NCBI GenBank assembly: GCA_029241985.1
Contig: JAQWUU010000004.1
Span: 1-64,000 of the forward strand
Source of the DNA: Aquiluna sp.
GTDB lineage: Bacteria; Actinomycetota; Actinomycetes; Actinomycetales; Microbacteriaceae
DNA: 64,000 nucleotides
Direction of reading: 5' to 3'
Part shown: positions 1-64,000 of the stretch, piece after piece
How positions within the stretch are numbered: the first letter of the stretch is position 1
How the letters are laid out: the number at the start of each line of letters is the position of its first letter
Position numbers and translations under genes: made by a program
The notes under the pieces: generated by a model
Told to the model about the DNA's origin: nothing
The model's database searches: none
What the model saw: the letters and a program-made list of their open reading frames with translations, nothing else

Positions 1-41
1 TGGACTAAACGCGAGCCTTGGTGGTAGGCTTTTGCGCTGAT

Positions 42-117
<76 letters not shown>

Positions 118-155
118 AGATATTCGACTGGTGGGTTGCCGCTAACCGATGGGGC

Positions 156-926
156 TTAGACGTTGAGAGTTCCGATTACTACTACCCATGCCAGTATCGA
201 TTTGGATACCAAGCTCAGAACTATGTAGCCCTTTTCTCCAAACTCGTAGAGCTTCCACTTGCCGACCTTCTTGTACTGCAGCCACATGTTTATGGCGAAG
301 GTGTTGAAGAATAAGAAGGTCAGCAAGAAGCCGAATTGCGCGTAGGCCGGAATCGAATCTGCGATGTTGTTAGTAGAGACCCAGAAATACATTCCTCCCA
401 TGATCCATGGAACAATTCCCGCGACAACTCCAAGGTTGAAGGGCATCCAGCTAGTTTTTTCTGTCAGCTGGTTGTAGCGCTCCATCACGAGACCGAACAT
501 GTTCATCAAGAAGTTGAGAGTGAAGATAAAGACCACCGCGGATATCTCAATCAGACCACCGAGCATCAAAAGCACAACCAGCATTAGAGAAGAAGTAATC
601 GAGTACTCCCACCAGCGCGGAGGGTTGATGCCCTTGGCAATGTTCTGCTCGTAACGACGAACGTAAAAAGGTGATGAGATGCATATGTGGGCGATTGCTG
701 AGAGCAACAGAAATATTGGGCCAATCAGCGCGATGGGAAACTCAAACAGAGTCTCACTAACGGGAAAGATTCCCTGGGGAGTATCAGTGAAGAACCTTGA
801 GATGACGGGGATTTTAGTCTCATCGTTCAAGATGAAAAACAGCGCAATGGCCTGGGCTAAATGAAATACACCCGCCAACCTATTGAAGATTTGCAACTGT
901 CTTCCAAGTTTTGTTTCAGGCTTCAT
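156..926 (-). CDS. Heliorhodopsin
   Basis: 256 aa, 7 TM; FNRLAGVFH near N-terminus, WWEYS with E107, GIVPWI, YIVLSLVSKSILAW with K242 in the last helix; close to remembered HeR-48C12 sequence; SD GGGAG upstream. Confidence 0.95.
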   Translation of the reverse strand: MKPETKLGRQLQIFNRLAGVFHLAQAIALFFILNDETKIPVISRFFTDTPQGIFPVSETLFEFPIALIGPIFLLLSAIAHICISSPFYVRRYEQNIAKGINPPRWWEYSITSSLMLVVLLMLGGLIEISAVVFIFTLNFLMNMFGLVMERYNQLTEKTSWMPFNLGVVAGIVPWIMGGMYFWVSTNNIADSIPAYAQFGFLLTFLFFNTFAINMWLQYKKVGKWKLYEFGEKGYIVLSLVSKSILAWVVVIGTLNV

Positions 927-1216
927 TTGTTTTCTCCCGGTTACTTTAATGAGCCCAAATATTCAGCTCCACGCCATTAAGCCTAAGCGAAACGAAACCA
1001 TAATCAAATTACCAAGCCACCGTGCTTGAGCCTTGGTCGAAGGGGTCTCTGAATCGGCTCACTTATCTTTCATCGGTGGTTCGTGCGCTTGGCTATTTGG
1101 ACCCGAGATTGTTCACCTTTACAGGAATTTTGGTTCAAGTTTGAATTGGTTGTAATCTTTGAGGTACGTGCGACTGCTGTTGTCACAATCTCAACACCCA
1201 ACGAAAGGGATTCAGC

Positions 1217-2401
1217 TTGAAGCCGTCCTCCCGACTGACAGTTCGGCTTGGCGTATCGCAGTTCATTGGATGGAGCTCTGGCTTTTACCTCCCCGCGATT
1301 CTTGCCGTTCCAATATCCCAATCGCTGGGCATTCGCACTGAAACCTTCTTTTGGGCATTTACTATCGCTTTGCTGTTCTCCGCTTTTTTAGGTCCCCGAA
1401 TTGGCAAAGCAATTGACATCTTGGGTGGTAGGCGTGTGCTTCCATTTGGGAACATCGTTTTCATTCTCGGCCTGGTGCTTTTGGCGGCAACTTCATCGGT
1501 AACCATGCTTTTTGCCGCCTGGGTTTTGATCGGCATTGGTGCAGCGATGGGAAACTATGACGCTGCTTTTGCGACAGTTGTGAACTTCTTTGGAGATAAG
1601 TCGAACAAGGTGATTGCCGGGATCACAGTGTTTGTTGGGCTGTCATCGACAATTTCCTGGCCGATCAATGCCTGGGTAAGTGAGAATTTTGGTTGGCAGC
1701 AAGCAGTTTTGGTCTGGGCTTTTGCACACCTTTTGATTGCGCTGCCGTTGAACATGACTATTCCCAAGTTTGATCGCCGAGAGCCAGAAGTTGTTAGCCA
1801 GGTCAGCGCTACTGCAGATAAGAGCCGCATTCGCTTTGATTTGCTAATTGTTTTATTTGCCATCATGTTTGCACTGGAGGCTTTCATGGTTGCTTCGGTA
1901 AACACCACACTTCCGTTTTTGCTTACCGAGCTTGGTGCCAGTGTCGGCTTGGCGCTTCTTGCCGCATCTATCCTCGGCCCCTCCCAAGTTTTGGCGCGAA
2001 TACTACTTGTGGTGCTTGAGCGCAGCATGTCTCCGATCAACATCGCGGGAGTGTCAATGATGGCTCACCCAATTGGTGTTGTGCTGATATTGGTCTTCGG
2101 AGTCAACGGACTGATTCCTTTTGTGATTCTCCATGGGATATCGGTGGGGCTCGATCCGTTTATTCGAGGCACACTGCCACTGTTGTTTTTCGGTCCGGAG
2201 CAGTTCGGAGAGCGCCAGGGCTACATAATGATGCTTTCGAAAATCGTCGGTGCATTTAGCCCGCTGCTTCTCACCCTGATTGTCGTGATAAATCCCACGG
2301 TCGGAATCATCACGACTATGTCAATGGGCCTAGGTGCTTCAGCACTCTTGTTTTGGTTGAGCGTGATTAGGAAAACACGGCTAGCAAACCTAGCTGGCTA
2401 A
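1217..2401 (+). CDS. MFS transporter
   Basis: 394 aa polytopic protein, MFS-like GPRIGKAIDILGGRRVLPFG loop; TTG start with AAAGGGA SD. Confidence 0.8.
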   Translation: MKPSSRLTVRLGVSQFIGWSSGFYLPAILAVPISQSLGIRTETFFWAFTIALLFSAFLGPRIGKAIDILGGRRVLPFGNIVFILGLVLLAATSSVTMLFAAWVLIGIGAAMGNYDAAFATVVNFFGDKSNKVIAGITVFVGLSSTISWPINAWVSENFGWQQAVLVWAFAHLLIALPLNMTIPKFDRREPEVVSQVSATADKSRIRFDLLIVLFAIMFALEAFMVASVNTTLPFLLTELGASVGLALLAASILGPSQVLARILLVVLERSMSPINIAGVSMMAHPIGVVLILVFGVNGLIPFVILHGISVGLDPFIRGTLPLLFFGPEQFGERQGYIMMLSKIVGAFSPLLLTLIVVINPTVGIITTMSMGLGASALLFWLSVIRKTRLANLAG

Positions 2402-2435
2402 GGGTTTCTATCTGAGCTTCTGCCACTATTTCATT

Positions 2436-3047
2436 ATGACCTGGCAAACCTGGATTCTTTACGCTGTTGCGGCAGCGGGGTTGTCGTTGACTCCAGGCCC
2501 AAACGGGCTCTTGGCCCTCACCCACGGAGCCTTATATGGCGCCAAGAAAACTATCGCAACGATTATGGGTGGGTCACTCGGGTTTGCCCTGATTATCGGG
2601 TTGTCAATGTTTGGCATCGGTGCGCTTCTGGCGACAGCCGCCGGGTGGCTCGTGGTCTTGAAATGGGCAGGTGGCGCGTATCTGGTGTGGCTTGGCGTGC
2701 AGCTGATCCGAGCTGACCCGATAAGAATTCAAGCTGTTGAAAATCCCAAAAACATCACGGCAAGTTCGCTCTTTAGCCAGGGATTATTTTCCGCGCTCAG
2801 CAACCCCAAGGGCATTCTGTTCTTCGTGGCCTTCTTGCCGCAATTTGTTGGAACGGAGACTTCTCTTTTCACTCAGTTTCTGATCATGGCGCTGACTTTT
2901 GTTCTAATCGAATTTGGCTATGAAATTGCAGTTGCCTCGATGGCGGACAAGATCAAGCCGTGGCTTGCGAAGGCGGGAAAGAAGTTCAACCTATTTATTG
3001 GTTTGGTTTTTGTGATTATTGGCGTGCTGTTACCCCTTAGAGGTTAA
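2436..3047 (+). CDS. LysE/RhtB family amino-acid exporter
   Basis: LSLTPGPNGLLALTHGALYGAKKTI N-terminus, about 200 aa, polytopic. Confidence 0.85.
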   Translation: MTWQTWILYAVAAAGLSLTPGPNGLLALTHGALYGAKKTIATIMGGSLGFALIIGLSMFGIGALLATAAGWLVVLKWAGGAYLVWLGVQLIRADPIRIQAVENPKNITASSLFSQGLFSALSNPKGILFFVAFLPQFVGTETSLFTQFLIMALTFVLIEFGYEIAVASMADKIKPWLAKAGKKFNLFIGLVFVIIGVLLPLRG

Positions 3048-3505
3048 AGTCCGAGGTGCTCTCGCAGAAACTCGATGTGACCCTTTGCCTTTACGTTATA
3101 GAAAACGTGGCTCACGAAACCTTCTTTGTCGACCACCAATGTTGACCTAATGGTTCCCTCATACTCCTTGCCATACATTTTCTTGAGGCCGAAGGCTCCG
3201 TAGGCTTTCTGGACGGCGCTATCTTCATCACTCAGCAGGTTGAAGTTGAGGCCCTCTTTTTCCTGGAACTTCTTAAGCTTTCCGGGCTTGTCGGGAGAGA
3301 TTCCTAAAACGGTGTAGCCGGCTGATTTCAGCGAATTGATGTTGTCTCTGAAGTCGCAGGCTTGGGTTGTGCAGCCCGGGGTTGCCGCAGCCGGGTAAAA
3401 GTAGACAATTACGTTCTCACCTTTGCAATCAGATAGTGAGACCGAGTCTCCGTCTTGGTTTAGCAGTGTGAAGTCAGGTGCCGCGGTTCCAATTTCTAGT
3501 GTCAT
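3044..3505 (-). CDS. bcp: Thioredoxin-dependent peroxiredoxin, Bcp type
   Basis: PAAATPGCTTQACDFRD peroxidatic Cys motif. Confidence 0.92.
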   Translation of the reverse strand: MTLEIGTAAPDFTLLNQDGDSVSLSDCKGENVIVYFYPAAATPGCTTQACDFRDNINSLKSAGYTVLGISPDKPGKLKKFQEKEGLNFNLLSDEDSAVQKAYGAFGLKKMYGKEYEGTIRSTLVVDKEGFVSHVFYNVKAKGHIEFLREHLGL

Positions 3506-3579
3506 GAATAAAACAATAAGCTTTGGGAGCGATTTATTTCCGAGCTAAGGCTCAGGTCGTAGACACTGAAAGCGGATGC

Positions 3580-4179
3580 GTGCTAGCAATAACTACCGGC
3601 TTAGCCAGCGGACTTGCGCTGATTATCGCAATAGGGGCGCAAAATGCCTTTGTGCTCCGCCAGGGTGTTTCCAGGCAGCACGTGCTGCCAATCGTGCTTT
3701 TTTGCGCTGTGGCAGACGCAGCTCTGATAGGTGCTGGAATCTTGGGCTTGGGTGCAGTAATCGAATCAGTGCCCGGGCTTTTGTTGATTTTGAGATATCT
3801 AGGTGCCGCCTATTTGATTTGGTTTGGAATTGGTTCGGTGAAGCGCGCACTCAACCCAGACATATTGGAGCAGGGGCAGGCATCTGCCATGACCCTTCTC
3901 AAGGCCATGGGTACCGTCGCTGCGCTGACATTTTTGAATCCGCATGTCTACATAGACACTGTGATCTTGCTTGGCTCGATTGGGAATCAGTTTGAATCAG
4001 ATCGCTGGTTTTTCTGGCTTGGTGCCAGCGTGGGAAGTTTCCTATGGTTTTTCAGCCTCGGCTACTTATCCAGGTTCCTAACTCGCTTCACCTCCTCGGT
4101 CAGGTTCTGGCGGGTCCTCGATTCGGCAATCGCTGTCGTTGTATTTAGTATTGCGGGCTACTTGATTTTGGGCGCTTAG
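3580..4179 (+). CDS. LysE/ArgO family amino-acid exporter
   Basis: ALIIAIGAQNAFVLRQG motif; start set to GTG 3580 (ORF track opens at 3523). Confidence 0.85.
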   Translation: MLAITTGLASGLALIIAIGAQNAFVLRQGVSRQHVLPIVLFCAVADAALIGAGILGLGAVIESVPGLLLILRYLGAAYLIWFGIGSVKRALNPDILEQGQASAMTLLKAMGTVAALTFLNPHVYIDTVILLGSIGNQFESDRWFFWLGASVGSFLWFFSLGYLSRFLTRFTSSVRFWRVLDSAIAVVVFSIAGYLILGA

Positions 4180-4224
4180 GTCCAATGAAAAGCAGCAATC
4201 TCCAAGCTAGGGCATAATCGAAGA

Positions 4225-5373
4225 ATGCGTCCTGAAGACAGTTTTACGAACTATGCAAACCGCTCTAGTACCAAGTGGCTGAGGTATGACGCGGACGTAC
4301 TGCCAATGCACGTCGCGGAGATGGATTTCGAGGTTGCCAAGCCAATCAGAGACAAGATCTCTGAGATGGCACTAAATTCGGACCTCGGTTACCTGGGGAT
4401 TTTCCCTGGCATCGGACCGGCTTTTGCCAGTTTCGCCAAAAGGCGATGGGGCTGGGAAGTGGACCCCACAGGCATCAAGCTAGCAACCGATGTAGGCGTT
4501 GCTGCGGTTGAAATACTAAAAACTGTCACGAGTCCAGGGGACCGGGTGCTGATTAACTCCCCTGTCTACGCGGCATTTTTTGCCTGGATAAAGGAGGCGG
4601 GCTGTGTGCCTCACGATGCACCTCTTGAACTTGATGGTGAAACCTGGAAGCTCGACCTTGCAGCGATCAGGGCTGCATTTGAGCAAGGCGTGAAGGTGTT
4701 CCTGCTTTGCTCGCCGCAAAACCCTATTGGCCGCATCCACACTGCCCAGGAACTCACTGAAATTGCGATGCTAGCCAAGGAGTTTGACGTCCTAGTGATT
4801 TCCGACGAGATTCATGCCCCGCTTAGTTGGGGTCCGTTCACCCCGTACTTATCTCTTGGTAGTCAGGCGACGGAAACCGGCGTGACAATAACCTCTAGCT
4901 CAAAAGCATGGAACACTGCCGGGTTGAAAGCAGGCTTTCTGGTGACTCAGTCTGATGCGGTTAGATCCAAGCTCGCGGGTCTTCCAGAGGCAATGCAGTG
5001 GCGTTCCTCAATTCTTGGTGCACATGCGATGGTGAGTGCCTACACCGAGAGTGTCGACTGGCTTGATGAGACGGTCGCCACCCTTCAAGAAAACCTCGAG
5101 CACTTGCGTCATGAGGTTTCAACGATGCTGCCTAAAGCCAAAATGTTCGAACTGGAGGCTACATATTTGGCCTGGATCGACCTGGAGGCGTATGGAATTC
5201 CAGATTTAGCAAACACAATTCTCAAGGAGGCAAAGGTTTCGGTGAACGCAGGCCCTGACCACAGCCCAGGGGATGATTTCCAAGGCTTTATTCGCTTCAA
5301 CTTCGCAACCTCCAAACCGAGAATCACAGAGGCCGTTAGGCGCATCAGCGAGCTTTGCGAAGGGCCTCAGTAA
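4225..5373 (+). CDS. PLP-dependent aminotransferase, MalY/PatB C-S lyase type
   Basis: MHVAEMDFEVAKPI, SDEIHAPL, SSSKAWNTAGLK PLP lysine motif. Confidence 0.87.
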   Translation: MRPEDSFTNYANRSSTKWLRYDADVLPMHVAEMDFEVAKPIRDKISEMALNSDLGYLGIFPGIGPAFASFAKRRWGWEVDPTGIKLATDVGVAAVEILKTVTSPGDRVLINSPVYAAFFAWIKEAGCVPHDAPLELDGETWKLDLAAIRAAFEQGVKVFLLCSPQNPIGRIHTAQELTEIAMLAKEFDVLVISDEIHAPLSWGPFTPYLSLGSQATETGVTITSSSKAWNTAGLKAGFLVTQSDAVRSKLAGLPEAMQWRSSILGAHAMVSAYTESVDWLDETVATLQENLEHLRHEVSTMLPKAKMFELEATYLAWIDLEAYGIPDLANTILKEAKVSVNAGPDHSPGDDFQGFIRFNFATSKPRITEAVRRISELCEGPQ

Positions 5374-5377
5374 TCAG

Positions 5378-5836
5378 ATGACGGCTGTGGTTTCCAAGTC
5401 TCAGGTTGAACAGCTGGCAACTGAGTTGTTGCAGGCCAATGGCCTAATTCAGTATTCATTTGGCTTTGACAGGGCTGTGAGGCGGGCGGGACAATGTGAT
5501 TTTTCTAATCGGCGAATCACCCTAAGTAAGCACTTTATTGAAAATTCAACCTTGGACTCCATTCACCAGGTTTTGCTCCATGAAATAGCGCATGCTTTGG
5601 TGGGTCAAGATGTCGGCCATGGAAAAGCCTGGAAGCAAAGGGCGAGTTTGCTGGGATATCGTCACGAGAAGCTTGACGGCGCTGCCATTGCCAAAAACTC
5701 AGCTAAATATCTCGGCTTGTGTGCAGTAGGCCACAGGCACTACCGAATGAGAAGACCAACCAGGGCGTTGAGTTGCCAGTTGTGCAATCCGAGTTTTTCC
5801 AGAAAACACCTAATCGGTTGGACTTCAAATAATTAG
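5378..5836 (+). CDS. SprT-like zinc metalloprotease
   Basis: LLHEIAHALVGQDVGHGKAWK and C-terminal GHRHYRMRRP..SCQLC zinc ribbon; ATG at 5378. Confidence 0.85.
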   Translation: MTAVVSKSQVEQLATELLQANGLIQYSFGFDRAVRRAGQCDFSNRRITLSKHFIENSTLDSIHQVLLHEIAHALVGQDVGHGKAWKQRASLLGYRHEKLDGAAIAKNSAKYLGLCAVGHRHYRMRRPTRALSCQLCNPSFSRKHLIGWTSNN

Positions 5837-6690
5837 CTCGGGCCGATCAAAAGTGCGCTGATTAGTGCACCTGCAAAGAAATTTAGCCAAATGAATCTCT
5901 TCCAACCCCGGTTCGCCTGCTCGCAAGTTTCGTCAGTGATACTGAACTCTCTTGCAGTGACAATCAAGTAGGGGACTGCAGCAAGACATGCAAATACAAA
6001 TCGACCCGGCAGGTAAGTAAGAGCAAGGCCCGCGAATAGGTAGAAGCCAAAAGCCAAACGGACCGTGAGCCTTGCACCAAAGAAGGTCGCGATAGACGCT
6101 ATGCCGGCTTCGCGGTCAGCGCGAATATCCTGGACAGCACCGAAGGCATGCGAAGCCATTCCCCAGAGCAAAAAGGCAGAAATCGATACGACGAGCTCAA
6201 GACTTGCAACACTCACCCCAGCAAGCACCAGTCCATAAACCAGCGGCCCGAGAAAGTGGGTGGCCGAGGTAAACGAATCCAGAATTGGGATTTCCTTGAA
6301 CCTCAGATATTTAGCGGAGTAGGCCACCACAGCAAACAGAATAATTAGCAAAGTTATGTTTGCTGCGGTGCTCCCGATAAACATCAGGTAGATGACGAAG
6401 GGTAGGGCTATCAAGCTTGCGAGTAACAAAGTTGCCCTGTGGTACTTGGGCTCTAGAAGCGCGCCCTCAAGCCCGCCCTTTCTTGGGTTGGTGAGATCTG
6501 ACTCGTAGTCAAAAACATCGTTGACGCCGTACATCAAAAGGTTGTAAGGAATCAGGAAGAAGAACGCCCCTATCAAAAGTTCAGGCGAGACTGATCCGGT
6601 GCTTAGAAAGTAAGCCACTGCAAACGGGAAGGCCGTGTTGATCCACGAAATCGGCCGGGATGACACAAAGAGTCTTGAAACCAGCTTCAC
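5833..6690 (-). CDS. crtEb: UbiA-family prenyltransferase, probable lycopene elongase
   Basis: NDVFDYESDLTNPRKGGLEG and DIRADREAGIAS Asp-rich motifs; last gene of the crt operon. Confidence 0.85.
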   Translation of the reverse strand: MKLVSRLFVSSRPISWINTAFPFAVAYFLSTGSVSPELLIGAFFFLIPYNLLMYGVNDVFDYESDLTNPRKGGLEGALLEPKYHRATLLLASLIALPFVIYLMFIGSTAANITLLIILFAVVAYSAKYLRFKEIPILDSFTSATHFLGPLVYGLVLAGVSVASLELVVSISAFLLWGMASHAFGAVQDIRADREAGIASIATFFGARLTVRLAFGFYLFAGLALTYLPGRFVFACLAAVPYLIVTAREFSITDETCEQANRGWKRFIWLNFFAGALISALLIGPS

Positions 6691-6974
6691 AGTTTGGTCC
6701 TAAAGAAATTGAAAAGTGATGGAACTACAACGATAGCTAGCACGGTGTAGGCAAAGTCTTCAATTGGGGCAAGGCCGATGGTTATACCGGAGATTTTCCC
6801 CGGGTCATAAGCCACAATTCCGGTGCCAATAATCACATTATCGAAGATTGCAGTAAGGGTGAGCATCACTCCCGTTGTTGCCAGAAGCGGCTTGGCCACG
6901 AGCCACTTGCGCATTAGAAAGCCATAAACGGAAAGCACTGAAATGACAGTCAAGGTCAAAAGTAGATAGCACAT
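6687..6974 (-). CDS. crtYf: Lycopene cyclase subunit, heterodimeric type
   Basis: 95 aa, 3 TM, DNVIIGTGIVAYDPGKISGITIGLAPIEDFAYT (PIEDF motif). Confidence 0.88.
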   Translation of the reverse strand: MCYLLLTLTVISVLSVYGFLMRKWLVAKPLLATTGVMLTLTAIFDNVIIGTGIVAYDPGKISGITIGLAPIEDFAYTVLAIVVVPSLFNFFRTKL

Positions 6975-7297
6975 TTGCCAAACCTCCTTGCAAACCCAAG
7001 GTAGACAAGGAGTGTGTTGTAGCTAAGGAGTATTAGGAAGAAGAGTTCTTCTAGAGGAAGCTCCGGAGCAAGCAATAATCCGGAGAGGTGCGGTGCATCT
7101 CCGCGGAAGAAAATACCAAGGGCTATTCCGGCTAGATCCCAAACCAGGAAAAGTACAACGGCTATTGCGATTGAAAGCCCAGCTGCCCTAGCAGAGGTTG
7201 AGAATGCCAGTTTGTGCCGGATGTCTAGCAAAACAAGGCCGCAGATTGAAAAAAGTAGGGCCGCTAAGTAAAGGAAGGGAGTAATTGCTTCAATCAA
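6956..7297 (-). CDS. crtYe: Lycopene cyclase subunit, heterodimeric type
   Basis: 113 aa, 3 TM, LLAPELPLEELFFLILLSYNTLL (PLEE motif). Confidence 0.88.
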   Translation of the reverse strand: MIEAITPFLYLAALLFSICGLVLLDIRHKLAFSTSARAAGLSIAIAVVLFLVWDLAGIALGIFFRGDAPHLSGLLLAPELPLEELFFLILLSYNTLLVYLGFARRFGKCAIYF

Positions 7298-8871
7298 CTA
7301 ATTCCCTTCCACCTCTGGACCTTTGTTAGCTCCTTGGCGATCGGTCCGGAAGAGCGGTCGTTTACTAAGTGCTTATAAACCAGCTCAGCTCCGATCAAAC
7401 ACATCGGCAAACCAATTCCCGGGATGGTGTTGTGCCCGGTGTAGAAAAGGTTCTTGAGCTTCCTGGAGTAGTTCTTTGGTCTAAAAAATGCACTTTGGGT
7501 CAGAGTGTGGGCCATGCCAAGGGCAGTTCCGCTCCAGGCATTAAGTTCATTTTCGAAGTTAGCTGGGCCCATTGATCTACGAACAACGATCCTGTCCGCT
7601 AGATCTGGAATATCACACCACTTTGCAATCTGATCGATTACTTTGTCAGCCTCTAACTCAAAAGCTACATCACCGGCCCGATCAATACCACCTGCACCGA
7701 TCGATGGATCTGGTGCGATAGGAACCAGTACGAAGAGGTTTTCGTGTCCCTCTGGGGCTACTGAATCGTCAGTCTTCGATGGATTGCAAATGTACAGGGA
7801 GGCTGGAGTTGGGATTCGGCTCTTGCCGTCTGCCTTGCGGAAAACTTCGGCAAAGTTTGAGTCCCAGTCTTTGGTGTACAAAAGTGTGTGGTGATTGAGC
7901 TGGGGCAGTTCACCCTTGACGCCCAAATAAAGCAGCATTGCTGAGGGGCCCGGGGTTTTCTTGTCCCACCATTTCTGCGGGTAAGTCTGGTGCTCTTTAC
8001 TGAGCAGCTTTGTCTCGACGTGATGCAGGTCGGCGCTCGCAACTACAACATCCGCAAAAATCTCAGATTGGCCAATCTCTATACCGACAGCCTTGTTGCC
8101 ATGGGTCAGGATCTTTGAAACGGGTGAGCCGGTGTGGATCTCCACACCGTGATGCTTTGCAAGTCTGACGATTGCTTCGATAACGGTGTGAAGACCACCT
8201 TTTGGATAAAAAACACCCTGCTTCATATCAACGTGCGTCATCAGGTGATACATGCTCGGGGTGTCGTAGGGCGAAGCCCCCAGAAAAACAGCCGGAAAGT
8301 TCAGCATTTTCTTCAGGCGCTCATCCTTTACGTATTCGCCCGAAAATGAGTACAGCGGCTTAATCAAAAGCTTGAGAAAGCGCCCGAGTTTGGCGATAAC
8401 TTCCGGCTGCACAAAGCTTCTAGCGTCCATGAAGTTTGTGTAGAGGAAGTGTTTGATGGACAGTTCGTAGGCACTCTCTGCGCTTTTGAGGTAACGCTCT
8501 AAACCTTCAGAGGAGCCCTCTTCGATTGAATCGAAGAGGGCTTTGATCCCCTCAACGTTATCTGGCATCAGTAGAGAGTCGCCAAGACCTTCATTTCTGG
8601 TCTGGTAAGCCGGGTTCAGCCTCACTAGATCCAGTTCTTTGTCAGCCGTGGTGCCCATAAGTTTGAAGAATTGCTCAAACGCGTCCGGCATCAAATACCA
8701 GCTCGGCCCCATATCAAAGCGGAAGCCGTCTTTTTCCCAGACATCTGCTCTGCCACCAAGACTGTTGTTTGCTTCAAAGAGCTGAACCTTCATCCCAGCC
8801 TTGGCAAGCAGTGCTGCCGAGGCAAGACCTGCGATTCCTCCACCAACTACAACGGCGCTTTTAGTACTCAA
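7294..8871 (-). CDS. crtI: Phytoene desaturase
   Basis: N-terminal GGGIAGLASAALLAKAGMKVQLFEAN, C-terminal YTGHNTIPGIGLPMCLIGAELV. Confidence 0.95.
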   Translation of the reverse strand: MSTKSAVVVGGGIAGLASAALLAKAGMKVQLFEANNSLGGRADVWEKDGFRFDMGPSWYLMPDAFEQFFKLMGTTADKELDLVRLNPAYQTRNEGLGDSLLMPDNVEGIKALFDSIEEGSSEGLERYLKSAESAYELSIKHFLYTNFMDARSFVQPEVIAKLGRFLKLLIKPLYSFSGEYVKDERLKKMLNFPAVFLGASPYDTPSMYHLMTHVDMKQGVFYPKGGLHTVIEAIVRLAKHHGVEIHTGSPVSKILTHGNKAVGIEIGQSEIFADVVVASADLHHVETKLLSKEHQTYPQKWWDKKTPGPSAMLLYLGVKGELPQLNHHTLLYTKDWDSNFAEVFRKADGKSRIPTPASLYICNPSKTDDSVAPEGHENLFVLVPIAPDPSIGAGGIDRAGDVAFELEADKVIDQIAKWCDIPDLADRIVVRRSMGPANFENELNAWSGTALGMAHTLTQSAFFRPKNYSRKLKNLFYTGHNTIPGIGLPMCLIGAELVYKHLVNDRSSGPIAKELTKVQRWKGIS

Positions 8872-9761
8872 GGCTTGGCTCCTAGCAAAGTTTTTGCAAG
8901 CAAAATTAGCTTGCGTAAGTTGTTAACCGAAATACGGGCCTGAATTAGTTCCTCGGCTTTGGTTTTTGCAATCTTTTTATTGAGCTCCTGAAAAAGCAAC
9001 TGTGCAGCCGTGACTGCTTTTCTAGGTGAGGCTGGCAATAGCGGAAGAGCTAGAGCGGAAACACGAAGGTCATTCTCAATGTCCGCAACCAGAGCATTTT
9101 TCACATCATCGTTAAAGGTCTTCACATCAACGCCAGGAAAGTAGCTCCGTCCCAGTTTTTCGAAGTCCGATGCCAAATCTCTTAGAAAGTTCACTTTTTG
9201 AAACGCTGCACCCAAAGCTCTTGCTCCAGTAACCATCGTGGTTTTTTCATGCTCTGAATATTTGTGCCCGTGCACGAAGGCCGCCAAGCACATCAGCCCC
9301 ACCACCTCGGCGCTGCCGTAGACGTAGCGCTGGAAAGATGCCTGATCGTGAATCGTCTCAGTCAGGTCCTGACGCATCGAGAAGAAAAATGGTTCGACTA
9401 TTTCTTTTTTGATTCCGACTTCTCTTGCGGTGAGCGCAAAGGAATGGATAATCAAGTTCGTAGAGAAACCCCGCTTCATGGCCAGGTAGGTTTCGTTCTC
9501 AAAATCAGTTAGCAGTTGACCCGGATCGAGGTCAGCCTCAATGATCGCTGCCTCGGCAGCCGACCCGTCAACGATTTCATCGGCAACGCGCACAAGAGCG
9601 TAAATGTTTTCGATGTGAGCGCGTAGTTGCTTGGTAATAATCCTGGTGGCAAGGCCAAAAGAAGTTGAATAGGAGTAGATGACTTCTTTGCTAGCGCGGT
9701 GCGCTGCGATGTTATAAAGCGCCAAACCGGTGGGCACCTTGGTCGTATCTTGTTTTTCCAC
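8868..9761 (-). CDS. crtB: Phytoene synthase
   Basis: YSTSFGLATRI, ALVRVADEIVDG, VNFLRDLASDFEKLGRSYFPG; GTG 9761 chosen over the 9812 start because the latter overlaps ilvD. Confidence 0.92.
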   Translation of the reverse strand: MEKQDTTKVPTGLALYNIAAHRASKEVIYSYSTSFGLATRIITKQLRAHIENIYALVRVADEIVDGSAAEAAIIEADLDPGQLLTDFENETYLAMKRGFSTNLIIHSFALTAREVGIKKEIVEPFFFSMRQDLTETIHDQASFQRYVYGSAEVVGLMCLAAFVHGHKYSEHEKTTMVTGARALGAAFQKVNFLRDLASDFEKLGRSYFPGVDVKTFNDDVKNALVADIENDLRVSALALPLLPASPRKAVTAAQLLFQELNKKIAKTKAEELIQARISVNNLRKLILLAKTLLGAKP

Positions 9762-9800
9762 ACCTTCAGGGTATCGCGATATAAAAAGTAAGATTGAACT

Positions 9801-11492
9801 ATGACCAATCACATGAAGCCAAGAAGCTCTGTAGTAACCGACGGAATTGAGCGAGCGCCTGCCCGCGGAATGCTCAGAGCAGTTGGTATGGGAGATGACG
9901 ACTGGGTGAAGCCTCAGATCGGCGTTGCCTCCTCTTGGAATGAAGTGACTCCCTGCAATCTGTCGCTGGACCGCTTGGCAGACGCAGCCAAGGTTGGTGT
10001 GCGCAGAGCAAACGGTTGGCCGATGGAGTTTGGCACGATCTCGGTTTCAGATGGAATTTCAATGGGCCACGAGGGAATGCACTTTTCACTTGTTTCCAGA
10101 GAAGTTATCGCCGACTCCGTCGAGACCGTCATGGAGGCTGAGCGCCTCGACGGATCTGTGCTCCTGGCTGGTTGCGATAAGTCCCTACCAGGCATGTTGA
10201 TGGCTGCAGCAAGGCTTGATTTGGCTTCGGTCTTTTTGTATGCCGGAACCATTGCTCCTGGCTGGGTAAAGCTCACGGACGGCACCGAAAAGCAGGTCAC
10301 AATCATCGATGCCTTTGAAGCTGTTGGAGCTTGCAAGGCTGGCAAGATGAGTGAAGAAGATTTAGGTCGAATCGAGAGAGCAATTTGCCCAGGCGAAGGC
10401 GCCTGCGGCGGAATGTATACCGCTAACACAATGGCTTCCATTGGAGAAGCGCTGGGCATGAGCCTTCCCGGCTCCGCTGCACCACCATCAGCTGACAGAC
10501 GCCGTGATGACTGGGCTGAGCGTTCCGGTGAAGCGGTCGTGAACCTGATAGACAAGGGCATAACAGCGCGGCAGATCATGACCAAAAAGGCATTTGAAAA
10601 TGCAATCGCAGTTCTGATGGCTTTCGGTGGTTCGACAAATGCCGTGCTGCATCTATTGGCCATAGCTCGTGAGGCAGAAGTCGACCTACAGCTTGCGGAC
10701 TTTAATAGGATCTCCGACAAGGTGCCCCACTTGGGTGACCTAAAGCCTTTCGGCCAGTACGTAATGAACGATGTGGACAGAGTCGGAGGTGTGCCGGTGC
10801 TGATGAAGGCGCTTCTCGATGCAGGGCTGATGCACGGCGACGTGATGACCGTCACGGGTAAGACAATGGCCGAAAACTTGGCGGACATCACTCCACCAGA
10901 CCCAGACGGCAAGATTATTCGTGCAATGAATAACCCAATTCATAAAACCGGTGGAATCAATATCTTGCACGGGTCAATTGCCCCAGACGGAGCTGTAGTC
11001 AAAACTGCAGGCTTTGATCTTGCAAGTTTCGAAGGTCCAGCAAGGGTGTTCGAGCGCGAGGCTGCCGCAATGGAAGCACTGTCAGAGGGCAAGATTTCTG
11101 CCGGCGATGTCGTCGTTATTCGCTACGAAGGCCCCAAGGGTGGCCCGGGTATGAGGGAGATGTTGGCGATCACCGGTGCTATCAAGGGTGCGGGATTAGG
11201 AAAAGATGTTCTACTATTGACGGACGGCAGATTCTCAGGCGGCACAACCGGACTGTGTATCGGCCACATTGCGCCAGAGGCGACCGAAGGTGGTCCGATT
11301 TCTCTGGTTCGTGATGGAGACTTGATTCGAGTCGACATTGCTGCTCGTACGCTCGACTTACTGGTCAGCGAAGAAGAGCTGGCTGAGCGTCGTAAAGACT
11401 GGCAGCCATTGCCTCCGAGATACACCCGCGGAGTGCTAGCTAAATTCTCAAAGTTGGTACATTCTGCTTCCGAGGGCGCGTACTGCGGTTAA
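9801..11492 (+). CDS. ilvD: Dihydroxy-acid dehydratase
   Basis: 563 aa, [51 protein letters not shown]. Confidence 0.97.
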
Positions 11493-11514
11493 ATGTTGAT
11501 TTGTAAAGGAAACC

Positions 11515-13269
11515 ATGGCTACTGAGACCCTAACCGGGGCACAAGCACTGATTCGTTCGCTCGAGCTGCTCGGCGTGGACACGGTGTTTGGTCTTCCAGG
11601 TGGAGCAATCTTGCCCACCTACGACCCACTTATGGACTCCAAAAAACTACGCCACATCTTGGTTCGCCACGAGCAGGGTGCTGGCCACGCAGCTGAAGGC
11701 TATGCAGCCGCAAGCGGAAAGCTCGGTGTTTGCATCGCGACCAGTGGCCCTGGTGCAACCAACCTGGTGACAGCAATTGCAGATGCTCACATGGACTCGG
11801 TTCCAATGCTTGCCATAACCGGTCAGGTGAATTCTTTTGCAATTGGAACTGACGCTTTCCAGGAAGCTGACATTGTCGGCATCACGATGCCGATCACAAA
11901 GCACAGCTTCCTGGTTACCAATGCTGCCGATATTCCAGGTGTGATGGCAGCAGCTTACGAAATCGCAACCACCGGCAGACCAGGACCGGTTTTGGTGGAT
12001 GTTGCCAAAGACGCCCAGAATGCGAAGTTTGAATTTTCTTGGCCGCCGAAAATCGATTTGCCAGGCTACAAGCCAATTACTGACCCACACGGCAAGCAAG
12101 TTCAGGCCGCAGCGGAACTAATTCTCAAATCACATAAGCCGATTCTTTATGTCGGCGGTGGTGTGATCAGGGCAGGAGCAAGCAAGGAACTTCTAAAGCT
12201 TGCAGAACTGCTACACGCCCCTGTCACTACAACCCTTATGGCCAGAGGTGCCTTCCCAGATTCACACCCGCAGCACTTGGGTATGCCGGGAATGCACGGA
12301 ACGGTTCCAGCCGTTACTGCACTGCAGAAATCGGATCTTTTGATCACCCTCGGCGCCAGGTTCGATGACCGCGTAACCGGAGATGTGAAGAGCTTCGCTA
12401 AGGGTGCAAAGGTTATCCACGTTGATGTTGACCCTGCGGAAATCGGCAAAATCCGTCACGCCGATGTTCCCATCGTGGGCGACGCCAAAGTCGTAATCTC
12501 AATGCTTATCGCTGAGCTTGAATCCCAAATGAAGACCACAAAGCCAGATTATGAAGACTGGTGGGTTTTTCTAAATGGGCTCAAGGAGCGCTACCCACTG
12601 GGCTATAACGACACTGATGATGGAAAACTTGCTCCCCAGTACGTGATCGAGCGCATCGGTGAACTTTCAGGACCAGAAGCCATCTTCGCTGCCGGCGTAG
12701 GTCAGCACCAGATGTGGTCAGCGCAGTTTATTAAGTACGAGCGTCCGAATTCTTGGTTGAACTCCGGTGGAGCTGGAACCATGGGTTACTCGGTCCCAGC
12801 GGCGATGGGTGCGAAGGTTGCGCAGCCAGAAAGATTGGTCTGGGCAATCGATGGCGACGGTTGTTTCCAAATGACCAATCAAGAGCTTGCCACCTGCACG
12901 ATTAACAACATCCCAATCAAGGTTGCGATTATCAACAACTCTTCTCTTGGAATGGTGAGGCAGTGGCAGACGCTGTTTTATAACTCGAGGTATTCAAACA
13001 CCGATTTGAACACGGGAACCGACACGATTATGGTTCCTGACTTTGTCAAGCTTGCAGAAAGCTACGGCTGCCTTGCAATTCGAGTTGAGAAAATCGAAGA
13101 GGTTGACGCCGCTATCAAGTTGGCCATGGAGACAAACGACAGACCTGTGGTTATCGATTTCATTGTTGGACGAGATGCAATGGTTTGGCCGATGGTGCCA
13201 GCAGGTGTCTCTAACGACGCGGTTCAATATGCAAGAGACGCAGCCCCGATTTGGGACGGTGAGGAGTAA
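11515..13269 (+). CDS. ilvB: Acetolactate synthase large subunit
   Basis: TPP enzyme, [47 protein letters not shown]. Confidence 0.97.
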
Positions 13270-13271
13270 AA

Positions 13272-14838
<1,567 letters not shown>

Positions 14839-14848
14839 CCAAGTTCAT

Positions 14849-14886
14849 AAAAAAACCTCCGCAGTCTGACTGCGGAGGTTTTTTAT
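14849..14886 (+). terminator. Intrinsic terminator of ilvC, likely bidirectional
   Basis: AAAAAACCTCCGCAGTCTGACTGCGGAGGTTTTTTAT inverted repeat with A-tract and T-tract. Confidence 0.93.
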
Positions 14887-14964
14887 TTGTTAGGACTTGA
14901 TGGCAGGCAATCGGTTATAGGCAATCAGAATTGGCAGGGCCAGCACAAGGTGCAGAACCTGCAG

Positions 14965-15273
14965 TCAGATGATTGTCGGATCGGAGGCGTTTGCAATGAG
15001 AGGGCTAACGGCCATAAGGCCTAGAACTAGAAAGCCAACGCCAAGGGCAAACTTTCTCGGGTTCTTAGTGCGAAGGGCAATAAGTGCAACAATCGAGGCC
15101 CCCACAACACTCATCGCTGGTATGAAGATGAAGGCGACAAGCGGAATTGGTCCAGAGATAGCAGGAGTCTCAACTGCAAATCCCTCACCTGTTCCCAGTG
15201 CGAGGAAGTAGGCAATCAGTGTCAGCCCTACGCCAACGCCACCCCCGATAATTACATTATTGATTTTTGCCAT
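14965..15273 (-). CDS. Small membrane protein (DUF6069-like), possibly truncated by an in-frame TGA
   Basis: 102 aa; SD GGAG; same frame continues past TGA 14965-14967 for 24 more codons to TAA at 14890. Confidence 0.7.
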   Translation of the reverse strand: MAKINNVIIGGGVGVGLTLIAYFLALGTGEGFAVETPAISGPIPLVAFIFIPAMSVVGASIVALIALRTKNPRKFALGVGFLVLGLMAVSPLIANASDPTII

Positions 15274-15341
15274 GTCGACTCCAATTCCATGACATTTGAA
15301 AAGCTAAACTAACCACAACACGCTAGCAAAGGATTCGTAAT

Positions 15342-15461
15342 ATGTGCGCAAGGGTAAGTTGTTCAAGCTGTAACAAGCCAACCTGGGAAGGTTGCGGTGA
15401 GCACATCGAGGAGGCGCTAGCTGGCGTTGCCGAGGCAGACCGCTGCCAGTGTGCTCGTTAG
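15342..15461 (+). CDS. Small Cys-rich conserved actinobacterial protein (39 aa)
   Basis: MCARVSCSSCNKPTWEGCGEHIEEALAGVAEADRCQCAR; AAAGGA SD; below the ORF-track size cutoff. Confidence 0.75.
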   Translation: MCARVSCSSCNKPTWEGCGEHIEEALAGVAEADRCQCAR

Positions 15462-15527
15462 CGACACTTTTTCTAGCTATTAGACTTGGGGCTATTCCAT
15501 TGTCGACTTCGTCGTTAGGTTAACCCC

Positions 15528-17126
15528 GTGTCCAAACCAGTTGTGTTAATTGCAGAAGAGCTTTCCCCTGCGACAGTCGAGGCCCTGGGGCCTGATTTTG
15601 AAATCCGCCACGTTGATGGAGCCGACAGGTCGAAGCTGCTGCCCGCTCTCGCCGAGGCGAATGCTGTGCTAATCCGCTCTGCCACCAAAATGGACGCTGA
15701 AGCGCTGTCTGCAGCCCCAAAACTCAAGGTGATTGCTCGTGCAGGCGTAGGGCTTGACAACGTTGACATCAAGGCGGCCACCGAGCACGGTGTGATGGTT
15801 GTGAACGCTCCGACTTCAAATGTTATCTCTGCAGCTGAATTGGCAATTGGCCACATCATGTCGCTGTCTCGCAACATTCCTGATGCCCACTCCTCAATGA
15901 AGGATGGCAAGTGGCAACGAAGTGCTTTCTCGGGCATTGAGCTTTATGAAAAAACCATTGGAATCATAGGCTTAGGTCGAATTGGAACTCTAGTTGCCCA
16001 GCGATTGGCCGGTTTTGGCGCCACGCTGATTGGTTATGACCCATACGTCACTCAAGCTAGAGCCGAGCAGATCGGTGTTGAGCTGGTGGACATGGAAGCC
16101 ATGATGCGCAGGAGTGATTTCATCACTATTCACATTCCAAAGCTCCCAGAAACAACCGGCATGATCTCGACCGATCAGTTCGCGATGGCAAAACCAAATC
16201 TTCGCATCGTCAACTGTTCACGCGGCGGGATTATCGACGAAGACGCCCTCTACGCAGCGTTGAAAACTAAGCGAATTGCTGGGGCCGGCCTGGACGTTTT
16301 TGTTAATGAGCCGCCGCTCGATTCACCACTTTTGACTCTGGATAACATTCAGCTCACTCCTCACTTGGGTGCTTCAACCGAAGAGGCACAGGAAAAAGCC
16401 GGAGTGTCTGTTGCTAGGTCCGTGAGGCTTGCACTTGCTGGAGACCTAGTCCCTGATGCAGTGAATGTGGCAGGCGGTGTGATTGATTCCTCGGTAAAGC
16501 CTGGAATTCCTCTGGCTGAAAAGCTTGGACAACTAGTTGCTGGCCTTGCCGGACAAACTTCGATAACTGCAATTGAATTTGAGGCACGTGGAGAGATTGC
16601 AGCTCACGATGTCACGGTGCTCAAGCTTGCCGCGCTAAAGGGTGTGTTCCAAACGATGGTGACCGAACAGGTTTCCTACGTGAATGCACCGCTCCTTGCA
16701 GAGCAGCGGGGTGTTGAGGTGAGGCTTGTTCAGGACACTGCCAGCGAAGAGTATCGAAACATCACGACGCTGAAGGCGACCTTGTCCGACGGGACAACTG
16801 TGTCCGCCGGTGGAACGGTCATTGGCCCCAAGCATCACCAAAAAGTAGTCTCCATAAATGGCTACGAAGTTGAGCTGGCAATGGCTGAAAACCTAGTCGT
16901 CATGGTTTACCAGGACCGACCTGGAATAGTTGCCATTTACGGCAAGGCGTTTGCTGAGGCGGGCGTGAACATCGCAGCAATGACTATCGCTCGCCAGCAA
17001 AAAGGCGGCAAGGCTCTCAGCGTGATTACTGTGGATTCACCAGTATCAAGTCAGATTTTGGATCAATTGCGATTGGAAATTGAAGCTGATTCCCTGTGCC
17101 AGGTCTCCCTGCACGAGCAATACTAA
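15528..17126 (+). CDS. serA: D-3-phosphoglycerate dehydrogenase
   Basis: Type with C-terminal ACT domain, GIIGLGRIGTLVAQRLAGFGATLIGYDPY. Confidence 0.96.
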   Translation: MSKPVVLIAEELSPATVEALGPDFEIRHVDGADRSKLLPALAEANAVLIRSATKMDAEALSAAPKLKVIARAGVGLDNVDIKAATEHGVMVVNAPTSNVISAAELAIGHIMSLSRNIPDAHSSMKDGKWQRSAFSGIELYEKTIGIIGLGRIGTLVAQRLAGFGATLIGYDPYVTQARAEQIGVELVDMEAMMRRSDFITIHIPKLPETTGMISTDQFAMAKPNLRIVNCSRGGIIDEDALYAALKTKRIAGAGLDVFVNEPPLDSPLLTLDNIQLTPHLGASTEEAQEKAGVSVARSVRLALAGDLVPDAVNVAGGVIDSSVKPGIPLAEKLGQLVAGLAGQTSITAIEFEARGEIAAHDVTVLKLAALKGVFQTMVTEQVSYVNAPLLAEQRGVEVRLVQDTASEEYRNITTLKATLSDGTTVSAGGTVIGPKHHQKVVSINGYEVELAMAENLVVMVYQDRPGIVAIYGKAFAEAGVNIAAMTIARQQKGGKALSVITVDSPVSSQILDQLRLEIEADSLCQVSLHEQY

Positions 17127-17132
17127 AAGCGA

Positions 17133-18779
17133 CTATTTCTGAGCAGCTCGTTTTCTAGCGAGCGTTCCCTGACTCCAAGTGGTGTAGCCACCATCGAGGT
17201 TTTTGGCGCTTATTCCATGCCCCTTCAAGAGCTGAACTGCGGTATGACCTCGTTGACCAACAGCACAGTGAACAATCACGTTCCTGCCTTCCAGTTGCGC
17301 CAGGTGTTGCCTGAGAGAATCAACAGGAATCAAGACTGATCCCGGGATTGCGCCGGTTTCATTTTCTGAAGCCGATCTAACATCCACAAGAACATGAGAA
17401 TCAGCCTGAAGTGCTTCAAGCTCGTGCCACTGGACCGTTTCAGTTTTGCCGGACAGTACGTTGTCGCCAACATAGCCGGTTTGGTTGATTGCATCTTTTG
17501 CAGATCCGAAGGCAGGTGCGTAAGCAAGTTCAAGATTCATGAGGTCCTGAATTTCAAGGCCGGCATAGATTGCAGTTGCGATGACATCTATGCGCTTGTC
17601 CACGCCATCAAACCCAATTGCTTGAGCCCCCAGAATCTTTTTTGTTTCAGGGCTGAAAAGAACCTTGATTGAAATCGGGTGGGCACCGGGGTAGTAGCCA
17701 GCGTGGCTAGATGGGTGAAGGTGGATGATGCTGTGGGCAATGCCCATTCTTATGGCTAGTCCTTCAGTCAAACCAGTTAGCGAAGCGGCCAACCCATAGG
17801 CGCCGATGATGCCGGTCCCAATTGAGGGTCGTGCACTGACTTTTTCACCGGCTATTACATCGGCTACCAGGCGACCGTGACGATTGGCGAGGTTTGCCAA
17901 CCAGATCATCTGAGGCTCCCCGGTTAGTGCACTTGTTTTCTCGGCTGCATCTCCGACGGCGTAGATGTTTGGGTCACTGGTGCGCATTTGGTCATCCACC
18001 TTTATGCCACCGGCAGATCCGATTTCTAGTCCAGCATCAACTGCAAGTTTGTGATCTGCAACCACACCTATTGCTGCTACCACCAGGTCCGCTGGAATAA
18101 CGCGGCCATCCTTTAGGACCAGCGTGTCAGGCAACACCTCTGATGTCTCGGCACTGAGCGCAAGCTTGATTCCGTGATCGACAAGCACTTTTTGCATGGG
18201 TTCGATCACTTCTGGGTCGAACTGGGGGAGTATCGTGTCGCGGAATTCAACGATTGTGGTCTCAATGCCACGGTGCTGAAGGTTTTCAGCAAGTTCGACA
18301 CCGATAAAGCCAGCACCAATGATTGCCGCTGACTTTATTTTCTTTTCGTCAACCAGCTTCTTGATTGCAACGGCATCTCCAACGTCTTTGAGGACGTGGG
18401 CTCGCTCAAGACCTGGAATGGGCACCATTCTCGGCTTAGCTCCAGTTGACAGCACGAGCTGGTCGTAACTCTCTTCGTATTCAGTGCCGCCTTGTAGGTC
18501 ACCAACATTGATTGTCTTGGCTGATGGGTCAATGCTCAGCACTCTGCTGTTTACTCGAACATCCAGGTTGAATCGCGCGTTTAGCGATTCGGGAGTTTGC
18601 AAGAGAAGGTCTTGCTCCTCTTGGATTACTTCGCCAATGTGATACGGCAGCCCGCAGTTTGCGTATGAAACATTCGGACCCTGCTCGAAGACGATGATTT
18701 CAGCATCTTCCTTTAGTCTGCGTAATCTTGTCGCTGCAGACATCCCGCCTGCAACGCCACCAATAATGAGAACCTTCAT
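17133..18779 (-). CDS. CoA-disulfide reductase/NADH oxidase family protein with C-terminal rhodanese domain
   Basis: IIGGVAGGMSAATRLRR, SYANCGLPYHIG, rhodanese VIVHCAVGQRGHTA. Confidence 0.9.
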   Translation of the reverse strand: MKVLIIGGVAGGMSAATRLRRLKEDAEIIVFEQGPNVSYANCGLPYHIGEVIQEEQDLLLQTPESLNARFNLDVRVNSRVLSIDPSAKTINVGDLQGGTEYEESYDQLVLSTGAKPRMVPIPGLERAHVLKDVGDAVAIKKLVDEKKIKSAAIIGAGFIGVELAENLQHRGIETTIVEFRDTILPQFDPEVIEPMQKVLVDHGIKLALSAETSEVLPDTLVLKDGRVIPADLVVAAIGVVADHKLAVDAGLEIGSAGGIKVDDQMRTSDPNIYAVGDAAEKTSALTGEPQMIWLANLANRHGRLVADVIAGEKVSARPSIGTGIIGAYGLAASLTGLTEGLAIRMGIAHSIIHLHPSSHAGYYPGAHPISIKVLFSPETKKILGAQAIGFDGVDKRIDVIATAIYAGLEIQDLMNLELAYAPAFGSAKDAINQTGYVGDNVLSGKTETVQWHELEALQADSHVLVDVRSASENETGAIPGSVLIPVDSLRQHLAQLEGRNVIVHCAVGQRGHTAVQLLKGHGISAKNLDGGYTTWSQGTLARKRAAQK

Positions 18780-19112
18780 TTATTTCACAACTCTTAGGCC
18801 AGCTCGTCTCCAACCGGCCATGCCGCCGGCAACGTTCTTGACGTTGTAGCCGTTTTTGGCAAGCAAGGTTGCCGCTTGACTTGAGCGCATGCCCGATTGA
18901 CAGATGACAAGCACTTCGCGCCCCATTGGTATCAATCCCAGCTTGCTACCGATAACAGACACTGAAATGTTCTTGGTCCCAGGTGCATGTCCAGTCTTGA
19001 ACTCACTTGGCTCGCGCACGTCGATAAATACAGCTCCCGCGCTTGCCAATTCACTTGCAACCTCAGGGCTCACGGTTTCAAACTTCTTTTTGAACATGTC
19101 AAACAGGCCCAT
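18780..19112 (-). CDS. Rhodanese domain protein
   Basis: FIDVREPSEFKTGHAPG, VICQSGMRSSQAA; start at MGLFDMF. Confidence 0.88.
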   Translation of the reverse strand: MGLFDMFKKKFETVSPEVASELASAGAVFIDVREPSEFKTGHAPGTKNISVSVIGSKLGLIPMGREVLVICQSGMRSSQAATLLAKNGYNVKNVAGGMAGWRRAGLRVVK

Positions 19113-19429
19113 TATTTGCTCGCCTCCAGTGAAACCTCGTTGCCAGCGGTTATCCATGCACCAGTTCCACCAGCAACGGAGACCGCTTGGTAACCCTCAG
19201 TGCCAAGGTAATTTGCAGCAGTCATGGATCGACCACCAGATTGGCAGATGACCCAGATTGTCTTATCTTTTGGAAGACTGGCTAGCTTGTCTGGCACAGA
19301 GCTAAGCGGCATGCTCAGCGCGGATGGGACATGACCAGATTCATACTCCCAGCCCTCCCTGACATCGACGATGATTTCCTGATTTTCAAGAGCAACCGCC
19401 AGGTCGCCAATTGTTACTTCTTGAGTCAT
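19112..19429 (-). CDS. Rhodanese domain protein
   Basis: IVDVREGWEYESGHVPSA, VICQSGGRSMTAANYL. Confidence 0.88.
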   Translation of the reverse strand: MTQEVTIGDLAVALENQEIIVDVREGWEYESGHVPSALSMPLSSVPDKLASLPKDKTIWVICQSGGRSMTAANYLGTEGYQAVSVAGGTGAWITAGNEVSLEASK

Positions 19430-19454
19430 TACTTTTCCTTCGTCTTTGTTTTAT

Positions 19455-19712
19455 CTAGCTCAGCGCTAAGAATGCTTTTTCAAGTTTTTGTCGGTCGGCG
19501 TTACCGGATTCTCCAGCTGCGCAGTGAGACATTCCACTGGCGATGAGGCTAAAAGCAGCGCGGTTAATTGCCGCTTGAGCAGCAGCCATTTGGGTCAGAA
19601 CATCGGTGCATTCGCGGCCTTCTTCTAACATGCGGATTATGCCGCCTAGCTGTCCTTGAGCTCTAGCAAGTCTTTTTCTGATTGCTTCGGTCTCTAGTTC
19701 TGGAATTTCCAT
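19455..19712 (-). CDS. CsoR/FrmR-family repressor, CstR-like
   Basis: RLARAQGQLGGIIRMLEEGRECTDVLTQMAAAQAAINRAA; C35 and C64 present, CsoR Cu-ligand His position (60) is Gly. Confidence 0.87.
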   Translation of the reverse strand: MEIPELETEAIRKRLARAQGQLGGIIRMLEEGRECTDVLTQMAAAQAAINRAAFSLIASGMSHCAAGESGNADRQKLEKAFLALS

Positions 19713-19746
19713 TGCCGACTCCTATAGTTTTTGCTACTTTTGGTAT

Positions 19747-19775
19747 AGTATAGCAAATACCCCTAGGGGTATCAA
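19747..19775 (-). promoter_or_regulatory. Sigma70-type promoter of the repressor/rhodanese operon
   Basis: On minus strand TTGATA - 17 bp - TATACT, followed by the start codon at 19712. Confidence 0.8.
19757..19772. promoter_or_regulatory. CsoR/CstR-type palindromic operator
   Basis: Perfect 16-bp palindrome ATACCCCTAGGGGTAT, almost entirely inside the promoter spacer. Confidence 0.85.
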
Positions 19776-19788
19776 AACAAGGACGGTT

Positions 19789-20160
19789 ATGAAGATCTTA
19801 AAGTTTCTGATTGCGGCAGTGGTCACAGTTTTCGCGGTCACATCTTTGACCGCTTGCACTCCGGCAGAATCACGAACCAGTGATGAATTCGCCGCGGTGA
19901 TTGACGTTCGCACTCTTGACGAGTGGAACTCTGGCTACTTAGAGGGCGCGATTCGCATCGGCATCGCGGACGCCGATTTTGTTCCTATGATCCAAGAGCT
20001 CGACCCTTCGTTGGATTACTACATTTATTGCCGCTCGGGAAATCGCGCTGGACAGGCGATCGACAAGATGCGGGATATGGGGTTCACCGGTGAGCTGGTG
20101 AACGGCGGGTCAGTAGCAAATGCAAGTACTCAACTCGGACTTGAAGTTCTAAAACCCTAG
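19789..20160 (+). CDS. Rhodanese-like lipoprotein
   Basis: Signal peptide with LTAC lipobox; rhodanese loop YCRSGNRAGQAI. Confidence 0.87.
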   Translation: MKILKFLIAAVVTVFAVTSLTACTPAESRTSDEFAAVIDVRTLDEWNSGYLEGAIRIGIADADFVPMIQELDPSLDYYIYCRSGNRAGQAIDKMRDMGFTGELVNGGSVANASTQLGLEVLKP

Positions 20161-20233
20161 ATAAGCAATCGGTTTCAAGTGCTTAGAGCGTCAAAGCCAA
20201 TAAGCTTGAGAGAAACAACTCGATAGGCAGCTC

Positions 20234-21262
20234 TTGAAAGCGATTAACCTTGCCGTTATACCCGGCGATGGCATTGGGCCAGAAGTAACGAGCGTTGCGC
20301 TTGCCGCACTGCGCAAAGCCCTTGGCGACGTTGCGGTTTCAGAAACAACATATGATCTTGGGTCCAACCGCTACCTTGAAACCGGTGATGCGCTCACTGA
20401 GGCTGATTTGGACTCACTCAAGTCGCATGACGCAATTTTGCTAGGTGCTATCGGGGACCCGCGGGTTCCCTCTGGGGTTTTGGAACGTGGCTTGCTTCTG
20501 AAGCTCCGATTCGCTTTTGATCACCACATCAATCTTCGCCCTTCAACGCTTTACCCAGGTGTTTCTTCGCCACTTGCAAATGCTGAGAACATTGATTTTG
20601 TTGTCGTGAGAGAAGGAACCGAAGGTCCCTATGTTGGCAACGGCGGATCTGTCAGAGTCGGCACCGACCAAGAGATTGCCAATGAAGTTTCTGTGAACAC
20701 GGCTTTTGGTATCAAGAGGGCCGTTGAATTTGCCTTCGAAACCGCGTCAAAAAGGGATCGAAAGCACGTGAGTCTGATTCATAAGACGAATGTCTTGGTG
20801 CATGCAGGGGGAATTTGGACCAGAGTTGTGCAGGAAGTTGCCGGTCACTATCCGGCAGTCACACACGATTACATGCACATCGATGCAGCGATGATTTACA
20901 TGGTCACAAATCCGGGGCGCTTCGACGTGATTGTGACCGACAACTTGTTTGGTGACATTATTACCGACCTCGCTGCTGCTATTTGTGGTGGCATTGGAAT
21001 GGCGGCATCGGCTAACCTAAATCCCACTGGTCAGTTTCCATCTATGTTCGAACCCGTTCATGGATCGGCTCCTGATATCGCTGGAAAAAATCTGGCAGAT
21101 CCAACCGCAGCAATCCTCTCTGCGGCATTACTGGCAAAGACTCTTGGTTACAACCAGGCTGCCGAAAAAATTGAAACTGCCGTAAAGGCTGATTTGTTGG
21201 AGCGCGGAAGTGCTGCAAGAACCACCGATCAGGTTTCTAACGCCATCCTGTCAAGAATTTAA
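20234..21262 (+). CDS. leuB: 3-isopropylmalate dehydrogenase
   Basis: [45 protein letters not shown] start. Confidence 0.95.
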
Positions 21263-21273
21263 GGTGTTACCAA

Positions 21274-22359
21274 ATGGACTTTAAAGTAACAAAGAACCAG
21301 CACCCCACTCCGAAACTTGAGCGCGACCAAATTCTGGAAAACCCAACGTTCGGAACTCATTTCTCCGATCACCAGGTGGTCATCGTTTGGGAAAAAGATC
21401 GCGGCTGGCACTCTCCCGAGGTCATTCCATACGGCCCGATCATGATGGACCCATCTTCGGCTGTGCTGCACTATGGGCAGGAAATTTTCGAGGGTATCAA
21501 GGCCTATCGCCACGCTGACGGATCAATTTGGACTTTCAGGCCCACCATGAATGCCGCTAGGTTGCAAAGGTCAGCGAACAGGATGGCGCTGCCTCAATTA
21601 CCGACTGACTTATTTGTTGAATCAATCAGGCAGTTAATTGCAGTCGATGGTGATTGGGTGCCGGAGCCGGTTGGCGAAAAAACCCTTTACCTCCGGCCTT
21701 TTGAGATTGCAGCCGAGAACTACCTTGGTGTGCGGGCGGCTAATCGCGCTGAGTACCGCCTGATTGCCAGTCCAGTCGGACCCTATTTCACAGAGGGCGT
21801 TAAGCCTGTATCAATTTGGATTGCCCTGGATAGTGCCAGAGCGGGCAAGCACGGCACCGGTGAAGCAAAAACTGGCGGCAATTACGCAGCATCCCTAATG
21901 GCTCAGCAAGATGGATATGAGCAAGGTTGTTCTCAGGTTATGTATTTGGATGCTGAGACTTCGACCTACATAGAAGAGTTAGGTGGCATGAACCTTTTCT
22001 TTGTGTATTCCGATGGAAAGGTTGTCACTCCATCGCTTGACGGCACAATCCTTCATGGAATAACCAGGGACTCTGTCATCACGCTGCTTAAAGATGCCGG
22101 GCACGAAGTATCCGAGCGTAAAGTCACATTGGACGAGGTTCGAAAAGATATCGCCTCCGGCACTATCGCTGAAGTCTTTGCCTGCGGCACAGCGGCGGTA
22201 ATCACTCCAGTTGGGCTGCTCAAGTCACGCGAAGAAGAAATCGTTATCGGAAATAATGAGCCTGGAGCAATAACTGTCGCACTCAGGACCAAGCTCACAG
22301 GTATTCAATACGGTTTAGTGGAAGACGGCCACAACTGGATGCACAAGCTGGCAGACTAG
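21274..22359 (+). CDS. ilvE: Branched-chain amino acid aminotransferase
   Basis: LHYGQEIFEGIKAYRHADGSIWTFRP, EELGGMNLFFVY. Confidence 0.95.
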   Translation: MDFKVTKNQHPTPKLERDQILENPTFGTHFSDHQVVIVWEKDRGWHSPEVIPYGPIMMDPSSAVLHYGQEIFEGIKAYRHADGSIWTFRPTMNAARLQRSANRMALPQLPTDLFVESIRQLIAVDGDWVPEPVGEKTLYLRPFEIAAENYLGVRAANRAEYRLIASPVGPYFTEGVKPVSIWIALDSARAGKHGTGEAKTGGNYAASLMAQQDGYEQGCSQVMYLDAETSTYIEELGGMNLFFVYSDGKVVTPSLDGTILHGITRDSVITLLKDAGHEVSERKVTLDEVRKDIASGTIAEVFACGTAAVITPVGLLKSREEEIVIGNNEPGAITVALRTKLTGIQYGLVEDGHNWMHKLAD

Positions 22360-22363
22360 TACG

Positions 22364-23116
22364 GTGCAAATAGTAAGAGTTGCCCTAGACGGAGAAGTTC
22401 ACCACGGTGTCATCTCCGAGGGAAAAGTAGATTTCTATGATGGTGACCCGATATTGGGCGCCAAGCTAACAGGCAAGAGCGCTCCGCTCTCTGCTGTAAA
22501 GCTAATGGCGCCTGTTGCCCCGGGGAAGCTTATCTGTATTGGAATGAACTACGCGGCCCACGCAGCCGAGATTGCGCAGGATGTCCCAGACGAACCGCTG
22601 GTTTTCTTCAAACCAATTAGTTCGATTATTGGCCCGGAAGATACCATCCAGTTGCCACACCAATCGGATCAGGTTGAGCTTGAGATTGAGCTAGCGATAG
22701 TGATTGGCAAGAAGGCCAAGAATGTTTCGGTTGATCAGGCGCTCGATTATGTCTTTGGCTACACCATCGGCAATGACGTGACTGCCAGAGATCTGCAGTT
22801 CAGTGATCTGCAGTGGGCTAGGAGCAAAGCCTTTGACACTTTCTGCCCGCTAGGTCCTTGGATTGAGACCGAATTGGACACAAGCGCAATAAGGCTTGAA
22901 TCCAGAGTTAATGGCCAGGTGCGTCAAAAATCAAAAAGCTCGGACATGATCACTGATGTTCCAAACATTATTGCGTTCGTCAGTCAGAACTTCACCTTAG
23001 AACCCGGAGATGTAATCCTGACCGGATCCCCGGCCGGCATCTCAAAGGTTGAAGCTGGCGATCAGATCGAATGCGAGATTTCAGGTATTGGAATCTTGCA
23101 CAACCCCGTTAGCTAA
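22364..23116 (+). CDS. Fumarylacetoacetate hydrolase family protein
   Basis: [44 protein letters not shown]. Confidence 0.9.
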
Positions 23117-23135
23117 AAACACTCAAGAAATAGTC

Positions 23136-24641
23136 ATGACCCAAATTACCGCTCCAACAACTGCCGCCTCAGGAACTGATGTACGTGTTCGGTTCTGCCC
23201 AAGTCCAACTGGCACACCGCACGTAGGGCTGATTAGAACCGCCCTTTTTAACTGGGCATACGCCAGAAGAACCGGCGGGAAGTTTATTTTTCGCATCGAA
23301 GACACTGATGCAAACAGGGACTCCGAGGAAAGCTATGACCAGTTAGTTGAGGCCCTCCGGTGGCTTGGGATTGATTGGGACGAGGGCGTCGATACTGGCG
23401 GTCCCCACGAGCCATATCGCCAATCTTTGCGTGGAGAGATCTACCAAGAAGTAATTCAAAAGCTCCTTGCTTCTGGTCACCTTTACGAAAGTTTCTTGAC
23501 CGGTGAAGAGATTGAAGCGAGAAATATCGCTAACTCCAGAGCGGTGCAGCTGGGATATGACAACTCAGAGCGTGACCTATCCGAAGACGATAAGGCCGCA
23601 TACCTCGCTGAGGGACGGCAGCCAGCGCTGCGACTGCGAGTCCCGGACCAGGACATCACTTTTGAAGACCTTGTTCGCGGGGAAATAACGTTCCCTGCCG
23701 GATCGTTTCCTGACTTTGTGGTCGTTCGACCCGGTGGTGCTCCACTTTATACTCTGGTAAACCCAGTTGATGACGCACTTATGGGCGTTACTCATGTTCT
23801 TCGTGGAGAGGATTTACTTTCTTCCACTCCTCGACAAATCGCTCTCTATAACGCGCTTTTTGAGTCTGGGGTAGCCGAATTCATTCCTCGATTTGGTCAC
23901 CTGCCATTTGTTATGGGCGAGGGCAATAAGAAGCTCTCCAAGAGAAATCCTGAGAGCAATCTTTTTCTGCACCGGGACCGCGGTTTCATTCCAGAGGGTC
24001 TTCTAAATTATCTTTCCCTTTTGGGGTGGTCCATTTCTGCGGACCGGGACATCTTTTCTTTACAGGAGCTCTGCGAGAACTTCGACATTGGCCAGGTAAA
24101 CCCAAACCCCGCGAGGTTTGACCTGAAGAAGGCGGAGTCGATTAACGCTTCCCACATCAGGCTCCTCAGCGATGAGGACTTTATCGAGAGAACACTTGCT
24201 TATCTTCAGTCCGCTGGAGTGGTGTCAGGTCAACCGACGGAGCGTGAAGTTCAGATTCTGGCCGCTGTTGCTCCTCTAACCAAAGAGCGAGTAATTGTCC
24301 TCGGTGATGTGCCAGCAATGGTTGCGTTCCTATTCGTAGAGGATGACGCCCTAATAATTGAAGAAGATGCACTAAAACAGCTTCCAGAAAACTCCAACGA
24401 GATTGTCAGAAACGCTATGACTGCGCTTCTGGACCTGCAGGAATGGACGACGGAGAACATCCAGAGCGCTCTGAGCCAAGCGCTTGTTGAAACCATGGGA
24501 GAGAAGCCCCGGAATGCATTTGGACCCGTTAGAACTGCAATCAGCGGCAGACGGGTAACGCCTCCACTGTTTGAATGCATGGAGATTTTGGGCAAGGACA
24601 GTTCATTGGCTCGACTAGAGTCCTTCGTCCAATCCCGCTAG
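23136..24641 (+). CDS. gltX: Glutamyl-tRNA synthetase
   Basis: [27 protein letters not shown] (KMSKS-like); start at ATG 23136. Confidence 0.96.
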
Positions 24642-24670
24642 GATAGGCACTCGGACTTAGGTTCGGCCCT

Positions 24671-24745
24671 TGGGGTATGGTGTAATTGGCAACACGGATG
24701 ATTCTGGTTCATTTGTTCTTGGTTCGAGTCCAGGTACCCCAGCCA
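24671..24745 (+). tRNA. tRNA-Gln (anticodon CTG), CCA encoded
   Basis: Acceptor TGGGGTA/TACCCCA, anticodon loop ATTCTGGTT, T-arm GGTTCGAGTCC. Confidence 0.95.
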
Positions 24746-24751
24746 TTGAAT

Positions 24752-24794
24752 ACCGGAGGTAGTAAATGCTCGATGCATTTGCCTCCGGTTTTTT
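24752..24794 (+). terminator. Hairpin plus T-tract downstream of tRNA-Gln, overlapping SD and ATG of the next ORF
   Basis: ACCGGAGG-TAGT-AAATGC-TCGAT-GCATTT-G-CCTCCGGT followed by TTTTT. Confidence 0.8.
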
Positions 24795-25149
24795 GGTTTT
24801 TGCATATCTTGCAACCGCAGCCTTTCAATTAGCCCTTGTTTTTGGTGCTCCGCTTGGTGAATACGCTTTTGGCGGCAACCATGTTGGAGTGCTTCCAAGC
24901 TTCTATCGCGGGCTGAGCGCAGTTTCTTCGCTGGCACTGGTGGCAATTTCAGGTCACTACGCGGCCCAGCTCGGATGGTTTGATCCGATTCTCGGTACTT
25001 TTGGAAACTCTGTCGTGAACTGGGTGTTGTTTGGTTTCGCAGCGGTGCAGGCCCTGGCTAACAACTTCACAAAAAGTCAAAAAGAAAAGAGGCTCTGGTC
25101 TGGGCCAACAGTTGCGATGGCACTGGCTGCTTTTTTGGTTGCCTTCTAG
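24766..25149 (+). CDS. Conserved membrane protein
   Basis: 127 aa, about 4 hydrophobic segments; GGAGGT SD. Confidence 0.75.
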   Translation: MLDAFASGFLVFAYLATAAFQLALVFGAPLGEYAFGGNHVGVLPSFYRGLSAVSSLALVAISGHYAAQLGWFDPILGTFGNSVVNWVLFGFAAVQALANNFTKSQKEKRLWSGPTVAMALAAFLVAF

Positions 25150-25781
25150 GCCTCTAGAGACCGACCAACCTTCAGGTAGTGAAATTCCCCAGCGTTTTTT
25201 TCGGTAACTTGCTTGATTCTTGAGTTAAACAGCTCATGCCCTACGTCGCTCAAAAGGGCGTTGTGGGTTGGAAAAACTATCTTTGCCCTGATGGCATCCA
25301 GGAAGTCCATGACGTCGGAGATTCTGAGCCACGGAGCACTGGCCGGGCAAGCTAAAACTTCAACTGGGCTGTCCGGAACTGTGTAGCTATCGCCCGGGTA
25401 GTAAAGCTTGCGGTTAACCATCACTCCGATGTTTTGGACAATTGGAATGCTCGAGTGAATCTCCTGGTGGAGGTAGCCAAAAAAGTCGAGTTCAATATCC
25501 TGAAGCCGATAGTGGTCTCCGTGGTAAACAACCTGCACAGGCAAACCTTCCAATTTAGTGGCAACTTCGGGCGGGCCGAATAGTTGGGCCTTGGGGTTAA
25601 GTTCTAGAAGTTTCTGGACGTGATTTTGATAGCTGTGGTCCTCATGAACGTGCGTGAGGCAGATGGCAACGACGTTACTAAGTGGTGGCAAATTGGCGCT
25701 GTAGTTGCCCGGGTCAATTACTAGAGATTGACCGTTTACTTCAACCTCTAAAAAGGCGTGCTCATGTTTGGTTATCTTCAT
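25146..25781 (-). CDS. MBL-fold metallohydrolase
   Basis: LTHVHEDHSYQNHV, PGDSYTVP, FPTHN. Confidence 0.88.
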   Translation of the reverse strand: MKITKHEHAFLEVEVNGQSLVIDPGNYSANLPPLSNVVAICLTHVHEDHSYQNHVQKLLELNPKAQLFGPPEVATKLEGLPVQVVYHGDHYRLQDIELDFFGYLHQEIHSSIPIVQNIGVMVNRKLYYPGDSYTVPDSPVEVLACPASAPWLRISDVMDFLDAIRAKIVFPTHNALLSDVGHELFNSRIKQVTEKNAGEFHYLKVGRSLEA

Positions 25782-25838
25782 TGGTCACTTCCGACTGCTT
25801 CAGTCTATGTTTATCTCATTGAAGGTTAGGAAGTGCCG

Positions 25839-26732
25839 ATGAAGCCACTTGGAATTATTATCAACCCGGCAGCAAACAGGGGCAGGGCGAAAGTTGTTGG
25901 CGAAAAAGTGTTTGAGCACTTCGCCAAAGCCGGTGTCGCGGTTATTAATCTGTCAGCAAGCTCAAGTGCTGAGGCAGAAACTAAGGCAAACCAGCTAATT
26001 CAATCCCAAGAAATTTCAGCAGTTATTGCCGTTGGGGGAGACGGTACCAGCCAGCTCGGTGCAGGAATCGCCATACCAAATCAAATCCCGCTGGGTCTGA
26101 TTCCTGCAGGCTCAGGGAACGACCAGTTCAGACAGCTGAACATTGACCTCAAGGACATTGAGACTGCCTGTGACAACATCATTTCGTCGCTGGGAAACCC
26201 AAGGCGGGTTGATGCCATGAAGGTCTCGCTGGATAATCGCGAGCTTTGGTCACTTGGGTCAATTTCCGCGGGGTTCGATGCGCTGTGCGCAACGCGGGCG
26301 AATGATTTGAAATGGCCGAAGGGCCCAAACAGCTACATTGCCGCAATGTTGCTGGAGTTGCCAAGGTTCGAATCAATCGAATATCACCTGGACATAGACG
26401 GAGAAAAAAGGGTAGTCGATGCAATGTTATGCGGGGTTGCGAACGTGAAAAACTTCGGTGGCGGCATGATGATCTCCCCGGATTCGGACATCACAGACGG
26501 TGAGTTAGAGGTGTTTATCCTTCACAAAGTCACCAGGGCAAAACTACTTAGGATCTTTCCAACCGTTTATAAGGGAAACCACGTGAAGTTTTCGGAAATA
26601 GAAATCTTCAAAGCTCGGTCGATCAGGATTTCCAATGATCAGTTCCCAGTTACCTGTGATGGCGAGTTAGTTGGCAACGCTCCGTTTGCTGTAGAAGTGC
26701 ACCCGGGAGCGTGCCAGTTACTCAGCCAATAG
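25839..26732 (+). CDS. Diacylglycerol kinase family lipid kinase
   Basis: INPAANRGRA, VGGDGTSQLGAG, PAGSGNDQFR; ATG 25839 with AGGAAG SD. Confidence 0.88.
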   Translation: MKPLGIIINPAANRGRAKVVGEKVFEHFAKAGVAVINLSASSSAEAETKANQLIQSQEISAVIAVGGDGTSQLGAGIAIPNQIPLGLIPAGSGNDQFRQLNIDLKDIETACDNIISSLGNPRRVDAMKVSLDNRELWSLGSISAGFDALCATRANDLKWPKGPNSYIAAMLLELPRFESIEYHLDIDGEKRVVDAMLCGVANVKNFGGGMMISPDSDITDGELEVFILHKVTRAKLLRIFPTVYKGNHVKFSEIEIFKARSIRISNDQFPVTCDGELVGNAPFAVEVHPGACQLLSQ

Positions 26733-26777
26733 ATTGCTAAGCCATCTGATTTATGGCAGACTTCTCGAGTTGCAAGC

Positions 26778-26850
26778 GGCTCCATCGTTTAGCGGCCTAG
26801 GACGCTGCCCTCTCACGGCAGTAGCGCGGGTTCAAATCCCGCTGGAGTCA
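26778..26850 (+). tRNA. tRNA-Glu (anticodon CTC)
   Basis: Acceptor GGCTCCA/TGGAGTC, anticodon loop CCCTCTCAC, T-arm GCGGGTTCAAATCCCGC. Confidence 0.95.
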
Positions 26851-26856
26851 CAAAAC

Positions 26857-26894
26857 CTCGCTCTCATAAATCTACTTTGAGAGCGAGTTTTTTT
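26857..26894 (+). terminator. Intrinsic terminator after tRNA-Glu
   Basis: CTCGCTCTCA...TGAGAGCGAG followed by TTTTTTT. Confidence 0.92.
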
Positions 26895-28131
26895 ATCCCC
26901 GCCAGCGTGCTGAGTAGCTCGTGGCCAAGGTGATAAATACCACCGGAATCAGCGCTGCGGCATTTAGACCACCGAAAGTGAAAAGCGTCAGTATGGAGCC
27001 AGCGACTGCACCTCCGAAAGCACCCGAAAGGTTCATGAGTGAGTCGCTGAAACCCTGCACTTTGCTTCTTTCGCCTGTGCCCAAAGTTTCGCTGAGCAGC
27101 GCAGACGCTGCCACCGTTGATGCAGACCATCCAAGACCGAGCAGGAACAGACCGACCAGCACCGCGTAAAAGTTGAACTGCATAAATCCCGAGACTGCCA
27201 GGGAAATCAAATAGATCAGCTGACCGGCGACAATGATTTTGACGGCGCCAAATTTGTCTGTGAGCAATCCAAAGACAGGTGCCAACGCATACATTCCAGC
27301 AATGTGTAACGAGATCGTGAAACCAACCTCTGCTAACGAGTGTCCCTCGGCGCTCAGGTGTGCTGGCGTCATGGACATCACTGACACCATGACCATGTGG
27401 CTAAGTGCAATTGTCAGCACAGCGTAACCGGCCAGAGGAAAAGCTTTCACCACGCCAATGGCATCTTTCATGCTCGCGTTTTTTCTATTTGGGTTCAAAC
27501 CAGCAATGTCTCGAGCCACAATCAGCGGATCTGGCTTCAGCCCAAACCAAAAAACCAGCGTTGAGCTGAGTTGCGCAGCAATTGTAAAGAGGAAGGGCCC
27601 TGACAGGTGTGGCATCCCTAGCCACAGCCCCAGACTTTCGCCTGGAGCAATGAGGTTTGGCCCAATCACTGCACCGAGCGTGGTAGCCCAAACAACCAAA
27701 GACAAGTCCTTGCCCTTTGGTTTGCCTGTTGGAATGTCCGCTGCCGCAAATCTTGCCTGTAGGGAAACCGCAGAGCCTGCCCCAAGCAACAACAGAGCAA
27801 TGATTTCAATTGGAAACGACTGAGCGTAGGTGGCCAGAATCATGCCAAGCGCGCCGAGAATGGCTAGAAATGCTCCAAAACCAAGGGCAACCCTGCGACC
27901 ACGCCTAAATGCCAAATTTGCAAGTGGGATAGCTGCTGCGGCAGATCCGAGTGTGCTCAGCGTGGCTGCGGCGCCTGACCAAGCTGTGGTTCCAGAAAGC
28001 TCAACTGCGAGCAGTGCACCAACCGAAAGTGTTGCTCCCAAACCAAAGCCACCCAGGGCTTGACCGAGAGAGAGAACCTTTACGATGCGCTTTTGGAGGG
28101 CTTCTAACTGCTGCTGCGTAAACTCACTCAC
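26893..28131 (-). CDS. MFS transporter
   Basis: 412 aa, 12-TM-like; GLLTDKFGAVKIIVAG. Confidence 0.82.
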   Translation of the reverse strand: MSEFTQQQLEALQKRIVKVLSLGQALGGFGLGATLSVGALLAVELSGTTAWSGAAATLSTLGSAAAAIPLANLAFRRGRRVALGFGAFLAILGALGMILATYAQSFPIEIIALLLLGAGSAVSLQARFAAADIPTGKPKGKDLSLVVWATTLGAVIGPNLIAPGESLGLWLGMPHLSGPFLFTIAAQLSSTLVFWFGLKPDPLIVARDIAGLNPNRKNASMKDAIGVVKAFPLAGYAVLTIALSHMVMVSVMSMTPAHLSAEGHSLAEVGFTISLHIAGMYALAPVFGLLTDKFGAVKIIVAGQLIYLISLAVSGFMQFNFYAVLVGLFLLGLGWSASTVAASALLSETLGTGERSKVQGFSDSLMNLSGAFGGAVAGSILTLFTFGGLNAAALIPVVFITLATSYSARWRG

Positions 28132-28190
28132 TCAGCAAGACTAATGGTTTGGGATAAAGTAGGGGCTTACGCAAACGCGAGGTGAAATAG

Positions 28191-29606
28191 ATGTCCAATA
28201 AGCCTTTGACACTGGCAGAGAAGCTCTGGCGGGACCACCTGGTCCTCAAGGGCGAGAACGGCGCACCTGACCTTCTCTACATCGACCTCCACTTAATCCA
28301 TGAGGTAACCAGCCCACAGGCCTTTGACGGCCTTCGCTTGGCTGGCAGGGGAGTCAGGCGTAAAGACCTGACGATCGCAACTGAAGACCACAACACTCCG
28401 ACTGAGAACATTCACCTGCCCATTGCAGACCCAACTTCAAGGGCTCAGGTTCAAGCACTTAGGGACAACACTGCGGAGTATGGAGTTCGTATTCACTCTC
28501 TGGGGGATGACAACCAGGGCATCGTTCACGTGGTTGGTCCTCAACTGGGCCTGACAATGCCAGGCCTCACTGTCGTTTGCGGTGACTCTCATACCTCCAC
28601 CCATGGAGCTTTTGGAGCTTTGGCAATGGGAATTGGAACCAGTGAGGTGGAGCACGTACTTGCAACGCAGACACTGCCACTGCAGCCATTCAAAACTATG
28701 GCCATAAACGTGGAGGGCACTCTTCGAAAAGGTGTTAGTGCAAAGGACATCATCCTGGCGGTAATTGCAAAAATCTCAACGGGCGGCGGCCAGGGTTACG
28801 TCCTGGAGTACCGCGGCAGTGCCATCAGGGCTCTTTCGATGGAAGGCCGAATGACTATTTGCAACATGTCGATCGAAGCTGGCGCGAGGGCGGGAATTGT
28901 TGCTCCTGATCAGATCACGTTTGACTATCTGAAGGGTCGCCCGCATGCCCCAGAGGGGGATGACTGGGATCAAGCCCTCAAAGACTGGGCAGAACTGAAA
29001 ACCGATGAGGATGCGGTTTTTGACGCCGAGGTCTTCATCGACGCTGACACACTGGATCCATTCGTGACTTGGGGAACCAACCCCGGTCAAGGTGTGTCCC
29101 TGATGGACAGCATCCCCGACCCTGAAAGCTTCACGGATCCTTCCCAGAAGGCCGCCGCGTTGCGCGCGCTTGAATACATGGACCTCAAGGCCGGCACCAA
29201 AATGAAAGACATCGCGGTCGACACTGTTTTCTTGGGCTCCTGCACAAATGCCAGGATCGAAGATCTTCGAGTTGCAGCTGAAATTCTCAAGGGTCAGAAG
29301 ATGGCTCCAGGGATACGCATGCTGGTTGTTCCAGGCTCTCACAAAGTTCGCCTGCAGGCTGAGGAGGAGGGCCTCGATCAAGTCTTTAAGGATTTCGGAG
29401 CCGATTGGCGCTTTGCGGGTTGCTCGATGTGCTTGGGAATGAACCCGGACCAGTTGGCACCGGGGGAGCGAGCAGCTTCAACTTCCAACCGAAACTTTGA
29501 AGGGCGCCAAGGAAAGGGTGCTAGAACGCATCTTGTTTCCCCAATGGTTGCAGCTGCAACCGCGATTAGGGGCACGCTTTCGGCTCCTGCAGATCTGGAG
29601 CTCTAA
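28191..29606 (+). CDS. leuC: 3-isopropylmalate dehydratase large subunit
   Basis: [52 protein letters not shown]. Confidence 0.97.
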
Positions 29607-30208
29607 TGGAAAAGATCAGTCAATTCAAGGGGCTGGCAGTCCCGTTGAAGATTAGCAATGTTGATACAGATCAAATTATCCCCGCAGTTTTCTTGAAGAG
29701 AATCACTAAGACTGGATTTGAGGATGGGCTGTTTGCAAACTGGCGTCAAAATCCAGATTTTGTTCTGAATGAGCCGAGGTATCAAGGTGGTCAAGTTCTT
29801 ATTGCCGGCTCCGACTTTGGGACAGGATCTTCCCGAGAGCATGCTGTTTGGGCCCTGAGGGATTATGGCTTCAAGGCAGTGTTTAGCTCTAAGTTTGCAG
29901 ATATCTTCTTGGGAAACGCTGGAAAGCAGGGACTTGTCGCCGGTGTAATTAGTGAGGTCGACACGGAGCGAATCTGGGCTTTCATTGATGAGAACCTAGG
30001 CGCTGAGGTTGAGGTTGATTTACCAAGCCAGGAAATCAGAGTCGGTGACATGGTAATCCCATTTTCCGTCGACGAATACACTAAGTGGCGGCTAACAGAA
30101 GGCCTGGATGACATTGGCATCACTCTTCAAAATGAGGCCGCTATCTCGGACTACGAGGCCAAACGAGAGTCTTGGAAACCCAAGACTTTACCAGCCAGAG
30201 GAGTTTGA
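29606..30208 (+). CDS. leuD: 3-isopropylmalate dehydratase small subunit
   Basis: [34 protein letters not shown]. Confidence 0.96.
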
Positions 30209-31525
30209 TTGAGCCTGATAAAGATTGAAGGCGGCAAGCCCCTAAGAGGGCGAGTTGAACTTAAGGGTGCAAAAAACCTAGTGACCAAGGCCATGGTCGC
30301 GTCGCTATTGGGCGAGACTCCTTCTACGTTGCTTGATGTGCCTCACATCTCGGACGTCGATGTAGTGCAGCGACTACTAAACCTTCACGGTGTCAACATC
30401 ACTCACGATGAAAAAACCGGTGACATGGTCCTCGACCCATCCAAGGTTGAGCAAGCGCACATGGTCGACATCGATGCCCATGCTGGATCTTCAAGAATTC
30501 CAATTCTCTTCTGTGGCCCACTGCTGCATAGGCTTGGCGAAGCTTTTATCCCTGGTCTTGGTGGCTGCGAAATTGGAGACCGCCCGGTTGATTTTCACTT
30601 TGATGTTCTTCGTCAATTTGGTGCTGTAATTGAGAAATTACCGACTGGGACAAGGTTGAGCGCTCCTGACGGACTGGTGGCGGCAAAGATAAACCTCCCT
30701 TACCCATCGGTTGGAGCGACCGAGCAGGTCCTCCTTTCGGCGACCACAGCCAAGGGGCTCACTGAACTTCGCGGCGCGGCTATCGAGCCGGAAATAATCG
30801 ACCTAATCGCAATCCTGCAAAAAATGGGAGCGATTATTTCTGTCGACACCGATCGAGTGATTCGCATCGAGGGAGTGAAGCAACTAAAGGGCTTCACTCA
30901 CAAGGCCCTTTTTGATAGAAATGAAGCGGCATCATGGGCAGCTGCGGCGCTTGCAACCAAAGGGGACATCTTCGTCGGAGGAGCCAAACAGGTTGAGATG
31001 ATGACCTTTTTGAACACTTTCAGAAAAGTGGGTGGCGAGTTCGATATCGAACCAGCCGGCATTCGCTTTTTTCACCCAGGGTCTGAGTTGCAGCCGGTAG
31101 TGATTGAGACAGACGTTCACCCCGGCTTCATGACTGATTGGCAGCAGCCACTGGTTGTAGCTCTCACGCAGGCCAAGGGTATTTCCATCGTCCATGAAAC
31201 CGTTTATGAGAACCGATTTGGCTTCACTGAAGCACTCAACAAGATGGGTGCCAACATCCAGATCTACCGGGAATGCCTAGGAGGCAACCCTTGTCGATTT
31301 GGTCAGCGAAACTTCAACCACTCAGCTGTGATTTCCGGCCCAACTCCATTGCGTGGAGCAGATATCAGAGTGCCGGATCTCAGGGGTGGCTTCTCGCACA
31401 TTGTTGCCGCGTTGGCCGCTGAGGGCACGTCCAATGTTTCAAATGTGCAGCTGATCTCCCGTGGTTACGAGAGGTTTATAGACAAGCTGCAGGTTCTTGG
31501 GGCCGACTTCAGCGTTGAAGGGTAG
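30209..31525 (+). CDS. murA: UDP-N-acetylglucosamine 1-carboxyvinyltransferase
   Basis: LKGAKNLVTKAMVASLLGETPSTL, LPYPSVGATEQVLLSA. Confidence 0.93.
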   Translation: MSLIKIEGGKPLRGRVELKGAKNLVTKAMVASLLGETPSTLLDVPHISDVDVVQRLLNLHGVNITHDEKTGDMVLDPSKVEQAHMVDIDAHAGSSRIPILFCGPLLHRLGEAFIPGLGGCEIGDRPVDFHFDVLRQFGAVIEKLPTGTRLSAPDGLVAAKINLPYPSVGATEQVLLSATTAKGLTELRGAAIEPEIIDLIAILQKMGAIISVDTDRVIRIEGVKQLKGFTHKALFDRNEAASWAAAALATKGDIFVGGAKQVEMMTFLNTFRKVGGEFDIEPAGIRFFHPGSELQPVVIETDVHPGFMTDWQQPLVVALTQAKGISIVHETVYENRFGFTEALNKMGANIQIYRECLGGNPCRFGQRNFNHSAVISGPTPLRGADIRVPDLRGGFSHIVAALAAEGTSNVSNVQLISRGYERFIDKLQVLGADFSVEG

Positions 31526-31527
31526 GC

Positions 31528-32292
31528 ATGACAAAAGGTAACGAGGCATTACCGAAAAAAGAGTCCAACTGGGCTTTTCGCATAATAGCAGGCGTTCTGG
31601 CTCCAATCATTCGGCTGCTTTATAACGTCAAGACAACTGGCCTCGAGAACTTGCCCAAAGGTGGTTACATCATCGTCGGCAACCATGTCAGCTATCTTGA
31701 CCCTTTTGCTTTTGCTTACTCCGTGTACATTCACATGAAGCGGGTGCCACACTACTTGGCAAAAGAGTCACTCTTCAGGATTCCCATAATCGGAAAGATC
31801 CTCCCCAAGGTCGGTCAGATTCCGGTTTACCGAGCTGGAAAATCAAACCAGGAACCGCTGCGGGAGGCAAAAAAGTATCTTGCCGCAGGTCAAGTCATGG
31901 TTATTTTCCCTGAGGGAACTCTTACCAGAGACCCAAACCTGTGGCCAATGCGTGGCAAAGGTGGTGCAATTAGGCTCGCCATCGAGCTCGGCCTCCCTGT
32001 TGTTCCAGCAGCTCATTGGGGTGTCGAGAAAGTACTTGGTAATTATTCAAAAAAGTTCAGACCGAACCCCTTTCACACCGTCAACGTGAAAATAGGTAAA
32101 CCGATGAATTTCGATCACTTGAATAAAGACGGCCTTACCAGCCAGGAGTTATTTGATGCGACTGACAGCATCATGAAAGAAGTTGCCAAACTTGTAGGTG
32201 AAATGCGTGGGCTGAAGCCGCCGACCACGCTTTGGGACCCAACCAATAATGGCCAAACCGAAACCGGTAATTTTAGAAAAGACGAAAAGTGA
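31528..32292 (+). CDS. 1-acyl-sn-glycerol-3-phosphate acyltransferase (PlsC family)
   Basis: GNHVSYLDPFAFA, FPEGTLTRD. Confidence 0.92.
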   Translation: MTKGNEALPKKESNWAFRIIAGVLAPIIRLLYNVKTTGLENLPKGGYIIVGNHVSYLDPFAFAYSVYIHMKRVPHYLAKESLFRIPIIGKILPKVGQIPVYRAGKSNQEPLREAKKYLAAGQVMVIFPEGTLTRDPNLWPMRGKGGAIRLAIELGLPVVPAAHWGVEKVLGNYSKKFRPNPFHTVNVKIGKPMNFDHLNKDGLTSQELFDATDSIMKEVAKLVGEMRGLKPPTTLWDPTNNGQTETGNFRKDEK

Positions 32293-33287
32293 AAATTGCA
32301 GTCATGGGAGCCGGAAGCTGGGGCACAACTGTTGCCAAGGTAATAGCTGATGGTGGTAACGAGGTCTTGTTATGGTCAAGGCGTGACGAGCTTGCGACCG
32401 AAATCAACGAATCATCAAGGAACGGCGATTACCTTCCCGGGATTGATTTGCCGAGGAGCCTAAAAGCGACCTCATCACTTGAGCACGCTCTGGAAGGGGC
32501 AGCCCAGGTATACATTGCAATTCCCTCGCAGACTCTAAGAGAGACGCTAGTTGGCTGGAAGAGCCACATCCCGAAGGACGCAACTGTTATTAGCCTGATG
32601 AAGGGTCTGGAGCAGGAATCGGGTGCTCGAATGAGTGAAGTGATTCATCAGGCCACTGGGCTACCAATGAATCAAATAGCAGTCCTGTCGGGTCCAAACC
32701 TTGCTCTTGAAATAGCGAGACAGGACCCCGCTGCAGCCGTTTGCGCCTCAGAGGACACTGATCGTGCTGCCGAGGTCGCCAGAACATGTTCAAATGACTA
32801 CTTCACAGTTTTCGCAAGCCAGGACATCATTGGAACGGAACTCGGTGGTGTCCTTAAGAATCTAATCGCGGTCGCAATAGGGATCGTGAGCGGCCTCGGG
32901 TATGGCCAGAACACCAAAGCCTCGATCATGACCCGTGGGCTAACAGAGATTACGAACTTTGCAATAAAACACGGAGCGAGACGTCGAACCATGTTTGGTC
33001 TTGCCGGGCTCGGTGACTTGATTGCGACCAGCGAATCGAACCTCTCGAGAAACTTTCGTGCGGGAGAAATGCTTGGCAAGGGCTATAGCAAGCCAGAGGT
33101 ACTTCGTCGAATGCACCAAACTGCTGAGGGCCTGAGCTCTGTGCGACCGGTGTTGGAAATTGCGGGTCGGTTAGATATTGACATGCCGATTGTCACGCAA
33201 GTCAGTGACGTCTTGGAGGGGCGAATGTCTCCCAAGGACTTTGGCAAGCAGTTGAATTTGGCAGATGCCATTGAGATGGAGTACTAA
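32289..33287 (+). CDS. gpsA: Glycerol-3-phosphate dehydrogenase [NAD(P)+]
   Basis: VMGAGSWGTTVAKVIADGGNEV, LKNLIAVAIGIVSGLGYGQNTKASIMTRGL. Confidence 0.96.
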   Translation: MKIAVMGAGSWGTTVAKVIADGGNEVLLWSRRDELATEINESSRNGDYLPGIDLPRSLKATSSLEHALEGAAQVYIAIPSQTLRETLVGWKSHIPKDATVISLMKGLEQESGARMSEVIHQATGLPMNQIAVLSGPNLALEIARQDPAAAVCASEDTDRAAEVARTCSNDYFTVFASQDIIGTELGGVLKNLIAVAIGIVSGLGYGQNTKASIMTRGLTEITNFAIKHGARRRTMFGLAGLGDLIATSESNLSRNFRAGEMLGKGYSKPEVLRRMHQTAEGLSSVRPVLEIAGRLDIDMPIVTQVSDVLEGRMSPKDFGKQLNLADAIEMEY

Positions 33288-34351
33288 TGCAGCGCATAGC
33301 TCTCATCTACGGTGGAGAATCAAGCGAACACTCGGTTTCCTGTGTGACTGCGGTTGGGGTGACTGCGGCAATTGATACCACCAAGTATCAAGTCATACAC
33401 GTTGGTATCACCAAGGGTGGCCGATTTGTGCTCGAGCCAGTGAATCCCGAATGGAAGTTGGCTGACCACCCCGCAGTGAGTGAGGATTCACCAGAGTTAC
33501 TGCTTCCTTTAGGTGGTGGCGAGCTCCGAATGGCTTCTGGTATCTCGCTTGGGAAAATAGACCTTGCCTTCCCTGTGCTCCACGGTCCAAATGGTGAAGA
33601 TGGTTCAATTCAGGGACTCCTACAGCTCTGCAAGATTCCATATGTCGGAAACGGAGTGATGGCTTCTGCGGTAGCGATGGACAAGGTTTTTGCTAAGGCC
33701 CTCTTTCGAGAAGCGGGCCTTGCTGTCGCAGACCAGGTAGTTGTATCGGCAGTCCAATGGCAAAACGACAGATCCCAAGCATTGAAAGCGGCACAGAAAA
33801 TCTGCAAACCAGATGCGTTCGTAAAGCCGTCAAGGTCTGGTTCATCGGTTGGCGTGAGCCTTGTGAAGACGGCCATGGAACTTGAGGCAGCTATCGAGCT
33901 GGCTCTTCAGCACGATTCAACGGCCCTAATTGAAGAGCGCATCAAGGGTCGCGAGATAGAGTGCAGCGTGCTCGAGCAAGAAAACGGTGAGCTAGAAGTT
34001 TCAGTTCCGGGGGAAATCGTGGTCACGGGTAGCGATTTTTACGACTACGAAGCAAAGTACTTGGGCTCTGGCGCAGAGCTAATCATTCCTGCAGCCATAA
34101 CGGACAGGGAAAAAGCGAGCCTTAGCAACGCGGCGATTGTGGCTTTTCGGGCACTTGGGTGCACTGGACTTGCCAGGACGGATTTCTTTTTGACTAAAAA
34201 AGGTTGGGTCATCACAGAGGTGAACACGATGCCAGGCTTCACGCCGATATCGATGTATCCCGCGCTATTCGAGGTCTCCGGAGTGAGCTACCAACTGCTA
34301 GTTGAACGACTAATTCAAAATGGGTTTCAACAGGGCATGAGGCAGAGCTAG
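33287..34351 (+). CDS. ddl: D-alanine--D-alanine ligase
   Basis: YGGESSEHSVSCVTA, HGPNGEDGSIQGLL, EVNTMPGFTPISMYP. Confidence 0.96.
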   Translation: MQRIALIYGGESSEHSVSCVTAVGVTAAIDTTKYQVIHVGITKGGRFVLEPVNPEWKLADHPAVSEDSPELLLPLGGGELRMASGISLGKIDLAFPVLHGPNGEDGSIQGLLQLCKIPYVGNGVMASAVAMDKVFAKALFREAGLAVADQVVVSAVQWQNDRSQALKAAQKICKPDAFVKPSRSGSSVGVSLVKTAMELEAAIELALQHDSTALIEERIKGREIECSVLEQENGELEVSVPGEIVVTGSDFYDYEAKYLGSGAELIIPAAITDREKASLSNAAIVAFRALGCTGLARTDFFLTKKGWVITEVNTMPGFTPISMYPALFEVSGVSYQLLVERLIQNGFQQGMRQS

Positions 34352-34794
34352 TTGACTGAAGTTGTGCAGACCTTGGATTTGGGCAGAGGGCTCAACGCCT
34401 GAGCAAGTCCTTCCAGCGTGGTCACCCCGCTGGCATTTTCCGAATTGATTACAACCTCAACTGCCGGCGTGGTCGCATAGGAAATGAATCTGAAATTCGG
34501 AGCCGCGGATTCATCCACGAGCCAGTCTGTGCTGCCCGCAGTCACGCATGGCAAAGCAGAAACTTCAACTGGCTCGAGTCCACAGCGCAACAAAATTACC
34601 GCTGGATTACCCCAGGCCGCAGTCGCCTGGGCATTTGTATAGCGAATCTCGTGTTCCCCAAGAGTGGCGGGAAGCCGGACCATTACCTCAGCGCAAACTG
34701 GATTGTTCGCATCTTCCGCGGCTTCCAAGCTCACTGCCTGAACGCAACCAGAAAGTGAGAGGGCGGCAATCAGGGGGATTATCAAATTTCGCAT
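34348..34794 (-). CDS. DUF3515-family lipoprotein
   Basis: Lipobox LSGC; WGNPAVILLRCGLEPVE. Confidence 0.82.
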   Translation of the reverse strand: MRNLIIPLIAALSLSGCVQAVSLEAAEDANNPVCAEVMVRLPATLGEHEIRYTNAQATAAWGNPAVILLRCGLEPVEVSALPCVTAGSTDWLVDESAAPNFRFISYATTPAVEVVINSENASGVTTLEGLAQALSPLPKSKVCTTSVN

Positions 34795-34817
34795 TGAAAT
34801 AAGGCTAGCGTTGGTCT

Positions 34818-35816
34818 GTGGAATATTTAGGCGAAAGCATCATTCAAATAGGTGAATCTGAGGCGCTTGCGCGCGCCCTGAGCGTCCTAAAGAGTGTGGA
34901 TAGCACTCTGGTTGGCTCGGGCGACGATGCGGCCGTGGTAGCGCTGACAGACCCGCGGGTGGTTATTACCACTGACACAATGATTGAAAACCATGATTTT
35001 CTTACCTCGTGGTCCTCCGGGTTTGATTTAGGCTTCAAAGCCGTAATGACAAATGTCGCAGATCTAGTGGCGATGGGTGCCAGCCCGCGTGCCCTCACTG
35101 TCGCACTGATTGTGACCAGGCAGACCAAACAAACTTGGCTCGAGGACTTCGCCAGAGGTCTTCAAGCGGCCTGCGATCTCATGGTGCCACCGGTTGAAGT
35201 CGTGGGCGGAGATCTTGCCTCGGGCAGTGAAATTGTCATCGCGGTAACCGCTCACGGTGATTTGGATGGTGCCTCACCAGTTCTCAGATCCACCGCGAAG
35301 CCGGGAGATCTTGTGGTTGTTGCCGGAACACTTGGTAAAGCCGCAGCAGGACTTGCGCTTCTAGATTTTCATGACCCGTCAGCAGCGGCAAGTTACCCCG
35401 AGTTGGTGAATGTCCAACTGCGCCCAACGCCAGACATTGCCCTTGGTCTTGAGATAGCAAAGTCGGCCACGGCAATGATGGATATTTCAGATGGTCTGTC
35501 GCTGGATGCCTCACGGCTTGCAAAACAATCCGGTGTTTCTATTAACCTGGAAAAGCGACTCCTCGAGGGTTATGCGGCAGTGTTAGAGCAGGCAGCGCAG
35601 TCGATTAATTCAAGATCGGGAACCCAGTTAGTGAGTGAATGGGACTGGGTTCTACACGGCGGAGAAGATCATTCATTCTTGGTCACCTTGCCGGAAGGCA
35701 CGAGTGTCCCAAGGGGCGCAAAAGTAATCGGCAAAGTCGCTTCCCTGAAGAGCCACTCTGTTTACTTGGACGCCGAGCCACTCTCAGCTAAAGGCTGGGA
35801 TTCGGTAGCAGGTTAG
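34818..35816 (+). CDS. thiL: Thiamine-monophosphate kinase
   Basis: [39 protein letters not shown]. Confidence 0.93.
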
Positions 35817-36763
35817 GCGTGCAGGTCGGAGTTCAGGCTCACTCCGACTCCTTCTCGAGATATTGCCTCTACAGCTCCGGTTTGAGAGTTTCTCCTGAAA
35901 AGTAACCCTGGGAGACCGCTTAGCTCTGCAGCCTTCACGCTCTCTGACCTGCCTTCGACTATCAAGGTCACCTTCGTTCCGGCAGTCACATAAAGTCCCG
36001 CTTCGACAACCGAGTCATCACCGATAGAAATTCCAATTCCGGAATTTGCCCCCAGCAACGCTCGCTCGCCAATTGAGACCCGGTGGTTTCCACCTCCTGA
36101 GAGTGTTCCCATGATTGATGCTCCACCACCGATGTCCGATCCATCCCCGACAACAACACCCTGTGAGATACGACCTTCAACCATTGATGACCCCAGGGTG
36201 CCAGCATTAAAGTTCACGAATCCTTCGTGCATCACGGTTGTTCCCGGAGCCAAGTAGGCGCCGAGTCGGACTCGATTTGCATCGGCAATTCTCACTTTTT
36301 TTGGAACCACATAGTCAACCAAGCGTGGGAATTTATCGATGGAGTGCGCAACCACTCCATGATCTCTGAGTTCTAAGGTTCTAGATTCAAAATCCAAAAG
36401 CTCCATCACTCCAAAGTTAGTAAATGCCACAATCGGAAGATGCGGAATCAAGCCGTCGAGGTTTAGGGAATTTGGCTGAACCAGGAGGTGCGATAGCAGG
36501 TGAAGTCTGAGGTAGGCATCCTCGGTTGACTGAACCGGGCAGGACAAATCTATTTCACACCGGATAACTTCGAGGGTGAGGTTTCGGAGCTCATCCTTAC
36601 CAGCCTTTAGGTCCAGCTCCTTTGGGGGAAACCATTGCAAATCTGAGGCTGGAGCGTTTCCAAGCATCGGCTTTGGATACCAAACGTCCAGGATCACGCC
36701 GGCTTCAGTTTTACTGGCTAGTCCATGGCCCCAGGCTGTTTTGTTGGTCTGCTCTTCGCTCAT
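35813..36763 (-). CDS. dapD: Tetrahydrodipicolinate N-succinyltransferase
   Basis: Left-handed beta-helix hexapeptides; [27 protein letters not shown]. Confidence 0.93.
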
Positions 36764-36793
36764 CAGACCAAGAATACAGGTAGCCTAAATCTC

Positions 36794-37867
36794 ATGCCTA
36801 CGCTTGATATCACAAAGACCCTTGTTGAACTAACAATTGACATCTGCAACATCGAATCCGTCTCGTCAAATGAGAAGGCTCTTGCTGATGAAGTAGAGCG
36901 GGTCCTTGCGGGCGCTTCACACCTAAACGTGGTTCGCGATGGAAATGCACTGGTCGCAAGCACAAGCCTCGGACGGGATTCTAGGGTGCTAATTGCGGGA
37001 CATCTCGACACCGTCCCGGTCGCGGGAAACTTGCCAGCCGAGCTGCATCATTTTGAACGCGAGCAGGTAATTGTTGGCCGCGGGACTGTCGACATGAAAG
37101 GCGGCATAGCTGTCATGTTGAAGCTGGCCGTAGAAATAGTCGAACCAAAATTTGATGTCACTTGGATCTTCTATGACAACGAGGAAGTGGCAAGTGAACT
37201 AAACGGCCTTGGACGCCTCGCAAAAAACTACCCCAATTTAATCCAAGGAGAGTTTGCAGTTTTATGCGAACCGACAAGCGCACTGGTTGAGGGTGGATGC
37301 AATGGGACCTTGCGAGTTGAAGTTTCGACCAAAGGCGTAAAGGCCCACTCAGCAAGACCCTGGATGGGGCAAAATGCAATTCATGAGCTGCTGAAGCCGC
37401 TGGAAATCTTAAACAACTTCCAACCTGAGACCGTAAACGTTGACGGACTCGACTACCGAGAGAGCTTGAACGCGGTCTGGGTCACAGGAGGGATTGCGAC
37501 CAATGTAATCCCCGATAATGCTGTTCTCACAGTGAACTACCGATTCGCGCCGGATAAGACCGCGGCCGAAGCGATCGTCAAAATTGAAACGCTTTTTCAA
37601 GACTTCAATGTGAAGGTAACTGATCAGGCCGAGGGTGCTAGGCCGGGGCTTGATCGGGATGCCGCTATTCAGTTCCTTGCTGCCACAGGTGCAAAAGTTG
37701 GACCGAAGTACGGCTGGACCGATGTTGCAAGATTCTCGGCAATGGGTGTTCCGGCGGTAAATTATGGCCCCGGAGACCCTTCTCTTGCTCATGCTGACAA
37801 CGAAAATGTTCCGGTTGGCCACCTCTTTGATGTCGAGGCTGGGCTTCGTGGCTGGCTGACCCTGTAG
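36794..37867 (+). CDS. dapE: Succinyl-diaminopimelate desuccinylase
   Basis: M20 peptidase, LIAGHLDTVPVAGN, RGTVDMKGGIAVML; ATG 36794. Confidence 0.92.
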   Translation: MPTLDITKTLVELTIDICNIESVSSNEKALADEVERVLAGASHLNVVRDGNALVASTSLGRDSRVLIAGHLDTVPVAGNLPAELHHFEREQVIVGRGTVDMKGGIAVMLKLAVEIVEPKFDVTWIFYDNEEVASELNGLGRLAKNYPNLIQGEFAVLCEPTSALVEGGCNGTLRVEVSTKGVKAHSARPWMGQNAIHELLKPLEILNNFQPETVNVDGLDYRESLNAVWVTGGIATNVIPDNAVLTVNYRFAPDKTAAEAIVKIETLFQDFNVKVTDQAEGARPGLDRDAAIQFLAATGAKVGPKYGWTDVARFSAMGVPAVNYGPGDPSLAHADNENVPVGHLFDVEAGLRGWLTL

Positions 37868-37873
37868 ATAAGT

Positions 37874-37903
37874 TTGCCTTTAGAGCGTCATTTCTGGGAT
37901 AAT
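37874..37903 (+). promoter_or_regulatory. Sigma70-type promoter upstream of the DUF3117 gene
   Basis: TTGCCT - 18 bp - GATAAT. Confidence 0.55.
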
Positions 37904-37939
37904 TGAGCCTTCTCATACAAATCCAAGGAGTCTAATCTC

Positions 37940-38113
37940 ATGGCAGCAATGAAGCCTCGCACCGGTGACGGACCTATGGAAGCAGAACGTGAGCCAAGAG
38001 GTCTAATAGTCTTGCGAGTTCCCTTGGAAGGCGGCGGCAGGCTTGTCGTGTCGGTAAATGATGCCGAAGCAAAAGAACTCCATGCGGTCCTAGAGGGCGT
38101 CGTTAAGAAGTAG
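37940..38113 (+). CDS. DUF3117-family protein (57 aa)
   Basis: MAAMKPRTGDGPMEAEREPRGLIVLRVPLEGGGRLVVSVNDAEAKELHAVLEGVVKK; AAGGAG SD; not in ORF track. Confidence 0.92.
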   Translation: MAAMKPRTGDGPMEAEREPRGLIVLRVPLEGGGRLVVSVNDAEAKELHAVLEGVVKK

Positions 38114-38744
38114 CTGCTGGCCTTCGTACCGCAATAAGTAACCCATCTCCAAGCATCGAGATGCTCGATGCAAACTCTTCAGAATCTTCAAATCCACTCA
38201 CTGCGTCTCGCATTGCTGAGGTCTCATCGTCTCTGAGAGCTGGATTCGGGACCCTGTCTCTAAAGAGTGCGTGAGCAATGACAATCGCTCCCGATGGCTT
38301 TACCAGAGAAGCTGCATGGGGAATGAGCGCTTCCAGGCTTAGGGGATCAACGTCTAGGAATACCATGTCGTAGGCGGCCTCGGTCATATTTGCCATTACC
38401 GCAGCCGCTTTTCCGGCAATAACCCTTGCCCTGCTTGCAGGAATCTGCGAATCCGTAAAATTCTTTCGAGCCTGATTCTGGTATTCCGGCTCGTCATCAA
38501 TTGTGGTTAGTGTGCTCGTTTCAGAAGCACTCAGCAGCCAAAGTGCCGAGACGCCAGCTCCTGTGCCGGCTTCAACTATGTTTTTTGCCGACAGCAGACC
38601 CGCGATGGCAGCTAAACCTGCTCCGGTTGCAGCTGTCACTGACTCTACGCCCAGTTCCTCGGCGCTTTTACGGGCATTTGCTATGTGTGCCGGTTCAGTG
38701 TTGAAGCTCTCGGCATATTTCCAGCTTGAAATTTTATCTATCAT
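38103..38744 (-). CDS. O-methyltransferase (SAM-dependent)
   Basis: NIVEAGTGAGVSALWLLSA, YDMVFLDVDP; start ATG 38744 inside the longer ORF. Confidence 0.88.
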   Translation of the reverse strand: MIDKISSWKYAESFNTEPAHIANARKSAEELGVESVTAATGAGLAAIAGLLSAKNIVEAGTGAGVSALWLLSASETSTLTTIDDEPEYQNQARKNFTDSQIPASRARVIAGKAAAVMANMTEAAYDMVFLDVDPLSLEALIPHAASLVKPSGAIVIAHALFRDRVPNPALRDDETSAMRDAVSGFEDSEEFASSISMLGDGLLIAVRRPAATS

Positions 38745-38809
38745 CCTGTGAGCAAGCTTAGGTCGCGATGTGTAAAAACCAAGGATTGGTTGGTTGTAAT
38801 ATCGAGAAC

Positions 38810-39163
38810 ATGTTTGGTTTAAGCGCCGAGAAGTTATTGCTCTTGGCTTTGCTGGCGGTCCTAATACTTGGGCCGGAACGCTTGCCATACTATGCAAAGC
38901 AACTGGGTGAATGGGCTCGCAAGGGCAAGCGCATGGTTGATAACGCCCAGGTTCAGATGAAGTCAGAGCTCGGCGATGGATTTGAAGACCTTGACTGGAA
39001 GAAGTTAGACCCAAGGCAATACGACCCTAGGCGAATCGTGCGGGATGCCCTCAAGGACGAAGCTAAGCGCCCGAACGCGGCTGAAACTCTGAACCGCGCA
39101 AAGCCGCCTCAGAAGCCTCTCGAATTTGGAGAGTCTGCGCCGGTCGACCTAGAAGCTACCTAA
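38810..39163 (+). CDS. tatB: Sec-independent translocase protein TatB
   Basis: MFGLSAEKLLLLALLAVLILGPERLPYYAKQLGEWARKGK. Confidence 0.88.
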   Translation: MFGLSAEKLLLLALLAVLILGPERLPYYAKQLGEWARKGKRMVDNAQVQMKSELGDGFEDLDWKKLDPRQYDPRRIVRDALKDEAKRPNAAETLNRAKPPQKPLEFGESAPVDLEAT

Positions 39164-40635
39164 ACTCTTCCAATCAACTTGACCATCGTGGTCATAATTG
39201 GAGCCAGCTTCAAATACTGTTTTGCTCTGGTTGGCAGTTTGATCGGGAAGTTGTTGCTCACACCGATAGTTCGGGTTTCAGTGAACCTCAAGAGCCCTCC
39301 GGGTCCAGACCTTCGATCCATTCCAGATTGCTTCATTCCGCCCATTGGTGCAGCTACCGAGGCCATGCTGGCCCGATAGCCCTCGTTTATGTTCACTGAG
39401 CCAGACATCAGCCTTGATGCAAGCTTGAGGGCCTGTGATCGGTCACCTACAACTGAAGAGTTCAGGCCATATTCGGTGGCGTTAGCCAGTTCGACCGCTT
39501 GGTCAAGACCCTGGTAACCAACCAATGCAATCACGGGGCCAAAGACCTCTTTTTGTAAAATCTCGGCTCCGTGAGGCATGTCCGTGATTACTGTTGGCGC
39601 ATAGAAATTTGGTCCGATGTCCTTGAGGCGCTTTCCACCAACTAGGACCCTGGCTCCTTCGGCGACCGCTCTGTCGACAAACCCTGAAACCCTTTCCATT
39701 TGAGCCGAAGAGGTCAGTGCTCCTAGGTCGAAGTTGAATTCATTGGAAGTGCCTACCGTTAGCGACTCCACGCGGCGCTTCAACACGACTTGGAATCTAT
39801 CTAGGTCGTGCTGTGGAACATATAGTCGCTCGATGGCAACGCAAAGCTGCCCTGAGTTGCCAAAGGCTGCGCCAATTGCAGTTTCAGCCGCCTTTTCCAG
39901 GTCTGCACCGGGAAGTACAATCATCGGATTTTTCCCGCCTAACTCAAGTGAGTAGCCAATTAGTCTTGACGCGGCTCTTGTTGCGACGAGTCTTCCTGTG
40001 GCTGTGGAGCCAGTGAAAGCGACGTAATCGGCGTTGTCTGTAACCGCGTTCCCCACTTCAGCCGCATCGCCATGAACCACCTGCCAAATGTCTTCGGGGA
40101 TTCCAACAGCCACACAGAGATCTCTGGCCAGCTGAACGGTTTTGGCAGTTTGATTGTCTGCCTTCTGCACAACTGCGTTTCCTGCCATCAAAGCTGGAAT
40201 CACATCCATCATTGTCAGTGCAAGGGGGTAGTTCCAGGGAGTAATAATGCCCACCACCCCGACTGAAGCCTGTTCAGTGAATGCAGTCAGCATGAATGGA
40301 ACTCCAGCCCGGACACGCTTTCTCTTCATGAGCCCGTTAGTGGTTTTGGCGTAATAGGTGATTGCACCAAGTGCGCCGGTGACCTCTTCAAAAGCATGGG
40401 CTCTGGATTTTCCAGTTTCGCTTTGGAGCAGATCCATTAGCTCGTCCTGATTTGAAATCAGTGTGGTTGCAATTTTTGCAGCAATCCTCGCCCGCTGCTT
40501 GGCCGGCATGGCTTCCCACTGAGGCTGAGCCTGCCTTCCTCTCAGGAAGGTCAGGCCAACATCGGTTGCGCTATGGGACTGAATATCGTGAAGCTTCTCG
40601 CCGCTGAGTGGGTCGATTACGCTGATGGTTTTCAT
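39160..40635 (-). CDS. Aldehyde dehydrogenase, succinate-semialdehyde dehydrogenase-like
   Basis: ITPWNYPLALT, FTGSTATGRLV, LELGGKNPMIVLPGADL, GQLCVAIERLYV. Confidence 0.88.
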   Translation of the reverse strand: MKTISVIDPLSGEKLHDIQSHSATDVGLTFLRGRQAQPQWEAMPAKQRARIAAKIATTLISNQDELMDLLQSETGKSRAHAFEEVTGALGAITYYAKTTNGLMKRKRVRAGVPFMLTAFTEQASVGVVGIITPWNYPLALTMMDVIPALMAGNAVVQKADNQTAKTVQLARDLCVAVGIPEDIWQVVHGDAAEVGNAVTDNADYVAFTGSTATGRLVATRAASRLIGYSLELGGKNPMIVLPGADLEKAAETAIGAAFGNSGQLCVAIERLYVPQHDLDRFQVVLKRRVESLTVGTSNEFNFDLGALTSSAQMERVSGFVDRAVAEGARVLVGGKRLKDIGPNFYAPTVITDMPHGAEILQKEVFGPVIALVGYQGLDQAVELANATEYGLNSSVVGDRSQALKLASRLMSGSVNINEGYRASMASVAAPMGGMKQSGMDRRSGPGGLLRFTETRTIGVSNNFPIKLPTRAKQYLKLAPIMTTMVKLIGRV

Positions 40636-40643
40636 GCTTGTTC

Positions 40644-41747
40644 CTAACTCGGAGTTATCTTTAAAGATTTCCCAGCAAGACCTCTGGGGGTAGCAATCAG
40701 TTTCCTTGCGATGCTAATGATTTCAACTGCGGCGGAATCTTCAGGGTTGCCAACAACTATCGGAAGAGCCCTGTCAGCTGATTCCCTGAGTTCTTGGCTG
40801 AGGGGAATCTTTCCTAAAACAAAAACCTCTGCACCACTTAATTCGCTTAAGCGCTTGGCAACTGCTTCGCCCCCACCTGAACCAAAGATTTCAATTGGTC
40901 CGTCCTTACTGGGAAGGTAGCTCATATTTTCAATCACGCCGAGCACGCTCTGGCCAGTTTGCAGACCAATTGCACCGGAGCGTTCGGCGACAATTGCGGC
41001 GGTGTGCTGAGGTGTGGTGACAACAAGAGTCTGGGCCTTTGGTAAAAGCTGCCCAAGACTGATTGCGACGTCTCCGGTCCCAGGGGGCAAGTCGACCAAC
41101 AGAAAGTCAAGGTCTCCCCAGAAGACATCAGTTAGAAACTGCTCAACGGCCCTGTGGAGCATGGGCCCTCGCCAAGCAACCGGTTGGTTGTCAGCCACAA
41201 AAAAGCCGATGGAAATTACCTTCACCTCATGTGAAATCGGCGGCAGCATCAGGTGGTCAACTTTCGTTGGCGTCTGATTAACACCCATGAGTTGCGGCAC
41301 TGAGTAACCAAAGATATCCGCATCGAGCAGACCTACTTTTTGCCCCTGAGCAGCCAGTGCCACGGCGAGGTTAACCGTCAGAGTTGATTTTCCGACACCG
41401 CCCTTGCCACTGGAAACGAATATGACCTTGGTGAGGTTGTCTTTTTCCACAAATGGGTTGAACTTGGGCGGCCTATCGCCGCGAAGCTTTTTAGTGAGCT
41501 CAGATCTTTCTTCTTGACTCATGGTTGTCATAACAACATTGACAGTTTTAAACTCTGCCGCCAGAGCTTGATTGACATCGCGTTCGATTGATTGTGCCGC
41601 CGGGCAACCGACAATCGTCAGTTTTATGACTACATTGACCGAGTCAGAGTCCTCTTGAACTTCGCCGACCATCCCCAGTTCAGTGATTGGCAGCCTGAGC
41701 TCCGGGTCTATAACGCTTGCAAGCGCAACTAGCGCACGAGAGGTCAT
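40644..41747 (-). CDS. Mrp/NBP35 family P-loop ATPase (Fe-S carrier)
   Basis: SSGKGGVGKSTLTVNLA, LPPGTGDVAISLGQLLP; N-terminal MIP18-like domain. Confidence 0.93.
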   Translation of the reverse strand: MTSRALVALASVIDPELRLPITELGMVGEVQEDSDSVNVVIKLTIVGCPAAQSIERDVNQALAAEFKTVNVVMTTMSQEERSELTKKLRGDRPPKFNPFVEKDNLTKVIFVSSGKGGVGKSTLTVNLAVALAAQGQKVGLLDADIFGYSVPQLMGVNQTPTKVDHLMLPPISHEVKVISIGFFVADNQPVAWRGPMLHRAVEQFLTDVFWGDLDFLLVDLPPGTGDVAISLGQLLPKAQTLVVTTPQHTAAIVAERSGAIGLQTGQSVLGVIENMSYLPSKDGPIEIFGSGGGEAVAKRLSELSGAEVFVLGKIPLSQELRESADRALPIVVGNPEDSAAVEIISIARKLIATPRGLAGKSLKITPS

Positions 41748-42259
41748 TTGCTGGTTTTGCCCGGCTTCTGGTCATTGCGCAGCTCTTCCAGAAGATCCTT
41801 CATTGCACTCCTGATTTCGTCTCTAACGAAATCTCTTGTAGCCACCTCGTCCATTGAAAGAGCAAGTGCCGCCACTTCTCGTGCAAGGTACTCAGTGTCT
41901 GCCAGATTTCTCTCGGCGCGTTGACGATCCTGCTCAATTTTGACGCGATCACGGTCATCCTGGCGGTTCTGAGCTAGCAGAATCAAAGGCGCCGCATAAG
42001 AAGCCTGCAGCGACAAAATCAAAGTCAGCAGCGTGAAGTTGAGAGCTCTCGGGTCAAACTGAGACCCTGCCGAGGCAAGTGTGTTCCAGCTAAGCCAAAT
42101 GGCCACAAATACCGTCATCATGATTAGGAATGCGCCGGTTCCCATAGCCCTTGCGAACCGCTCTGAAACGCGTCCAACGGTCTCCTGCGAGATATTGGGC
42201 ATGCGGAATAATGGGCGCCTTGTCATTGGCTTTTCAAGTTCAGATTGATTTCTGGCCAT
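41744..42259 (-). CDS. DUF1003 membrane protein
   Basis: FDPRALNFTLLTLILSLQASYAAPLILLAQNRQDDRDR. Confidence 0.9.
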   Translation of the reverse strand: MARNQSELEKPMTRRPLFRMPNISQETVGRVSERFARAMGTGAFLIMMTVFVAIWLSWNTLASAGSQFDPRALNFTLLTLILSLQASYAAPLILLAQNRQDDRDRVKIEQDRQRAERNLADTEYLAREVAALALSMDEVATRDFVRDEIRSAMKDLLEELRNDQKPGKTSK

Positions 42260-43500
42260 CAGTTGTCCTCCTCACTTCTCCAGTCGTCCGGCAACAGGTG
42301 GTCAAGCACGTCGTCAACGGTCACAACGCCAACCAAATGCTGCTGATCATCCGTAACCGGAAGTGCTACCAAGTCATAGGTGGCCAAGTCTCGGTGAATC
42401 TGAGCAATTGGAGTATCAAGTGCGATTGGCTGCTGCTCGGTGTCGAGAATAGAACCGAGTCTTTCGTGAGGTGGGTACCGCAGGAGTTTTTGGAAGTGAA
42501 CCACTCCGAGGTAGCGGCCCGTAGGGGCCTCATAAGGAGGAAGTGTCACAAACACCTGAGCCGCAAGAACCGGCTCCACCTCTTTGCGCCTAACCAGGGC
42601 CATAGCCTCTGCCACCGTTGTGTCCGCGGCGCAGATTATTGGCTCCGGGGTCATCATGCCGCCGGCGGTGTATGGCTCGTATTGCAGCAGTTGCCTGATG
42701 TCATTGGCCTCTCCTGCATCCATCAAATCGAGCAACGTCTCAGTTCTTTCAGCAGAAAGGTTGGCCATTAGGTCAGCGGCATCATCCGGGCCCATAAGGT
42801 CCAAAACTTCCGCCGCTCTTTCATCATCAAGGTCGTTAATGATCTCCAGTTGCTCCTCTTCGGGGAGCTCTTCAAGAAGATCCGCAAGCCTCTCGTCATC
42901 CAGTTCATCGGCAAGCGCAAGCATCCGCTTCTCTGGAAGGTCGAGCACGGCCGTAGCAAGGTCAGCCGGCCTCAGACCTGCCACCGCAGACAGCAACTGC
43001 TGTGCGTCTTGATCAGCAGGGTTCTCTTGGTTTTCAGCAACTTCATGCCACTGCACAAACATCGTCGGCCCCTTCGCAAAGGGAATGCCGGCAGTCTTTT
43101 TCTGCTTTCGAACAAACAGCTCAGATAGAACCCAGTCACCTCTGGTGCCCAGCTCGATTGCAAAATCTTCAACGCTTGCAAGTTGCTTTTCTTCTAGAAG
43201 CGTGACCTTGCGCCCAAGCATTTCAGCAATGGCCCTTACCTCCTGGCCTCGCATAGTGAAGCGACGTAAATCAATTAGACCATTGGTAATCAGTTGCCCT
43301 GGAGCAATTGCGGTGACACGGGCAATTGGAAGGAACACTCTTCTTCGGCCAGAGATTTCGATTATGAAGCCAGTTGCTCTTGGTGGGAGTGTCTTGCGGT
43401 AAGCCATCAGCACGTCAATAACCTTGCCAACCCGGTCGCCATGTGGGTCAAAGACACCGCAGCCTGCCAATCTGGCTACGAAGACTCTGGTTGCGCTCAT
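42259..43500 (-). CDS. MgtE N-terminal/CBS-domain protein lacking the MgtE channel domain
   Basis: PRC-like N-terminus, LLEELPEEEQLEIINDLDDERAAEVLDLMGPDDAADLMANL, two CBS repeats; ATG 43500. Confidence 0.9.
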   Translation of the reverse strand: MSATRVFVARLAGCGVFDPHGDRVGKVIDVLMAYRKTLPPRATGFIIEISGRRRVFLPIARVTAIAPGQLITNGLIDLRRFTMRGQEVRAIAEMLGRKVTLLEEKQLASVEDFAIELGTRGDWVLSELFVRKQKKTAGIPFAKGPTMFVQWHEVAENQENPADQDAQQLLSAVAGLRPADLATAVLDLPEKRMLALADELDDERLADLLEELPEEEQLEIINDLDDERAAEVLDLMGPDDAADLMANLSAERTETLLDLMDAGEANDIRQLLQYEPYTAGGMMTPEPIICAADTTVAEAMALVRRKEVEPVLAAQVFVTLPPYEAPTGRYLGVVHFQKLLRYPPHERLGSILDTEQQPIALDTPIAQIHRDLATYDLVALPVTDDQQHLVGVVTVDDVLDHLLPDDWRSEEDN

Positions 43501-43546
43501 AGAGATAACCTTATTGCGCCTCAACACATACTGAAAGGCTTGCCCG

Positions 43547-44062
43547 ATGTCTGATCCAAAAAATGCTAAACGCAGCAGAGGCCACACAACATCAATCCCC
43601 AAGGGGCACAGCCTTGGAGAGTTTAGAACTCACGGTGAGGCGACCGAGTTTGTTAATCGATTGGTTGCGGGGGAGTTCAAGGCAAACAAGATTTCAATCA
43701 TCGGTCATGACCTTGTTTTGGTTGAATCCGTCCGCACAAGACTCGGCTACGGCAGAGTCGCTCTTTCAGGTGCCATAACTGGCTTTTGGCTCGGATTGAT
43801 TTTTGCACTTTTGGTTGGCGCAGGAATTGAAACCAGCGCTGATGGAAGCATCAGCTACGCCCCCCAAGAATTCATAGCAGTTTTAGTTATGGCAGCAGGC
43901 GGTGGCATGCTGCTAAACATCCTGAGGTTCGTGGCAACCAAAAATAAGCGGGGGTTCATCAGCTCCCAGATGCCTGTTGCTGCCCGTTATGAAGTGATTG
44001 TGCCGGAGCAGGATGTAGTGGAAGCCAGAAAAGCGCTGAAACTAACCGGCACCGCCGAGTAA
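43547..44062 (+). CDS. General stress protein-like (17M family) membrane protein
   Basis: EFRTHGEATEFVNRLVAGEFKANKISIIGHDL and a Gly-rich TM region. Confidence 0.75.
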   Translation: MSDPKNAKRSRGHTTSIPKGHSLGEFRTHGEATEFVNRLVAGEFKANKISIIGHDLVLVESVRTRLGYGRVALSGAITGFWLGLIFALLVGAGIETSADGSISYAPQEFIAVLVMAAGGGMLLNILRFVATKNKRGFISSQMPVAARYEVIVPEQDVVEARKALKLTGTAE

Positions 44063-45439
44063 TTCTGATTCGTACCAAGCTTCGATTTCATTAGGTTCTC
44101 TTGGGATCATCGCGCTCAGGTTTTCTGAGCCTGTTTTTGTAACCAGCACGTTGTCTTCAATCCGGACTCCAATTCCTCGGTACGCCTCGGGAACAGTCAG
44201 GTCGTTCTGGTGGAAGTAGAGTCCCGGTTCGATGGTGAAGACCATTCCGGCCTCCAAAGTGCCGTCCTGGTACATTTCGCGCCTTGCCTGAGCACAGTCA
44301 TGAACATCCAGCCCGAGGTGATGACTGGTTCCGTGAACCATGTATCTGCGGTGGTGCTGGTTTTCACTTTCAAGGGCTTCTTTGGCTGTGACCGGCAGAA
44401 TCCCGAGTTCCTCAACCTTTTTGGCGATGACCGCAATCGCAGCGTTATGAATGTCGCGGAACTTGATCCCGGGCTTCACGACGGCAAATGCTGCATCTGA
44501 AGCCTCAAGGACTGCGTTATAAACCCAAAGCTGTTCCTTAGAAAATTTGCCGCTAACTGGAATCGTTCTGGTGATATCAGCTGTGTAAAGAGAGTCAACT
44601 TCTGCGCCGGCATCAACAAGAATTGCATCTCCGGGTTTGACCTCGCCATCGTTTTTCGTCCAGTGCAGAATGCAGGCGTGCGCTCCACTTGCCGCGATTG
44701 TCTCGTAGCCAAGCTCATAACCCAATTGTCTGGCAGTGCTGTAAAAGGCAGTTTCAACAACTCTTTCGCCGCGATGTTGTCTCGAGGCTTCAGGTAGGGA
44801 CTTGACGACCTGGGAAAAACCGTTGGCTGTTATTTCAATCGCCTTTTTCATTTCGCTAATTTCGTAATCGTCCTTCACAAACCGAAGTGAAGACAGTGCG
44901 ATCATGAGCTCTTCGTCTTGGATGTCCAGAACTGCACTCCAGGTTTTCTTGTCGGCCTTGAATTCTTTGATGTCCTTGGTTTTTATTCCAAGTTGCGTCT
45001 CAACGTCTTCTAGCGTTGGCCGCGGGCCAACCCAGAATTCGCCGATGGCAGGATTGGCAAAAAACTCGTCCGTGTTCTTGCCAGCCGTTGGAAGCAAGTA
45101 GACGGTTGAATGAGCCTGGCCCGAAGAAGAGTCAATTACCAGGATTGACCCGGGAACGGTCGATGATCCCCAGCCAGTCATGTGAGTAAATGCAGTGTCT
45201 GGGCGGTAACGATAGTCACTGTCATTCGATCGGACTTTCGGTGCACCTGACTCCAACACAATCTGTTTTTCAGGGAAAGCATCCGCAATGGCTTGCCTGC
45301 GCTTGGCTGCAAAGTCTGCCACTTGCCAACGCGTGATAGCCGGGCCCTCAATCTCTGCCCACTCCGAGGAGATGAATTCCAAGAACTTTTTAGAGTGTGG
45401 GGTGCGAGAACGGTTCGTGGGCTGAGATTTCTTTGACAT
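44042..45439 (-). CDS. pepP: Xaa-Pro aminopeptidase
   Basis: DAGAEVDSLYTADITRTIPVSGKF, HGTSHHLGLDVHD, EPGLYF; ATG 45439. Confidence 0.93.
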   Translation of the reverse strand: MSKKSQPTNRSRTPHSKKFLEFISSEWAEIEGPAITRWQVADFAAKRRQAIADAFPEKQIVLESGAPKVRSNDSDYRYRPDTAFTHMTGWGSSTVPGSILVIDSSSGQAHSTVYLLPTAGKNTDEFFANPAIGEFWVGPRPTLEDVETQLGIKTKDIKEFKADKKTWSAVLDIQDEELMIALSSLRFVKDDYEISEMKKAIEITANGFSQVVKSLPEASRQHRGERVVETAFYSTARQLGYELGYETIAASGAHACILHWTKNDGEVKPGDAILVDAGAEVDSLYTADITRTIPVSGKFSKEQLWVYNAVLEASDAAFAVVKPGIKFRDIHNAAIAVIAKKVEELGILPVTAKEALESENQHHRRYMVHGTSHHLGLDVHDCAQARREMYQDGTLEAGMVFTIEPGLYFHQNDLTVPEAYRGIGVRIEDNVLVTKTGSENLSAMIPREPNEIEAWYESELLGGAG

Positions 45440-45456
45440 GCGACTATTCTGCTCCT

Positions 45457-46326
45457 GTGATAGACCTACACGCTCATAGTAATAACTCGGACGGCAAAGA
45501 CTCACCAACGGAGTTGGTTGAAAATGCAGCTAAGGCCAATGTGAGTGTGCTGGCAATTACCGACCACGACACCACCGCAGGCTGGGAAGAAGCAATTACG
45601 GCTGGCTCGCGCTTTGGAGTCAGAATCATCCCGGGAATCGAAGTTTCTACGCGTCAGTTTGTTGGAAATCATCGCTCGATAAGTGTTCACATTTTGGCCT
45701 ATTTACCGGACCCTGCGAATTCTGCCTTGGTGGCAGAGCTAGAAAAAACTCGTAATTCCAGAATCAACCGGGCCAAGAAAATGGCTGAGCTTCTGGCCGT
45801 GGATTATCCGATTACCTGGGAATTGGTTCTTGCTGAACTCCCTGAAGGCTCCACGATAGGTAGGCCAGCAATTGCAGACGCTCTGGTAACGGCTGGAATT
45901 GTTCCGAACCGCTCGGATGCCTTCACTTCAATTCTTCATTCGCAGTCAAAGTATTACGTGTCGGATCACTCGGTGTCGACGGTGGAGGCTATCGGCTTGG
46001 TTAGATCCGCTGGCGGAGTTTCAGTTATCGCACATCCATTGATTGACTTCCCACCGGGACAAGCCCTACAGGACCTCCCGGCCGAGTTTTTTTCCGAGCT
46101 GATTTCTGCGGGACTCAATGGAATCGAGATTGACCACCGTGCCGTGCCAGCCCGAGCAAAACCTTGGCTTCGGCAGTTGGCGCTGAAACACGATTTGGTA
46201 ATTACCGGTTCGAGCGATTACCACGGTGTTGACGGCAAAGAAAACAGACTCGGAGAGAACAGCACCTCAGAGCAGATGCTTCAGCGAATTTTAGATCAGG
46301 CTACTGGCTTCGAGCCGCCCTTATAG
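45457..46326 (+). CDS. PHP-domain phosphoesterase
   Basis: VIDLHAHSNNSDGKDSPTELV, ITDHDTT, GSDYHG; GTG 45457. Confidence 0.92.
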   Translation: MIDLHAHSNNSDGKDSPTELVENAAKANVSVLAITDHDTTAGWEEAITAGSRFGVRIIPGIEVSTRQFVGNHRSISVHILAYLPDPANSALVAELEKTRNSRINRAKKMAELLAVDYPITWELVLAELPEGSTIGRPAIADALVTAGIVPNRSDAFTSILHSQSKYYVSDHSVSTVEAIGLVRSAGGVSVIAHPLIDFPPGQALQDLPAEFFSELISAGLNGIEIDHRAVPARAKPWLRQLALKHDLVITGSSDYHGVDGKENRLGENSTSEQMLQRILDQATGFEPPL

Positions 46327-47669
46327 TTCCTGCTTCGACTGCGGTCACGATTTCTCGGTGGAGTTGACTCACGAGCTGAATCAGACTTTGCGGACGGCTT
46401 TGATCCTTGCCTGTTGCCGCTTCTCGAAGAGTCTTTCGGCGGGTGGCTGGAAGATTTCTCCCTGGCTGCCGGTGCTCGTCCGATTCGACCCTTTGTCCCA
46501 GGAGTAATTCCCAGCTGCTCGAAGAGGTGCTCGGAGTTTGAATACGTTTCGGTCGGCTCTGGTACTCCAAGGTCTAGTTCTCGGTTGATGTGGACCCAGC
46601 GAGCCAAGTCGTTCCAGTCGACAAAGGTGATTGCTACGCCGAGTTTGCCGGCACGACCGGTTCTTCCAATTCGGTGGAGGTAAGCCTTCTCGTCTTCTGG
46701 CACCGAATAGTTGATCACGTGAGTCACATCGTCAACATCGATTCCTCGTGCCGCCACTTCAGTCGCAACGAGAATCTCTTTTCTTCCATCTCTAAAGGCA
46801 GCCATGGATTTCTCCCTGGCCTCCTGTGACATATCTCCGTGAAGTGGAGCGGCATTGAAACCGCGGTCGATTAGTTCTTCCGCAAGCTTGCCTGAGGTTC
46901 GCTTTGTCCTTACAAAGATCACTGTCTTGCCGCGACCCTCAGCCTGAAGAATTCTTCCGACCACCTCATCCTTATCAAGTGCGTGAGCTCGGTAAACGAA
47001 CTGCTTGATGTCGGCTTTGGTTTTACCCTCGTCAGGATCGCTAACACGAATGTGAATAGGTCTGTTCTGGTATCGGCGAGCAAGGCTCAAGATTTGAGAG
47101 GGCATTGTTGCCGAGAAGAGCATGGTTTGACGCTGCGGGGGAGTTAGTGAAAACAACTTTTCCACGTCTGGAAGAAAACCGAGGTCCAACATCTCATCGG
47201 CCTCATCCAGCACCATAAAGGTCACCTTGGATAGGTCCATAAGCTTCTGTTTGGCCAAATCAAGCAATCTTCCCGGTGTTCCAACTACGATCTGGGCCCC
47301 ACCTTCGAGGGCAGCCACCTGACCCTCATAGGCCTTTCCGCCGTAGATCGCCACAACCGTGGTGGGGCGATTAGAGGTAGCCATCATCAGGTCTTCAGAT
47401 ACTTGAAGTGCCAGCTCCCTTGTCGGCACAACGACAAGTGCCTGGACTCCCTTTGAGGGGTTTTCTCCAAGTGCTTGAATCAAAGGAAGTCCGAAACCCA
47501 AAGTTTTTCCGGTACCAGTTTTCGCTTGCCCTATGACGTCCGTGCCGGCAAGAGCTACTGGAATAGCTTGCTCTTGAATTGGGAATGGGCTTGTGATGCC
47601 CTTGGTGTCCAGGGCTTCACAGATGTCCGCATCAATACCCAGTGATTTGAAAGTCAAAAAAATCTCCAT
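46296..47669 (-). CDS. DEAD-box RNA helicase, RhlE-like
   Basis: AKTGTGKTLGF, VLDEADEMLD, SATMPS, HRIGRTGRAG; basic Ser-rich C-terminus. Confidence 0.95.
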   Translation of the reverse strand: MEIFLTFKSLGIDADICEALDTKGITSPFPIQEQAIPVALAGTDVIGQAKTGTGKTLGFGLPLIQALGENPSKGVQALVVVPTRELALQVSEDLMMATSNRPTTVVAIYGGKAYEGQVAALEGGAQIVVGTPGRLLDLAKQKLMDLSKVTFMVLDEADEMLDLGFLPDVEKLFSLTPPQRQTMLFSATMPSQILSLARRYQNRPIHIRVSDPDEGKTKADIKQFVYRAHALDKDEVVGRILQAEGRGKTVIFVRTKRTSGKLAEELIDRGFNAAPLHGDMSQEAREKSMAAFRDGRKEILVATEVAARGIDVDDVTHVINYSVPEDEKAYLHRIGRTGRAGKLGVAITFVDWNDLARWVHINRELDLGVPEPTETYSNSEHLFEQLGITPGTKGRIGRAPAAREKSSSHPPKDSSRSGNRQGSKPSAKSDSARESTPPRNRDRSRSRNYKGGSKPVA

Positions 47670-47717
47670 TTGTTTTTGCCCTAGGTGTTCTACACCGCAG
47701 GCAGATAAGCTTGCAAG

Positions 47718-48476
47718 GTGCTGGATTGGTTACGCAGAATACGCAAGGTGTCGCAGAAGCTTACGCTTCCTTCTCGAGATGCCACTGCTGGTCGCAGTCA
47801 AATCCAACTCAATCCTGCCAAGCTTACTCCTTCATCGGAAATACAGCTGGCTTATCTTGTTGAGCTGGGCGGGGTCATTTCAGACCTATGCGACCAGGAT
47901 TCCCAGAAAGCACCACTGCCTGAGCAGGCAAAAAAGCAGGCGAGTATCGCAGCAGATTATCGAGACCGCTCCAAGCAACTGGACGCTTTGCTAATCCGGT
48001 CAGGTGAGCACCAAATGGAATTACAGTCGGACATGAGAGAGCGCCTGGATCAATTGGTGATTCGGACCGAGGGAGCCGATTGGCACGAAGACCTCATGCG
48101 AATCTATGTCGTTTTTGGAATACTTCAAGATTCGGCTCAAAGAGTATCGAAGGGAATGCCTCCGGCAAAAAAGCTCAGGGCTGAGCAGCTTTTGGATTCC
48201 AGGAAATTGCAGGAGTTTTGCTCTAATGAATTAGCCGCAGGAATCGCAGCCGATTCTGACTTGGCTCCACGGCTGGCGATGTTTGGTCGAATGGTCGTCG
48301 GGGACGCCCTGCTGGAAATAAGAGACTCGGTTAGTTTTGAGAAAATTCTTCCTTCGCCAACATCAACCGACCGGATTTCTCTTGCACGAGAACAATTCAA
48401 GCTTCTCGAACCTTTTACTTCGGAGCTGATTGCTCAGCACACGGTTCGAATGGACCTATTGGGTCTTACCGCGTAG
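47718..48476 (+). CDS. Ferritin-like domain protein, conserved in Actinobacteria
   Basis: Helical 252 aa protein next to RhlE as in other actinobacteria; GTG start. Confidence 0.65.
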   Translation: MLDWLRRIRKVSQKLTLPSRDATAGRSQIQLNPAKLTPSSEIQLAYLVELGGVISDLCDQDSQKAPLPEQAKKQASIAADYRDRSKQLDALLIRSGEHQMELQSDMRERLDQLVIRTEGADWHEDLMRIYVVFGILQDSAQRVSKGMPPAKKLRAEQLLDSRKLQEFCSNELAAGIAADSDLAPRLAMFGRMVVGDALLEIRDSVSFEKILPSPTSTDRISLAREQFKLLEPFTSELIAQHTVRMDLLGLTA

Positions 48477-48758
48477 TCGAATGGCGGCGAGTTCGGCGGC
48501 TTCTGCTTGTTCTCGCTTGGCAACCAAGATTTTTGTTCCAAAAAGACCAGCTGCTGGCATGGCCAGCATCACGATGAACCAAATCCAAACACTCGAGTAG
48601 CTAAAACCAAGCCAGGTGAGCACTAGCCAGAGCGCGCTTCCGATAACAATAGAAATACTCACTGGCACAAATTTGCCGTAGTGGTCCGACTTGTCTAGGA
48701 CAAACGTGCCGACCAAGCCCAAGATTGCCGCGTAGGCGAGGATGATAAGAAGTTCCAT
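48456..48758 (-). CDS. Small membrane protein
   Basis: 100 aa, 3 hydrophobic segments. Confidence 0.7.
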   Translation of the reverse strand: MELLIILAYAAILGLVGTFVLDKSDHYGKFVPVSISIVIGSALWLVLTWLGFSYSSVWIWFIVMLAMPAAGLFGTKILVAKREQAEAAELAAIRLRGKTQ

Positions 48759-48982
48759 TAGGCCAAGAACCCTACTCGTCGAGCTTCTTCCGCTCCAATT
48801 TCAACATAGGCGATTGAGGAGGTGGGCACCAAAATGGTGGTTCCTTTATCGTCTGTGAGCTCAAGAACCGCTTCTTTAGCCTCGATTGCCCTGGTGACCT
48901 TCGCGCTCAAGTCCTTGGCGCTGAGGCCCGACTGAAAGCTAATGTCGCGTGCATTTTCTCTGATACCAATTCTGACGTCCAT
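48758..48982 (-). CDS. DUF3107-family protein (TB9.4-like)
   Basis: MDVRIGIRENARDISF...YVEIGAEEARRVGFLA; AAGGAG SD before ATG 48982. Confidence 0.9.
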   Translation of the reverse strand: MDVRIGIRENARDISFQSGLSAKDLSAKVTRAIEAKEAVLELTDDKGTTILVPTSSIAYVEIGAEEARRVGFLA

Positions 48983-49047
48983 AAACACTCCTTAGTAAAT
49001 AAGGTTACGGCAAGAAAAATGTCTTGAGGTCCAAATAGATTGTCAGG

Positions 49048-51921
49048 GTGGGAAAACCTGACCAAGAGAAAACTGTTGCCGCGATTGTTGAACAACAAGA
49101 TGCGTTGATTCTTGGTGCTCCCGGCAGTGGCAAATCTTCAGTCCTCAGGGCGGTTGTTAATCGCCTTGAGAGTCAGGGCCGGAGTCCCGAGGATATTATT
49201 GTGGCGGTTCCAACGAGACTCGCCGCCACAACTCTGCGCGATGAGCTGGCCGTTCAATCAACTCTCGTCGCACTGTCGCCGCGGGCAAGGTCAATCACGT
49301 CTTTGGCGTTTGAGGTTCTGAAAACATGCCGCCCTGAAATTCAATTGATTTCCGGTGCTGGGCAGCAAGCGTTGATTTCCGAATTGGTGGCTCAGGCGCA
49401 AAGTGAAAAGGCAACCTCCGCCTGGGGTTTCGATTCAATGACAGTCAGTCTCGCTGGTTTCCATAATGAGCTGCGAGACCTGTTCGCAGTCCTGACCGAG
49501 AATGATTTGGACATTGATGCGCTGTCTGACCTGCAAACACGATGGCCGACAGGCAAGTGGCAGGTCGCCCTAGATCTTTTGCCGAAATACCTTGAGAGGC
49601 TCTCCTCGGCTAACCAACTTGACCCATCTCAGCTAATCATTCAAGCCGCCCAAGCACTCAAAAACTACCCAGCACCAGCAATCGTGATTGTGGACGATGC
49701 GCAAGATCTATCTGCTGGAGGTATCCGGTTCCTCTTAAAGCTTGCGGAACACTCGAAACTGGTTGTTTTTGGCGACCCAGATTCGGCGTCTCTTGGCTTC
49801 AGGGCCTCAGGTGGGTTTGTTGCCAGCCTGAGAGCTGCTCGGGCTGGAGTGCAAGAGCATTGGCTTCGGCCCGGGGAAAGTCAGCCTGAGGAAGTCAGGG
49901 CGCTAATGGCCAGAATCGTTGAGCGAATTCCAACCTCTGAGGCCTTCGCTCATCGGCCCAAGTCCGATCCTCCAAGTGCACTGGAATATGCAGTTTTTGA
50001 TAACCAGATTGCGGAGACGGACTACTTGGCTAGCTCCCTGCGGCAAATAAGAGTCAAGGATTCTGTTCCCTGGGGTCAAATGGCTGTAGTTGCAAGAACC
50101 AGAGTGCAGTTGGAGCAGCTCGCCACATCACTTTCGTCTAGGTCAGTACCGGTGCGAATCTTAGGAGCTCAAGCCGCGTTGAGAGATCAGCCAGCCGCGA
50201 GGTCCGTGCTTGATTTTGCAAGCTTGGTTTACGGTGCTCCTTCGATCGCGCAGATTCTTGAGCTCTTGAGCTCAAGGCTCATCGGCCTAAATGTCATTCA
50301 GCAGCGCCGGCTTTTTAGACAGCTTGCGATGCTAGAGGATTTTCAAGATTTGACCAGAACTCAGATGCTTGAAGGTCTCTTTGTTTCAACTATTGACTTT
50401 GATTCTCGTGAGGTCAGGACACTCAACAGGGCGATCGACTTAGTTCATAAACTAAGGTCCTCTGCTGAAATGGGCGCCTACGAGTTCGTTAGTGAAGTTT
50501 GGTCACTAGCCAATCAAAAAGAGCTACTTGTCTTATCGAAAGGTGTCACCGAGGTTGCCCTTGCTGCCAATCGCGACCTCGATGCTCTTCTGGAGCTGTC
50601 TGCTGCTGCAAGCCGTTTTGACCAGAAGCATGGCCTTGGGGCAAAAGAATTCATTTCAGACCAATTGCGCGCTGCTGTACCCGAGGATTCACTGGCTCAA
50701 ATCGGGCTGCGCGATCGAGTCGTGCTGGCGACTGCAGCCCAGCTAAGTGGGAAGTCTTATCAGGTCGTCGCAATACCAAGGCTGCAAGAGGGCATTTGGC
50801 CAAACCTCCGTCCGAGAAACTCTCTTCTTTCAGCCGCCAGCCTCCAGAGCTATTTACAGGGAAGATCTGAGAACCCGACAGAGGCAACGCGTTCCGAACT
50901 GGCCGATGAGCTGCGACTTTTTTATAAGAGCATCGGTGTCACGCGAGCTAAGTTGCTATTGTCCGCCATTGAAACCAGCGAAGAACAGCCGTCGCAGTTC
51001 CTTCAAATTGCCAAAGTAATGCCGGCGGTCAAGACGGTTGATATTGACTTCGACCCGAGGCGCTTAGTTGGGACGCTTAGAAAAAAACTTTTGGAGGGTG
51101 ATGCCAACGCGGCGCCAATGCTTGCGGCGCTCGCCCTGGCAGGGACTCCAGGTGCCCATCCGCGGAATTGGCAGGGTGTTTTGCCGATTTCAACAGCGGA
51201 GCCGGTGGTGGCTGAAAATGAGCAATTGAGGCTGAGTGCATCGCGACTTGAGGCATTTGAAAAATGCCCATTGCACTGGTTCATCAATAACTTTGGTGGC
51301 GATGGAAGCAGTTTCGAAGCGTCCGTTGGCACACTGCTCCATTCAGCAATGGAACTGGCGGCTGGCCCCGAATCTTTGGCTAGCTATGTCGAGTCAAATT
51401 GGCACACTCTGAAGTTTGAGACCGACTGGCTTTCCCTAGCCGCAAAGCGTAAGGCCATGAAAATGGTTAGCTTCATGGCCGAGTACCTGTCCAACTCCGG
51501 CCCACTTGTTGAGAGCGAACAGGGCTTTGAGGTCAAGCTCGGCAAATTGGTAGTAGCAGGCAAAATCGACAGGGTGGAGCGAACCTCAGCCGGACTCATC
51601 GCGGCGGACTTGAAAACAGGCAAGTCCCCAAGTTTGAAAGAAGCAGCAGAGCACAGGCAATTGGCTCTTTACCAGCTGGGTCTTCGCGGGGAATATGAGG
51701 AAAATGTCGTGGGTGGTCGAATAATTTCGGTCGGATCGGGTTCGTTGAAAGTGCTAGAGCAACCTGAACTTAAAGGTGAGTTCGAAACAGAAATTCTCGA
51801 CCTTCTAGCCCGCGCCGAGAATGAAATTGGCCAGGGTCAGTTCGTCGCCAGCATTTCAGATCACTGCAATGCAGATGCAAATTGCCAGATGCTTCTTGCC
51901 AGGCAGGTGACCAATGACTAA
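49048..51921 (+). CDS. adnA: AdnA-like UvrD-family helicase/PD-(D/E)XK nuclease
   Basis: GAPGSGKSSVLRAV Walker A, C-terminal IAADLKTGKSP nuclease motif, followed by AdnB-like gene. Confidence 0.82.
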   Translation: MGKPDQEKTVAAIVEQQDALILGAPGSGKSSVLRAVVNRLESQGRSPEDIIVAVPTRLAATTLRDELAVQSTLVALSPRARSITSLAFEVLKTCRPEIQLISGAGQQALISELVAQAQSEKATSAWGFDSMTVSLAGFHNELRDLFAVLTENDLDIDALSDLQTRWPTGKWQVALDLLPKYLERLSSANQLDPSQLIIQAAQALKNYPAPAIVIVDDAQDLSAGGIRFLLKLAEHSKLVVFGDPDSASLGFRASGGFVASLRAARAGVQEHWLRPGESQPEEVRALMARIVERIPTSEAFAHRPKSDPPSALEYAVFDNQIAETDYLASSLRQIRVKDSVPWGQMAVVARTRVQLEQLATSLSSRSVPVRILGAQAALRDQPAARSVLDFASLVYGAPSIAQILELLSSRLIGLNVIQQRRLFRQLAMLEDFQDLTRTQMLEGLFVSTIDFDSREVRTLNRAIDLVHKLRSSAEMGAYEFVSEVWSLANQKELLVLSKGVTEVALAANRDLDALLELSAAASRFDQKHGLGAKEFISDQLRAAVPEDSLAQIGLRDRVVLATAAQLSGKSYQVVAIPRLQEGIWPNLRPRNSLLSAASLQSYLQGRSENPTEATRSELADELRLFYKSIGVTRAKLLLSAIETSEEQPSQFLQIAKVMPAVKTVDIDFDPRRLVGTLRKKLLEGDANAAPMLAALALAGTPGAHPRNWQGVLPISTAEPVVAENEQLRLSASRLEAFEKCPLHWFINNFGGDGSSFEASVGTLLHSAMELAAGPESLASYVESNWHTLKFETDWLSLAAKRKAMKMVSFMAEYLSNSGPLVESEQGFEVKLGKLVVAGKIDRVERTSAGLIAADLKTGKSPSLKEAAEHRQLALYQLGLRGEYEENVVGGRIISVGSGSLKVLEQPELKGEFETEILDLLARAENEIGQGQFVASISDHCNADANCQMLLARQVTND

Positions 51922-54900
51922 GTACACAGCCCAGCAGATCTTTTCGGTGGTGAGTAAAAACAAGCTAACGGATGAGCAGTCGGCTGCAATATCGGAGGCG
52001 AATACTGACGGACCAAGCTTGGTGATTGCTGGGGCAGGAAGTGGCAAAACTGAGTTGATGTCCGTGCGAACACTTTTCCTCGTTGCTAACGGGTTGGCCA
52101 AGCCAAGTGAGATTCTTGGACTCACTTTTACGAGAAAAGCAGCCAGTGAGCTTTCAAATCGAGTTAATAGAGGCCTGGTGGAACTTCGTGAGTCCTCTTT
52201 CTGGCCGGAGGGCTTAGCTGGAGATTTTGATCCCCCCAAAATCACCACTTACAACTCGTTTGGAAATGAAATATTCCGAACGCTTTCACTTCAGGTTGGC
52301 TTCGAGTCGGACGCTACTCTTCTGACAGAGGCGGGCGCAATTTCCCTCGCAAAAGACATCGTGACAAGCGCGACTGCGGAAACTTTCTCTGAGCTTTTGA
52401 ATTGGGACAGAACCGTCGATTACTTGACCGAGAAAGTGCTTTCGGCTAGCGCCGCGCTTACCGACAATCGCCAAGATCCCGAGTCTGCAATTAGCTACCT
52501 GAATGACTTCCAAGAGCGCATCGCAAAATTGCCAAAAACTGAAAAAGGTGGAGACGGTGTGTTTGCTTACCACCAAGCCATCATTGATACTGCCCAGGCT
52601 TCAAATTTGATTTTTGAACTTGCGAATAAGTACCAAAGGGAAAAACGGATTCGGGGTTTGGTTGACTTCTCAGATCAAGTGGCGCTGGCGTTCATGGCAC
52701 TTGAGAAGCAAGACTTGGTGCTTCCTCACCGGTTCGTTCTGCTGGATGAATATCAAGACACATCGTCTATTCAAACCATGTTGCTGGCCAAGTTATTCAA
52801 GGGGCGAGCGGTCATGGCCGTTGGGGATCCAAATCAAGCAATTTATGGATGGCGCGGAGCGAGCAGTGCAAACCTGAGCGGCTATTCAAAAGACTTTGGA
52901 CCTGCTGGACAGTTTGCACTCAGTGCAAGCTGGAGGTCAGGCCAGGCGATAGTAGATGCTGCCAATTTGGTAAGTGAGCCTCTCACTTCAGACCTAGGAC
53001 TATCACCGGTCAAGTTGACCGCTGGCCTGCAAATCGACTCAATCGTACAGGCGCAAGTCTGTCAGGACGAAGTGGCTGAATCCCAAGCTGCTGCCTCCTG
53101 GCTCGGTGAACGCATGAATGATGAAACATCGGCCGCGATTCTGTTTAGGTCCAAGCAGGCAATGAGCGTATTCACAGAAGCACTAGCGGCGCAGGGCTTG
53201 GACTTCGAAGTTTCAGGGCTCTCAGGCCTACTCGAGCAACCAGAGGTGGTTGATCTGATTGCTGCGTTAAAGGTTATTAGTGATCCCGAATCAGGTGCCG
53301 AGCTGATGCGAATTCTTGCCGGACCAAAGTTTCGAATTGCTCCAAGGGACATTGCCAAACTGCAATCTCTCGCAAAAAAGTTATCCAAGATACGTAAAGA
53401 AGTGAACGGCCAATTGCCGATGACTCTGGTTGAGACTTTGGACGAACTAAGGAATCCAAAATCACACGGGCTGACGGAGCTTTCCGAGCTTGGCTTGGAG
53501 CGAATGGTCTTTGCAGCGGAGCTTTTCCACCGGATGCGCACTCAGCTTTCACTTGGCGTAAGTGAGTTCGCCTGGGCTGTCGCGAAAGAACTTGAGCTCG
53601 ACATCGAGCTTTTTGCCCACTCCCGGGCCAAGTTTCCGCTAGCAAACCTCGAAGGTTTCATCTCCAGAATCGCCGATTACGAGTCGAGTGCCATCAGGCC
53701 AAGTCTCAACGGTCTAATTTCCTGGTTGAACTATGCGGTTGCCAGTGAACGATTCGAACTGCCAAAAACAGGAACCAAGGCTGGCGTCATTCAACTGATG
53801 AGCGTCCACGCTGCCAAGGGTCTCGAATGGGACTTGGTCGTGGTGGCCGGCTTAGTCAACGGGTCGTTTCCTGTCGAATCTAGGGAAACAAAGGGTTGGT
53901 TGTCCCTTGGGAAATTGCCGCACCCACTTCGGCAAGATTCAGACTGGATTCCCGAGTTTTTATGGAAATCCGCGACATCGCAAAAGCAACTAAAAATTGC
54001 TCTTGACCAGTTTGCGGATGAGAATCGGGCCAAACACGAAATAGAAGAGAGGCGGCTGGCTTACGTTGCTATAACGCGGGCGAGCAAACAGCTATTTTTG
54101 ACAGCCAGCTACTACAAGGCTGGGAATCTCAAACCTAGGCTGCCCGCTGCCTACCTGAACGAGCTACTGGAAGCGGACATGGCGAAACTCGTGGCACCGA
54201 TGCCAACACCTGATCTCGTTAATCCGCTTTCCCAGGTGGCTATTACGACAGTTTGGCCGGCTGACCCGCTGGGTGACTCGCGGGCTGACTATTTGACTGC
54301 TGCAGAAGCAGTTAGAAGCGCGAAGGCATCCAGCGTGGCGGAAAGCTTGCAACTTGCGGCAATCATCCAGCAGGCTGAGGTGCTTGGAAAAAGCTCGCCC
54401 CCCGAGCTTCCTCTGAGATTGTCCGCATCAAGAGTGGTGGCTTTGCTGGCTGACCCGGAAGCATTCTTGGCTGAGCTCGCAAGACCGGTGCCAGTCCCTT
54501 ACTCGGAAGCTGCAGCCAGGGGAACCATTTTTCACGAAGCCCTGGAACAGGCCTTTGGGCTGGATGCAGAAGTTGCTGTCGAGCGCTTCGCCGATGAGGA
54601 TCGAGGCTTGGCAGAACAGTTTTTGAAATCTCGTTTTGCTAGCCTCAAGCCGCTTTTTATCGAGAAGTCCCTGGAATACGAGCTTGGTGGCACCGTAGTG
54701 GTCTGCAAACTCGACGCTGTTTTCCAGACTGACCAGGGTTACGAAATCGTTGATTGGAAATCCGGTGCTTCACCAAAGTCACAAGCTGAAATTGAAGCCA
54801 GGGCCGTTCAGTTGTCTCTTTATCGCATCGGTCTGGCGAGACTCCTCAAGATTGGAGTAGAGCGCGTGAGTGCGTCATTTTTCTTTGCTAAGGATGGAAA

Positions 54901-54982
54901 AGAGATAACCCCATCGGTGCCATCAGAAGCTGAACTCTTTGAAAAATTACATTCGCTTAGAAAAGCTCATCTTCACTCTTAG
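51914..54982 (+). CDS. adnB: AdnB-like UvrD/Rep helicase with C-terminal PD-(D/E)XK nuclease
   Basis: IAGAGSGKTELMSVRT, LLDEYQDTSSIQ, YEIVDWKSGASP. Confidence 0.9.
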   Translation: MTKYTAQQIFSVVSKNKLTDEQSAAISEANTDGPSLVIAGAGSGKTELMSVRTLFLVANGLAKPSEILGLTFTRKAASELSNRVNRGLVELRESSFWPEGLAGDFDPPKITTYNSFGNEIFRTLSLQVGFESDATLLTEAGAISLAKDIVTSATAETFSELLNWDRTVDYLTEKVLSASAALTDNRQDPESAISYLNDFQERIAKLPKTEKGGDGVFAYHQAIIDTAQASNLIFELANKYQREKRIRGLVDFSDQVALAFMALEKQDLVLPHRFVLLDEYQDTSSIQTMLLAKLFKGRAVMAVGDPNQAIYGWRGASSANLSGYSKDFGPAGQFALSASWRSGQAIVDAANLVSEPLTSDLGLSPVKLTAGLQIDSIVQAQVCQDEVAESQAAASWLGERMNDETSAAILFRSKQAMSVFTEALAAQGLDFEVSGLSGLLEQPEVVDLIAALKVISDPESGAELMRILAGPKFRIAPRDIAKLQSLAKKLSKIRKEVNGQLPMTLVETLDELRNPKSHGLTELSELGLERMVFAAELFHRMRTQLSLGVSEFAWAVAKELELDIELFAHSRAKFPLANLEGFISRIADYESSAIRPSLNGLISWLNYAVASERFELPKTGTKAGVIQLMSVHAAKGLEWDLVVVAGLVNGSFPVESRETKGWLSLGKLPHPLRQDSDWIPEFLWKSATSQKQLKIALDQFADENRAKHEIEERRLAYVAITRASKQLFLTASYYKAGNLKPRLPAAYLNELLEADMAKLVAPMPTPDLVNPLSQVAITTVWPADPLGDSRADYLTAAEAVRSAKASSVAESLQLAAIIQQAEVLGKSSPPELPLRLSASRVVALLADPEAFLAELARPVPVPYSEAAARGTIFHEALEQAFGLDAEVAVERFADEDRGLAEQFLKSRFASLKPLFIEKSLEYELGGTVVVCKLDAVFQTDQGYEIVDWKSGASPKSQAEIEARAVQLSLYRIGLARLLKIGVERVSASFFFAKDGKEITPSVPSEAELFEKLHSLRKAHLHS

Positions 54983-56057
54983 GCTCTTCACCTAGCGGTT
55001 CTTCGATTGCTAGCACCTCACTCGGTTCTGCCTGAGCCTTATCGGCGACCTCGCTATTGACAATTTTGTCCGCTGAGGCTGCAACCACTGGAGCTTGCGT
55101 GTCAGATGCTTGGTAGGCAATACCTGCGAAGCTAGCGGCCCTGAGGCTACGAAGGTTTCCACTATCCAGTTGTTCTCTTAGCTCTGAAATCATGTTTTCA
55201 GCAATCGCAATTTCTTTCGCGTCTTCGGATTCAAGGCAGTGCAAGAGCCAGCTACCCAATTCAAGTTCCGAGTAAAGCTGAGCCCGCTGCCCAATGTTTT
55301 CGTCAGCTTGAGATCTGTTGGCTCGATAGTTCAAGGTGGTGTCTTGGAGTGTTGTTCTAAGTGCTCCACCTGTAAGCCAGCGCAGGTCATCGGCCGGGTC
55401 ACCAATTCTCAGTGAACTCCAGCCAGCCAGCCCTGTGACGCTTTGACCGCTCACGCGCAAAGTTTCTTGCGTTAGATTGCCGTGAACAACTGCTCCGTGA
55501 AAACGGAAAAGTCCAACTTCTTCGGTGGCGGCTTCCCATCTAGAAAGCAGTGCCGCTGGTACTCGACCGGTTTGGGCTATCGCATCAATCTCCGCTACTT
55601 TTTGCCGAAGTATCGTCTCAGCATCAAGTTCCACCAGCCCTGAATCTCTTAGTATCGACGGATTCATGTTGTGAAGCCTGGCAATCGCCTCACCTAAAGA
55701 CTTCGAGAACTCACCCGGGGCAAATTTTGCAAGGTCCGGCTTTTCTCCGCCGATTAAAGTAAGCAGAACGGCTCGCGCGCCATCTGAGTCTCTGGTTTGT
55801 CCCACCAGTTTTGGCACATCCAGGGATAGTTGGTCTTGGTGGGGAGCAATCACTTCAAGCGCCTGAAGCTCAGTTGCTAATTCAGACTCACCCGCGGACG
55901 TAGAGGCCATAAGCAGTTGATACGAGTCCCCATCTTCGTCCCAGAGCTGCAGTTGATCGATATCCGGATTGGACTCGTTTCTGAGATAGTTGCGGAAGGT
56001 AATGCCAGGGGCAGCGTCGGCTGCAAGCGAGGCTAATATCAAACTTGGTCGTAACAC
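54957..56057 (-). CDS. Phosphotransferase-fold protein (aminoglycoside phosphotransferase-like)
   Basis: ARLHNMNPSIL, FRFHGAVVHGNLTQETLRV (HxN catalytic-loop-like); GTG 56057. Confidence 0.75.
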   Translation of the reverse strand: MLRPSLILASLAADAAPGITFRNYLRNESNPDIDQLQLWDEDGDSYQLLMASTSAGESELATELQALEVIAPHQDQLSLDVPKLVGQTRDSDGARAVLLTLIGGEKPDLAKFAPGEFSKSLGEAIARLHNMNPSILRDSGLVELDAETILRQKVAEIDAIAQTGRVPAALLSRWEAATEEVGLFRFHGAVVHGNLTQETLRVSGQSVTGLAGWSSLRIGDPADDLRWLTGGALRTTLQDTTLNYRANRSQADENIGQRAQLYSELELGSWLLHCLESEDAKEIAIAENMISELREQLDSGNLRSLRAASFAGIAYQASDTQAPVVAASADKIVNSEVADKAQAEPSEVLAIEEPLGEEPKSEDELF

Positions 56058-56121
56058 CTCATCAGGTTAGATTGCCCAAGAGGTCGCAGGCCTGAACGCC
56101 ACGCGTAGCGTAAGGAAATCA

Positions 56122-57753
56122 ATGTCATCAGAGAATGCCTCCAGCAGGCTTTTCGCTGACCTAGATCCTGACCAGGTCGCCGCCGCCACCGCCCTCCACG
56201 GACCGGTTGCAATCATCGCCGCAGCCGGCAGTGGGAAGACAAGAACAGTGAGTCATAGAATCGCTCACGGAATCGAGACCGGGGCTTACGCGGCGAACAG
56301 GGTTTTTGCCCTCAGCTATACCAATAGAGCGGCTGCCGAACTGCGGTCCAGGCTGCGTGGGCTAGGTGCCAGAGATGTAGCTGTCAGGACCTTTCACTCT
56401 GCTGCACTTGCTCAGCTCCAATTTTTCTGGCCGCAACTAACAGACTCATTTGCACCGAAACTGATTACAAATAAGGCTCCGCTGATCCACGAAGTTCTCG
56501 AACAAATGTCAATTCAGCCAACTGCTTTGTTGAAATCTAGCCTGCAGGCTCAGGTCGAGTTAATTCGATACTCAATGCAGTCAGTGGAAGATCACCTTGC
56601 AAAATCTCACAGCGATCTCGCGCTAAGTCCGGAGCGGTTTATCGAGTTTTTTCAAGGTTTCGAAGCTCTTAAGCAGCAGCGGAAAATTATCGACTGGGAG
56701 GACGCGCTCCTTCTTTGCGTTGGGCTTTTGAGAGATCAGCCGCGAATGCTGGCGCACGTTCAACAGCAGTATCGCTTCTTCACTGTGGACGAGTACCAGG
56801 ACATATCCGTTTTGCAACAATCACTGCTTGAAACCTGGTTGGGTGACCGCCAGGAACTTTGCGTTGTTGGTGACCCTAGGCAAACTATTTACACGTTTGC
56901 CGGAGCGAGAAGCGATTTTTTGACTGACTTCTCCAGTAGGTATGAATCAGCTCAGGTGTTTGAGCTCACTCGAAACTATAGATCCAGCCAAGAAATAGTT
57001 GCCCTTGCGAATCGGGTTAGCCCAGACGCGCCAATCGAGGCTGTAAGAAAAGTTTCTTCGAAGCCAACGTTCCAAGCCTTCAATAATGCAGCGGTAGAAG
57101 CCATTGAGGTGGTTTCCAGCATTGAAGCCCTCCTAGGTGACGGCAACCAAAAAGGACAAATTGCCGTGCTTTCAAGGACAAACTCTCAGTTGACACCGGT
57201 GGAAAATGCCCTAAAACAGGCGGGAATTGATTATCAAGTTCGCGGGGCTGGAAGGTTTTTTAAGCGGCCAGAAGTAGTTCAGGGAATGGGTGCCATGAGG
57301 GCGCTGCAAACCTCGACCGCCACGGAACCACTTTTCATTGAGGTCTCGAAAATAATCACATCTTTAGGCTGGACTTCGGTTGGAGTGAAGAATGAAAAAT
57401 GGTCTGCCCTGAACTGGTTTATTGAGGTGCTAGAGGAGATTGAGACTGAGAATCTCGATGAATACCTTCGCGAACTAGATGAGCGCGAGCGCTCAGGCCA
57501 TGAGCCGCTCCGCGATGCAGTCATGCTCGCAACCGTCCATGGCACCAAGGGTTTGGAATTTGACAACGTTTTTCTAATCGGCATGAATCAAGGTTTCTTC
57601 CCAATTGGCTATGCCAAGACACCGCAGGAGCAGGCCGAAGAGCGCAGATTGTTTTATGTTGCGATTACCCGTGCAAAGAACTCCTTAGCCATCAGTCACA
57701 GACTCGATAAACCAGCCTCGGAATTCATTACTCTGTTCGGCACCCACAGTTAG
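56122..57753 (+). CDS. UvrD/Rep-family DNA helicase (UvrD2-like)
   Basis: IAAAGSGKTRTVSHRIAHGI, TVDEYQDIS, VHGTKGLEFDNVFLIGMNQGFFP. Confidence 0.92.
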   Translation: MSSENASSRLFADLDPDQVAAATALHGPVAIIAAAGSGKTRTVSHRIAHGIETGAYAANRVFALSYTNRAAAELRSRLRGLGARDVAVRTFHSAALAQLQFFWPQLTDSFAPKLITNKAPLIHEVLEQMSIQPTALLKSSLQAQVELIRYSMQSVEDHLAKSHSDLALSPERFIEFFQGFEALKQQRKIIDWEDALLLCVGLLRDQPRMLAHVQQQYRFFTVDEYQDISVLQQSLLETWLGDRQELCVVGDPRQTIYTFAGARSDFLTDFSSRYESAQVFELTRNYRSSQEIVALANRVSPDAPIEAVRKVSSKPTFQAFNNAAVEAIEVVSSIEALLGDGNQKGQIAVLSRTNSQLTPVENALKQAGIDYQVRGAGRFFKRPEVVQGMGAMRALQTSTATEPLFIEVSKIITSLGWTSVGVKNEKWSALNWFIEVLEEIETENLDEYLRELDERERSGHEPLRDAVMLATVHGTKGLEFDNVFLIGMNQGFFPIGYAKTPQEQAEERRLFYVAITRAKNSLAISHRLDKPASEFITLFGTHS

Positions 57754-58729
57754 TCGAGTCCAGTGTGAGGGTTTCAAGAATGCCAGTCCGCGACATTCTG
57801 GTGGTTTCCGAAACCGTGCTGGAGAGGTATTTGTCCAAGTAGTTCAGGGACTTATTCATTGCGATTCCGCTGGCAAATAGCATCATTGCCGTGTCGGCCA
57901 AATCCCGCTCTAAATTGGATAACTGTGTGGCTATGCTGACCCAATTTGCATTCACGGACATTCGATGAAGTTCGACACAAGCCAAACAGGCAGTGGCACC
58001 GGGGATCACAATCGGAGAGATCTCTACTCCCAATTCGGTGAAGCAGATTGAAATGTGCGGAACGTCCCTGGCCATCCACATTTGATAGCTGGCCGGTTGA
58101 ACCACGTCGGTAGATATGAGTACGGCTAGGTCACAGAGGTCGAATGTTGTGCTTGCCCGGCTGTGAAGCCGAACCTTGAGGCTCGGCTCGTCTGCCCTGA
58201 TTGCTGCAATTCGCTGCTGCCCAAGGCGATGAAGGGAATACCCCATTTCAAGTGTGTCCGATTCTTGAACCCTGGAATGGTCTGACGTGAAAATTCCCTG
58301 AATGGCCGATGCACTCATCGCCTTCGCTATTGTCAGGCCCGTTCGATTGAGGCAAGAGATGTAAATCTTCAAATTTGATCGGGCTTTTAGGAGCTCTGCT
58401 GGGTCCTCAACTCCGAGCAGGTAAAGGCGCATTATCTCCGAGAACCTGCGCTCAACTTCAGTCTCCGAGAACTGAGGCAGGAAGGAGCTTGTTTTGGATA
58501 AAGTCCCATTCAATCTTTGAAGCAGGTCGCTCGTGGTTTTTGGGTCGGCGCTCGCCATTTTCGGGAGGTGGGGAATCTGGTTGTTTGAAATCCCAGCTTC
58601 TAGGTACTCCAAAAGCCTGAGTTCAGCAGGGGTCAGGTTATTTAGAATCTTGCCTTGCGCACCGAATTGCCTGGCAGATTCTGAGATCCAGAGTCTGGCA
58701 AGACCCGGATTGATTTGTCTGACCACCAA
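57728..58729 (-). CDS. ThiF/E1-like (TOMM cyclodehydratase-like) conserved protein
   Basis: PGATACLACVELHR and C-terminal NCGC; start uncertain (TTG 58729 or GTG 58726). Confidence 0.75.
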   Translation of the reverse strand: MVVRQINPGLARLWISESARQFGAQGKILNNLTPAELRLLEYLEAGISNNQIPHLPKMASADPKTTSDLLQRLNGTLSKTSSFLPQFSETEVERRFSEIMRLYLLGVEDPAELLKARSNLKIYISCLNRTGLTIAKAMSASAIQGIFTSDHSRVQESDTLEMGYSLHRLGQQRIAAIRADEPSLKVRLHSRASTTFDLCDLAVLISTDVVQPASYQMWMARDVPHISICFTELGVEISPIVIPGATACLACVELHRMSVNANWVSIATQLSNLERDLADTAMMLFASGIAMNKSLNYLDKYLSSTVSETTRMSRTGILETLTLDSTNCGCRTE

Positions 58730-58777
58730 CGGAATTCTGCCCAGAATTTACGCCATTCGAATTGGGTTTTCCACAGC

Positions 58778-60055
58778 CTATTCAGATAAAAACTTTTTGA
58801 GCTGGTCCTCGAAATCATCTCCATTGTTCTGCAATCGAGCAATCAGAGCCGCTGGATTTTGGATCTCCGCTGCGGAGGGGAGTTGATCGGGGTGCGACCA
58901 GAGGGCATCAGTGGACTTGTTGCCAAGCACAGCGGTGACTTCCTGCCACATTAGAGTCGCTTCTCTCCTGAGCCTCGGGCTCAAATCCAGTCCAAGCAGC
59001 GCTTCAAAAGTTTTTGCAGAGGCTCGGCTAGTTGCGCGTTGTCGGTTGTAAAGCTCGAAGACCAGCAGGATGCTGGGCAGACGTTTGGTTGCCTCTAACG
59101 CGATCGCGTCAGCCCAGCCTTCGATTAGGGCAAGCGAAACTTCAATCCGCTCAAGGGCCTGCTCTTGCTCGGCACTTCTTGGCGAGACCATCGCACTGGC
59201 CTCAATTATTTGCTCCATCATTCCTGGATTTGCAGGATCAATCTGTTGAACAATGTCCTCGATCCCACTCAGATCCACAGTCAATCCAGCTGCGAACTCT
59301 CTCACCTGAGTAATGATCTGATCTCTTAGCCAACCTGATTGACTGAAAAGCGAGGAAATCGCCAGTTCGCGCGTCGCAAGGAAAATCAAAACCTCACTCT
59401 TGGGCGCGTCAAGGTCTTTTATGTACGCTTCGAGGTTCTGGGTAATTATTCCAGGCCTGTCAGTCAGGGGAATTCCTATTTCAGCGGATAGTAGGACCTC
59501 GCTCGACAATTTTCCAATAGCTTGGCCAAGCTGCATCGCAAAAATTGAAGCCCCGGCATTGCCAATGAAGTTTTTGGCTGGTCCCATCATTTCGCTCAAC
59601 TCAGATGGCATGGTGTCACCCAGACTTTGACTCAGAGCTCGGGCCATGCTGTTGGCAACTGGTTCCGAAAGTTCTCTAAAAAGCGGCATCGCCTCTTGGG
59701 CCCAAACAGATCTGCTGAGTTTTTTTGGTGGATTGACATTTGCAAAGTCTGTGACCTCGCCGAGCCACAGGCGGCCCATGTCAAAAGCACTGTCAACTTC
59801 GGCCTCGACACTTGCTGCCGCGTCTTTCTGGTCCCGCTTGGAAAGTGCCAGTGCCTGGTTCATTGCCAACTTCCAGTCAACAGGTTCAGCTGGCTCACCA
59901 GTCATATTGGAAACTTGTCCGAACAGATTGCTCAGCATTGCAGGGTCAGCACTGAACCCAGCGACTTTTGCAAGGTCCTCTGGATCCAATTGCCCGGATT
60001 CCATCATTTTCTTGATTAGGCGCTCGAGCTCTTCTCGGCTTGGCTGGTCATCCAT
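58778..60055 (-). CDS. DUF2342 (zinc-dependent metalloprotease-like) protein
   Basis: VDWKLAMNQALALS, VNPPKKLSRSVWAQEAMPLFRELSEPVA, ALIEGWADAI; AGAGGTGA SD. Confidence 0.83.
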   Translation of the reverse strand: MDDQPSREELERLIKKMMESGQLDPEDLAKVAGFSADPAMLSNLFGQVSNMTGEPAEPVDWKLAMNQALALSKRDQKDAAASVEAEVDSAFDMGRLWLGEVTDFANVNPPKKLSRSVWAQEAMPLFRELSEPVANSMARALSQSLGDTMPSELSEMMGPAKNFIGNAGASIFAMQLGQAIGKLSSEVLLSAEIGIPLTDRPGIITQNLEAYIKDLDAPKSEVLIFLATRELAISSLFSQSGWLRDQIITQVREFAAGLTVDLSGIEDIVQQIDPANPGMMEQIIEASAMVSPRSAEQEQALERIEVSLALIEGWADAIALEATKRLPSILLVFELYNRQRATSRASAKTFEALLGLDLSPRLRREATLMWQEVTAVLGNKSTDALWSHPDQLPSAAEIQNPAALIARLQNNGDDFEDQLKKFLSE

Positions 60056-60153
60056 TGCTCACCTCTTTAGGGTCAAACGCTACCTTGCTCCGCTGAAGAT
60101 GCCCTGCAAGTTGCTTTGAAACGTTGCCATGTTCGCCTAGGGCGTGAGGGTCA

Positions 60154-61260
60154 ATGCGTGAATTTGTCCAGTCGGTATTTAGCATTGGGGGGATGACTTT
60201 TTTTGAAAATCCAAAACCAAGCAAGACCATCCGTAAATCGGGATGGATTGGCTTTGGTGTGTTGGCTCTGATCTTAACGGGGGTCCTGCTAATCCCTACC
60301 GGTTTTGTGATTGAAAGACCTGGCCAAGTGTTTAATGTCATGGGGGAAATCGACGGCGAGCAAGTTATAAGTTCGTCTGAAGTCGAGATTTTTGCCTCCG
60401 AAACTAGATTCGATGTGACTACGGTTTCACTTTTGGGCAATCGAGAATCAACACCGAGTTGGGTGCAGGTCTTTCGCGCCTGGGCGGATCCGAATCAGAT
60501 TGTTATCCCACTCGATGAAGTCTTCCCGCCAAATTTCAGTACCGAGCAGTTTCGCGCAGAGTCGTCGCTTCAAATGGAAGTTTCACAGCAGGATGCAATC
60601 GCTGTTGCCCTCAAAAATCTTGGGTACGAGGTGCCAAGGGTGCTTTATGTAAACACAGTGCTGGAGGATGCTCCGGCCTCTGGAATTTTGATTGCCGGTG
60701 ACCTTGTAGTGAATGCCGACGGCAAACCGGTAGCGGATTTCGACAACTTCAAAGCCATTATTCAATCGACGCAAGGTGACGCGCTAGAAATCCAAGTCAT
60801 TCGCGAGGGCAATTTGAAGACACTTTCTGTTTCGCCAAAATTGACCGGAGAAGCCTGGGCAATTGGAGCGATGATTGGGTACACATATGACTTTCCTTTT
60901 GACCTCACGCTTCAGCTCGGGGACGTCGGTGGACCCAGCGGGGGCTTGATGTTCAGCCTTGGCGTACTTGACTCTCTGACGCCTGGTTCCCTTGGGGGAA
61001 ATTCACATATTGCAGGGACTGGCACGATTAATTCCGAGGGGGCAGTGGGCCCCATCGGAGGCATAGGTCTGAAAATGCTTGGGGCCAAACAGGCCGGAGC
61101 AACCCTCTTTTTAGCTCCGGAGGCGAACTGCGCTGAAGCCCTAGCTCAAATTCCCAGTAATTTGACAGTTGTTTCAGTGAGAGACTTAGCTGAGGCCATT
61201 GAGAAAATAGACTTGTTCACCTCGGGGCAACAAATGCCCGAACTGCAATGCACAAACTAG
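60154..61260 (+). CDS. PDZ/Lon-like (S16) membrane protease
   Basis: PDZ core ILIAGDLVVNADGKPVADF, GDVGGPSGGLMFSLGVLD catalytic Ser, IGLKMLGAKQAGA Lys. Confidence 0.9.
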   Translation: MREFVQSVFSIGGMTFFENPKPSKTIRKSGWIGFGVLALILTGVLLIPTGFVIERPGQVFNVMGEIDGEQVISSSEVEIFASETRFDVTTVSLLGNRESTPSWVQVFRAWADPNQIVIPLDEVFPPNFSTEQFRAESSLQMEVSQQDAIAVALKNLGYEVPRVLYVNTVLEDAPASGILIAGDLVVNADGKPVADFDNFKAIIQSTQGDALEIQVIREGNLKTLSVSPKLTGEAWAIGAMIGYTYDFPFDLTLQLGDVGGPSGGLMFSLGVLDSLTPGSLGGNSHIAGTGTINSEGAVGPIGGIGLKMLGAKQAGATLFLAPEANCAEALAQIPSNLTVVSVRDLAEAIEKIDLFTSGQQMPELQCTN

Positions 61261-61270
61261 GAGATAGATA

Positions 61271-64000
61271 TTGTCTGAAGCACAAGCAACGCCCCAGCGA
61301 AGAGTTTCGCCGCTGTCGATAGCTTTTGGAATCTTGGGTGTGATCGTTTTTGCACTACTAAGCGCCGCTGGAATCTACACAGACTGGCTATGGTTCAGGC
61401 AGCTCGACTTTGAGGTTGTTTTCTTCACACAAATTATTGGTCAAGTAATTGCTTTTCTAATTGGATTCACGATCATGACAGTCTTGGTCGCAATTGGGCT
61501 CACGTTAGCTTGGCGAACTAGACCTGTTTATCTGAAGATGCCAGAAGAGTCCCCTTTTCAGGCCTACCAGCAACTCCTCGAGGGTCTCCGCAAGGTCATC
61601 ATGCTGGGAGTACCCGCGCTTCTAGGTATCTTCGGGGGTCTAATTGCGGCAAGAGAGTGGCAAACCGCAGCACTCTGGCTCAACGGAGGGGACTTCGGTA
61701 TAACCGACCCTCAATTCGGTATGGATGTCGGGTTCTTCGTTTTCCAGCTCCCTTTCTATTCGTTCATCGTCGGCTTTATTTCCGGCGGCATGTTCCTGGC
61801 CGCCCTGATTAACGCCGGTGTGCACCTGATCTACGGCGGTATTCGTTTTACTGGTAGAGCTGTTCAGGTATCGAAACCAGCCAGAGTTCAGCTAGCTATT
61901 TTGATTGCTTTCTACATGGTGCTGCAGGGCCTCAGCCTGTGGCTGGACCAGTACGCAACTGCAACAAGCACCGGAGGCCTTTTCACTGGAGTCACTTACA
62001 CTGACGCCAACGCGGTCATTCCAGGACTTCAGATTCTTGCTTTGATTTCAGCCGCAGTTGCGGTTGCATTTATTGTCACCGCAGTAATTGGTAGGTGGCG
62101 AGTTTCGATTATCGCAACCGCTCTAATGGTCGCCAGCTCATTGGTTCTGGGAGGGTTATTCCCCTGGGTCGTTCAGACCTTCCAGGTTGTTCCTAACGAG
62201 CGAACTTTAGAAGGTCCGTTTCTGCAGAAGAACATCGATGCAACTCGTATTGCCTACGGCTTGGACAAGGTCAACGTTGTGGACTACAACGCAAGCGTCG
62301 TGGCTGAGCCGGGAGCACTGAGAAACGACGCAAAGACCACAGCTTCTATTCGAATTATTGACCCTGCGCTAGTTTCAGACGCTTTTAGGCAGCTTGAGCA
62401 GTATCGCCAGTACTACAGCTTCCCAAACCGCTTGCATGTCGGTCGGTACGAGGTTGATGGCCAGACTCAAGACACTGTGATCGCAGTACGTGAGTTGAAT
62501 CAGGCAGGGCTGGGTGATTCGCAGTCTTGGTACAACTCGACGATTGTTTATACACACGGTTTTGGACTTGTAGCCGCCTATGGAAACAAGAGAGACAGCG
62601 ACGGTAAGCCGCAGTTCTTCCAGTCTGGAATTCCTTCGGTTGGTCAGCTGGGTGATTTTGAGCCAAGAATTTACTTTGGTGCAAACTCTCCTGATTATTC
62701 GATCGTTGGAGCCCCATCTGGGTCAGACCCCTTGGAATTTGACTTCCCGGCTGGCGATGATGGCGAGCGAGAAACCTACACGACTTTCGATGGCAGCGGC
62801 GGCCCCCTGGTCGGCAATATCTTCACTCGAATTGCATACGCTTTGAGATTCCAGAGCGAACAGATTTTGCTTTCCGACGCCATCAATGCGGACTCGCAAA
62901 TTCTCTACAACAGATCACCGGCGGAGCGTATCGCAGAGGTTGCCCCGTATCTGACAGTGGACTCTGAAATTTATCCAGCTGTCGTGGACGGAAGAATCAA
63001 GTGGATTGTTGACGGCTACACAACAACAACGCAGTATCCATACTCAAATGTTGAAGCATTTAACATTGCCATCTTGGATACCTCGTCCGAGACCTTCAAC
63101 CGGGACACTACTGACGTGAACTACATCCGTAACTCGGTAAAGGCAACTGTTGACGCGTATGACGGGTCAGTTGACCTTTACCAGTGGGATGATCAGGACC
63201 CAATTTTGCAGGCCTGGATGCAGCTCTACCCAGACACTGTTCAGCCTCGCTCTGCGATGTCTGGCGAGCTAATGTCTCACATTAGGTACCCATCCGATTT
63301 GTTCAAGATTCAGCGTTCAGTACTTGGTAACTACCACGTGACTGAAGCCGGAGCCTTCTACTCTCAGCAGGATGCTTGGATGACACCGAATGACCCTGTT
63401 GAAGGAACCGGGCTGGGAGCGCTTCAGCCTCCTTACTATTTGACGATGCAGGCACCGGGTGATGCTGACAGCGCGTTCTCGATTTACTCGACTTTCATCC
63501 CGCAATCCACAGGAGAGAGCAGTAGAAACGTTCTTACCGGTTACTTGATTGCCAACGCTGATGCTGGTCGCGAAGCCGGAGCCGTCAGCGAGGACTACGG
63601 CAAGCTCACTCTGCTGAACCTGCCGCGAGAAACAGTGGTTCCAGGCCCAGGACAGGTCCAGAATAATTTCAATGCTGACAGCAACGTTTCTTCGTTGCTG
63701 AACATTTTGCGACAGGGGTCGACACGAGTTCTAAACGGAAACTTGTTGACACTTCCAGTTGCCGGTGGCCTGCTCTATGTCCAGCCCGTCTACATCGAAT
63801 CAACCGGTGAAACCAGCTACCCACTGTTGCAAAAAGTGCTGGTTGCGTTCGGTGACCAGATCGCTTTCGAAGACACCTTGGATCTCGCCCTAGACGCACT
63901 CTTTGGTGGAGATTCAGGAGTTCCGTCCCAGGAGGAGACTGAAGCCGGGGGAGATGCTGTAGTTGAAGCTCCTGCAACTGATTCAGGTAACGCTGCTCTG
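61271..64000 (+). CDS. UPF0182 family membrane protein, truncated by window end
   Basis: Open frame from TTG 61271 (GGAGAT SD) to window end; TDWLWFRQLDFEVVFFTQI; not in ORF track because it has no stop in the window. Confidence 0.88.
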   Translation, partial: MSEAQATPQRRVSPLSIAFGILGVIVFALLSAAGIYTDWLWFRQLDFEVVFFTQIIGQVIAFLIGFTIMTVLVAIGLTLAWRTRPVYLKMPEESPFQAYQQLLEGLRKVIMLGVPALLGIFGGLIAAREWQTAALWLNGGDFGITDPQFGMDVGFFVFQLPFYSFIVGFISGGMFLAALINAGVHLIYGGIRFTGRAVQVSKPARVQLAILIAFYMVLQGLSLWLDQYATATSTGGLFTGVTYTDANAVIPGLQILALISAAVAVAFIVTAVIGRWRVSIIATALMVASSLVLGGLFPWVVQTFQVVPNERTLEGPFLQKNIDATRIAYGLDKVNVVDYNASVVAEPGALRNDAKTTASIRIIDPALVSDAFRQLEQYRQYYSFPNRLHVGRYEVDGQTQDTVIAVRELNQAGLGDSQSWYNSTIVYTHGFGLVAAYGNKRDSDGKPQFFQSGIPSVGQLGDFEPRIYFGANSPDYSIVGAPSGSDPLEFDFPAGDDGERETYTTFDGSGGPLVGNIFTRIAYALRFQSEQILLSDAINADSQILYNRSPAERIAEVAPYLTVDSEIYPAVVDGRIKWIVDGYTTTTQYPYSNVEAFNIAILDTSSETFNRDTTDVNYIRNSVKATVDAYDGSVDLYQWDDQDPILQAWMQLYPDTVQPRSAMSGELMSHIRYPSDLFKIQRSVLGNYHVTEAGAFYSQQDAWMTPNDPVEGTGLGALQPPYYLTMQAPGDADSAFSIYSTFIPQSTGESSRNVLTGYLIANADAGREAGAVSEDYGKLTLLNLPRETVVPGPGQVQNNFNADSNVSSLLNILRQGSTRVLNGNLLTLPVAGGLLYVQPVYIESTGETSYPLLQKVLVAFGDQIAFEDTLDLALDALFGGDSGVPSQEETEAGGDAVVEAPATDSGNAAL

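Follow-up and report, generated by a model that had tools for sequence, protein, structure and literature searches.

Heliorhodopsin function is still debated; AbHeR signals with glutamine synthetase (PMC9529153), and OcHeR acts with an ABC transporter (PMC11109279). The best solved match to the protein described here (HeR-B) is TaHeR from a Thermoplasmatales archaeon (PDB 6IS6; 42% identity; TM 0.90 and rmsd 1.4 against the HeR-B model), which shares the counterion, the retinal lysine, the histidines and a Met/Met colour-tuning state with HeR-B, but has Ala at the third tuning site (Ser241 in HeR-B) and Ser in place of Thr111; the HeR-B host, by contrast, is actinobacterial. The actinobacterial 48C12 (PDB 6SU3; 39% identity) has the same fold and functional residues, but differs in its Gln/Gln/Ala tuning residues and groups with HeR-A, the other heliorhodopsin of the HeR-B genome. 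The V2HeR3 group is distinguished by two hallmarks of proton transport in TM6, E191 and the gate residue W195 (PMC9448325), where HeR-B has T203 and F207. Operon-coupled heliorhodopsins have a co-directional partner (e.g., glutamine synthetase), whereas HeR-B is without one. MAGs of Nanopelagicales and Saccharimonadia (L043-L059) contain heliorhodopsins of this type that are 63-80% identical to HeR-B, form one clade with it (support 100/100), and have the Met/Met state, but their gene neighbourhoods and hosts differ. Within the same genus, saltwater Aquiluna were described as carrying two evolutionarily distant heliorhodopsins per genome together with one actinorhodopsin, with blh rare and the rhodopsins transcribed (West et al., 2025; PMC12422013); HeR-B and the second heliorhodopsin of that study most likely represent the same gene class. 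Both the family and two-copy genomes were therefore known already; a full-text search of PMC12422013 found no mention of colour tuning or of tRNA-linked islands.

The window (the whole stretch of DNA analysed, 64,000 nucleotides) opens contig C4 in the assembly of a 1.31 Mb, 90.5% complete genome of an Aquiluna-type actinobacterium. The HeR-B open reading frame is intact and begins with ATG (Table 1). Its product matches a single Pfam family, PF18761 (heliorhodopsin, or type-3 rhodopsin), far above chance (score 281.5 bits, cut-off 26.7) and across the full profile (1-242 of 242), and has no match to the type-1 microbial rhodopsin family PF01036 at E 1e-3, having SxxxK in place of DxxxK. All sequence matches among solved structures are heliorhodopsins, TaHeR being the nearest, followed by 48C12. 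An AlphaFold2 model, for which the window and related loci were the input (pLDDT 90.9, pTM 0.87), has seven helices and a TM1-TM2 beta hairpin, as in TaHeR and 48C12; its top ten PDB matches are all heliorhodopsins, and type-1 rhodopsins rank after them with far weaker scores. By homology, the topology is predicted to be inverted, with a cytoplasmic N terminus. The profile match, the alignment to solved structures and the confident fold, shared with 48C12, uphold the family assignment of an earlier sequence-only reading, as well as its designation of E107 as counterion and K242 as Schiff-base lysine: HeR-B is a genuine heliorhodopsin and, as a gene, an unexceptional representative of a family already described. 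Relative to orthologues, dN/dS is approximately 0.03-0.07 where dS, which is near saturation, could be estimated, and HeR-B is under strong purifying selection. A promoter scan of the locus gave no signal beyond that of shuffled sequences, and a terminator scan little beyond it.

Table 1. Features of the HeR-B locus (positions in the window).
Feature	Position	Strand	Description	Basis
tRNA-Lys (CTT)	42..117	+	convergent to HeR-B; 3' end is an att-like island-integration site in the genus	
heliorhodopsin HeR-B	156..926	-	256 aa; stop codon included	PF18761 E 6.3e-84; TaHeR 6is6 E 1.8e-58; fold TM 0.90
K242 codon (AAA)	201..203	-	retinal Schiff-base lysine (48C12 K241), motif SLVSK (SxxxK)	alignment; invariant in alignment A1
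S241 codon	204..206	-	colour-tuning site (48C12 A240)	alignment; PMC7807009
M214 codon	285..287	-	colour-tuning site (48C12 Q213)	alignment; PMC7807009
M148 codon	483..485	-	candidate colour-tuning site (48C12 Q148)	alignment; PMC7807009
T111 codon (ACT)	594..596	-	Ser in 71 other aligned heliorhodopsins	alignment; 48C12 Ser111 role PMC9726877
E107 codon (GAG)	606..608	-	Schiff-base counterion	alignment
H80 codon	687..689	-	48C12 H80	alignment
H22 codon	861..863	-	48C12 H23	alignment
Shine-Dalgarno-like GGGAGA	933..938	-	5' of the HeR-B ATG	sequence, by inspection

H22, H80, E107 and K242 all lie at the codons at which they had been placed, and together with S238 they align with H23, H80, E107, K241 and S237 of 48C12, respectively; the TM3 counterion also aligns with E108 of TaHeR, and the TM7 retinal motif reads S238-L-V-S-K242. 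HeR-B additionally retains N15, S76, R104, Y108, E231 and W247 (48C12 N16, S76, R104, Y108, E230 and W246), residues of a proton-transfer network that has been modelled (PMC9726877). The sole change among the network residues is S111T, Thr being unique to HeR-B among 72 aligned heliorhodopsins. The description of the functional residues as complete thus stands for the histidines, the counterion, S238 and the lysine, but not for position 111. A Ser four residues past the counterion (E-S-x motif) is widely conserved in heliorhodopsins without strictly defining them. In 48C12, Ser111, a TM3 residue next to the counterion, is the donor in a hydrogen bond with it (PMC9726877). As Thr111 keeps the hydroxyl, the substitution appears conservative and HeR-B function is probably retained, although Thr111 could shift colour or pKa.

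The genome encodes a second heliorhodopsin, HeR-A, on contig C43; it is 48C12-like and falls in a clade clearly different from that of HeR-B. A single type-1 rhodopsin is also encoded; its residue at the position that switches proteorhodopsins between green and blue is Leu, which makes it green-type by that rule. Among 13 heliorhodopsins with measured absorption, those above 550 nm had Gln148, Gln213 and Ala240 (48C12 numbering), and those below 540 nm had Met, Met, and Ala or Ser; on a double swap at 213 and 240 the maximum shifted by 12 nm, up or down, and site 148 mutated alone, in one protein, had no significant effect (Kim et al., 2021; PMC7807009). HeR-B has Met/Met/Ser at these sites versus Gln/Gln/Ala in HeR-A, and is therefore predicted to absorb at the shorter wavelength (as a rough estimate, 530-545 nm for HeR-B against about 550 nm or more for HeR-A), so that the two proteins should differ in colour. 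Across the genus, the triad is QQA in all 20 HeR-A proteins and MMS or MMA in all nine HeR-B proteins; a Microbacteriaceae genome of a different genus (G124) likewise has a QQA and MMS pair, and the QQA/MM(S/A) pairing holds in 10 of the 10 examined genomes with two full-length canonical copies. In this set, colour state cannot be separated from phylogeny, since Gln/Gln/Ala is limited to the 48C12-type clade, implying one ancient split rather than repeated evolution. Divergent matches to the heliorhodopsin profile (E 1e-17 to 1e-36) occur in seven other Microbacteriaceae genomes (L155-L161, from G105, G159, G301, G267, G087, G170 and G095); in these the retinal lysine is replaced by A, T, V, R or S and both histidines are mostly missing, and they may have the heliorhodopsin fold without binding retinal via a Schiff base.

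The gene order at the locus is tRNA-Lys(CTT), HeR-B, MFS, LysE, peroxiredoxin, LysE, aminotransferase, and a carotenoid series. HeR-B forms a stand-alone transcription unit, with the upstream MFS gene divergent and the downstream tRNA convergent, and no co-directional adjacent partner gene of the kind that would indicate operon coupling (e.g., glutamine synthetase) is present at the locus. HeR-B neighbours vary among genomes, and a search for a conserved operon partner over 29 HeR-B neighbourhoods gave none. In relatives, a gene of the catalase-peroxidase type lies upstream of and divergent from HeR-B (L123 in G002, L121 in G019, L122 in G014; PF00141 in the G002 copy, L033:3553-5829), adjoining HeR-B in two Aquiluna genomes and lying one MFS gene farther in G014. 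A SOUL haem-binding protein (L043, 137-739) is encoded directly upstream of, and co-directionally with, HeR-B-type genes in two Saccharimonas MAGs; members of the same cluster occur in L046, L048 and L057, and the protein recurs near HeR-B in two actinobacterial MAGs.

From the KatG, peroxiredoxin and SOUL neighbours, a photo-oxidative role for HeR-B is plausible, and such a role has been proposed (PMC8612252). That photo-oxidative stress is the main setting in which HeR-B acts, as a regulator of or sensor for the nearby peroxiredoxin, catalase-peroxidase and carotenoid genes, is nevertheless rather unlikely: the peroxiredoxin (3044-3505) and carotenoid (5833-9812) genes lie within 9 kb of HeR-B, some relatives have a KatG-type peroxidase as the nearest, divergent upstream coding gene, and SOUL proteins are found again near other HeR-B genes, but none of these peroxiredoxin, peroxidase and carotenoid genes is both co-directional with and adjacent to HeR-B, and peroxiredoxin and carotenoid genes also occur in relatives that lack it.

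The interval that follows tRNA-Lys is variable across the genus and contains copies of the tRNA 3' end, 43-55 bases long, in the pattern of tRNA-targeted islands; tRNA-Lys(CTT) is an island-integration hotspot (window 42-117, L114 and L115). In some genomes this interval contains an integrase gene (L114:192-1361 in the same genome, by Pfam match, with a homologue in G007). HeR-B directly follows the tRNA in G000, G004, G012 and G017, and is separated from the tRNA or att copy by one extra gene in G002, G006, G014, G018 and G019. The end of contig C32 and the start of C4 share an identical 119 bases, from which it follows that the order upstream core, tRNA-Lys, HeR-B is uninterrupted. A location of HeR-B inside a tRNA-Lys island was rejected: the far side of HeR-B has no att-like copy, and the gene is therefore not enclosed by att copies but lies at the distal chromosomal edge. 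Contig C1 was likewise rejected as an island between C32 and C4, its tail being unlike C4 and the C32/C4 overlap being exact. Besides tRNA-Lys(CTT) at 23-98, C1 (L114, G000:C1) carries an integrase of the phage type, and the 3' end of the tRNA is copied over 50 bases at 7432-7481; the tail of C1 is similar to what follows the tRNA in G005, a relative without HeR-B, and C1 may therefore derive from a co-occurring strain.

In the phylogeny, the HeR-B proteins of Aquiluna share a clade with HeR-B proteins from Nanopelagicales and further actinobacterial MAGs; Saccharimonadia are the sister group of this clade, and 48C12 is placed elsewhere in the tree. Within Aquiluna, the HeR-B allele is closest to that of a distant congener, G017 (92% protein identity), whereas d5, a core gene beside HeR-B, shares 61% identity with its G017 counterpart and 83% with those of G002, G014, G019 and G020; on the other side, d12, d7 and d9 likewise have their closest counterparts in G018 and G019, and the stretch read contains no copy from G017. 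This conflict between allele and flanking core genes implies horizontal exchange, and HeR-B has most likely passed from one lineage to another at a site where the neighbouring genes track the genome. A phage or viral origin was rejected, as HeR-B was unmatched in phage records and viral contigs gave distant relatives only (31-41%). A contig from a 'Deltaproteobacteria' MAG (L079, 4595-4909) contains the 3' portion of an HeR-B gene resembling those of Aquiluna, with 93% DNA identity along 289 bases, fused to unrelated sequence; it lacks the 5' part, is probably mis-binned, chimeric or a truncated gene, and was left out of the count of intact genes.

HeR-A is present in 20 of the 23 genus genomes and HeR-B in nine, each of which also has HeR-A; one further genome contains an unclassified heliorhodopsin fragment. 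This patchiness, together with the adjacent tRNA island hotspot, would fit a redundant or decaying second copy kept temporarily after horizontal gain at a recombination site, as would G020, which has no HeR-B yet retains, side by side, the d19 and d22 genes that flank HeR-B in G018. We regard this explanation as unlikely: HeR-B is intact in all nine genomes, its dN/dS is low, all key residues are retained, and its clade is clearly distinct from that of HeR-A.

Neither a beta-carotene dioxygenase (PF15461) nor an RPE65-type cleavage enzyme was found in the 90.5% complete genome, whereas PF15461 scored above cut-off in six relatives. Since no retinal-forming dioxygenase was found, retinal may be scavenged, and the HeR-B chromophore may be obtained from outside the cell. 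The carotenoid cluster encodes a UbiA-type protein (likely lycopene elongase), a CrtI-type desaturase, phytoene synthase and two small membrane proteins resembling the halves of a heterodimeric lycopene cyclase, which suggests C50 carotenoids.

Taken together, it is likely that HeR-B is a canonical heliorhodopsin, the second and horizontally exchanged copy in its genome, in which K242 binds all-trans retinal and E107 serves as counterion, and that the protein undergoes a slow, non-transporting cycle that acts on a partner protein and absorbs at a shorter wavelength than HeR-A. By analogy with published family work, we infer that light would isomerise the retinal, and that the Schiff-base proton would then pass to E107 and on in the direction of H80 and the hydrogen-bond network, the photocycle being slow and free of net ion transport; the altered protein shape would in turn change a partner protein at the membrane, making a slow photoreceptor the most likely role. 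It is very improbable that HeR-B is a proton transporter, light-driven or light-gated, of the kind represented by the viral V2HeR3, for although V2HeR3 belongs to the same family and HeR-B has the counterion and a proton-accepting-group region (Q217, E231), the TM6 transport hallmark is absent, as in the non-transporting type, and the published structures of 48C12 and TaHeR are consistent with no transport (PMC9448325).

Aquiluna is a small genus that includes a named strain, IMCC13023, which carries a HeR-B orthologue (L033). To what was known of its heliorhodopsins, the present analysis adds the prediction, open to direct testing, that two copies in one genome differ in colour, together with the rare Thr at position 111 and evidence that HeR-B was exchanged at a tRNA hotspot. 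We tentatively propose that a two-colour heliorhodopsin pair is maintained for distinct light cues in Aquiluna and in one or more other genera of the Microbacteriaceae (that of G124 included), exchanged beside the tRNA-Lys hotspot in Aquiluna, in a possible parallel to the blue/green tuning of proteorhodopsins. Two heliorhodopsins that differ at tested tuning sites constitute a natural pair within one cytoplasm, and their colour, photocycle and role can therefore be compared directly.
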